From the NCBI GenBank assembly GCA_003142475.1, contig PLMK01000051.1:1-33841 (forward strand): a stretch of 33,841 bases of DNA, written 5' to 3'. Each line of letters opens with the position of its first letter. Position 1 is the stretch's first letter. The notes below the pieces were generated by a model that was given only the letters and a program-made list of their open reading frames with translations, was not told the DNA's origin and searched no databases. Positions 1 through 33,841 of the stretch are shown here, one piece after another. This DNA comes from Ignavibacteriota bacterium (GTDB lineage Bacteria; Bacteroidota; Ignavibacteria; UBA10030). The position numbers and the translations under genes were made by a program.

Positions 1-253
1 CGGTTCAAAGGATGGAAAAGAATTCTCTATGACATCAAAAGAATTCGAGATCCTGAAATACCTCTGGCAGCACCGCAATGAAACCGTCAGTCGGGACGAT
101 CTTTTAACGAACGTCTGGGGGTATGACGAATCTGTGAGCACGCGGACAGTAGATAATTTTGTTTTAAAGATAAGACAAAAAATTGAGGATGATCCCGCCC
201 ATCCTAAAATCGTTATCACTATTCACGGCACTGGTTACAAGTTGATCGCTTGA
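1..253 (+). CDS. Response regulator, OmpR/PhoB-type DNA-binding domain (5' cut by window)
   Basis: This is the C-terminal winged-helix DNA-binding half of a two-component response regulator. The frame is open to the left edge (codons start at base 2 and read GSKDGKEFSM before TSKEFEIL), so the ATG at 29 is internal and the receiver domain lies outside the window. Visible hallmarks are the TSKEFEILKYL helix, DLLTNVWGYD, the recognition-helix segment TRTVDNFVLKIRQKIE, and the wing IHGTGYKL close to the C-terminus. OmpR-type proteins end just after this wing, so the 3' end is natural. The kinase partner and targets cannot be seen. The family call is firm and the regulated process unknown. Confidence 0.9.
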   Translation, partial: GSKDGKEFSMTSKEFEILKYLWQHRNETVSRDDLLTNVWGYDESVSTRTVDNFVLKIRQKIEDDPAHPKIVITIHGTGYKLIA

Positions 254-366
254 TTCCATGACAATCTTTTACAATTCCTGACTTTGCCATGACATCTTTG
301 ACCTATTGTGGGCGTATTATGTATCAGTTAATGAAACATAAATCCACAAATAAACAGGAGGATGTC

Positions 367-1506
367 ATGAAAAAAAATACTTCAGTCATACTCAATATTC
401 TGAAATCACGAACCATCAGCATTTCAATTCTCCTATCGCTTATGCTGGTTTCTTTCGCGGCGGCAGAAGATTGGCAATCCGTTCTCGACCTCCGAGGAAA
501 ATGGAAGTTTGAACTCGGCGATGATGAAAAACGTGCAAGCATTGCTTTTGATGATTCAAAATGGAACGAGATATTTGTCCCTTCTCCATGGGAGGATGAA
601 GGATATCCCGGCTATGATGGTTATGCGTGGTACCGCAAACATTTCCGACTGCCGCAGGGAGCAGAGAAAAAATCGCTTTACCTGCGCCTGGGCTGCATCG
701 ATGACGTTTCCGAAGTATTTCTCAATGGAGTGATCATAGGCATTACCGGTGATTTTCCCCCGGATTATAGAACTGCGTATAATACCCAAGTTATTCTCAC
801 CATTCCTCAAAATATTCTCAATGTTTCGGGAGACAATATCATTGCAGTTCGCGTCTATGATGATCAGTTTGAAGGCGGAATCACGCAAGGCAAAATCGGT
901 TTATATGAATCGAAGAACTATCTGGCACCTGAAATTCCATTCGCAGGAATGTGGCGGTTCAAGACGGGTGATTCGGAAAAATGGATAGATCCTTCATTTG
1001 ATGACTACTCGTGGGATCAGATTTTTGCTCCGGCATACTGGGAAACCCAGGGACATGCCAGGTATGACGGGATGGCATGGTACAGGCTGCACTTTAAAAT
1101 ACCAGCAGAGCTTGAGGGAAAAACGCTGATCGCCCTTCTTGGCAAAATTGACGATCTTGATGAAACATATATCAATGGGGAGGAAATAGGTCGCACTGGA
1201 AGAATCCGCTCTAATCCGTGGCGGAGTAGTCATGATAACGAATATAGAGAATTTCGTGAATATACTATTCCCTCCGGATTGTTGAAGGCAGGGAAAGATA
1301 ATGTCATTGCTGTCCGTGTATTCGACATAGGAGGAGAGGGCGGTATTTATGAGGGACCGATTGGCATTATCTCGCGTGAGCACTATAAGGATTGGAAGAA
1401 AAACCGTTCTTGGAAAGAGAACCAGTATTGGAAAGATAACCAAAATTGGAATAATAATTCGGGTAATTTCTGGCAGAATTTTTTTGATAAGCTATTCGAT
1501 AATTAG
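367..1506 (+). CDS. Secreted protein with two tandem GH2-type sugar-binding (jelly-roll) domains
   Basis: A 379-residue exported protein. I use the ATG at 367 because an AGGAGG ribosome-binding site sits just upstream and a clear signal peptide follows (basic MKK start, hydrophobic 18-33, AAA-E cleavage); an in-frame ATG at 289 would put 26 unlikely residues in front. Residues 36-182 and 189-338 are two copies of one domain: each starts with a GxWxF strand and carries W(E/D)xxGxxxYDGxAWYRxHF, then an xNGxxIG turn and a DNxIAVRV(Y/F)D strand. This pattern belongs to the N-terminal sugar-binding domain of family 2 glycoside hydrolases. No catalytic barrel is present, so it is probably a carbohydrate-binding or scaffold protein, not an enzyme. 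Residues 340-379 form an unusual Trp/Asn/Lys-rich tail. A terminator follows. Confidence 0.75.
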   Translation: MKKNTSVILNILKSRTISISILLSLMLVSFAAAEDWQSVLDLRGKWKFELGDDEKRASIAFDDSKWNEIFVPSPWEDEGYPGYDGYAWYRKHFRLPQGAEKKSLYLRLGCIDDVSEVFLNGVIIGITGDFPPDYRTAYNTQVILTIPQNILNVSGDNIIAVRVYDDQFEGGITQGKIGLYESKNYLAPEIPFAGMWRFKTGDSEKWIDPSFDDYSWDQIFAPAYWETQGHARYDGMAWYRLHFKIPAELEGKTLIALLGKIDDLDETYINGEEIGRTGRIRSNPWRSSHDNEYREFREYTIPSGLLKAGKDNVIAVRVFDIGGEGGIYEGPIGIISREHYKDWKKNRSWKENQYWKDNQNWNNNSGNFWQNFFDKLFDN

Positions 1507-1550
1507 AAATATATTTTAAGCTTTTCAAAAAGGAAAGGTATATATTCCCT

Positions 1551-1582
1551 GCGGAGAATTTTTTTAAGATTCTCCGCTTTTT
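1551..1582 (+). terminator. Rho-independent terminator after the double sugar-binding gene
   Basis: A 9-bp perfect stem (GCGGAGAAT at 1551-1559 with ATTCTCCGC at 1569-1577) is followed by a run of T at 1578-1582. It lies 45 bp after the stop codon at 1506, which suits the end of that transcript. Confidence 0.8.
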
Positions 1583-1706
1583 ATATGCGAAGTAATACGT
1601 AAGATTGTTCAAAAAATGTATAACCTTCTGATGTGAATATAATCTTTGTCTAAAATTGTTTTTGAATCCAGCTTGGAGATCGTGCAATATTATTATTGCA
1701 AATAAA

Positions 1707-1729
1707 GTAGGGACGTATAATTGAACGTC
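1707..1729. repeat. Hybrid copy of the GACGT palindrome family
   Basis: The left half (GTAGGGACGTATAA) matches the palindrome at 21224-21249 and the right half (TTGAACGTC) matches the palindromes at 7529-7556 and 8441-8468. The two arms therefore no longer pair perfectly. Confidence 0.5.
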
Positions 1730-1784
1730 ACAACTTCAATATTGACACGACTAGATTCTTGACATTATCAGGCCTCCGGCTCTA

Positions 1785-1894
1785 CTTGATTCTTGCCTGA
1801 TAACTCGCTAACATTTCTTCAAGAAGCGTGTTGGGGAGACATTTCTTACCCTCCGCTATCTTCAGATTCCAAATCGGATTCTTAATATTAGTTT
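1785..1894. repeat. Dispersed repeat, copy A (most complete with copy F)
   Basis: About 110 bp starting CTTGATTCTTGCCTGATAAC, with the core AGAAGCGTGTTGGGGAGACA and a 3' part AGATTCCAAATCGGATTCTT ending in AATATTAGTTT. The same order of blocks recurs at 6703, 7617 and 8529, and its 3' block alone at 3067. Non-coding in all copies as far as I can tell. Confidence 0.75.
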
Positions 1895-1942
1895 AGTTGT
1901 CATTTCTATTTTTTACGCCGCAATGTTAAGATTGATCTGAAA

Positions 1943-3061
1943 ATGCATATACAAGAAATAACAACCGTTCATGAACTGAAGCGATTCGTATCGTTTCAAT
2001 ATGCTTTGTACCGCGATAATCATTATTGGGTGCCGCCGCCTTATACCGACGAAGTTAATTCATTGCGAAAAGATAAAAATCCCGCATTTGATTTTTGTGA
2101 TGTAAAATGCTGGATGGCCGAAAAAGACGGAAAGATAGTCGGTCGCATTGCAGGAATTATTAATAAGCGGTATAACGAAAAGTGGAATGTGAAAACTGCA
2201 CGTTTCGGCTGGTTCGATTTTATTGACGATGCGGAAATCTCATCAGCATTGCTGAATACCGTTGAACAATGGGCGAAAGCTAATGGAATGACTTCTCTCC
2301 ACGGTCCATTGGGGTTCTCCGATATGGACGGTGAAGGAGCGCTCGTGGAAGGATTTGAAGAAGTAAGCACTCTTGGCTCATTGTATAATTATCCTTACTA
2401 TCCTCAACATATCGAACAAGCGGGATATGTGAAAGATGCCGACTGGATCGAATACGAAGTAACCATGCATGGCGTGCTGAACGAAGAGATTCAAAGAATC
2501 GCCGAGATCGTTCTGAAAAGAAACAATCTTAGAGTGCTCAGAGTGAAGAAAGCAAAAGAGATTCTTCCGTACGGGAAAGAAATATTTCAACTTCTCAATT
2601 CCGCCTATAAAGATCTTTACGGTTTTGTTGAGCTGTCGGATAAACAAATAGATCTGTACATAAAACAATATTTTGGTTTTATTCTCCCCGAGTATGTGCC
2701 TATTGTACTGGATAGCAGCGGCGCTATCGTCGCATTCGGCATTACCATGCCATCGATGTCCCGCGCTTTTCAAAAGAATAAAGGGCGCTTGCTGCCGTTT
2801 GGATTTCTTCATGTCTTGCGTGCTTTGAAACAAAATACAAGAGCCGATCTTTATCTTACTGCCGTTCGTCCGGATATGCAGAATAAAGGGATCAATGCTA
2901 TCCTAATGCATGAAGTCAATAAAGTCTTTGTTAAAAACCGCATTGAAAAAGTGGAGACGAATAGAGAACTGGAATCGAATTCAAAAGTACAGGCACAATG
3001 GAAATATTTTGATAAGCGGCAACACAAAAGAAGACGATCCTATAAGAAAGTACTGACGTAA
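1943..3061 (+). CDS. GNAT-like protein, possible N-acyltransferase
   Basis: A 372-residue soluble protein of a widespread family annotated as GNAT-like. The N-terminal part has the family-typical YRDNHYWVPPPYTDEV followed by KNPAF, then a beta-strand pair MAEKDGKIVGRIAGI. The C-terminal part has LTAVRPDMQNKGINAILM, resembling the acetyl-CoA-binding loop and helix of GNAT enzymes. The length fits the family. Substrate is unknown. The start codon has only a weak ribosome-binding site. The gene stands alone and is bracketed by two copies of the same 41-42 bp repeat block (1854-1894 and 3067-3108, the second only 5 bp after the stop codon), which suggests insertion or past rearrangement. The fold call is fairly sure; the activity is inference. 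Confidence 0.7.
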   Translation: MHIQEITTVHELKRFVSFQYALYRDNHYWVPPPYTDEVNSLRKDKNPAFDFCDVKCWMAEKDGKIVGRIAGIINKRYNEKWNVKTARFGWFDFIDDAEISSALLNTVEQWAKANGMTSLHGPLGFSDMDGEGALVEGFEEVSTLGSLYNYPYYPQHIEQAGYVKDADWIEYEVTMHGVLNEEIQRIAEIVLKRNNLRVLRVKKAKEILPYGKEIFQLLNSAYKDLYGFVELSDKQIDLYIKQYFGFILPEYVPIVLDSSGAIVAFGITMPSMSRAFQKNKGRLLPFGFLHVLRALKQNTRADLYLTAVRPDMQNKGINAILMHEVNKVFVKNRIEKVETNRELESNSKVQAQWKYFDKRQHKRRRSYKKVLT

Positions 3062-3066
3062 ACATT

Positions 3067-3108
3067 CGCTATCGTTAGATTCCAAATCAGATTCTTCAAT
3101 ATTAGTTT
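3067..3108. repeat. Dispersed repeat, copy B (3' block only)
   Basis: 42 bp that match 1854-1894 of copy A with three substitutions and one extra base. It begins five bases after the GNAT-like stop codon. The 5' block (CTTGATTCTTGG...) is absent here. Confidence 0.75.
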
Positions 3109-3175
3109 CAGCGCGATCCTTTTCAGCACCCATCATTTATAATACTGACAGAAATAGTTGTACTAAAGACTAACC

Positions 3176-3218
3176 GTCCCCTCTCTCAATATTTATTTTT
3201 AAGTAAGAGGGGACTTTT
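3176..3218 (+). terminator. Likely terminator of the GNAT-like gene
   Basis: A 9-bp perfect stem (GTCCCCTCT at 3176-3184, AGAGGGGAC at 3206-3214) with an AT-rich loop, followed by four T. It lies about 115 bp after the stop codon. Confidence 0.55.
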
Positions 3219-3351
3219 GATGGACTTTATATCGACGGGATGGATATAACAAAGAATGATAACAGAATTACTGTATGATAACGATGAGGATTATTAATAA
3301 TCGTCCGAAACAAAAGCGATTACGGCAGCATCTGAGAAATACTGCATCTGA

Positions 3352-3383
3352 TGATGAGGGCAAAATATTATTTGCCCTCATCA
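3352..3383. terminator. Strong 13-bp hairpin at the 3' end of the minus-strand secreted protein gene
   Basis: TGATGAGGGCAAA (3352-3364) pairs perfectly with 3371-3383 around a 6-base loop. It lies 19 bp beyond the stop codon of the minus-strand gene ending at 3403. There is no good T run on either side, so it may protect the mRNA 3' end or terminate weakly. Confidence 0.5.
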
Positions 3384-3402
3384 GATCGAATTCCAATGGT
3401 TA

Positions 3403-4107
3403 CTATTTGTACGAGACATCCCAGCTATCGCCACCGATTACCTCAAGGATATAAGGGCCGGCTTCCGGTATATCAACTTTCGAATTGAGCATTGGCGAAG
3501 TTGTGTTATGGCATAGGTTACTGACGTACTTGCCCGTGTTCGCATCGTAAAGATTAATCTCAAGTCGCGAAGACCACTGGCCTTTTAACTTTTGGTGCAT
3601 AGTGAATGCAACCGATCCTTTGTTCAGGTGGAAGAACGGCGTTACTTTATTCGTAGTGCCGCTGAACATAGTTTTATCGGATAGCGGTTTTGGTTTCGGA
3701 TTTTTCAAAATCTCAATCGCCCACGGCCCTTCTGCATCATCTACGTAAATCATGTAATCTTCTGACTTTGCCGAACCCTTAGACAGGATTTTCTCGGTCG
3801 TATTCGGCCCCATCCAGTTCGTTAACATGCCGCCAACTGTTTCTTTATCTGTAATCATTTTCTGGGTAGCAAGTGACAACTGGCAAATACTGGGATCAGT
3901 ACCTTTGTATACAATCTTAATAATATACCATCCGTCTTTGCTGAGTGCGAATTTGTCCGAAGCGATTTTTTTACCATTATCGCCCGAGATGCTAATTTTT
4001 TCTGCAGTTTGAGTGACAGTGATCTTACCGGCAGCTACCGACTGAGATACGGCAGTCGCTGCGATAAAAGCGGCAACAATGATGAGAGCCAGATATTTAC
4101 TCTTCAT
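3403..4107 (-). CDS. Secreted protein of unknown function
   Basis: A 234-residue exported protein. The start is well supported: a GGAGG ribosome-binding site precedes the ATG, and the product opens with a classic signal peptide (MKSKY, hydrophobic 6-20, cleavage near VAAG at 25-27). The mature part is polar and predicted mostly beta; pieces such as DGWYIIKIVYKG and the closing VDIPEAGPYILEVIGGDSW resemble strands of a small jelly-roll or Ig-like sandwich of the kind found in periplasmic proteins. I recognise no named domain or catalytic motif. It is transcribed separately from the hemerythrin gene, about 130 bp away. Confidence 0.8.
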   Translation of the reverse strand: MKSKYLALIIVAAFIAATAVSQSVAAGKITVTQTAEKISISGDNGKKIASDKFALSKDGWYIIKIVYKGTDPSICQLSLATQKMITDKETVGGMLTNWMGPNTTEKILSKGSAKSEDYMIYVDDAEGPWAIEILKNPKPKPLSDKTMFSGTTNKVTPFFHLNKGSVAFTMHQKLKGQWSSRLEINLYDANTGKYVSNLCHNTTSPMLNSKVDIPEAGPYILEVIGGDSWDVSYK

Positions 4108-4241
4108 AACATACCTCCAATTAGGTTAATATAATAATTGAATGACCATATTGATGATAGAGAAAGTTAGCATGGTTATCAAGAGAGTTTAGAACCTATC
4201 TCAATTCTTGACCGCCATGCAGTTTGGCGGAAACGTACCTA

Positions 4242-4643
4242 CTATAGTTTACCCCGGAAATATGGAATATAATTCCTATCGGTCTGGAGAATATGATTTT
4301 GGAGCCAAGCACTTAAGAATTTAAGTAATTCAATATCGACGGTTTTCTGGCCGCGTTCATATTCCAGTGCGAACTTGTTTACTTTTTGGATCGCTTCTTC
4401 ATGTTCCAGTTTGTGCTTGTTCATATCCGGATAGTGATACAATTTCATCCAGGACTCTTCGGATTTAAAATGAAATATCACATACTGTTGCAATTCCTTC
4501 AATACCGGTCCTACAATCTCTTCACCTTTGCCCTGCAGTATAGCATCGTATAACACGTTGAGAAGAGAAAAGAACTTCTTATGTTGTTCATCAATTTTTT
4601 GTATTTCAACTGAAAATGTGCTGTTCCATTCTATGAGAGGCAT
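4242..4643 (-). CDS. Bacteriohemerythrin
   Basis: A 133-residue single-domain hemerythrin, a four-helix bundle holding a non-heme di-iron centre that binds O2. All seven expected iron ligands are present: H21, H58, E62, H77, H81, H117 and D122, in the motifs DEQHKKFF, HFKSEE, YPDMNKHKLEH and LQNHILQTDRNY. I start at the ATG at 4643 (MPLIEWNSTFSV is the family's usual N-terminus, with an AAAGGGA ribosome-binding site); an in-frame start at 4691 would add 16 residues. In bacteria such proteins buffer or deliver O2 and protect oxygen-sensitive enzymes, typical of organisms facing changing oxygen. No partner gene is adjacent. Confidence 0.93.
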   Translation of the reverse strand: MPLIEWNSTFSVEIQKIDEQHKKFFSLLNVLYDAILQGKGEEIVGPVLKELQQYVIFHFKSEESWMKLYHYPDMNKHKLEHEEAIQKVNKFALEYERGQKTVDIELLKFLSAWLQNHILQTDRNYIPYFRGKL

Positions 4644-4691
4644 ACACAATCCCTTTTGATAATTATTGATTCTTTTCATATCTAAATTCAA

Positions 4692-5075
4692 ATTTATTCT
4701 TCAAAGAGGCAAGTAATTCTTGATTTTTTAATGGAAGTACAGGTTATCCTGTCTGTTATTACGCCTTGCCTGTAATGTAGGCGTCCATCCCCCGTCTGCG
4801 GACATCCCAACGATTGGAGGTCGGTGTGGTGGATTCGCGTAGTTTATTTTTTTCTACTCATTGACCAATTTGCTTAATGATTCATCGGCTATTTCATCTT
4901 GATTATTGGCTGATATCTCGCCCTCATTTTACAAGAAACGTGTCGGAGCTTTTAGTTTATGGAGTGTGGCCATTGCAAACAAGCCAAGGGTTTGGTAAAT
5001 TAACGGTGACGGTACTGTGGTCTGATCCCAAAGTTGTGCCAAGATTGTGAATGAGTTGAACGAAGGGGGTATGTT
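4692..5075. other. Non-coding stretch with degenerate repeat and a possible zinc-ribbon remnant
   Basis: Contains degenerate repeat copy C (4898-4950) and, from about 4962, a short broken frame reading CGHCKQAKGLVN, two stops, then LCQDCE. No intact gene is seen. Confidence 0.45.
4898..4950. repeat. Dispersed repeat, copy C (degenerate 5' block)
   Basis: CTTGATTATTGGCTGATATC followed by ACAAGAAACGTGTCGGAG corresponds to the 5' and core blocks of the other copies with several substitutions. The 3' block is missing apart from a possible TTAGTTT. Confidence 0.5.
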
Positions 5076-5480
5076 ATGAAAACAGTTATTCAGCGTATAT
5101 CTATTCTTCTTATAATGTTCTTAGTGGTAACAGCGTTTGCTTTATCAGGGCAATGTAAAGCAATATTAAAAAATGGAACCCAATGTAAAAAGAAGGCTCA
5201 AATTGGATCTCTATATTGTAGGCAACATACGCGAATGTATGGTAAGGGCTTTACTAAATCAATCGCTCCGGCAAAAATAGAACAAACTTCTCCAGCTAAG
5301 ACAGAACCGACCGCTCCAGCTAAGACAGAGCCGACCGCTCCAGCTAAGACGGAACCAACTTCTCCAGCTAAGACAGAACCAACTTCTCCAGCTAAAACCG
5401 AACCAACCTCTCCTGCTAAGACAGAGCCAACATCTCCTGCTCAAACAGAACCAACCGTTCCTGCTAAAACAGGAAAATGA
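5076..5480 (+). CDS. Secreted Cys-motif protein with nine 8-residue PAKTEP repeats
   Basis: A 134-residue exported protein: signal peptide 1-24, a short Cys/His motif (C27, C37, C48, H51 in CKAILKNGTQCKKKA and YCRQH) resembling the small DUF5763-type motif often found in Bacteroidota, and then residues 63-134 built only of an 8-residue unit, (T)(S/A)PAKTEP. The repeat is encoded by 24-bp tandem units, so unit number can vary by replication slippage. The tail is Pro/Lys/Glu-rich, probably extended, and may act as a spacer or cell-wall/surface-interacting segment. The ribosome-binding site is strong (GAAGGGGG before the ATG). Function unknown; the C-terminus ends in the last repeat without a separate domain. 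Confidence 0.82.
   Translation: MKTVIQRISILLIMFLVVTAFALSGQCKAILKNGTQCKKKAQIGSLYCRQHTRMYGKGFTKSIAPAKIEQTSPAKTEPTAPAKTEPTAPAKTEPTSPAKTEPTSPAKTEPTSPAKTEPTSPAQTEPTVPAKTGK
5262..5477 (+). repeat. 24-bp coding tandem repeat, nine units
   Basis: Nine consecutive 24-bp units of the form ACTTCTCCAGCTAAGACAGA plus ACCA. The first unit (IAPAKIEQ) and last (TVPAKTGK) are the most divergent; inner units differ mainly at synonymous positions or at the Ser/Ala residue. Confidence 0.9.
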
Positions 5481-5496
5481 AAAGGGATCGAAATGA

Positions 5497-5640
5497 CAGA
5501 GTAAGAGGGTAGTAGATTTTTATTGTCCACAATTAAAGTTAATAGTCGAAATAGATTGCGATTCTCATAAAGGGAAAGAAGAGGCGGATTGGATTAGGCA
5601 GGAAAAATTGGAATCGTTGGAATTGGGATGTGAAAAGTAA
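5497..5640 (+). pseudogene. Remnant of a DUF559 (restriction-endonuclease-like) gene
   Basis: A 47-codon open stretch between stops reads QSKRVVDFYCPQLKL, then IVEIDCDSHKGKEEADWIRQ and EKLESLELG. This matches the core of DUF559 proteins, which are related to Vsr-type very-short-patch repair nucleases and usually read VDFYCP..LIVEIDG..H....D..R...LE.LG. There is no start codon, the usual N-terminal half is missing, the IDG glycine is a cysteine, and the frame stops before the usual VIRF strand. It therefore looks like a decayed internal fragment. It lies directly after the PAKTEP-repeat gene. Confidence 0.7.
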
Positions 5641-5739
5641 TGTCGACAGAGATATACTCAATCTGTAGAACCAAGACAAACGAGAAGTTCTCAAATTGTT
5701 CATCAAGCGGATAAACTCAACAATACAATCTTTTATATG

Positions 5740-6579
5740 TTATGCGGACTGTCGGATAATAAGTTCGGGCTTAAACAGAACCTTCTTGGGATTTCTAAGA
5801 ATTTCTTCTCGCTGTATTGTCGCCATTTTATATGCCGCTTCCACTATTTCCCTCATAGGTTGCCTGATTGTTGTGAGTGGTGGAGTTGAAAGCAGCGCAA
5901 CCGGTAAATCATCAAAACCGATGATTGCAATATCCTCGGGTATTCGAGTTCCTCGTTCTTTCGCTGCTGAGAGAAGGCCCAGTGCAGTGTTGTCTGCAGC
6001 TGCACAGAAAATGGCATCAACACCTGCATTTATCAGCTTTGGCATCGCTGCAACACCGTCTTCACGAGAATAATTCGGCACTTCGATTTCGCATCCAATC
6101 GGTATAGAAAGTCCTTTATGCTTTAACGCTTCGCTAAATCCTTTGAACCGCAATCTTGCGCAGTAATTTCCTGATAAATTACCCACAGCTCGAGCCCTGC
6201 CATTAACAATTGCTATTTTCTTTTTTCCTTTCGAAATGAAATACTCTGCAGCAAGTTGTCCACCCATATAGTTGTCTGTTGCTAAGGTGGATGCTCCCGG
6301 TGCTTCTTCATCCAATAATATAATCGGAACATTGTTCGTCTTATACAGCGAAATAATATCCGGAGACGGAGACATAGATATTGCCATTAAAACAGTCGGC
6401 TTATTTTCAGTTAATAATTTTCTTAAACTTTCAGATTGTTTATCCAAATCATTTGTTGAAGATCGGAATCCCAAATTTTCCGGAGCTACGAGCTTTTTAA
6501 AGTGATCAAGTATAGCGATTTGGAAAAGCGATCCAAAATAGGGTGCTGTGACTACTATTTTTAACGATTGACTTGGCAT
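5740..6579 (-). CDS. LacI/PurR-type ligand-binding protein lacking the HTH domain
   Basis: A 279-residue protein that matches the periplasmic-binding-protein-like sensor half of LacI-family regulators from end to end: LATDNYMGGQLAAEYFISKG (99-118), KKIAIVNG, RFKGFSEALKHKGL, and the signature IPEDIAIIGFDDLP with PPLTTIRQPM (213-242). LacI regulators are about 330-340 residues and begin with a 50-60 residue helix-turn-helix and hinge. Here the N-terminus starts directly at the first strand of the sensor fold (KIVVTAPYFG), the ATG has a GGAAAGG ribosome-binding site, and no HTH is found in any frame upstream. There is no signal peptide, so it is cytoplasmic. It may be a truncated regulator or a stand-alone sugar sensor. 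Confidence 0.82.
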   Translation of the reverse strand: MPSQSLKIVVTAPYFGSLFQIAILDHFKKLVAPENLGFRSSTNDLDKQSESLRKLLTENKPTVLMAISMSPSPDIISLYKTNNVPIILLDEEAPGASTLATDNYMGGQLAAEYFISKGKKKIAIVNGRARAVGNLSGNYCARLRFKGFSEALKHKGLSIPIGCEIEVPNYSREDGVAAMPKLINAGVDAIFCAAADNTALGLLSAAKERGTRIPEDIAIIGFDDLPVALLSTPPLTTIRQPMREIVEAAYKMATIQREEILRNPKKVLFKPELIIRQSA

Positions 6580-6702
6580 GAGGTAATCCTTTCCAAAAAC
6601 TCATTTGTCTACAAGAGCGTATTCTACTATTGAAAATGTATATCTTTCTCATTGAATATACAAGGTTAAAACGTATGTATATATATGACATAGTATGTTT
6701 CT

Positions 6703-6797
6703 CTTGATTCTTGGCTGATAACTCTCTGCCATTTTTGCGAGAAGCGTGTTGGGGAGACATTGCTATCCATCCGCTGTCGTCAGATTTCAAATTAGAA
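6703..6797. repeat. Dispersed repeat, copy D
   Basis: CTTGATTCTTGGCTGATAAC, core GCGAGAAGCGTGTTGGGGAG and 3' block GTCAGATTTCAAATTAGAAA, in the same order as copies A and F. Confidence 0.75.
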
Positions 6798-6805
6798 ATA
6801 CAAGT

Positions 6806-6858
6806 CGTCATTGCGAGGCTTGTCCCGAACGAAGTGAGGGAACTTATAAAGCAATCCG
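6806..6858. repeat. One arm of a GTCATTGCGAGG-type interspersed repeat
   Basis: CGTCATTGCGAGGCTTGTCC, CGAACGAAGTGAGGG and AAAGCAATCC in order. Elements starting GTCATTGCGAGG...GAAGTGAGG...AGCAATC are common imperfect palindromes in environmental genomes; only one arm is visible here. Confidence 0.5.
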
Positions 6859-6941
6859 CAAAGATTGAATCACCTTTGGAAATTCCAAGTGTGCAGATTG
6901 TCCCGCAAAGCGGGATGATGCGAGGAAGAAGGAATACAACA

Positions 6942-7490
6942 ATGAATGATAAAACAATTATCCCAAGCGAAGTGATCGAAAAACGAATATTTCTTATTCG
7001 CGGGCAAAAAGTGATGCTTGATCGCCATCTCGCAGAGCTTTATGGCGTGCCTACCATGCGTTTGAATGAGGCCGTTAAAAGAAATACCAAAAGATTCCCG
7101 CCAGATTTTATGTTCCAACTTTCAGTGGATGAAAACGATACTTTGATATCGCAATTTGCGATATCAAAAGGACGAGGCGGACACCGAAAATTGCCTTTTG
7201 TATTCACCGAGCAGGGGATTGCTATGCTTTCTTCGGTTCTCAAAAGCGACAGAGCAGTTCTTGTGAATTTTGAGATTATGAGGGCATTTGTAAAATTGCG
7301 GCAATTGCTTTCTACTCACAAAGACCTTGCTGCTAAGCTTGAAGAGCTGGAAAAGAAATACGACGCCCAATTCAAAGTTGTCTTTGACGCTACTCGACAA
7401 ATCATATATACTCCCGAAAAGCCAAAGCGGGAAATCGGCTTCCGCGTGAAGGAACCGGCAGTAAAGTATGGAGTGAAAAGGCAAAAATAA
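6942..7490 (+). CDS. ORF6N-domain protein, paralogue 1
   Basis: A 182-residue protein of the ORF6N family, a DNA-binding-type domain related to KilA-N/Bro proteins of phages and mobile elements. The domain covers about residues 8-100: EKRIFLIRGQKVMLDRHLAE, LYGVPTMRLNEAVKRN, RFPPDFMFQLS, then LPFVFTEQGIAMLSSVL. A coiled-coil stretch (about 115-145) and the family's C-terminal PKREIGFRVKE follow. I start at the ATG at 6942 (purine-rich GAGGAAGAAGGA upstream); the open frame reaches back to 6711 but only through repeat sequence. ORF6N proteins are usually small accessory regulators; the target is unknown. The last eight residues YGVKRQK and the entire 3' flank are shared with paralogue 2. Confidence 0.88.
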   Translation: MNDKTIIPSEVIEKRIFLIRGQKVMLDRHLAELYGVPTMRLNEAVKRNTKRFPPDFMFQLSVDENDTLISQFAISKGRGGHRKLPFVFTEQGIAMLSSVLKSDRAVLVNFEIMRAFVKLRQLLSTHKDLAAKLEELEKKYDAQFKVVFDATRQIIYTPEKPKREIGFRVKEPAVKYGVKRQK

Positions 7491-7684
7491 CGGAGCTATA
7501 TTCCCCCGCATAACGGCAAATTGCCTTGGTAGAGACGTTCAATTGAACGTCTCTACAGAGCGTATGGTTTACCCGCCGTCTTGTTTGGAGGGCGATACGC
7601 CCCTACGGGTGTACCTCTTGATTCTTGGCTGATAACTCGCTACCATTTTTGCGAGAAGCGTGTTGGGGAAACATCGCTTACCAG
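7482..7684. repeat. ORF6N 3'-flank repeat, copy 1 (169 bp exact), including dispersed repeat copy E
   Basis: Bases 7482-7650 are identical to 8394-8562; the match continues to about 7684 with only three scattered differences. The repeat starts inside the last two codons of the ORF6N gene and includes a perfect 28-bp palindrome (7529-7556), the GGCGATACGCC hairpin and copy E of the dispersed repeat (7617-7684). Confidence 0.92.
7529..7556. repeat. Perfect 28-bp palindrome
   Basis: GTAGAGACGTTCAA followed at once by its reverse complement. An identical copy lies at 8441-8468 and related ones at 1707-1729 and 21224-21249. Similar GTAGAGACGT palindromes are common interspersed elements in environmental bacteria. 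Confidence 0.85.
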
Positions 7685-7686
7685 CC

Positions 7687-7761
7687 GATTTTCTTTTTGA
7701 GCTTACACCGCAGGAATATGCAGCTTTAAGGTACCAATTGGGCACCTTAAAGAGCGCTTGA
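7687..7761 (+). pseudogene. Internal fragment of a third ORF6N gene
   Basis: Directly after repeat copy E, 24 codons read DFLFELTPQEYAALRYQLGT then LKSA and a stop. This corresponds to the DFMFQLS.DE segment of the ORF6N domain in paralogue 1, and to the RFP.DF.FQLT.EE...LR.Q family pattern. No start codon, N-terminus or C-terminus remains in frame, so it is a decayed remnant wedged between the two intact paralogues. Confidence 0.65.
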
Positions 7762-7829
7762 AATACAGTGATGGAGATATCATGAAATGTGATATCCTCG
7801 CGTTCTTAAAATAAAGTAATGAGTATGTT

Positions 7830-8402
7830 ATGACAAAAACGGTTTATAAATATTCTGAATCGATTGAACAACATATTTTTTTCATTCGGGGGATGCGAGT
7901 AATTCTTGATAGCGACCTCAGTGCTATTTATGGAGTAAAAACGAAAGTGTTGAATCAGACGGTTAAGAGGAACAAATATAGATTTCCGTCTGATTTTGCA
8001 TTTCAATTGAAGCTGGAAGAAATTGCAGCCATAGACAATCAGCGTGGTATGCGGTCACAAATTGTGACCGCATCAAAACGCAACATTCGATTCCTCCCGT
8101 TTGTGTTTACCGAACACGGCGCAATGATGGCTTCCAACGTATTAAAAAGTTCTCGTGCTCTTTCGATGAGCATTTATGTGATTAGGGCATTTATTCGTTT
8201 GCGCGAAACACTTGCGCTCCATAAAGATTTGGCGCAGAAATTATCGGAATTAGAACAAAAGGTTCAGTTGCACGATTCAGAACTTCAAGCAATTGTCCAT
8301 GCATTGCGTCAATTAATGGAGCCGTCGGATAAGCCAAAGCGAGAGATCGGTTTCCGTGTAAAAGAAACATCGGCAAAATATGGAGTGAAGAGACAAAAAT
8401 AA
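7830..8402 (+). CDS. ORF6N-domain protein, paralogue 2
   Basis: A 190-residue protein with the same layout as the ORF6N gene at 6942: EQHIFFIRGMRVILDSDLSA, IYGVKTKVLNQTVKRN, RFPSDFAFQLKLEE, LPFVFTEHGAMMASNVL, a helical stretch (about 120-160) and KPKREIGFRVKE near the end. Protein similarity to paralogue 1 is clear but moderate, mostly within these motifs, whereas the downstream DNA is practically identical. The ribosome-binding site is weak, and several ATG codons lie close together near 7819-7830. The role is probably DNA-binding or regulatory, as for other ORF6N proteins of mobile elements; this is inference. Confidence 0.87.
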   Translation: MTKTVYKYSESIEQHIFFIRGMRVILDSDLSAIYGVKTKVLNQTVKRNKYRFPSDFAFQLKLEEIAAIDNQRGMRSQIVTASKRNIRFLPFVFTEHGAMMASNVLKSSRALSMSIYVIRAFIRLRETLALHKDLAQKLSELEQKVQLHDSELQAIVHALRQLMEPSDKPKREIGFRVKETSAKYGVKRQK

Positions 8403-8652
8403 CGGAGCTATATTCCCCCGCATAACGGCAAATTGCCTTGGTAGAGACGTTCAATTGAACGTCTCTACAGAGCGTATGGTTTACCCGCCGTCTTGTTTGG
8501 AGGGCGATACGCCCCTACGGGTGTACCTCTTGATTCTTGGCTGATAACTCGCTACCATTTTTACGAGAAGCGTGTTGGGGAGACATTGCTTACCAACCAC
8601 TATCGTCAGATTTCAAATCAGATTCTAAACGATAATTTCAACGCGATTCCAC
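8394..8652. repeat. ORF6N 3'-flank repeat, copy 2, including dispersed repeat copy F
   Basis: Second copy of the flank at 7482, offset by exactly 912 bp. Copy F of the dispersed repeat (from 8529) is complete here, including the 3' block GTCAGATTTCAAATCAGATTC and TTTCAACGCGATTCC, a trailing piece also seen (as TTTCAGCGCGATCC) after copy B at 3107. Confidence 0.9.
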
Positions 8653-8848
8653 GTTCCAGGTTATTGTACAAAGTGTGTATTAGTGTAATTATTAAATTTT
8701 TTGACGGTGGGATGGATGTGAGGAAGAAGGATATAACTATAGCTGTATTTGAAACATTAGATTAAGAGCTTGGGTCAGTGGCAATCCTCTTTGAAACCTC
8801 ATTGAAAATGTGTAAGTTTCAACAGTCTTTAACGGGAGACAATACGAA
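8403..8848. other. Spacer between ORF6N paralogue 2 and the four-gene operon
   Basis: Contains the second flank repeat to about 8652, a 30-35 bp stretch (8709-8745, GGGATGGATGTGAGGAAGAA) that resembles the leader just upstream of the first ORF6N gene (about 6912-6935), and an inverted repeat TTGAAAC/GTTTCAA (8791-8797 and 8816-8822) in the likely promoter/leader of the operon starting at 8849. A 90-codon frame here (from 8493) is repeat-derived and not a gene. Confidence 0.5.
8791..8822. promoter_or_regulatory. Inverted repeat upstream of the GIY-YIG operon
   Basis: TTGAAAC (8791-8797) and GTTTCAA (8816-8822) form a 7-bp dyad 26 bp before the start codon, a position that suits an operator or a leader hairpin. 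No regulator is known. Confidence 0.35.
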
Positions 8849-9715
8849 TTGAAGCCAAAACTTGTACGACTTTTCCTAGCAGAAGAAATTCCAGATGGGT
8901 TACGAACAATCGAATTGTCAAACACAACGGTAATTGGCACAATCTTTCCTCGCAGTTCAATAGATACTTTTGCAAAACGAGAAGCCGCAAGTAAACCCGG
9001 AGTTTATTTATTGATTGGAATTGACCAAGATGATCCTAATTCAAAAAGGGTTTATGTAGGTGAGGGTGATCCCGTCCTCCCTCGTTTGAGGAATCATGTC
9101 GTAAGTAAAGACTTCTGGACACAAGCGATTGTTTTCACAAGTAAGGACGACTATTTAACAAAAACGCAGATTCAATTTTTAGAAGCATCAGTAATTGAAA
9201 AACTTAAAAGTGCATCGCGCGCATTAATTGATAATGGAACTTCACCGACATTGCCTAATATATCTGAAGCAGAGAGATCTGAAGTAGAACATTTTTTAGA
9301 AGTGATGTCTCTCTTGCTCGCTTCCATCGGAATTGATATACTTGAACCTCGTAGTGCGACGGCTCCAGTTATAACAACAGAAGGGAATGTTTATTCATTC
9401 TCAGTTAAAGATGCAATAGCAAAAATGGTTATTTCCGCACAAGGTTATGTGATATTGAAAGGTTCGACATCTGTACGTGAAGAAAGACCGTCTGCTGCTT
9501 CTTTTATTTTAAAGATGCGACAATCATTGATTAGTGCAGGAATTCTTTTTATAAGAGATACAGATTTATATGAATTCAATGTGAATACTCCATTTGATAG
9601 TCCAAGTACTGCTGCTTCGATGATAGCAGGCGGCAATATTAATGGTAGAATAAAATGGAAATTACCTGATGGTAGAACTCTTAAGGATGTTGAAGAGCAG
9701 GCTGCAGTAGAATGA
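8849..9715 (+). CDS. GIY-YIG nuclease-family protein with DUF4357-like C-terminus
   Basis: A 288-residue protein, first gene of the operon. The TTG at 8849 is the start: GGGAG lies 10 bp upstream and no better codon is near. The GIY-YIG fold core is GVYLLIGI (51-58) ... RVYVGEGD (67-74), with the usual Arg in LPRLRNHV (R79/R81) and the catalytic-type Glu in QFLEASVIEKL (E112), so the nuclease may be active. The C-terminal part (about 253-284, STAASMIAGGNINGRIKW, DGRTLKDVEE) matches the DUF4357 domain that often ends such proteins. The stop overlaps the start of the methyltransferase gene by 4 bp, so the two are translationally coupled. Likely a DNA-cutting or DNA-processing partner in a modification/defence system (inference). 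Confidence 0.82.
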   Translation: MKPKLVRLFLAEEIPDGLRTIELSNTTVIGTIFPRSSIDTFAKREAASKPGVYLLIGIDQDDPNSKRVYVGEGDPVLPRLRNHVVSKDFWTQAIVFTSKDDYLTKTQIQFLEASVIEKLKSASRALIDNGTSPTLPNISEAERSEVEHFLEVMSLLLASIGIDILEPRSATAPVITTEGNVYSFSVKDAIAKMVISAQGYVILKGSTSVREERPSAASFILKMRQSLISAGILFIRDTDLYEFNVNTPFDSPSTAASMIAGGNINGRIKWKLPDGRTLKDVEEQAAVE

Positions 9716-10548
9716 AAGCTGAAATAAAAAAAATAGAAGCACAACCATTTCTTCGCTGGGCAGGCAGCAAAAAGAAAATTCTCCCTCAGCTCTCTGAATA
9801 TCATGGGAAAGACTATAAACGTTATGTCGAGCCTTTTGTGGGATCGGCATCGCTTTTTTTTAAATTGAATCCCAAAAGAGCCATTCTCGGAGATATTAAC
9901 AAAGACTTAATCTCCACTTATAGAGAAATTAAATACAGGTTACCTGGAGTTTCTCGCGAACTTGGAAAGCTCAAAAAAGGTAAGCGACGATACTATCAAC
10001 TCCGAAAACTAGATGAAGCAATACTTACACCAGCGCAGAGAGCGGCTCGATTTATTTATCTCAACAGATTTTGTTTTAATGGACTGTATCGGACGAATAT
10101 GAAGGGTCTTTTTAATGTTCCGTACGGTGGCAAGAAAGCAGGCAATATCCCATCTAATGATGCCCTTTCATCCTGTGCAAAAGCGCTGAAGAAAGTAAGA
10201 CTAGTTTCCGGAGATTTTGCGAAGACAATTGAATGTGTTAAATCCGGTGATTTTGTTTATATGGATCCCCCGTTTTTTGTAGAAGACAGAAGAGTGTTTA
10301 AGGAATATAGTGGATCTATATTTCAGAAGAGTGATTTAACCCGCTTAAAAAAGTGGATGGATAAATTAAACAAGAGAAAAATTGATTTTGTTGTTAGTTA
10401 TGCAAAATGTAAAGAAGCAGAGATACTTGGAGAAGGTTATATAAAAAAAACGGTTAAAGTTAGGCGTAGCATAGCAGGATTTAGTGATAAACGAAGGCAT
10501 TCAAAAGAATATATAATTACTAATATCCGCAGATCGTTACGTCAATAA
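9712..10548 (+). CDS. DNA adenine N6-methyltransferase, D12 class (Dam-like)
   Basis: A 278-residue S-adenosylmethionine-dependent DNA methyltransferase of the Dam/D12 class. Motifs in order: FLRWAGSKKK (13-22), the SAM-binding PFVGSASLFF (41-50), ILGDINKDLI (58-67), the target-recognition region with RFIYLNRFCFNGLYRTN, and the catalytic DPPF (185-188, usually DPPY). The length is normal for the class. The start overlaps the upstream GIY-YIG gene by 4 bp (ATGA). A methyltransferase fused translationally to a nuclease-fold gene suggests a modification/cleavage pair; the recognition site cannot be read from the sequence. DPPF instead of DPPY is a tolerated variant in this group. Confidence 0.92.
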   Translation: MKAEIKKIEAQPFLRWAGSKKKILPQLSEYHGKDYKRYVEPFVGSASLFFKLNPKRAILGDINKDLISTYREIKYRLPGVSRELGKLKKGKRRYYQLRKLDEAILTPAQRAARFIYLNRFCFNGLYRTNMKGLFNVPYGGKKAGNIPSNDALSSCAKALKKVRLVSGDFAKTIECVKSGDFVYMDPPFFVEDRRVFKEYSGSIFQKSDLTRLKKWMDKLNKRKIDFVVSYAKCKEAEILGEGYIKKTVKVRRSIAGFSDKRRHSKEYIITNIRRSLRQ

Positions 10549-10614
10549 AAAAAAGAAATTCTCAAAATGAAAAGAAAAATTAATCCTCATTCTTAACTTT
10601 AAAAGACAATACTA

Positions 10615-11589
10615 ATGAAACGAAAAAAAATACATCGACTTGCACCTGCAACGATTGGAGTTAAGAAAATCCCGACTATAAGTCTGGTGCCTAATCCACA
10701 TAATCCTCGAATGCTATTTGATCGTGAACCTTTGGATACTCTCAAGGCATCAATAGATAAGGTTGGTATACTCGTACCTCTTACAGTATACTGGAGTAAA
10801 GAACAGGGAAAGTATATCATTTTGGATGGCCAACGGCGTTGGCTTTGTGCTCAAGAATTGGATTTGAAAGAAGTTCCAGTAAATCAGGTCGCTGAACCTA
10901 CTTTAGTACAAAACATTGTCACGATGTTTCAAATTCATAGACTTCGTGAAGATTGGGAACTAATGCCAACTGCCCTCAAATTGGAGGTATTAATGAGGGA
11001 GTTAAGCGAGAAGAATGACAAGAAGCTATCAGAATTAACAAGACTTGACAAAGCAGTAGTTGTAAGGTGCAAAAAACTTCTTTCTTACCCTAAGAAGTAC
11101 CAGGATCTTATGTTACACCCTGATCCGACCAAACGTGTAAAAGCAGATTTCTTCATTGAGCTTTATGCTGTTAGAAACGATCGAATGGTTAATAAGATGC
11201 CATGGTTTGCGAAGGAAAAATTCACGGAGAGAATGCTAGAAAAGTATCAAACTAAATCCGGTGGTTTTAAAGCGGTCACTGATTTCCGTCTAATGAAGCA
11301 ACATATCACAAATGCAGTGAACGTTAAAAAAACTTCTGCAATTTCAAGGCGTCTCGAGGAATTCACGAATGATGACAATCTTTCAATGGATCATCTAATG
11401 ATAAAGTCTGCTGATGTATCATCAAGTGCTCGTAAACTACTAATAAATGTTCATAGACTGGAAGCAGATATTAATTCAATCGATGTTGAAGAATTCTATG
11501 GTGAAGAAGATTTATGGAAAAGTTTGGAGAAATTAATTTCCTTAATAAGAACGAAGCTTCAAGCCGCCGGTAGGAGGCTTGATAAATGA
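10615..11589 (+). CDS. ParB/Srx-fold protein with helix-turn-helix
   Basis: A 324-residue protein. Residues 17-92 are a ParB N-terminal domain: ISLVPNPHNPRML, LDTLKASIDKVGILVPLTVY, YIILDGQRRWLCAQEL (GQRR at 72-75 in place of the usual GERR) and EVPV. A Box-II-like stretch (MFQIHRLREDWELMPTA, 104-120) and a central helical region with a probable HTH (KLSELTRLDKAVVVRCKKLL) follow, as in ParB/Spo0J/KorB. The last 150 residues match nothing I know. There is no parA next to it, so chromosome partition is unlikely. It is third in the operon (66 bp after the methyltransferase) and overlaps the phosphoribosyltransferase-like gene by 4 bp. ParB-fold proteins in this context can be CTP switches or nucleases; which applies is unknown. 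Confidence 0.82.
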   Translation: MKRKKIHRLAPATIGVKKIPTISLVPNPHNPRMLFDREPLDTLKASIDKVGILVPLTVYWSKEQGKYIILDGQRRWLCAQELDLKEVPVNQVAEPTLVQNIVTMFQIHRLREDWELMPTALKLEVLMRELSEKNDKKLSELTRLDKAVVVRCKKLLSYPKKYQDLMLHPDPTKRVKADFFIELYAVRNDRMVNKMPWFAKEKFTERMLEKYQTKSGGFKAVTDFRLMKQHITNAVNVKKTSAISRRLEEFTNDDNLSMDHLMIKSADVSSSARKLLINVHRLEADINSIDVEEFYGEEDLWKSLEKLISLIRTKLQAAGRRLDK

Positions 11590-12413
11590 AGAGACCGTTT
11601 CCAAGAAATTCTGCCGTTGATGAAAACAGAATAGCTGAGTGGTTGATCCTTTTCTCACAATATACACATTCAGTTACAACTGGTATAATAGAAAGGTGGC
11701 TCCAGCAATTCACACCAAGAGATAGAGACATTGCGGCAAGAGTATTAGATTGCGTGCATTTTATTACAAATGAGCAAATTCTTAGTTCATTTAAATCAAC
11801 CCTAGAAAGTCTTCCTGGTTGGGACAAAGATGAAAAGCGAAGAAATGGAAAATGGAGATTTGTCCCATTCACTGCAAGTTCGGGAGAAAGTGGTGATTCT
11901 ATGATTCATAGATTCCGACGTGCAAACAATCTTAACTTTAAAAAGTACAACAGCCTTTTTATTTATAAGAGTGATCTTTTGCTAGAAAATTTGAATAAAG
12001 ATGATACAGTAGTATTTATCGATGATTTTTCTGGAACAGGAGAACAAGCAGAAACTACTTGGAATGAAAACCTTCAAGAATTATTGCCAAACGAACCAAA
12101 CATTTATCTTGTTTTGATTGCTACGAGTGTAATTGGAAGAACTAGAATAGAGAATTTTACAAAATTGAGAGTAAGCAGTAGTGTTGAGCTAACTGATGAA
12201 GATAATATGTTTTCATCTCATTGCCGACACTTCTCATCACACGAAAAAAATATTATCATTCAATATTGCCGTAAAGCGAATAATTTAGAACCAAAGGGCA
12301 GAGGAAATTGTGGTTTTGTAATAGTATTTGCGCATGATTGTCCAAACAATTCAATACCTATTCTACATGCTTACCATAATCGATGGAGGGGCATGTTTAG
12401 GAGAAATTATTAA
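11586..12413 (+). CDS. Phosphoribosyltransferase-like protein of conflict-system type
   Basis: A 275-residue protein, last gene of the operon, coupled to the ParB-like gene by a 4-bp overlap. The key motif is TVVFIDDFSGTGEQ (141-154), a PRPP-binding loop of the type I phosphoribosyltransferase fold (two acidic residues followed by a G-T-G turn). Upstream, SSGESGDSMIHRFRRANNL (98-116) matches the segment that precedes this loop in the PRTase-CE group of phosphoribosyltransferase-like proteins, which occur in predicted prokaryotic conflict systems. The N-terminal 80 residues are helical. No transmembrane segment or signal peptide is seen. It could make or salvage a nucleotide signal or modify a base together with the operon partners; that is speculation. 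Confidence 0.75.
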   Translation: MKRPFPRNSAVDENRIAEWLILFSQYTHSVTTGIIERWLQQFTPRDRDIAARVLDCVHFITNEQILSSFKSTLESLPGWDKDEKRRNGKWRFVPFTASSGESGDSMIHRFRRANNLNFKKYNSLFIYKSDLLLENLNKDDTVVFIDDFSGTGEQAETTWNENLQELLPNEPNIYLVLIATSVIGRTRIENFTKLRVSSSVELTDEDNMFSSHCRHFSSHEKNIIIQYCRKANNLEPKGRGNCGFVIVFAHDCPNNSIPILHAYHNRWRGMFRRNY

Positions 12414-12883
12414 TAAACATCTTATTATTTACTTCATACTTTGAGGGAGCTTCATTCTCGAAGTGGTAAATACTGATTCTGAGATCCGCCTTCTCGTTCA
12501 TTAAAATAAAAGCTCAGAAAGAAATTATAACCGTCCCGAATGGAGAAACAGGAAGGATCACTAAAAATCTATTTTTCCTTCGATGCGAGTCCTAATCCCA
12601 GTAGCATTAATGCAAATTGCTTTTCAGAGTGTGCAAGAAAATCCTTTTCTAAAAATATCGGACCCCGTTATTCTTCAGAGTCCGGTGTTATGGATTCCCA
12701 CTCACAGGAAAAGAATAAAGAGAATACAAAGATCATGAAAGAATATTCTTACGGCGGGGCGCGCGCGTTGATTGCATTGCACGGACAGCACATGCGCTCG
12801 TTATCCTCGTTCCCAAACTCAGTTTGGAAAAGGACGGATAGTGGCAATAAATTAAAACATATAACCAAAAAGGTAGCTTTTCG
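12414..12883. other. Non-coding stretch with duplicated fragments
   Basis: Follows the four-gene operon. It holds a hairpin copy (12657-12685) related to 14126-14161, a truncated copy of the start of the gene at 13427 (12728-12802), and a CCAAAC/GTTTGG hairpin (12813-12827) just where that copy ends. A 116-codon open frame from 12540 runs through these pieces and does not look like a gene. Confidence 0.6.
12728..12802 (+). pseudogene. Duplicated 5' fragment of the DinB-like gene at 13427
   Basis: 75 bp almost identical to 13420-13494, covering the end of the leader, the ATG (12735) and the first 22 codons (MKEYSYGGARALIALHGQHM). Only four or so bases differ. The match ends abruptly at CGCTCGTT, where a GTTCCCAAAC palindrome follows, so the rest of the gene is missing. 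Confidence 0.88.
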
Positions 12884-13267
12884 ATGGTGAAAATATTAGT
12901 AGTCGATGATGAAATTGATATGCGCAAAGCAGTCGTTGAAATGCTTAGAGTAAAGGGACACGACGTCATATATGCGGAAGACGGTGTGAAGGCATTGGAA
13001 TCAATAAAAAAGAACTTGCCCGATGTGGTTGTATGCGATATAGAAATGCCATACCTCAAGGGGTACGACGTTCTTACCGTCATGCGTGTAAATCCAAAGT
13101 TATCCAAAATTCCCATCATCTTCCTCACGGGAAAAACCGATATAGAGTATTTAGTCCGGTCGATGCAGCTTAATGTAAACGATTTCCTTACAAAGCCTTT
13201 TACCGAGGAAGAATTGCTCGGAGCGGTCGATGTGCAATTGAAAAAGATCGGCAGAAGTACACAATAA
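12884..13267 (+). CDS. Single-domain response regulator (CheY-like receiver)
   Basis: A 127-residue stand-alone receiver domain. It has the acidic pair D8-D9 in ILVVDDE, the phospho-acceptor D52 in VVVCDIEMP, the switch residue T82 in IIFLTGK and the conserved K104 in FLTKPF, so all catalytic positions are present. There is no output domain; such proteins relay phosphate or act by protein contact. No histidine kinase is nearby. It lies between a truncated copy of the DinB-like gene's start (12728-12802) and the intact gene at 13427, suggesting it was inserted or exposed by a local rearrangement. Two imperfectly nested hairpins follow the stop. Confidence 0.92.
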   Translation: MVKILVVDDEIDMRKAVVEMLRVKGHDVIYAEDGVKALESIKKNLPDVVVCDIEMPYLKGYDVLTVMRVNPKLSKIPIIFLTGKTDIEYLVRSMQLNVNDFLTKPFTEEELLGAVDVQLKKIGRSTQ

Positions 13268-13275
13268 TTAACCTC

Positions 13276-13330
13276 GCAGGGATTTGATTTATCAAATCCT
13301 TAATTCGGACGTGATGAATCACGTCCCTGC
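13276..13330. repeat. Nested double hairpin after the response regulator
   Basis: Outer arms GCAGGG (13276-13281) and CCCTGC (13325-13330) enclose two perfect 9-bp hairpins: GGATTTGAT/ATCAAATCC (13280-13299) and GGACGTGAT/ATCACGTCC (13307-13326). The set can fold as a cruciform with three arms. There is no T run, so simple termination is unproven. Confidence 0.6.
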
Positions 13331-13426
13331 AAAAGCTGTTCAAACTGCCATTCATGAATAATCCGGCTGCGGGAAAGACATCTGTATGGATACCACTTAT
13401 GGAAAGAAACAGAGGAGAGAAAGATC

Positions 13427-13903
13427 ATGAAAGAATATTCTTACGGCGGGGCGCGCGCGTTGATTGCTTTGCACGAGCAGCACATGCGCTCGTTTCTGGA
13501 AACTTGGCGAAAGGCAAAAAAGACGGGCGTTACACTGCCTCAAACGACTGATACTGCATACAAATCCATGGAGGCTCTTTTATGGCACCCGCTCAAATCG
13601 TCGCGCGGATATATCATCTGGATATGTCAGAAACTTGAACTGCCCGATCCGAACATTGATTCTATGCCGGTAATAGAACAAATAGAATCCTCGGCAGATG
13701 CATTTCTCGAACATTTGCTGGAACGATGGGATTTGCCTTTGCGTGAAATTCCTGAAGAGCGTTTCTTCGATCGTACGTATACCTCCAACTGGGATGCGGA
13801 GTACTGCATTGAAGCGATGCTCGAACATGCCGTTATGCATCCGATCCGGCATGAATTTCAACTCCTCAACCTGATGAAATCACTCGAGGGGAAGAAGAAA
13901 TGA
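13427..13903 (+). CDS. DinB-superfamily-like protein, function unknown
   Basis: A 158-residue soluble helical protein. Its layout suggests the DinB/YfiT four-helix fold, in which three histidines bind a metal: here H54 (LLWHPLKSSRGYIIW), H138 and H142 (EHAVMHPIRHEFQLLNLM). The last motif resembles the HxxxHxxQ helix that closes DinB proteins. The similarity is by pattern only and moderate. An AGGAGAG ribosome-binding site supports the ATG at 13427. DinB-like proteins include thiol-dependent S-transferases and metalloenzymes of unknown substrate. The 5' end of this gene is duplicated at 12728-12802, upstream of the response regulator. Confidence 0.6.
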   Translation: MKEYSYGGARALIALHEQHMRSFLETWRKAKKTGVTLPQTTDTAYKSMEALLWHPLKSSRGYIIWICQKLELPDPNIDSMPVIEQIESSADAFLEHLLERWDLPLREIPEERFFDRTYTSNWDAEYCIEAMLEHAVMHPIRHEFQLLNLMKSLEGKKK

Positions 13904-13936
13904 GGGGCGATGTGATTTTACAGTAACCATCCCATC

Positions 13937-13962
13937 GTCACTCCCGCGTACGCGGGTATGAC
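13937..13962. repeat. CCCGCGTACGCGGG palindromic repeat
   Basis: A 14-bp perfect palindrome (13943-13956) set in GTCACTCC...GTATGAC. It resembles the GTCATTCCCGCG...GCGGGAAT repeats widespread in bacterial genomes. Confidence 0.55.
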
Positions 13963-13995
13963 AAGAATAAGATACCGAGGTTAACGACACAATCA

Positions 13996-14085
13996 GTCAT
14001 TTCGAAGGCACGTAGCAAATGAGAAATCTTAATTTAAAAGAAAGATTTTTCGGTCCGCTCGGAATGACAAAGCGGTCGAAATGAC
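13996..14085. repeat. Imperfect inverted repeat of GTCATTTCGA type
   Basis: GTCATTTCGAAGG...GAGAAATCTT faces AAGAAAGATTTTTCGG...GGAATGAC (to 14068), then an extra GGTCGAAATGAC. This is the layout of a common intergenic palindrome in Bacteroidota-like genomes. Confidence 0.6.
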
Positions 14086-14125
14086 AAGAACACTCATTGG
14101 ATAGTAAGACAATTCTTTGCAGCAA

Positions 14126-14161
14126 TAAAAAACCGGGCCCCGTTGTTCTTCGGAGTCCGGT
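14126..14161 (-). terminator. GC-rich hairpin with T run on the minus strand
   Basis: ACCGGGCCCCG pairs with CGGAGTCCGGT with one mismatch around an 8-base loop. Read on the minus strand it is followed by six T, the form of a Rho-independent terminator, although no minus-strand gene feeds into it. A diverged copy lies at 12657-12685. Confidence 0.5.
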
Positions 14162-14486
14162 TGATTGTTATTACCCGACACATTTATTTTTTAGTATCCG
14201 ATTATTTCTCTGAGTCTTTACAGCAGCGAAACAGAATATGTGCGAGGACAAGCAATCCGATCGCCTGCCTCTTTCAATAAAAAGACTTAATCCTTCTTTC
14301 ATCCCTTTGGTCTATTACGCTTTGCGTATTTCTTCGGTAACGTATTAAAAGGAAATTATAAACCGACTGTTCGCATAAGAGCAGCAGCATCGATTCCTTT
14401 TCTCGCTTCATTATTATCCTATTTTATTTTGCCAGGGATTTTCACTATAAAGAGCTTTCATACATATTAAGAGAAAGAGAAATTCT

Positions 14487-15182
14487 ATGTGTTTTTCAGC
14501 AGAGGCAAGTTTCGCAGGCGGAGTTGTCATTTCAGCTATAGGTATTGCAACTGTCAGGGAAGTCCATAAACCTTCCCAGCTGGTCTTTGCGAGTATTCCT
14601 TTGTTCTTTGGACTACAACAATTTACCGAAGGCTTTTTATGGTTAACACTGCGAAGCCCGCATTTCGGCAATGTTCAAACATTTTGCACATATATGTTTT
14701 TAATAATGGCAGAGGTTCTTTGGCCAACGATGATTCCCATTTCAGTTCTTTTCATGGAAAAGAGTAAAAAAAGAAAAAAGATATTATGGGTTCTGCTCGT
14801 TATGGGGTTATTAGTGTCATTGTATTATGCTTTTTGTTTATTGTTTTTCAATGTCACACCGCAAATCAACGGTTATCATATTCAGTATAAGTCCGATTTC
14901 CCCAGCTCCTGGACTATGCTGGCTTTTATGTTCTACTTTATTGCTTCTGTCATTCCCCTTTTTGTTTCGAGTATTAAAAGGACGCATCTTTTAGGCATAT
15001 TAATGTTTTTATCGTTAATAGTTACTGCGGTATTTTATTTGCAATATCTTGCTTCAGTATGGTGCTTTTTTGCCGCACTCATGAGCGGGGTTATCTTCTG
15101 GATCCTCAGAGATGCAAAGAAGAAATTCAATTTTGATAAAATTCATGCGCTGGAGAATCAGATCAAATCGATGATCGGATAA
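14487..15182 (+). CDS. DUF6629-type integral membrane protein
   Basis: A 231-residue protein with about six or seven transmembrane helices. The N-terminus MCFSAEASFAGGVVISAIGI, followed by PLFFGLQQFTEGFLWL, is the signature of a family of small membrane proteins of unknown function (DUF6629 type), which start with MCFSA.ASF and carry a QQ..EG..W motif. The rest is hydrophobic segments (about 95-115, 132-155, 165-185, 188-208) and a short basic cytoplasmic tail. The AGAGAAAGAGAAA before the ATG acts as ribosome-binding site. It is transcribed alone; a terminator follows at 15252. Confidence 0.78.
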   Translation: MCFSAEASFAGGVVISAIGIATVREVHKPSQLVFASIPLFFGLQQFTEGFLWLTLRSPHFGNVQTFCTYMFLIMAEVLWPTMIPISVLFMEKSKKRKKILWVLLVMGLLVSLYYAFCLLFFNVTPQINGYHIQYKSDFPSSWTMLAFMFYFIASVIPLFVSSIKRTHLLGILMFLSLIVTAVFYLQYLASVWCFFAALMSGVIFWILRDAKKKFNFDKIHALENQIKSMIG

Positions 15183-15190
15183 ATGAGCAA

Positions 15191-15217
15191 CCTATCTTCC
15201 TGAACTGAAGATAGGTC
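15191..15217. other. 10-bp hairpin just after the membrane-protein gene
   Basis: ACCTATCTTC (15191-15200) pairs with GAAGATAGGT (15208-15217) around a 7-base loop. There is no T run. It may stabilise the mRNA 3' end upstream of the terminator at 15252. Confidence 0.5.
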
Positions 15218-15251
15218 GGGTGTACAACTCTCTCGCAGCTTGCTTATTTAG

Positions 15252-15282
15252 AGGCCGATCCACCTAAGAACCGGCCTTTTAT
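15252..15282 (+). terminator. Probable terminator of the membrane-protein gene
   Basis: AGGCCG (15252-15257) and CGGCCT (15272-15277) form a stem followed by TTTT. It lies 70 bp after the stop codon. The rest of the gap to 15497 shows no gene. Confidence 0.5.
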
Positions 15283-15497
15283 ATTTTCGCATATCAATAA
15301 TCCGGCGAAGCTATATTTTCAGCGTCCTGCCTGGCATACTTTCTTTACATCCTGCTAAAGATGCTCTACGTCCTCCCGGTTAAAATATTGGCTGCGAAGA
15401 AATGCACTTTCGGTTTGGTCCGTATTTTTTATATCCTCCAGTGCGGAGTGCGACAATCTTGTAAAGCGGGATTACAAAAGCGTTGAAGTCGAAATAA

Positions 15498-16244
15498 TTA
15501 CTTTTCCGAAAGTTTTGCAAGCTGCTGCCGTGTTTCATCCTGCTGGTATTTCTCGCGGAAGCTTTTCGGCTGCATTTCTAAGATGCGGCGCAGGGAGGCG
15601 ACGGCTTGCGCTGTATCTCCCATCGCTTGATAGGTCAAGTAGAGTTCGTAATATGCGAATGAATTAGCCGGGTCGTAGTGCAGCGCTAATTTCAGATTCC
15701 GCACCGATGCCTCCAACGTTCCGGAAACGTCTTCGCCAAATACCACACGGACAACACCTTTCTCGAACCAGCTGAGCTTAGATCCTTCCCGTTCGAAGAT
15801 GGCACGAATGACATACGAATAGGAAAATGTAGAATCCCGCTCCAGTGATTTCTGCACGTGCTGCTTTACTTCTTTTCCGATGGAAATCTTTTTCCAAACT
15901 CCGACGAAGGGCAGAAGGCTTCCTTTGGCAAGTGCGTTCCAGAATTGTGTTGCCGCGCTGTCGGGGTAATAATGCGCAAGTGAGTCCGCATACATGACGG
16001 CTGTGCGGTATTCCGATTCTGACACTGTATCGTGACTCAAATGAATCTTTCCGTTGTCGTTATAGATGTGCACCATCCGGACGAGAGTATTATAATCTGT
16101 CGGGGATTCTTTGTATGCCTTTTTGTATTCTATTAATGCTTGGTTGTTGTCGAAGGCAAGATAGTATTTATCCCCGCGTGCCAGATGATTTTCTATCGGC
16201 AGGGGAGTAAAGAATAGTATAAGGGCAATGTATGGAATGAACAT
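15498..16244 (-). CDS. Exported or membrane-tethered TPR-repeat protein
   Basis: A 248-residue protein with a hydrophobic N-terminus (MFIPYIALILFF, a signal peptide or anchor). At least two clear TPR-like helix pairs are visible: DKYYLAFDNNQALIEYKKAY (25-44, then SPTDYNT) and the C-terminal pair ending SFAYYELYLTYQAMGDTAQA with VASLRRILEMQPKS. The middle part (SAATQFWNALAKGSLLPFVG and following) resembles bacterial TPR proteins of the RMD-like type. TPR repeats bind partner proteins; no partner is evident. It is a single-gene unit, convergent with the membrane-protein gene. A weak start region, but the frame has no better in-frame alternative. Confidence 0.78.
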   Translation of the reverse strand: MFIPYIALILFFTPLPIENHLARGDKYYLAFDNNQALIEYKKAYKESPTDYNTLVRMVHIYNDNGKIHLSHDTVSESEYRTAVMYADSLAHYYPDSAATQFWNALAKGSLLPFVGVWKKISIGKEVKQHVQKSLERDSTFSYSYVIRAIFEREGSKLSWFEKGVVRVVFGEDVSGTLEASVRNLKLALHYDPANSFAYYELYLTYQAMGDTAQAVASLRRILEMQPKSFREKYQQDETRQQLAKLSEK

Positions 16245-16413
16245 AATTAAGTCACATTGTGTGTATTATAGAACACATAGTTAGCCTGAGTAAGTTCCGC
16301 CAAACAACCCCGCCGTACGGGGTGACGTAAAGCGGCACATAATAGGCAAGAATTATACGTTCCCCCATAACAATTTATGCTCTTTCACATCTCTGAAATG
16401 GAACGGTACTCCT

Positions 16414-16434
16414 TATATGTATGTTTTACATATA
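16414..16434. promoter_or_regulatory. Dyad upstream of the outer-membrane/DoxX gene pair
   Basis: TATATGTA (16414-16421) and TACATATA (16427-16434) form an 8-bp inverted repeat with a 5-base spacer, 46 bp before the start codon at 16480. The symmetry suggests an operator for a dimeric repressor; the regulator is unknown. Confidence 0.4.
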
Positions 16435-16479
16435 AACAATGGAAGCTGTTGTTTTCAAAAATATTAAAGACTGATATCA

Positions 16480-17226
16480 ATGCCGCTTCGACGCACACTC
16501 AGGTTAATTTTTTGTCTCCAGTTCTTTTGGATACTCTTCGTCACTGACGTGTTGGCCGGTCCCCCTTTTAAGACTGACGATCCGCAACCTGTTGACTATC
16601 TTCATTGGGAGTTCTATGTTGCATCCGTGCAGCAATTCGGAAGGCACGAGATCGACGCAACATGCCCTCATTTGGAGGTTAACTACGGAGTAGTGCCAGA
16701 CGTGCAGTTCCATGTTCTTCTCCCCATCGGATATGTACACACAGATAAGACAACTCACTTCGGTCTTTCGGATGCGGAGATCGGCATGAAATATAGATTC
16801 ATTGAAGAAACAGAAACACTCCCACAAATAGGACTCTTCCCTTTACTCGAGCTGCCGACTGGCGATGAAAATAAACAATTGGGTACGGAGAGAATCCAAG
16901 CATACTTTCCTGTATGGGCTCAAAAAAGCTGGGGAAAACTGACAACGTACGCAGGCGGAGGTTTTTGGTACAATTCCGGGCCACAGCAAAAGAATTGGAT
17001 ATATACTGGCTGGGAGGTTCAATACGATTTTTCACATGTGATTACGCTTGGAGGAGAGGTCTATTACCAGACTGCCGATGCCCAGGATTCTGAATCCAAG
17101 GGAGGGTTCAACATAGGCGGGTCTATTAATCTGACTGAGGAACATCATATTTTATTTTCTCTTGGCAGTAGTGTGTCTGGTCCAGAGACAATTACCGGAT
17201 ACATCGGTTATCAACTTACGATCTAA
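16480..17226 (+). CDS. Outer-membrane beta-barrel protein, transporter-like (phenol MetA-type)
   Basis: A 248-residue exported protein: signal peptide 1-26 (ending VLA-G), then GPPFKTDDPQPVDYLHWEFY, the standard opening of a family of outer-membrane proteins annotated as transporters, related to the MetA-type barrels of aromatic degradation clusters. The rest consists of amphipathic strands with alternating aromatic and polar residues (VNYGVVPDVQFHVLLPIGY, YAGGGFWYN, WEVQYDFSHVITLGGEVYY) and ends in a strand GYIGYQLTI suitable for barrel assembly. It likely forms a pore for small hydrophobic compounds. The DoxX-type gene begins 30 bp downstream, so both are probably co-transcribed. Confidence 0.8.
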   Translation: MPLRRTLRLIFCLQFFWILFVTDVLAGPPFKTDDPQPVDYLHWEFYVASVQQFGRHEIDATCPHLEVNYGVVPDVQFHVLLPIGYVHTDKTTHFGLSDAEIGMKYRFIEETETLPQIGLFPLLELPTGDENKQLGTERIQAYFPVWAQKSWGKLTTYAGGGFWYNSGPQQKNWIYTGWEVQYDFSHVITLGGEVYYQTADAQDSESKGGFNIGGSINLTEEHHILFSLGSSVSGPETITGYIGYQLTI

Positions 17227-17256
17227 ATAATCGGCTAAATAATCGAAAGACCAACT

Positions 17257-17754
17257 ATGGAAAAAGAAAACAGCAAATCGTCATTAAACGAATTCATTCA
17301 CTCACCATTGCCATACAAAGGGCTTGATAAGGCAATCTTCCTCATTCGAATGATGGTTGGCTGCGTGTTTCTTTCCGAGGGCATTCAGAAAATCTTGTTC
17401 TCTGAATCACTCGGTGTGGGTCGTTTTATCAAGATTGGTATCCCTGCGCCCGAGATTATGGCTCCCTTCGTCAGTGTTGTTGAAATAGTCTGCGGGACGC
17501 TTGTTCTTTTTGGCCTGATCACACGGCTCGCCGCTATTCCGCTCATTATTGATATGCTCGTTGCAATCTTAACAACTAAAATTCCGATTCTTCTGGAAAA
17601 GGGATTTTGGGCGATGGCACACGAGGCACGAGTCGATTTGGCAATGATACTTGGTTCACTTTTCCTTTTCATCGTAGGTGGAGGTCTGTGGTCGTTGGAC
17701 GGATTGATAGCAAAACATAGCAGTGAACGGAAACAAGAGATACATAAAACTTAA
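17257..17754 (+). CDS. DoxX-family inner-membrane protein
   Basis: A 165-residue protein with four predicted transmembrane helices. It matches the DoxX family: AIFLIRMMVGCVFLSEGIQK (25-44, the family's RxxxGxxFxxxGxxK helix), PFVSVVEIVCGTLVLFGLIT (helix 2), AAIPLIIDMLVAILTTKIP and a last helix in ARVDLAMILGSLFLFIVGGG. DoxX proteins are linked to quinone or thiosulfate redox and oxidative-stress functions in some species, but most members have no proven role. It lies 30 bp after the outer-membrane barrel gene, probably in one transcript. Confidence 0.88.
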   Translation: MEKENSKSSLNEFIHSPLPYKGLDKAIFLIRMMVGCVFLSEGIQKILFSESLGVGRFIKIGIPAPEIMAPFVSVVEIVCGTLVLFGLITRLAAIPLIIDMLVAILTTKIPILLEKGFWAMAHEARVDLAMILGSLFLFIVGGGLWSLDGLIAKHSSERKQEIHKT

Positions 17755-18000
17755 AAGCCGTGATCGGCCTGTCTGCACGAACGCCTGCGGAAGGCGGTCT
17801 TGCCTCACCGTTTTTGAGGTCGGTGATCACAGCATGCAAGAAACCGAGGTCATCTATCCAGTAAGGCCAGTAAGACGGTGAACGAGACGACTTCAGCTGT
17901 AGAACTCTTGGATTAAGATATCCTTTGTACTTTATTAAATGTCCACATATATTATCATCAAGGAGTTGGAAATATTGTGGAATGATGAGGGGAAAATAGT

Positions 18001-18708
18001 ATGGACGAGTTGAAAATGGAACCGCTGGAACCATTAGAAGTGCCAGAGCCGATAGAGAAACAAATTGCTTCATCAAATACGCAGCCATGGAATTTTAAGC
18101 GATGGATTCTTCCGGCATGTATTGTGCTGGGCATTCTCATTGTTGTAGGGATCTACTTGCTGTTTTCTCCTACCTCCGAGAAACTCACTGCACAGGTTTT
18201 CAAGTATGATATAATGCCGAGACCGGATACGGCGATGGTGGTTGTCTCTATCACAAATAAATAGGATAAAACGGCAATCATTGTACAATTGTATCCTGTT
18301 TTTTTCGGGAAGGAATATTCCAGTCTCTATGCAAGATCCATAGAAAAATCGACGATTGAAGGTGTCATACTGCCGCTGATAATGAATCCCGGTGAAGTTC
18401 GGATGCTGAAAATCCATTTTTCAATCGAGAAAAGTAATCTGGATAATTACGCCGATAAACTTAAGGATTCCAGTCATATCATAATCTTTAAGGATGGTCC
18501 ACCTCCTGGACAACTGCAAGGATCTCTCGGATTGGGCTGGAAGGTTGTGGATGCCGATGGAGAGAATTATACAAATACCGGACGTATTGTCTCTTATATT
18601 CTCACTCCAACGCCTGTGGGATTTGCAGACCGCACAGCTTTGACTCACTATTGGATAATCTCCGATGAACCGTTTGAATTATGTACGAATGAAGGTATCG
18701 TGAAATAA
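18001..18708 (+). pseudogene. Membrane-anchored gene interrupted by one in-frame TAG
   Basis: Codons from the ATG at 18001 (good GAGGGG ribosome-binding site) run for 87 residues to a TAG at 18262-18264, and the same frame then continues without interruption to 18708. Read through, the product would be 235 residues: an acidic Pro/Glu-rich cytoplasmic head (1-25), one transmembrane helix (about 34-55), and an extracytoplasmic domain that flows across the stop (VVVSITNK, stop, DKTAIIVQLYPVFFG, then EKSTIEGVILPLIMNPGEVR). The domain resembles a beta-sandwich with no known family. No internal start with a ribosome-binding site is seen just after the TAG, so this looks like a nonsense mutation, a sequencing error, or readthrough. 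Confidence 0.75.
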
Positions 18709-18896
18709 ATGAGAGTTGGCAAAATGATTTTATAGCCGCGACCGATGCCCGCGGCATATTGAAAATGATCAACACAAGATCACAGTAAAAATTTTCTCAG
18801 CTATTCTGCCGCTCCTTGCCTCTGTATCGCCGCTGATGTATATTTATTAAAAAGAAGTTTGTTGTATCTTATCTCCAAGCAGTTTCCAGAGAAATT

Positions 18897-19508
18897 ATGA
18901 ACATCAATTTGTTGATCACGTTTTTAATAGGGATGATAGTACTTGCAGCTACTCCGGGTCCCGGTGTATTCGGATCTATGGCAAAAGCGGCAGCCGAGGG
19001 TTTTAAAATGTCGCTTTTCTTCATCGGGGGACTGGTTATAGGAGATAGTATCTTACTTGCTCTTGCATTACTTGGATTGTCGGCGATCGCAAAACTGATG
19101 GGAGGCATGTTCCTGGCAATCAGGATTGCCGGGGGACTATACCTGGTATACCTTGGTATCAGGATGTTTAGAAGCAGCAGTATAAATGTGTCCGCAAAAA
19201 TGAAGAAGGAAGAAAATAAGTGGCAGACATGTTTGAGCGGTATGCTCCTGTCGCTCGGGAATCCCAAGCCGATTTTATTTTATGCAAGCGTGCTTCCCGC
19301 CATTATCAATTTTAACGAAGTAAGATTGATAGATGCTTTACTGATGATGGTACTCATTGCTTTCGTTTCTTTCACTGTGGTAGGGACATACAGTTATATC
19401 GCGAGCTTAACGCATAAAATACAAATGAGCGAGAAAATGCAGACAAGGACAAATCAGGCAGCCGGGTTTGTTATGGCGACCGTTGGGATATTTGTAATGA
19501 TACAGTAA
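18897..19508 (+). CDS. LysE/RhtB-family amino-acid exporter
   Basis: A 203-residue inner-membrane protein with about six helices. The family signature is at the N-terminus: LITFLIGMIVLAATPGPGVF (TPGP motif) followed by AAAEGFKMSLFFIGGLVIGD. The later LYLVYLGIRMFRSS and the cytoplasmic loop leading to SLGNPKPILFYASVLP also match LysE/RhtB transporters, which export amino acids such as lysine, threonine or homoserine lactones using the proton gradient. The substrate cannot be told from sequence. The length is typical. It stands alone between intergenic regions. Confidence 0.92.
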   Translation: MNINLLITFLIGMIVLAATPGPGVFGSMAKAAAEGFKMSLFFIGGLVIGDSILLALALLGLSAIAKLMGGMFLAIRIAGGLYLVYLGIRMFRSSSINVSAKMKKEENKWQTCLSGMLLSLGNPKPILFYASVLPAIINFNEVRLIDALLMMVLIAFVSFTVVGTYSYIASLTHKIQMSEKMQTRTNQAAGFVMATVGIFVMIQ

Positions 19509-19638
19509 GGTCGACCAATCGGCCATCAAGATTTTCATCAAAAAAAATGTTAGAATCCAATAGTCTGTATCAATTCGGAATACACGACGATAACCATCAA
19601 TACTAATAAATCATCTCTCACACGAAAGGAAAAATCCT

Positions 19639-20217
19639 ATGCGCAAAATTATTTCTGCTTTCATGTTGAGCGCACTTACTGCGCTGCTCGTTACATTCGC
19701 TTCGGCTCAAGCGAAAAAACCAGTCGAACCTCCAAAACCTGCTCAAAGTTCCTCTCAAGAGTTGTTATGGGGATGGAACAGTGTCGGGAATAAATTGATT
19801 GCGATGGCGGAGGATTTTCCAGAAGATAAATACAACTTCAAAGCTCAGAAGGATGAGCGGACGTTCGGCGATAATCTCCTGCACGTTGCAGTAGATTACT
19901 ATTACATGATCAATGCCATCAAAGGGTCAGAAGTGGGGTACATCGGGAACGGTGATTCTTTGCGGAAAAAGTATCCGACAAAAACAGACATCGTGAAATA
20001 CCTGAAACAGGCAGTCGCCGACGGTGCGGATCTGATTAAAGCGCAAGGGGACAGCGGATTGATGCGCGAATTTAAATTTCCATGGGGCAATATGATGGTT
20101 CACGGTTCGTTCGGTTGGATGGGTACTCTCGAGCATGCAGGCGAACATTATGGACAATTGGTAGTGTATTACCGCCTCAACGGAATGATACCGCCCGCAT
20201 CCCGGCCGAGAAAATAA
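19639..20217 (+). CDS. Secreted DinB-family protein
   Basis: A 192-residue exported protein. Signal peptide 1-24 (cleavage near ASAQA) is followed by a short Pro-rich linker and a DinB four-helix domain. The metal-binding histidines fit H82 (NLLHVAVDYYY), H166 and H170 (LEHAGEHYGQLVVYYRLNG), and the closing IPPASR is characteristic. Periplasmic DinB proteins of this form are common in Bacteroidota and Acidobacteria; their chemistry is unknown, though cytoplasmic relatives use thiol cofactors. An AAAGGA ribosome-binding site supports the start. Single gene. Confidence 0.9.
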   Translation: MRKIISAFMLSALTALLVTFASAQAKKPVEPPKPAQSSSQELLWGWNSVGNKLIAMAEDFPEDKYNFKAQKDERTFGDNLLHVAVDYYYMINAIKGSEVGYIGNGDSLRKKYPTKTDIVKYLKQAVADGADLIKAQGDSGLMREFKFPWGNMMVHGSFGWMGTLEHAGEHYGQLVVYYRLNGMIPPASRPRK

Positions 20218-20346
20218 TAGAGGCGAAAGATAGCGGAGAGGAAATCCTCACTTGCGATTGACAAGACAGGTGAATTGAGGCGAGTAAACAAAGCGGTGGC
20301 CAGGGTGACATTGGCTACAGGAGTACTTAGAGAATATCGGAATTGT

Positions 20347-20568
20347 ATGAAATCAGAACAGCCGAATAATCCATTGCATGGAAAGACATTGGAAACAATC
20401 TTGCATCATTTGGTAGATCACTATGGGTGGGAACAAATGGGAGCAAGGGTTAAAATCAAATGCTTCAATGACAATCCAAGTATTCAATCGAGTTTAAAAT
20501 TTCTGCGTAAGACTCCCTGGGCACGCATAAAAGTGGAAAAGCTGTATCTTGAAAGCATAGGAAAATAA
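20347..20568 (+). CDS. VF530-family small protein
   Basis: A 73-residue protein of the VF530 (DUF2132) family, small conserved bacterial proteins thought to bind DNA on structural grounds. Diagnostic text: [20 protein letters not shown] (7-26), then [20 protein letters not shown] and [10 protein letters not shown]. The ATG at 20347 gives the usual N-terminus and length; an open extension to 20275 has no family support. Function and partners are unknown. Confidence 0.9.
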
Positions 20569-20842
20569 ACATCGGCTGAGATCAATAGCATCGCCTATAG
20601 AAATATCGTATAGATGTTGACCGGAAAATGCTCGATTTTTTTTAACGAAAATTAGCCTTATATAGGAAATGATGAAAATATATAGTATCCTACATCCAGA
20701 GAGATACACTATAGGATTCGTTAATAATCAATGGTTCCTGCCAAATAATAACTCATGATAACGCTTCTAGAGAAAATCACTTGTATAGATCACGTATCAA
20801 ACAACAGTAAACAATAACAATTTCTTTTAAAGGAGAAACACC
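20569..20842. promoter_or_regulatory. Long leader/intergenic region before the RRM gene
   Basis: 274 bp without a gene. An AT-rich segment with an imperfect inverted repeat TATAGTATCC / GATACACTATA (about 20681-20713) lies within it. Genes for small RRM and cold-shock proteins often carry long structured leaders, so this may be a 5' untranslated control region; direct evidence is lacking. Confidence 0.3.
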
Positions 20843-21151
20843 ATGAAAATGTATGTCGGTAATCTGTCACGCGATATTACGGAAGACGAATTGAAAAAGG
20901 AATTTGGAGCGTTTGGGGCAGTTGATTCTGTTGCTCTCATAAAAGACAAATTTACCGGAACAGCGAAGGGATTCGGATTTGTAGAGATGCCGGTAAAATC
21001 GGAAGCAGAGGCGGCTATTGCCGGATTGAATGATAAAGAACTCAATGGGCGGAAATTGGTGGTGAACGAAGCACGTCCGATGGCCGACAGAAAGTCGGGA
21101 GATCGCGGACGCGGCGGTAACGGCGGCGGTGGAAACCGTTCTCGGTACTAA
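20843..21151 (+). CDS. RRM-type RNA-binding protein
   Basis: A 102-residue protein with one RNA-recognition motif: RNP2 MYVGNL (3-8) and RNP1 KGFGFVEM (42-49), with the expected aromatic residues for RNA stacking, followed by a short Arg/Gly/Asn-rich tail (RGRGGNGGGGNRSRY). This is the standard small bacterial RRM protein found in cyanobacteria and Bacteroidota, usually cold- or stress-induced and acting on mRNA. A strong AAAGGAG ribosome-binding site precedes the ATG. Confidence 0.95.
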   Translation: MKMYVGNLSRDITEDELKKEFGAFGAVDSVALIKDKFTGTAKGFGFVEMPVKSEAEAAIAGLNDKELNGRKLVVNEARPMADRKSGDRGRGGNGGGGNRSRY

Positions 21152-21223
21152 CTATTCTGTATTTTTTGTCTCATCTTTTCCGCATCTCCGAGGGAGTTGC
21201 GCTCCGGAAGTGAGAAATCCTCG

Positions 21224-21249
21224 TAGGGACGTATAATTATACGTCCCTA
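21224..21249. repeat. Perfect 26-bp palindrome
   Basis: TAGGGACGTATAA followed by its exact reverse complement. It belongs to the same family as 7529-7556, 8441-8468 and 1707-1729. Confidence 0.8.
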
Positions 21250-21325
21250 TAAAATAAAAATATTGTAACCACGATGGTTCGGTTTCGCTCACCATTCAAA
21301 CACTCAAACACAGTTATCTCTGTGC

Positions 21326-21352
21326 TATATGCATCAGTAATTTATGCATATA
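21326..21352. promoter_or_regulatory. Inverted repeat upstream of the GH31 gene
   Basis: TATATGCAT (21326-21334) and ATGCATATA (21344-21352) form a perfect 9-bp dyad with a 9-base spacer, 60 bp before the GTG start. This looks like an operator site; the repressor or activator is unknown. Confidence 0.4.
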
Positions 21353-21411
21353 TTAGACTATCTTATGTACGAATGATAGAGTATAGTCCTGCAATGAAGG
21401 AGTGATTTATT

Positions 21412-24069
21412 GTGAACAAGTCTGATTCCAAATATATAATTGTCTTAATAACAATTACCCTGACCTTCCTCTTTGTTAATTACACTGCGCTGGCCTCCAT
21501 AGTATCATATACAACTGATGCCGATGGAATAACATGCACATTGGATAAGGGCTTCATGAAAGTTAAAATTTGTAAAGAGGATGTCGTTGAAGTCAAATAT
21601 ACATCGTTGACGGCGCTCTCTCAAAAAACATCCTTGGTAGTAACAAACTTGTGGACATCTCAGCCTCAATTTCAAGTTACTGAAAACTCAACCGAGATTA
21701 TTATTTCCACCGGCAAATTAAAAATCAAATTGACCAAGTTAACCAATTCAATCCAGTATATAGAATTAAACGGTGCTCTTATTCTTGCCGAGGATGATTC
21801 TGTAGGAAAGAAGATGACGGCCGCGACTATTGCCGGCATCAATACATACAATTGCGAGACACTCTTTCGATCGCCGGTGGATGAAGCGTTGTTTGGATTG
21901 GGCTGTCATCCGACAGATGCAGGAGCCATGAATTACAAAGGCCGGAATCAGGATATGGCTATCCAGTACATGACTGGCGCAATTCCTGTTTTATTATCCA
22001 ACAAAGGGTATGGACTTATGTGGGACAATTACTCTGCATCGAATTTTTACGGCGCCGAAGCAGGTAATATGAAATTCAAATATGTATCGGAGAGTGGCAC
22101 AATGGTAGATTATTATTTTTTCTATGGTCCCGACTTCGATCATATCATTGCACTTTACCGCGAAGCTACAGGTCAAGCACCGATGTTCCCTAAATGGAGT
22201 TTTGGATTATTCCAATCGCAGGACAGGTATCAGAGTCAGACTGAAGTGTTATCCGTTAAAGACAATTACCGAAACAATCACATTCCTATTGATTGCATTG
22301 TTCAGGATTGGTATTACTGGTATCCCGCGGGCATTGGATCGCACATAATGGACCCTACGAATTATCCCAATCCCAAAGCGATGGTAGACACGTTACATAA
22401 AGCAAATATTCATGCCATGATTTCTATTTGGCCGGTTTTCGCAAGCGGGACGAATAATTTTAATGAATTAAAGAACGCAGGAGGTTTGACAGATATTACC
22501 TGGAAGGATGTCATGACGCAAAATTATGATACATACTATGACGCCCACAGTTCCAGTGCACGTGATATATATTGGAGACAGGCGAATAACAGTCTTATTA
22601 CTCCATATGGATGGGATGCATGGTGGGTAGATCAATGTGAACCGGACAACGGCGGACTTTTAGATGCTCGCAGAAAAAGTACTTTTGCTCTTGGTAAAGG
22701 GATCGATTATTTCAATACCTATTCATTAACGCATACTATTGGTCTTTATAAAAACTGGAGGACTGATATCTCAGGGAAGCGAGCATTTTTCCTCGTTCGC
22801 CAAGCATTTGCTGGGCAGCAAAGAAACGCTACAACCCTCTGGTCGTCCGATATTACGTGTACCTTCGGTTCATATAAAATTCAAGTGCCGCAAGGTATTA
22901 ATGCTTGTGTATCCGGCATACCGTACTGGACATCAGATATTGGAGGATATCATTTAAACTGGGTATCTCCCGATTGGAAAACCGCTGCAAACAGAGAACT
23001 ATTTACTCGCTGGTTCCAATTCGGCACCTTCTGTCCGATATTCAGAATTCATGGAAAAGGTGAGCGTGCTTTGTTTTCAAATAATTGGGATGCGAATACG
23101 AAATCAATTTTATTGAATTACGATAACTTGCGGTACCGACTTTTACCTTATATCTATTCTCTCGCGTGGAAAGTAACGAACGAAGCGTACACAATTATGC
23201 GAGCGCTCGCATTTGATTTTAGAACAGACGCAACGATTAATGATATTCAAGATCAATATATGTTCGGACCGGCGTTTCTTGTCAATCCGGTGACCGCACA
23301 AGCAATATCACGAAAGGTGTATCTTCCGAACTCATCCACGTGGTATAATTTCTGGACAGGTGAGTCTTTCGCTGGCGGCCAGACTATTAATGCGCAAGCA
23401 CCCATCGAAACCATACCGTTGTATGTAAAGGCCGGTTCTATTATTCCGTTGGGACCATTTATTCAGTATGCCACTGAAAAACCCGTGGATACGCTCGAGT
23501 TGCGAATTTATCGGGGTGCGAATGGACAATTTGCATTATATGAAGACGAAAACGATAACTACAATTATGAACAAGGAAAATATTCTGTTATCCCGATTAC
23601 GTATTATGATTCTTCAAAGCAACTGATCATTGGGACCAGACAGGGAACGTTTACCGGTATGTCACAGAATAAGATTTTCAATATCGTTTGGGTTGATACG
23701 GGAAAAGGTATTGGTATCAATAGTCCGGTTAAATTCGATACAGTCATTCATTACCATGGTTCTCAGACGGAGATTACCTCGGTTTCTCTTGGTTCTTCAC
23801 TTCCGAATCAAATGGAATTGCAGCAGAATTATCCCAATCCATTCAATGCATCAACCAAGATTTCTTTTTCTATCCAATTGAGGTGTCACGTATCACTGAA
23901 GATTTATGATCTCCTTGGAAGAGAAGTTGCTATGCTAGTTGATCAACGGAAAGAGCCTGGTTCCTATTCAGTGGAATGGAACGCCAAGAACTTTTCCAGC
24001 GGTGTATATTTGTATCGACTTCAAGCGGGTGACTTTATGAAAACGAAAACACTTATTATGTTGAAGTGA
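21412..24069 (+). CDS. Secreted GH31 alpha-glycosidase with type IX secretion domain
   Basis: An 885-residue exported glycoside hydrolase family 31 enzyme (alpha-glucosidase or alpha-xylosidase type). GTG at 21412 is the start (AAGGAG before it; signal peptide about 7-29). Residues 35-255 are the N-terminal beta domain with FGLGCHPTDAGAM, then the catalytic barrel: FGLFQSQDRYQ (264-274), IVQDWYYW (296-303), the nucleophile D407 in WDAWWVDQCEPDNGG, acid/base D480 in TLWSSDI, IPYWTSDIGGY and FRIHGKGERALF. A C-terminal beta domain follows. Residues 797-885 form a T9SS sorting domain (YPNPFN, KIYDLLGREV, SGVYLYRLQAG), so the enzyme is probably cell-surface bound or released. It presumably digests alpha-linked glucans or xyloglucan side chains. 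Confidence 0.93.
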   Translation: MNKSDSKYIIVLITITLTFLFVNYTALASIVSYTTDADGITCTLDKGFMKVKICKEDVVEVKYTSLTALSQKTSLVVTNLWTSQPQFQVTENSTEIIISTGKLKIKLTKLTNSIQYIELNGALILAEDDSVGKKMTAATIAGINTYNCETLFRSPVDEALFGLGCHPTDAGAMNYKGRNQDMAIQYMTGAIPVLLSNKGYGLMWDNYSASNFYGAEAGNMKFKYVSESGTMVDYYFFYGPDFDHIIALYREATGQAPMFPKWSFGLFQSQDRYQSQTEVLSVKDNYRNNHIPIDCIVQDWYYWYPAGIGSHIMDPTNYPNPKAMVDTLHKANIHAMISIWPVFASGTNNFNELKNAGGLTDITWKDVMTQNYDTYYDAHSSSARDIYWRQANNSLITPYGWDAWWVDQCEPDNGGLLDARRKSTFALGKGIDYFNTYSLTHTIGLYKNWRTDISGKRAFFLVRQAFAGQQRNATTLWSSDITCTFGSYKIQVPQGINACVSGIPYWTSDIGGYHLNWVSPDWKTAANRELFTRWFQFGTFCPIFRIHGKGERALFSNNWDANTKSILLNYDNLRYRLLPYIYSLAWKVTNEAYTIMRALAFDFRTDATINDIQDQYMFGPAFLVNPVTAQAISRKVYLPNSSTWYNFWTGESFAGGQTINAQAPIETIPLYVKAGSIIPLGPFIQYATEKPVDTLELRIYRGANGQFALYEDENDNYNYEQGKYSVIPITYYDSSKQLIIGTRQGTFTGMSQNKIFNIVWVDTGKGIGINSPVKFDTVIHYHGSQTEITSVSLGSSLPNQMELQQNYPNPFNASTKISFSIQLRCHVSLKIYDLLGREVAMLVDQRKEPGSYSVEWNAKNFSSGVYLYRLQAGDFMKTKTLIMLK

Positions 24070-24086
24070 GAGAACTGCTCGTCTTT

Positions 24087-24755
24087 TTAGACACTCAAAA
24101 ATTTCTCCCAACGCCGGAATAACTCTGCCGTTGCATGCAAATCCCGAAGATTGTATTCCGCGATCTCTCGAAACCGTTTCTCTTCGGTCAATTGTTTCAT
24201 ATCCAATCCGGTTACGCCATGTGTCTTCGGGCTTTCGATGCCGAAGGATTTGCAGTAAAAATCTAAATTAAACTTCCGCAGTGCGCCGTAGAACGTGAAT
24301 TGTTCCAGCAAATCGCAATGAATGGATGCATCATACCGATAAGGCATCAGGTTGCGTGTTGGCAAGACCTGAAGAATCGCAGAGCGCATCATCAAAAATG
24401 GACAGTCGAACGCCCGGCCATTGAATGTAACAAATTGGTCGTAATGTCCGATGTCTAACCAGAACTGTTCAACAATTTCTTTCTCGTCTCCTGATATGAA
24501 GTGTACTAATTCATTATCCGAATGATAATCTAATTTATCATCCGATTGGAAAAGAATTTTAGCGCGATTCGTTTCAGGATTCAGCATACCGATGGCGATA
24601 ATTTGTGCGGTGGTTGGGTAAAGGCTGAGTTTCTGGATTGTTTCTACACGGTCTGCATCTGTCTCGGCAAATTTCAGTAAATACTTCTGCTGAGTTTCAT
24701 CAAATGATTCGACAGGGAAGCCGAGGGTTTCAATGTCAAGCACTACATGTGACAT
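24087..24755 (-). CDS. 3'-5' exonuclease, PolB-like family
   Basis: A 222-residue DEDD-type exonuclease related to the proofreading domain of B-family DNA polymerases (PolB_2 type). The three metal-binding motifs are visible: ExoI D7-E9 in VVLDIETLGFP, ExoII D117 in FVTFNGRAFDCPF, and ExoIII YNLRDLHATAELF (Y201, D205). I start at the ATG at 24755, which has an AAAGGGA site, giving MSHVVLDIET; an extension to 24803 lacks family support. It is the last gene of the minus-strand operon behind recA/recX and converges with the GH31 gene. The role is probably DNA or RNA trimming in repair. Confidence 0.9.
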   Translation of the reverse strand: MSHVVLDIETLGFPVESFDETQQKYLLKFAETDADRVETIQKLSLYPTTAQIIAIGMLNPETNRAKILFQSDDKLDYHSDNELVHFISGDEKEIVEQFWLDIGHYDQFVTFNGRAFDCPFLMMRSAILQVLPTRNLMPYRYDASIHCDLLEQFTFYGALRKFNLDFYCKSFGIESPKTHGVTGLDMKQLTEEKRFREIAEYNLRDLHATAELFRRWEKFLSV

Positions 24756-24769
24756 ATTATTTTCCCTTT

Positions 24770-25837
24770 CTAAGCAGTGATGCGGTAGTTTTTCAACCCC
24801 CAATAGGTTTCAACGGCAGATGTTTTAAGAATTGTTGCAATCGGAATGGCAAGCAGCATGCCGATAATTCCCATCAAAGAGTTCCCAATTATTAAAACAA
24901 AAATAACTGTAACCGGATGCATGTCGAGTGTACTGGAAAAGCAAAGCGGCTGAATGATAATATTATCGAGCAGTTGTACCAGAATTAACGTAACAGCGAT
25001 AATGGGAAATGCTTGTCTGAAATCTCCGCATTGTGAAAGTGAGATCAGAAGCGCCGGAATAACACCAAAGAATGGCCCGACATATGGAATGAGATTCGAG
25101 ATTCCGGCAATAATACCGAGAAGAATAGCATAATGCACACCGATAAGATAAAAACAAGCGATGTTAAGAAATCCGACGATAACAGAATCAAGAATCCAAC
25201 CGCGCAAGTAACCGACAAGATCTTTTTTGATCTTGTTGAGCACATTTAATAACATTTCAAAGTATTTATTCGGAACCCGCTCAATTAATTCTTTGATTGC
25301 TATGTCGCCTTCAATAAGGATAAAGAAGGTGATGAAAGGGACGATAGCAAGGTTGACAAGAAATGCAGCAGTGGAAGCGAAAAAACTACTCAACAATTGT
25401 AATCCGCTTTGAACAAATGCATGAACTTTTTGCGTCACCATTTCCGGATCCGTGAACGGAATATTCGCTGTTAAGTTGACGGCGGCTTCATTTAATTTCT
25501 GGTCGAATGGAAAGTTTTTAAATCCATCGTACAATATTTTCAATCGTTCAATTGCAAAGGGAATAAATAGAACACTCATAATGATGAGACTGCCGCCAAC
25601 AACAAGAAAAACGATGCAAACGGAAAAGAGCCTGCGAATTCCAAACCGGAATTCAATCAATACTACAAGAGGACGAAGAATGAACGCTAAAAGTACAGAG
25701 AAGAGGAGCGTAAGAACCAGATCGGGGAAGAATGAAATAATCCAAAATCCGAAAATGATGATTCCAAGAAGGAAGAGCACCTTTGTCATCGGTTTATTGG
25801 ATGTTGCTGTCATGAAGCGTATGCGTTCTGACGACAT
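24770..25837 (-). CDS. AI-2E-family (PerM-type) permease, copy 2
   Basis: A 355-residue inner-membrane protein of the AI-2E/PerM family (about eight helices). Typical parts: FWIISFFPDLVLTLLFSVLL (N-terminal helices), the long soluble region with PFTDPEMVTQKVHAFVQ, then GYLRGWILDSVIVGFLNIAC, ISNLIPYVGPFFGVIPALLI and LCFSSTLDMHPVTVIFVLII. Family members export small molecules or act as Na+/H+ antiporters; here the substrate is unknown. It begins 6 bp after the stop of its paralogue at 25844. The start could also be 24 bp later (MTATSNKP); neither has a strong ribosome-binding site. Confidence 0.9.
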   Translation of the reverse strand: MSSERIRFMTATSNKPMTKVLFLLGIIIFGFWIISFFPDLVLTLLFSVLLAFILRPLVVLIEFRFGIRRLFSVCIVFLVVGGSLIIMSVLFIPFAIERLKILYDGFKNFPFDQKLNEAAVNLTANIPFTDPEMVTQKVHAFVQSGLQLLSSFFASTAAFLVNLAIVPFITFFILIEGDIAIKELIERVPNKYFEMLLNVLNKIKKDLVGYLRGWILDSVIVGFLNIACFYLIGVHYAILLGIIAGISNLIPYVGPFFGVIPALLISLSQCGDFRQAFPIIAVTLILVQLLDNIIIQPLCFSSTLDMHPVTVIFVLIIGNSLMGIIGMLLAIPIATILKTSAVETYWGLKNYRITA

Positions 25838-25843
25838 AACGTT

Positions 25844-26887
25844 TTATGCTGTGATTGTGTAATGTTTCAATCCCCAATATGTTTCTGTAGCTGAAACACG
25901 AAGGATCGTTGCGATAGGAATGGAAATCACCATTCCCGAAACCCCCATTAATTGATGGCCAATGATGAGTGTAAGTACAACGGCAACCGGATGCATATCC
26001 AGTGTCTTGCCAAAACAGAGCGGCTGCAAGACAAGATCATCAATGAGACGAACGATGATTAAAAGAAGGGCAATGGGAATAAACATTTCGAAATTACCGG
26101 CGACTGTAAGTGATGCTATCATAGCTAGACATGCACCAGCAATTGGGCCGAGATATGGAACAAGGTTCGCAATCCCCGTTAACACGCCGATGATGATTGC
26201 ATAAGGAACACCGATAATCATGAATCCAATAGTTGACAGCACACCGACAATGCTGCATTCAAGAATCAATCCACGTAAGTATGAAACAAGTTCTCTGCCG
26301 ACCTTTTCCATAATATTCAGCGACATCTCAAAATATTTATTCGGAATATTTTCAACAATATTTTTTGTTCCAATGTCGCCCTCTGCCAAAATAAAATAGG
26401 TGACGAAGGGAATGATAGCCAGATTCACTAAATAAGAAATTGTAGAGCTGGCTGTCTCACCGGCGGAGAGCATGAGCTGCTGTATAAACTCACGAACCTT
26501 CATTTCAATGGTTGAGGAATCCATAAAAGGAATATGTGTCGCTATTTCCTTCGCCGCTAATGTTAATTTCGCTTCAAATGGAAATTGCCGTAGTTGTTCA
26601 TACATCAACCGGAGGTGGCTAATCAAGAGTGGAATCATTTCAAACAATGTGAAGATAATAATTCCCCCTACACACAAAAAGACCAAAAAGATGGCAACTC
26701 CTCGCTTGAGATTAAGTTTGAATTCTAAGAAACGTACAAGCGGTCTAAGTATGAATGCGACAAGGATGGAAATAACGAGCGTCAAAACAAGATCGGGAAA
26801 GAACGATGCGATCCAGAAAAGAAAAATTATAAGTCCCAAGAAAGCGATGACTTTTACAAATGGTTTGTTCACTGTTGATAGCTGCAT
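25844..26887 (-). CDS. AI-2E-family (PerM-type) permease, copy 1
   Basis: A 347-residue paralogue of the next gene, alike from end to end: FWIASFFPDLVLTLVISILV, SYLRGLILECSIVGVLSTIG, IANLVPYLGPIAGACLAMIA, LCFGKTLDMHPVAVVLTLII and the same YWGLKHYTITA end. The two clearly come from a tandem duplication that has diverged mainly outside the membrane signature. It starts 3 bp after the recX stop, in the same operon. The role is not known; the pair could work as a heteromer. Confidence 0.9.
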   Translation of the reverse strand: MQLSTVNKPFVKVIAFLGLIIFLFWIASFFPDLVLTLVISILVAFILRPLVRFLEFKLNLKRGVAIFLVFLCVGGIIIFTLFEMIPLLISHLRLMYEQLRQFPFEAKLTLAAKEIATHIPFMDSSTIEMKVREFIQQLMLSAGETASSTISYLVNLAIIPFVTYFILAEGDIGTKNIVENIPNKYFEMSLNIMEKVGRELVSYLRGLILECSIVGVLSTIGFMIIGVPYAIIIGVLTGIANLVPYLGPIAGACLAMIASLTVAGNFEMFIPIALLLIIVRLIDDLVLQPLCFGKTLDMHPVAVVLTLIIGHQLMGVSGMVISIPIATILRVSATETYWGLKHYTITA

Positions 26888-26890
26888 CGT

Positions 26891-27529
26891 TTAATGATCC
26901 AATGTTGTACGAATAGTTTTTAGTGCTATTTCATAAGAAAATCCGCGACGAAGAAGAAAATCGAGAAGACGTTTCTTACGTTTCTCTTCGTCCAGATTTC
27001 TTTTTGAGTATTTCGTCAATTGTATTTTGCGTTTTGCCGCTTGAAGTGCCGACGTTTGCTGGCTCTGCGGAGAAATCAACTCGGCAAGTACCATATCGGC
27101 CATTGATGATGTAATTCCTTTGGCAAGCAGCTGCATGCGCAATAACGCTTGACCTGTTGGTTTTCGTTTCAGTCGATCCCGAACAAATGCCCGGGCAAAT
27201 TCGAGATCGTTCACCATTTGTACGGATTGAAGCTTGTGCGTTACATCTTCAGCACATTCACGTGTGAACCCCTTCTTTATCAAATGATCTATAATCTCTT
27301 TTGAACTTCGCTGCCGATATGACAAATAATTGATAGCAATATTTTTCGCCTGCGTCTCTGCTTCTGTCGATTTGATTTTGTCAACAGTGTGTTCATCAAG
27401 ATCATCTCCGGTACGCAAACCATACTTACCGATAGTCCAATCGCTCAGTTCTAATGCTGGCACGCCATCGAGATGCACGCTGTACCGTTGACGTTTTCCA
27501 CGAAGTCTTTTAATTTTAGTAATAATCAA
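26891..27529 (-). CDS. recX: Regulatory protein RecX
   Basis: A 212-residue RecX protein, which binds RecA filaments and modulates their activity. The three-helix-repeat architecture is visible: YLSYRQRSSKEIIDHLIKKG, FARAFVRDRLKRKPTGQ and the final LLDFLLRRGFSYEIALKTI. The N-terminal segment IKRLRGKRQRYSVHLDG is the usual strand-rich lead. It lies 6 bp downstream of recA in the operon, the standard recA-recX arrangement. Confidence 0.93.
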   Translation of the reverse strand: MIITKIKRLRGKRQRYSVHLDGVPALELSDWTIGKYGLRTGDDLDEHTVDKIKSTEAETQAKNIAINYLSYRQRSSKEIIDHLIKKGFTRECAEDVTHKLQSVQMVNDLEFARAFVRDRLKRKPTGQALLRMQLLAKGITSSMADMVLAELISPQSQQTSALQAAKRKIQLTKYSKRNLDEEKRKKRLLDFLLRRGFSYEIALKTIRTTLDH

Positions 27530-27535
27530 ATTTGC

Positions 27536-28609
27536 TTAACTGCGCTTTGATTTTTTGGGTTCAGATGCACTTGCTTCTGTTTTCTCTGCAGCCGGTTTCG
27601 GTTCTTCACTTATCAACCCAAGCTGCCTGCGGAGTTCCGTATCAATTTCTTTAGCGACAGTTGGATTTGCCTGAAGAAATACTTTTACCGAGTCGCGCCC
27701 TTGTCCGATGCGATCCTCCTTATAGGAGAACCAGGATCCACTCTTTACAATAATATTTTTTTCAACTGCGGTATCGATCAAATCTCCGAGTCTGGAAATT
27801 CCTTCATTATAGAGAATATCGAATTGAGCTTCTTTGAACGGCGGCGCAACTTTATTCTTTACAACCTTTACGCGCGTTCGATTACCGATGACGTTGGTGC
27901 CGTCTTTGATTGCTTCGATGCGGCGAACATCCATTCGAACAGAAGCGTAAAACTTGAGCGCGTTGCCGCCGGTTGTGGTTTCCGGATTTCCAAACATTAC
28001 ACCGATCTTTTGACGAAGCTGGTTAGTGAACATGACACTGGTTCTCGATTTACTAATTGCAGATGTGAGTTTGCGAAGTGCTTGAGACATCAACCTTGCC
28101 TGAACTCCCATGGTAGGATCACCCATTTCGCCTTCTATTTCTGCGCGCGGTGTCAATGCCGCGACGGAATCGATAACGATAATATCGATGGCATTACTGC
28201 GCACAAGCGTTTCTACAATTTCAAGTGCTTGCTCACCGAACTCTGGCTGGGAAAGAAGAAGATTGTTGACATCCACACCTAACTTTTTAGCGTACGCAAT
28301 ATCCAACGCATGCTCTGTATCGATGAACGCCGCTAATCCGCCGGTCTTCTGCGCTTCAGCAATAATATGTAAGCAAATCGTTGTTTTGCCGGAAGATTCC
28401 GGACCGTAGATTTCGATGACACGCCCGCGCGGTACACCGCCAATGCCAAGTGCGGCGTCTAACGAAATTGATCCAGTGGAAATTGCATCGATCTTAGCAA
28501 TGGGTCCTTCATTTAATCGCATAATGGAACCTTTGCCGTGCTGCTTTTCAATTTGATCAATGGCAATTTTGAGCGCTTGCAGTTTTGATTCTTTAATAGT
28601 TTCGGTCAT
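27536..28609 (-). CDS. recA: Recombinase RecA
   Basis: A 357-residue RecA, the strand-exchange ATPase of homologous recombination and SOS induction. Walker A is GPESSGKT (69-76); [12 protein letters not shown] is Walker B; the L1/L2 DNA-binding loops ([14 protein letters not shown] and [20 protein letters not shown]) are intact, and the C-terminal domain ends in a Lys/Glu-rich tail. The length is normal. It sits 14 bp after thpR and just before recX. I see no obvious LexA-type box immediately upstream, and the compact spacing suggests transcription from the operon's upstream promoter. Confidence 0.97.
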
Positions 28610-28623
28610 GGGACTTTCTCCGG

Positions 28624-29187
28624 TTAAGTGAAAAGTGGAAATGATTTCAAAATTGTGTAGATAGAACCGCTCGGATGTAACTCACTTTTCATCAGTAAAA
28701 TTTCCGAGCAATGCGTTTCGATTGGTTCAAAAGTAATGGTTTTTATCGCTTCAGTCAAGCGAACAAGATTGCGATCCCCTTTAACTCTGCCTAGTGTAAT
28801 ATGCGGATGAAACGCCCGGTCTTCTTTAGGAAATTCGAATTTCGTGCATGTCAGTTCTACCATCGTCTGAAGATCAAGAACCGTTTGATTGGATTTTATA
28901 CCGATCCAAACAATGTGTGGGTTGTGTGTATTAGGAAATGCACCAAGTGATTCATAAGTAACTGTTAACGACGAAAATGGTTGAACTGATTTTGCCAGTG
29001 CTGTCGAAAGCAATTCGAGTTTTAATTGTTCAACATTTCCTAAAAACATTAACGTAATATGAAACTTCTCTTGAGACTCCCATTTCACATCGGCTTGCGT
29101 TGCTTTCAGTTTTGTTTGAACCTCGGCAATTGCATGTTGGGCAATTGATGGCCTGGGAAGGGCGATGAATGTGCGAATGCCGGGCAT
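28624..29187 (-). CDS. thpR: RNA 2',3'-cyclic phosphodiesterase
   Basis: A 187-residue 2H-phosphoesterase. The two catalytic HxTx motifs are HITL (43-46) and HITL (129-132, in [14 protein letters not shown]), and the start RTFIALPRP is family-typical. It opens 2',3'-cyclic phosphates in RNA (formerly called 2'-5' RNA ligase). It lies between cinA (4 bp) and recA (14 bp) in the operon, a neighbourhood seen in other bacteria. Confidence 0.92.
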
Positions 29188-29191
29188 CGAA

Positions 29192-30445
29192 TTAATCTGT
29201 GATCTTTAAGATCTTTCGGCGCACCAATTCCAGCGCAGCTTGAGCTGCTCGCTCTTTTATAATTCTGCGTTCGCCGCCAAAATTGAATTGCAATGCGATT
29301 GTTTCGTTCTTATCGGAATATCCAATCCAGACAAGTCCTATAGGTTTTTCGGGTGAACCTCCAGTTGGACCGGCAATACCGGTGGTAGAGATACCGATGT
29401 CAGTATTGGATCTGGTACGAATACCAAGCGCCATTACTTCAGCTACTTCCTTGCTCACTGCGCCATGCTGATTGATTAATTCTGATGGTACACCAAGCGC
29501 GTCTACTTTTGATTTATTGCTATAGGTGATAATGCCGCGTTCGAAATATTCTGAACTCCCTGAAACATTCGTAATCCGATCTGCAATCAATCCGCCGGTG
29601 CAGGATTCTGCGATGGCAAGTGTCAGCTTTCGTTCGCTCAACAATTTGCCGACTGCATCTTCTAAATCCATATCGCCGGTCGTGTAAATAAATTTTTCGA
29701 TTTTACTGCGGAGCTTCGTTTCAACGTTATGAATTTTATTTTCGGCTTCATCCACAGAATTCGCCTTGGCTGTAATACGCAATCGCACACCGTATGAACT
29801 TGGAAGAAACGCCAGAGTGATGCCGGAATCCGGAGAAAATATTTTATGCACATCGCCAATTTGTTCGGCGAGGAACGATTCAGCTATACCTGTTGTCTTC
29901 AATGTTCTATGGCGAATGATCAATCCGGTTTTATGTTTTTCGAAGAACGGGAGAACGAAATTATCCATCATTGCTTTCATTTCGTAAGGCACACCGGGCA
30001 TAACGATAAAATACTTTCCATCTCGCCCGAAAAAATATCCCGGTGCAGTGCCAAGCCGATTTTGTATGACAGTGCAATTACGCGGAACAAGAGCTTGATC
30101 TTCATTGATTTTACGAGGGACTGATTTACGCCTTGCAAAAATCCGTTTTACATTTTCAAGAGCTTCATCGTTAATAATAGAATCCGTATTAAAGAACTTG
30201 CAAACGACGCTGCGCGTAATATCGTCATGTGTAGGTCCAAGTCCGCCAGTTACAGTAACGATATCATGAGAATTGTAGGCCTTTTGGAACGCCGAAAGAA
30301 TTTCGTTTTCATCATCGCCAATCGTTGTCATCTTATCGCCAAAGATACCAACCGAGTTGAGCTTTTCCGCAATGTATGCCTGATTAGAATTGATGACTTG
30401 ACCAATAAGCAATTCATCACCTATAGATATGATTTCTGCTTTCAT
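29192..30445 (-). CDS. cinA: CinA-family protein with nicotinamide-nucleotide amidohydrolase domain
   Basis: A 417-residue two-domain protein. The N-terminal part (ISIGDELLIGQVINSNQAYI, VTGGLGPTHDDITR) is the molybdopterin-binding-like COG1058 domain; the C-terminal part (LAIAESCTGGLIADRITNVS, TTGIAGPTGGSPEKPIG) is the PncC amidase that deamidates NMN in NAD recycling, with the catalytic Ser in AESCTGG. I start at the ATG at 30445 (MKAEIISIGDELL, the usual N-terminus); a GTG at 30457 overlapping the pgpA stop (GTGA) would add four residues. CinA next to recA is a classic arrangement linked to competence and DNA damage. Confidence 0.92.
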   Translation of the reverse strand: MKAEIISIGDELLIGQVINSNQAYIAEKLNSVGIFGDKMTTIGDDENEILSAFQKAYNSHDIVTVTGGLGPTHDDITRSVVCKFFNTDSIINDEALENVKRIFARRKSVPRKINEDQALVPRNCTVIQNRLGTAPGYFFGRDGKYFIVMPGVPYEMKAMMDNFVLPFFEKHKTGLIIRHRTLKTTGIAESFLAEQIGDVHKIFSPDSGITLAFLPSSYGVRLRITAKANSVDEAENKIHNVETKLRSKIEKFIYTTGDMDLEDAVGKLLSERKLTLAIAESCTGGLIADRITNVSGSSEYFERGIITYSNKSKVDALGVPSELINQHGAVSKEVAEVMALGIRTRSNTDIGISTTGIAGPTGGSPEKPIGLVWIGYSDKNETIALQFNFGGERRIIKERAAQAALELVRRKILKITD

Positions 30446-30453
30446 TGTTTCTA

Positions 30454-30972
30454 TCACAACAATAATTCTTTGATCACTGGAATCAACAGTGCGAGTCGAA
30501 GAATGATATTTGCATAAATGCCGGCAATCACATCGTCCATCATAATACCGAAACCGCCGTTCATATTATCAAACTTGCGAGCCGGAAATGGTTTGATGAT
30601 ATCGAAAAAACGAAAGGCGAAGAATGCTGTAATTACGATTAATATTTTTTTAGGCAGCAAAACCAATGAAATCCACATACCCACAACCTCATCAATTGTC
30701 ACCTCAGCCGGATCATGGCCGTATCGTTGTTCCATTCTATTAGCTGCTTTTATACCAAGAACGAATACAATAAGTATCGCTGTAGCGATGATAATTAAGG
30801 ATTCAAATCCAGGAATGAAGTAGAAGGCAACCGCAACCGCACTGCCCACCGTGCCGGATGCGATGGGTGAATATCCGGAAAATAGAGCAGAGGCGAATAA
30901 CTTTGTGGCAAACGAAGGTTCAACTACTGTCACATCTTTATTCGGGTTCGGAAAATTTGTTTGATGACTCAT
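30454..30972 (-). CDS. pgpA: Phosphatidylglycerophosphatase A
   Basis: A 172-residue membrane phosphatase that removes phosphate from phosphatidylglycerophosphate, the step after PgsA. Family hallmarks: FSGYSPIASGTVGSAVAV, the metal/active-site stretch DPAEVTIDEVVGMWISL, and FFAFRFFDIIKPFPARKFD with GGFGIMMDDVIAGIYANI. Its start lies inside the end of pgsA (35-bp overlap), so the two consecutive phospholipid enzymes are translationally linked. Confidence 0.93.
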   Translation of the reverse strand: MSHQTNFPNPNKDVTVVEPSFATKLFASALFSGYSPIASGTVGSAVAVAFYFIPGFESLIIIATAILIVFVLGIKAANRMEQRYGHDPAEVTIDEVVGMWISLVLLPKKILIVITAFFAFRFFDIIKPFPARKFDNMNGGFGIMMDDVIAGIYANIILRLALLIPVIKELLL

Positions 30973-31561
30973 AGAGTTCGCGGATTGTTTTCCAGTTGTT
31001 GATAAAATAAACGATACCGGTATATATAGTAATGCCGGTGATAATAAACATTGTTGAATAAATGAATGAATAATTTAGGAGCGCTTTAATTAGTTCGCTA
31101 AAATTAGCTTCAATTGATGAAGTATTTTGCGCAACATATAAAATTAATAAATAATAGATGAGAACATATTGTGCAAAAGTTTTTACCTTCGCAAGATTGG
31201 ATGTTTCAACTGGTTTGCCTTTGTATTCCGCATAAGAACGAAGAATAGTGATAATGGCATCGCGTATGACGATGATCCATACCATCCAGCCTGATACTAA
31301 GCCAAGATATGAATAAGCAAGGAGCGCGGCTGATGTGAGAACTTTATCTGCTAACGGATCTAAGAAAGCTCCCCATCGTGTAACATAACCCCAACGCCGA
31401 GCAAGCCATCCATCATACCAATCGGTAATGGCAGCGAGAATGAAAATTGCAAGTGACCACTGACGTAAAATAGAATTGTAAGATAACAAGAAGACAAGAA
31501 ACACCGGTGTGAGTAAAATTCTCAGAAAGGTCAATTGATTTGGAGGTGAAAAAAATTTCAT
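30938..31561 (-). CDS. pgsA: CDP-diacylglycerol-glycerol-3-phosphate 3-phosphatidyltransferase
   Basis: A 207-residue inner-membrane enzyme that makes phosphatidylglycerophosphate from CDP-diacylglycerol and glycerol-3-phosphate. The CDP-alcohol phosphotransferase motif is complete: D47, D50-G51, A54-R55, G64, D68, D72 in TDWYDGWLARRWGYV and GAFLDPLADK. About five to six membrane helices are predicted. It is the first gene of the nine-gene minus-strand operon; its promoter should lie in the short gap to the rpmB terminator at 31643. It overlaps pgpA by 35 bp. Confidence 0.94.
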   Translation of the reverse strand: MKFFSPPNQLTFLRILLTPVFLVFLLSYNSILRQWSLAIFILAAITDWYDGWLARRWGYVTRWGAFLDPLADKVLTSAALLAYSYLGLVSGWMVWIIVIRDAIITILRSYAEYKGKPVETSNLAKVKTFAQYVLIYYLLILYVAQNTSSIEANFSELIKALLNYSFIYSTMFIITGITIYTGIVYFINNWKTIRELYESSNKFSEPE

Positions 31562-31640
31562 CGCTTGAGTAAGATATTCGTGACGAGTTCACCGATAGAT
31601 CAAAACATGCCGTCATTGTTGCCTCTCATAAACGGCTGAC

Positions 31641-31667
31641 AAAAAATCCCGCTGAGGGGCGGGATTT
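31641..31667 (-). terminator. Terminator of rpmB
   Basis: A perfect 9-bp stem (31644-31652 with 31659-31667). On the minus strand the stem is followed by six T. It lies 24 bp after the rpmB stop and separates rpmB from the pgsA operon. Confidence 0.88.
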
Positions 31668-31691
31668 CAAAAGTTCATAATGCCCAAAAAC

Positions 31692-31886
31692 TTAAGCTGC
31701 TTTTTGAATCTTCCCAGATTTAATGCAGTTTGTGCAGACCTGGATGCTTTTTACAGCACCAGATGCTAACTTTACTCGTGCATTTTGAAGATTGGGAAGA
31801 AAACGTCTTGGAACACGATTATGTGCGTGGCTGACGTGATTACCTGCCATCGGTTTCTTACCACACACTTCACAAATTCTTGCCAT
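31692..31886 (-). CDS. rpmB: 50S ribosomal protein L28
   Basis: A 64-residue ribosomal protein L28: [33 protein letters not shown] and the end [10 protein letters not shown]. It has two CxxC pairs (C5/C8 and C51/C54), so this is the zinc-binding form. The ATG at 31886 has a GGAG site; an open extension to 31985 is not part of the family. Single gene with its own terminator. Confidence 0.96.
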
Positions 31887-32121
31887 TTGCAACTCCACTA
31901 AATTCCTAATTTCAATGTCATCAATTACAAAACTAATATAACGAGAAAACCCACGAGAGGCAAGGGGAAAGTCCATCATTAACAATGATGAATGAATATT
32001 GAAATCATATAACTACTATTCCCAAGTCCAAATTTTGGTATTTGATGTGGTCATTCTACAGCAGACAATTTCGGCTGTTACGTTGCACAAAGAATCAAAT
32101 TTGGTTATCATAACAATAAGT

Positions 32122-33132
32122 ATGACCATTTTAGGAATTGAAACATCTTGTGATGAAACTTCTGCGGCGGTTGTACGGGATGGAAAGCTCCTCTCAAATG
32201 ATACCGCAGTGCAACTCTTTCACTCAGAACACGGTGGAGTAGTACCGGAACTGGCTTCGCGAGCACACCAACGGATCATTATTCCGATTGTTGAAGATGC
32301 ATTGCGAAAAGCTTCGGTTGAAAAAAAAGATTTAGATGCAATTGCCGCAGTCTATGGTCCCGGACTTATTGGATCAATTTTGATTGGCTTAAGTTTCGGT
32401 AAAGCGATGGCGATGGGACTCGGTATCCCATTTATTGGTGTCAACCATATGGAAGCACACATATTTTCAAATATGATTGAGGAACCGAAGCCATCATTTC
32501 CTTTCGTCAATTTGACTGTTTCTGGCGGGCATACACAGCTTGTGCTGGTGAAGGATTATTTTAAGAGTGAATTGCTGGGCGAAACGATGGATGATGCGGC
32601 AGGTGAAGCTTTTGATAAGGTAGCAAAAATGCTCGGTGTCGGTTATCCAGGCGGGCCGCTTGTTGACAAGTTTGCTGCAAAAGGAAACGCGAAAGCTGTC
32701 AAATTTCCGCGCCCATATCTTGAAGAAGGTTCACATCAATTCAGCTTTAGCGGATTGAAAACCTCTGTACTATACTATTTGCGTAAAGTCGGATTTGATA
32801 AAACTGCAAATGTGAACGAGCAGTTCATTGCCGATGTATGTGCAAGTTTTCAGGCAGCAGTTGTAGATGTGCTGATTGATAAGTTGTTGACAGCAGCAAA
32901 AAAATATGATGTGAAAGATATTGCGATGTGCGGAGGAGTATCGGCAAATTCGGAACTACGCCGCCGTCTTGAAACAGAAGCGAAAATCAATCATCTGCAT
33001 CTTTTCATTCCAAAACTGGATTTCTGTACAGACAATGGCGCGATGGTGGCACAAGCTGGATATGAACGATTACGCAAAGGATTTGTTTCAAATCTTGAAC
33101 TCACGGCTGAACCGAACCTACAATTAAATTGA
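32122..33132 (+). CDS. tsaD: tRNA N6-adenosine threonylcarbamoyltransferase
   Basis: A 336-residue TsaD (Kae1/Gcp), which transfers the threonylcarbamoyl group to A37 of ANN-decoding tRNAs with TsaB and TsaE. Visible: ILGIETSCDETSAAVV (2-18, ATPase fold phosphate loop), the metal-binding HMEAH (H109, H113), VSGGHTQL and the C-terminal CGGVSANSELRRRL. I start at the ATG at 32122, the family N-terminus; the frame is open back to 31999 but that part is the divergent intergenic region shared with rpmB. The stop overlaps or abuts the chorismate mutase gene. Confidence 0.96.
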   Translation: MTILGIETSCDETSAAVVRDGKLLSNDTAVQLFHSEHGGVVPELASRAHQRIIIPIVEDALRKASVEKKDLDAIAAVYGPGLIGSILIGLSFGKAMAMGLGIPFIGVNHMEAHIFSNMIEEPKPSFPFVNLTVSGGHTQLVLVKDYFKSELLGETMDDAAGEAFDKVAKMLGVGYPGGPLVDKFAAKGNAKAVKFPRPYLEEGSHQFSFSGLKTSVLYYLRKVGFDKTANVNEQFIADVCASFQAAVVDVLIDKLLTAAKKYDVKDIAMCGGVSANSELRRRLETEAKINHLHLFIPKLDFCTDNGAMVAQAGYERLRKGFVSNLELTAEPNLQLN

Positions 33133-33134
33133 TT

Positions 33135-33437
33135 ATGGATGACCCCAAGAAAGAAATATGCCGTTGGCGTGATCGAATAGACGAAATTGATCTCGAGTTG
33201 GTGAAGTTGCTGAATGAGCGGACAAAATGTGCCGAAGAGATCGGGAAGATCAAATTGCTTCTTGGATTGGAAGCATACTCGCCTGAACGCGAAGAAGAAG
33301 TGAAACGGAATGTCACAACGGCAAACCGCGGCCCACTTTCTCTCAAAGCTATTCAGCGGCTCTTCGAACGCATTATCGATGAATCACGAAGTGCTGAGCG
33401 TATTACGATGGACGAAAAAAAGAAACGTTTGAAGTAA
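33135..33437 (+). CDS. Chorismate mutase, AroQ class
   Basis: A 100-residue all-helical AroQ-type chorismate mutase, which converts chorismate to prephenate for phenylalanine and tyrosine synthesis. The active-site pattern is present: ICRWRDRIDEIDLELVKLLN, RTKCAEEIGKIK and the SPERE segment with a C-terminal IQRLFERIIDESR. The start is the ATG at 33135 just after the tsaD stop; a TTG at 33129 overlapping that stop is an alternative. It is not fused to a prephenate dehydratase or DAHP synthase domain. Confidence 0.9.
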   Translation: MDDPKKEICRWRDRIDEIDLELVKLLNERTKCAEEIGKIKLLLGLEAYSPEREEEVKRNVTTANRGPLSLKAIQRLFERIIDESRSAERITMDEKKKRLK

Positions 33438-33442
33438 AACGC

Positions 33443-33841
33443 ATGAAACGCCAGTTGTTCCATCGGTTCATTATTATCACGGCTATCTTTGGTGTGCTTG
33501 TGTTCGCTTTTGCGTACTATATTTTCCTGCTGCCGTATCATTATAATGATCCGAAAGGAAAAGTGGTAATAATTCCACGCGGCGCATCATTTCGTTCAGC
33601 AGTTGATTCTTTAGTAAGCTCACATGCTATTCGAAACCAGTGGTCATTTCAAATTGCAGGTCGTTTGATGGGTTACACGAAAACAATAAAAACAGGAAAA
33701 TATCTTTTCGTTTCCGGCCAATCTAATTTTGATATTCTTAAAGATATTCGCGTGGGAAAATCGCGTCTGATTATTCCGGTCACCATTCCAGAAGGATGGC
33801 GGATGGATCAGATAGCTCGCCGGTACAAGCATGAAATTGGA
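33443..33841 (+). CDS. mltG: Endolytic transglycosylase MltG, 5' part (cut by window)
   Basis: From the ATG at 33443, 133 codons are open to the end of the window. An N-terminal membrane anchor (RFIITAIFGVLVFAFAYYIF region, about residues 8-31) is followed by a LysM-like segment (VVIIPRGASFRSAVDSLVSS, GKYLFVSGQSNFDILKDIRV) and by VTIPEGWRMDQIARR, the characteristic MltG/YceG sequence. MltG cuts glycan strands in the inner membrane and sets peptidoglycan chain length. The catalytic domain lies beyond the window. It starts 5 bp after the chorismate mutase stop. Confidence 0.92.
   Translation, partial: MKRQLFHRFIIITAIFGVLVFAFAYYIFLLPYHYNDPKGKVVIIPRGASFRSAVDSLVSSHAIRNQWSFQIAGRLMGYTKTIKTGKYLFVSGQSNFDILKDIRVGKSRLIIPVTIPEGWRMDQIARRYKHEIG

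What the first reader, a model, noticed from the sequence alone, without database searches (positions are those of the whole stretch)
8849..12413. Four-gene operon: GIY-YIG nuclease, Dam-type methyltransferase, ParB-like and phosphoribosyltransferase-like proteins
Sequence shows four same-strand genes with two 4-bp ATGA overlaps and one 66-bp gap. Motifs are intact: GIY-YIG core with Glu112, DPPF methyltransferase site, ParB GQRR box, PRPP-type loop VVFIDDFSGTGEQ. From family knowledge, each type turns up in restriction-modification or conflict systems, but I know no named system with this set. Inference: a methylation-guarded defence island in which the methyltransferase marks self DNA, the nuclease cuts, and the ParB/PRTase pair senses or signals with nucleotides. 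It sits next to repeats and ORF6N genes, as accessory islands do.
Basis: partly seen in the sequence, partly recalled or inferred. Interest (0 to 1): 0.8.

Follow-up and report, generated by a model that had tools for sequence, protein, structure and literature searches.

The report
Methylation-guarded suicide-defence gene trio
Three linked bacterial genes (a DNA-marking enzyme, a ParB-like nucleotide switch and a phosphoribosyltransferase of the kind proposed as the killing part of known anti-phage systems) recur together in a distant bacterium and look like a new mix of known defence parts, while the nuclease gene beside them is probably an optional extra.

Summary
The four genes are real, with the stated coordinates, overlaps and motifs, but they are not shown to be one four-gene system. 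A scan of bacterial genomes for close relatives of the PRTase found one (L012, gammaproteobacterial MAG). It has Dam methyltransferase, ParB-like protein and PRTase in the same order (43, 63, 47% identity), 4-bp overlaps, and no GIY-YIG gene. The GIY-YIG protein is PADLOC candidate PDC-S14; 0 of 8 relatives viewed has a homologue of genes 2-4 nearby, 3 of 8 lie in type I R-M loci. The conserved unit is 9712-12413. PRTase-CE is the putative effector of type III-A retrons and DprA-PRTase. The ParB-like protein is not the host's partition ParB: it keeps GxRR, has MFxIH instead of ENxQR, forms its own clade, and two further members sit in DpnII- and EcoO109I-type R-M loci, each directly upstream of a different putative effector (HEPN-like and DUF4062-like, both sub-threshold). 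Best reading: methylase marks self, ParB-like switch senses unmarked DNA, PRTase shuts the cell down. New variant of known kinds, nearest in logic to PD-lambda-5 and to published HEPN + ParB + DNA-methylase operons. The mechanism is inferred; structure models were too poor to use.

The parts
9712..10548 (+). Gene B: Dam-family (DpnM-like) adenine-N6 DNA methyltransferase; core part, proposed self-marking
   Evidence: PF02086 153 bits, TIGR00571 222.6 bits; nearest solved structure DpnII methylase 2dpm 158.9 bits against 100.8 for the next (DNA adenine methylase 4gbe); 43% identical to L012 copy
10615..11589 (+). Gene C: orphan ParB-like protein; core part, proposed DNA-reading nucleotide switch
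   Evidence: PF02195, TIGR00180; GQRR kept, MFQIH in place of ENxQR, own clade 100/99; 63% identical to L012 copy; host has a separate ParA-ParB pair on contig C43
11586..12413 (+). Gene D: PRTase-CE protein; core part, proposed toxic effector
   Evidence: PF24390 143.3 bits; PADLOC PRTase_III-A E 1.8e-34; Asp146, Asp147 and Gly152 invariant in 7 homologues; 47% identical to L012 copy
8849..9715 (+). Gene A: GIY-YIG-like/DUF4357 protein (PADLOC PDC-S14); probably an accessory nuclease, not core
   Evidence: PDC-S14 E 5.6e-87, DUF4357; no homologue in L012, L032 or L082; 4-bp overlap with gene B

Best explanation
Genes B, C and D are one transferable defence module built like a restriction-modification system whose restriction enzyme is replaced by a switch and a toxic effector. 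B methylates host DNA (predicted at GATC). C, a ParB-like nucleotide-binding protein, recognises DNA lacking the mark, perhaps by loading on it as a clamp as ParB does at parS. On infection C frees or activates D, a phosphoribosyltransferase-like enzyme that halts the cell, most likely by altering nucleotide or PRPP/NAD pools. Shown: gene identities, the conserved three-gene order in two genomes, separation of C from partition ParB, and C-family members beside a DNA methyltransferase in 4 of 4 loci. Inferred: defence function, GATC specificity, sensing by C, toxicity of D. Gene A is an accessory nuclease.
For: B-C-D recur with 4-bp overlaps in L012, at 45.4% GC in a 59.6% GC flank. Two further C-family members (G301, 121 bits; G134, 111 bits) lie in R-M loci: DpnII endonuclease plus two methyltransferases in L032, EcoO109I endonuclease plus C5 methyltransferase in L082, and in both the next gene is a non-endonuclease candidate effector (weak HEPN_Apea E 0.045 with RNAVSH; weak DUF4062 E 0.0024). 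PRTase-CE is the putative effector in type III-A retrons (PMC12548924, passages) and DprA-PRTase, which blocks T7 and lambda (PMC9122126, passage). Of 8 PRTase-CE loci viewed, 4 have a DNA methyltransferase beside them (window, L012, L009, L011) and 6 an NTP-binding-type partner: ParB-like 2, ORC-CDC6-like 3, fused AAA ATPase 1; the other 2 have a reverse transcriptase. B is closest to GATC methylase DpnM in the PDB.
Against: Only two B-C-D loci are known here. C-family is rare: 4 genomes with hits over 100 bits in overlapping samples of 398, 395, 274, 257 and 78 genomes. No activity was tested. C lacks the ENxQR box tied to CTP hydrolysis. The effectors in L032 and L082 are below curated cut-offs and the two do not resemble each other. 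AlphaFold models were poor (pLDDT 48 and 51). No PRTase of known structure matched better than E 0.09.
Confidence: 0.5

Rival explanations
1. Four-gene restriction-modification plus suicide module: A is the cutting enzyme for the site protected by B, and C-D is the attached backup that kills the cell if restriction fails.
For: A overlaps B by 4 bp; two other C-family loci hold a true restriction endonuclease next to methylase, ParB-like and effector genes; 3 of 8 relatives of A lie in type I R-M loci.
Against: L012 keeps B-C-D without any A homologue; 0 of 8 viewed relatives of A has B, C or D homologues; A is of a family PADLOC lists as a single-gene candidate (PDC-S14), not a known type II enzyme.
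Confidence: 0.25
2. B-C-D is an addiction or maintenance module of a mobile element rather than anti-phage: loss of B's methylation triggers C-D killing.
For: Low GC in the window and in L012; R-M systems are known to act as addiction modules (recalled); the same parts would serve.
Against: No mobile-element gene was identified next to the trio in either locus; PRTase-CE relatives in validated systems block phages.
Confidence: 0.13
3. C is an NTP-regulated DNA nicking enzyme and itself the restriction activity; D modifies nucleotides in a repair or salvage role.
For: Some ParB-like proteins fused or linked to adenine methylases show nicking or NTPase activity (PMC5512222, passages).
Against: C is closest to Noc/ParB clamps with an HTH region, not to the nuclease-type ParB domains; PRTase-CE recurs in defence settings.
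Confidence: 0.07

Closest known systems
PD-lambda-5 (E. coli prophage system, PMC9519451)
   Same: D12-class methyltransferase next to a protein whose N-terminus I read by eye as ParB/Srx-like (EGNRR box) and whose C-terminus looks HEPN-like; [quoted passage not shown] L105 and L106 are PADLOC-confirmed loci.
   Different: There switch and effector are one protein; here they are two genes and the effector is PRTase-CE. C does not match PD-Lambda-5_A (no hit for window C; hhalign probability 0.9%, E 0.064). No Pfam family supports my reading of PD-lambda-5_A.
HEPN (MAE_28990 family) + ParB + DNA methylase operons (PMC3710099)
   Same: DNA methylase, ParB-family protein and a toxin-type domain in one operon (table entry seen in passages).
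   Different: Toxin is a HEPN RNase there and PRTase-CE here; whether that ParB belongs to the C family was not tested.
Type III-A retron PRTase effector
   Same: Gene D matches PADLOC PRTase_III-A (E 1.8e-34); relatives L036 and L037 sit beside reverse transcriptases.
   Different: No reverse transcriptase among 16 window ORFs scanned and no Rfam hit in the window.
DprA-PRTase (PMC9122126)
   Same: PRTase effector paired with a DNA-sensing partner, protects against T7 and lambda (passage).
   Different: Partner here is ParB-like plus a methyltransferase; no DprA among the ORFs scanned.
ORC-CDC6-like + PRTase-CE loci, two of three with a methyltransferase (L009 Klebsiella plasmid, L011 Moraxella, L010 Rhizobium)
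   Same: NTPase plus PRTase-CE, with a DNA methyltransferase in L009 and L011.
   Different: ATPase is ORC-CDC6-like, not ParB; methyltransferase families differ; PRTases about 25% identical.

Membership tests
PRTase-CE (PF24390) | Full-length match above gathering score | tested here: met
   143.3 bits, cut-off 27, model 1-253
PRTase-CE (PF24390) | PRPP-loop acidic pair and glycine | tested here: met
   D146, D147, G152 invariant in 7 sequences
PRTase-CE (PF24390) | Phosphoribosyltransferase activity or toxicity | not testable with these tools
   needs biochemistry
Retron type III-A | Adjacent reverse transcriptase and retron ncRNA | tested here: not met
   16 window ORFs scanned, no RVT match; no Rfam match
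PD-lambda-5 | PD-Lambda-5_A homologue | tested here: not met
   no PD-Lambda-5_A hit for window C or L012 and L082 C; L032 C weak E 8.3e-4; hhalign prob 0.9%
PD-lambda-5 | D12 methyltransferase (PD-Lambda-5_B) | tested here: inconclusive
   B matches PD-Lambda-5_B at E 2.4e-10 but many other type II methylase models far better
Type II restriction-modification | DNA methyltransferase | tested here: met
Type II restriction-modification | Cognate restriction endonuclease | tested here: inconclusive
   A is GIY-YIG-like/PDC-S14 but absent from L012
ParABS partition ParB | ParA next door, ENxQR box | tested here: not met
   no ParA ORF beside C; ENxQR absent in 4 of 4 C-family, present in 6 of 7 comparison ParB/Noc; host ParA-ParB is elsewhere
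DprA-PRTase | DprA partner | tested here: not met
   no such match in 16 ORFs
NCBIfam NF053875 (DS32_1_antiphage) | Score over curated cut-off 250 | tested here: not met
   26.4 bits; L012 13 bits
PADLOC PDC-S14 (gene A only) | Full-length profile match | tested here: met
   289.5 bits over residues 1-284

The most novel reading that the evidence does not exclude
The C family is a general methylation-reading ParB-type switch: a clamp that loads on DNA lacking the resident methyl mark and licenses whatever toxic effector is encoded just downstream (PRTase-CE, HEPN-like or DUF4062-like so far), either alone (window, L012) or as a suicide backup to a real restriction enzyme (DpnII and EcoO109I loci). 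That would make R-M-like self marking drive abortive infection through a nucleotide switch, without cutting the invader.
Probability: 0.33. Interest if true: 0.82.

Novelty: new variant of a known kind. Interest (0 to 1): 0.6.

Why it matters
If right, the effector of type III-A retrons and DprA-PRTase is also wired to DNA-methylation-based self recognition, through a ParB-type switch. It gives an unusually clean handle on two open questions: what PRTase-CE does to a cell, and what orphan ParB-CTPase-fold proteins on mobile DNA sense. Because the methylase is predicted to act at GATC, both can be asked in dam-plus and dam-minus E. coli laboratory strains.

Tried and rejected
Rejected: one four-gene system as a conserved unit. 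Rejected: C as the host's partition protein. Rejected as a relative: the hit in G152 (L006), which reads by eye as a sensor kinase and was dropped before A2; the hits in G051 and G236 were not followed. Rejected: membership of C in PD-Lambda-5_A. Not used: AlphaFold models of C and D, so no fold search was run.

Led nowhere: viral-contig scans with D, with the C and D pair alignments, with L032 C and with L012 D (no relatives except one partial generic ParB match, L013); D in phage records (none); L032 C in phages and plasmids (ParB-domain matches covering under 80%); the L082 and L032 effectors in plasmids (none); the best plasmid hits of C (L039-L041) are partition ParBs beside an AAA family ATPase; the two effectors do not align with each other. 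A genus-mate comparison for an empty site gave only a 23-residue match. My note tying DS-32 to PMC13092281 is not borne out by its main text, where the name does not occur.

The genome-contig scan needs an exact 8-residue match, so it sees close relatives only. Genome samples overlap. The tree rows (11) were chosen by me and the program warns of long branches. The plasmid gene tables are incomplete, so re-read all frames of the fetched loci; one of the 8 (L093) has an annotated ParB/RepB/Spo0J gene about 3 kb from the GIY-YIG gene on the other strand, cut by the locus edge, that gave no C match at E<=0.01.
Full report
What is there. The window is nearly all of contig C32 of an unnamed 3.58-Mb, 81-contig genome. 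Four + strand genes, here A-D, lie at 8849-9715, 9712-10548, 10615-11589 and 11586-12413 with two ATGA overlaps and a 66-nt gap. A matches DUF4357 and PADLOC PDC-S14. B is a Dam-family adenine methyltransferase. C has a ParB N-terminal domain. D is a full-length PRTase-CE protein and matches the PADLOC type III-A retron PRTase models.

Which genes belong together. A scan of 84,980 species genomes for close relatives of D returned one locus, L012, titled as a Gammaproteobacteria MAG. There a Dam methyltransferase (8170-9018), a ParB-like gene (9015-10004) and a PRTase gene (10001-10825) follow each other with 4-bp overlaps; identities to the window are 43, 63 and 47%. The genes on either side are a TSCPD-domain gene and a thioredoxin gene. 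A six-frame search found no A homologue in L012. The L012 trio has 45.4% GC against 59.6% around it; B-D in the window has 36.1% against 41.7% outside A-D. This points to horizontal transfer of a B-C-D unit.

Gene A. tblastn of A against plasmids gave 130 records. Of 8 contexts viewed, 3 are type I R-M loci (L093, L094, L096); the others sit by helicase, ATPase, SOS-polymerase or unknown genes. None of the 8 carries a homologue of B, C or D at E<=0.01. A is therefore best read as an accessory that joins several kinds of locus, though its overlap with B leaves a role here open.

Gene C is not the partition ParB. The host has a ParA-ParB pair on contig C43 with ENIQR and an LGRGL-type N-terminus; C has neither ParA beside it nor those motifs. 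Profiles of C found two further members over 100 bits: G301 (121 bits; 17 of 398 genomes had any match at E<=1e-12) and G134 (111 bits; 76 of 395 at E<=1e-15). The next best in those two searches scored 68 and 76 bits. Further samples of 274, 257 and 78 genomes added no member (best other score 96 bits, partial). The weaker hits inspected (G792, G399, G000:C43) carry ENxQR, but most were not inspected. The four C-family proteins form one side of a branch with 100/99 support in an 11-row tree, with MFxIH in 4 of 4 and ENxQR in 6 of 7 of the others; the program warns of long branches. [quoted passage not shown]

Neighbours of the C family. In L032 (G301) the order is D12 methyltransferase, DpnII endonuclease, C, a 281-aa protein, N6_N4 methyltransferase. 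The 281-aa protein has only a weak HEPN_Apea match (E 0.045) and an RNAVSH motif. In L082 (G134) a C5 methyltransferase and an EcoO109I endonuclease lie beside C, which overlaps by 4 bp a 288-aa protein with weak DUF4062 similarity (E 0.0024). So 4 of 4 C-family loci hold a DNA methyltransferase, 2 of 4 a recognised restriction enzyme, and in 4 of 4 the gene directly after C encodes something other than a recognised restriction enzyme. Both R-M loci are also GC-poor (35.6 against 42.8%; 30.1 against 37.3%).

Neighbours of PRTase-CE. In 296 genomes of the phylum D matched 7, itself included. On plasmids 143 records matched at E<=1e-5, 128 of them Klebsiella. Contexts viewed: Klebsiella L009 (N6 methyltransferase, PRTase, ORC-CDC6-like ATPase), Moraxella L011 (methyltransferase, PRTase, ORC-CDC6-like), Rhizobium L010 (PRTase, ORC-CDC6-like in two ORFs), L036 and L037 (reverse transcriptase), L038 (PRTase-CE fused behind an AAA ATPase). 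With the window and L012 that is 8 loci, 4 with a methyltransferase beside the PRTase. PRTase-CE thus looks like an exchangeable effector. Its action is unknown in the sources seen: PMC9122126 says the mode of action of retron PRTases is unknown and proposes DprA senses phage DNA and activates the PRTase (passage); PMC12548924 calls it the typical type III effector (passages).

Mechanism. B is nearest to DpnM (2dpm, 158.9 bits) among solved structures, and the FNG(L/I)YR.N..G.FNVP segment is shared by B, L012 and L032, the last in a DpnII locus; GATC specificity is inferred from that. GATC occurs 137 times in the window against 171 +- 12.7 in shuffles, a mild deficit of unclear meaning. The three steps (mark, sense, kill) follow from the families and from the recurrent methylase + switch + effector order; none was shown by experiment.

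Known systems. PD-lambda-5 is described as a compacted prophage RM+Abi system (PMC9519451, passage). Its loci, found by family search in 4 of 185 genomes (two PADLOC-confirmed), pair a D12 methyltransferase with a protein that I read by eye as ParB-like plus HEPN-like; Pfam supports neither and hhalign with the C family is not significant. PMC3710099 lists a HEPN family in operon with a ParB nuclease and DNA methylase genes (passage). The logic therefore has precedents; the Dam + ParB-like + PRTase-CE set did not appear in the paper searches made (open-licence PMC papers only, no preprints).

Verdict. Observation confirmed; four-gene reading not upheld; a three-gene B-C-D defence module is the best account, a new variant of known kinds.

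Noticed in passing
window 6696-8622: Two ORF6N genes (6711-7490, 7830-8402) lie in a near-tandem arrangement with repeat copies 912-914 nt apart (101-nt family at 6696, 7610, 8522; 292-nt pair at 7395 and 8307, 90% identical) and a 28-nt palindromic arm pair at 7529 and 8441.
   Followed up: partly
window 12719-12802 and 13411-13494: An 84-nt stretch is duplicated (93%), the second copy covering the start of the gene at 13427; a 23-residue piece of that gene's start also matches G078 contig C4 at 83%.
   Followed up: partly
window 5233-5496: Tandem 24-nt repeat coding a PAKTEPTS-like array at the end of the ORF 5076-5480.
   Followed up: no
window 21412-24069: GH31-type glycoside hydrolase with a Por secretion-system sorting tail, which suggests a host of the Bacteroidota-like group.
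   Followed up: no
L009 4626-8820: A methyltransferase + PRTase-CE + ORC-CDC6-like set on a Klebsiella IncFII plasmid; 128 of 143 plasmid records matching D are Klebsiella. The PRTase is annotated only as hypothetical protein.
   Followed up: partly
L038 5500-8682: PRTase-CE fused to the C-terminus of a 1060-aa protein with an AAA ATPase region.
   Followed up: no
L010 6627-8637: ORC-CDC6-like gene in two ORFs beside a Rhizobium PRTase-CE gene, a possible frameshift or natural split.
   Followed up: no
L012 and L082 C proteins: Weak matches to the first 120-134 positions of a 436-position PADLOC type II methylase model, as expected if some methylases carry a fused ParB-like domain.
   Followed up: no
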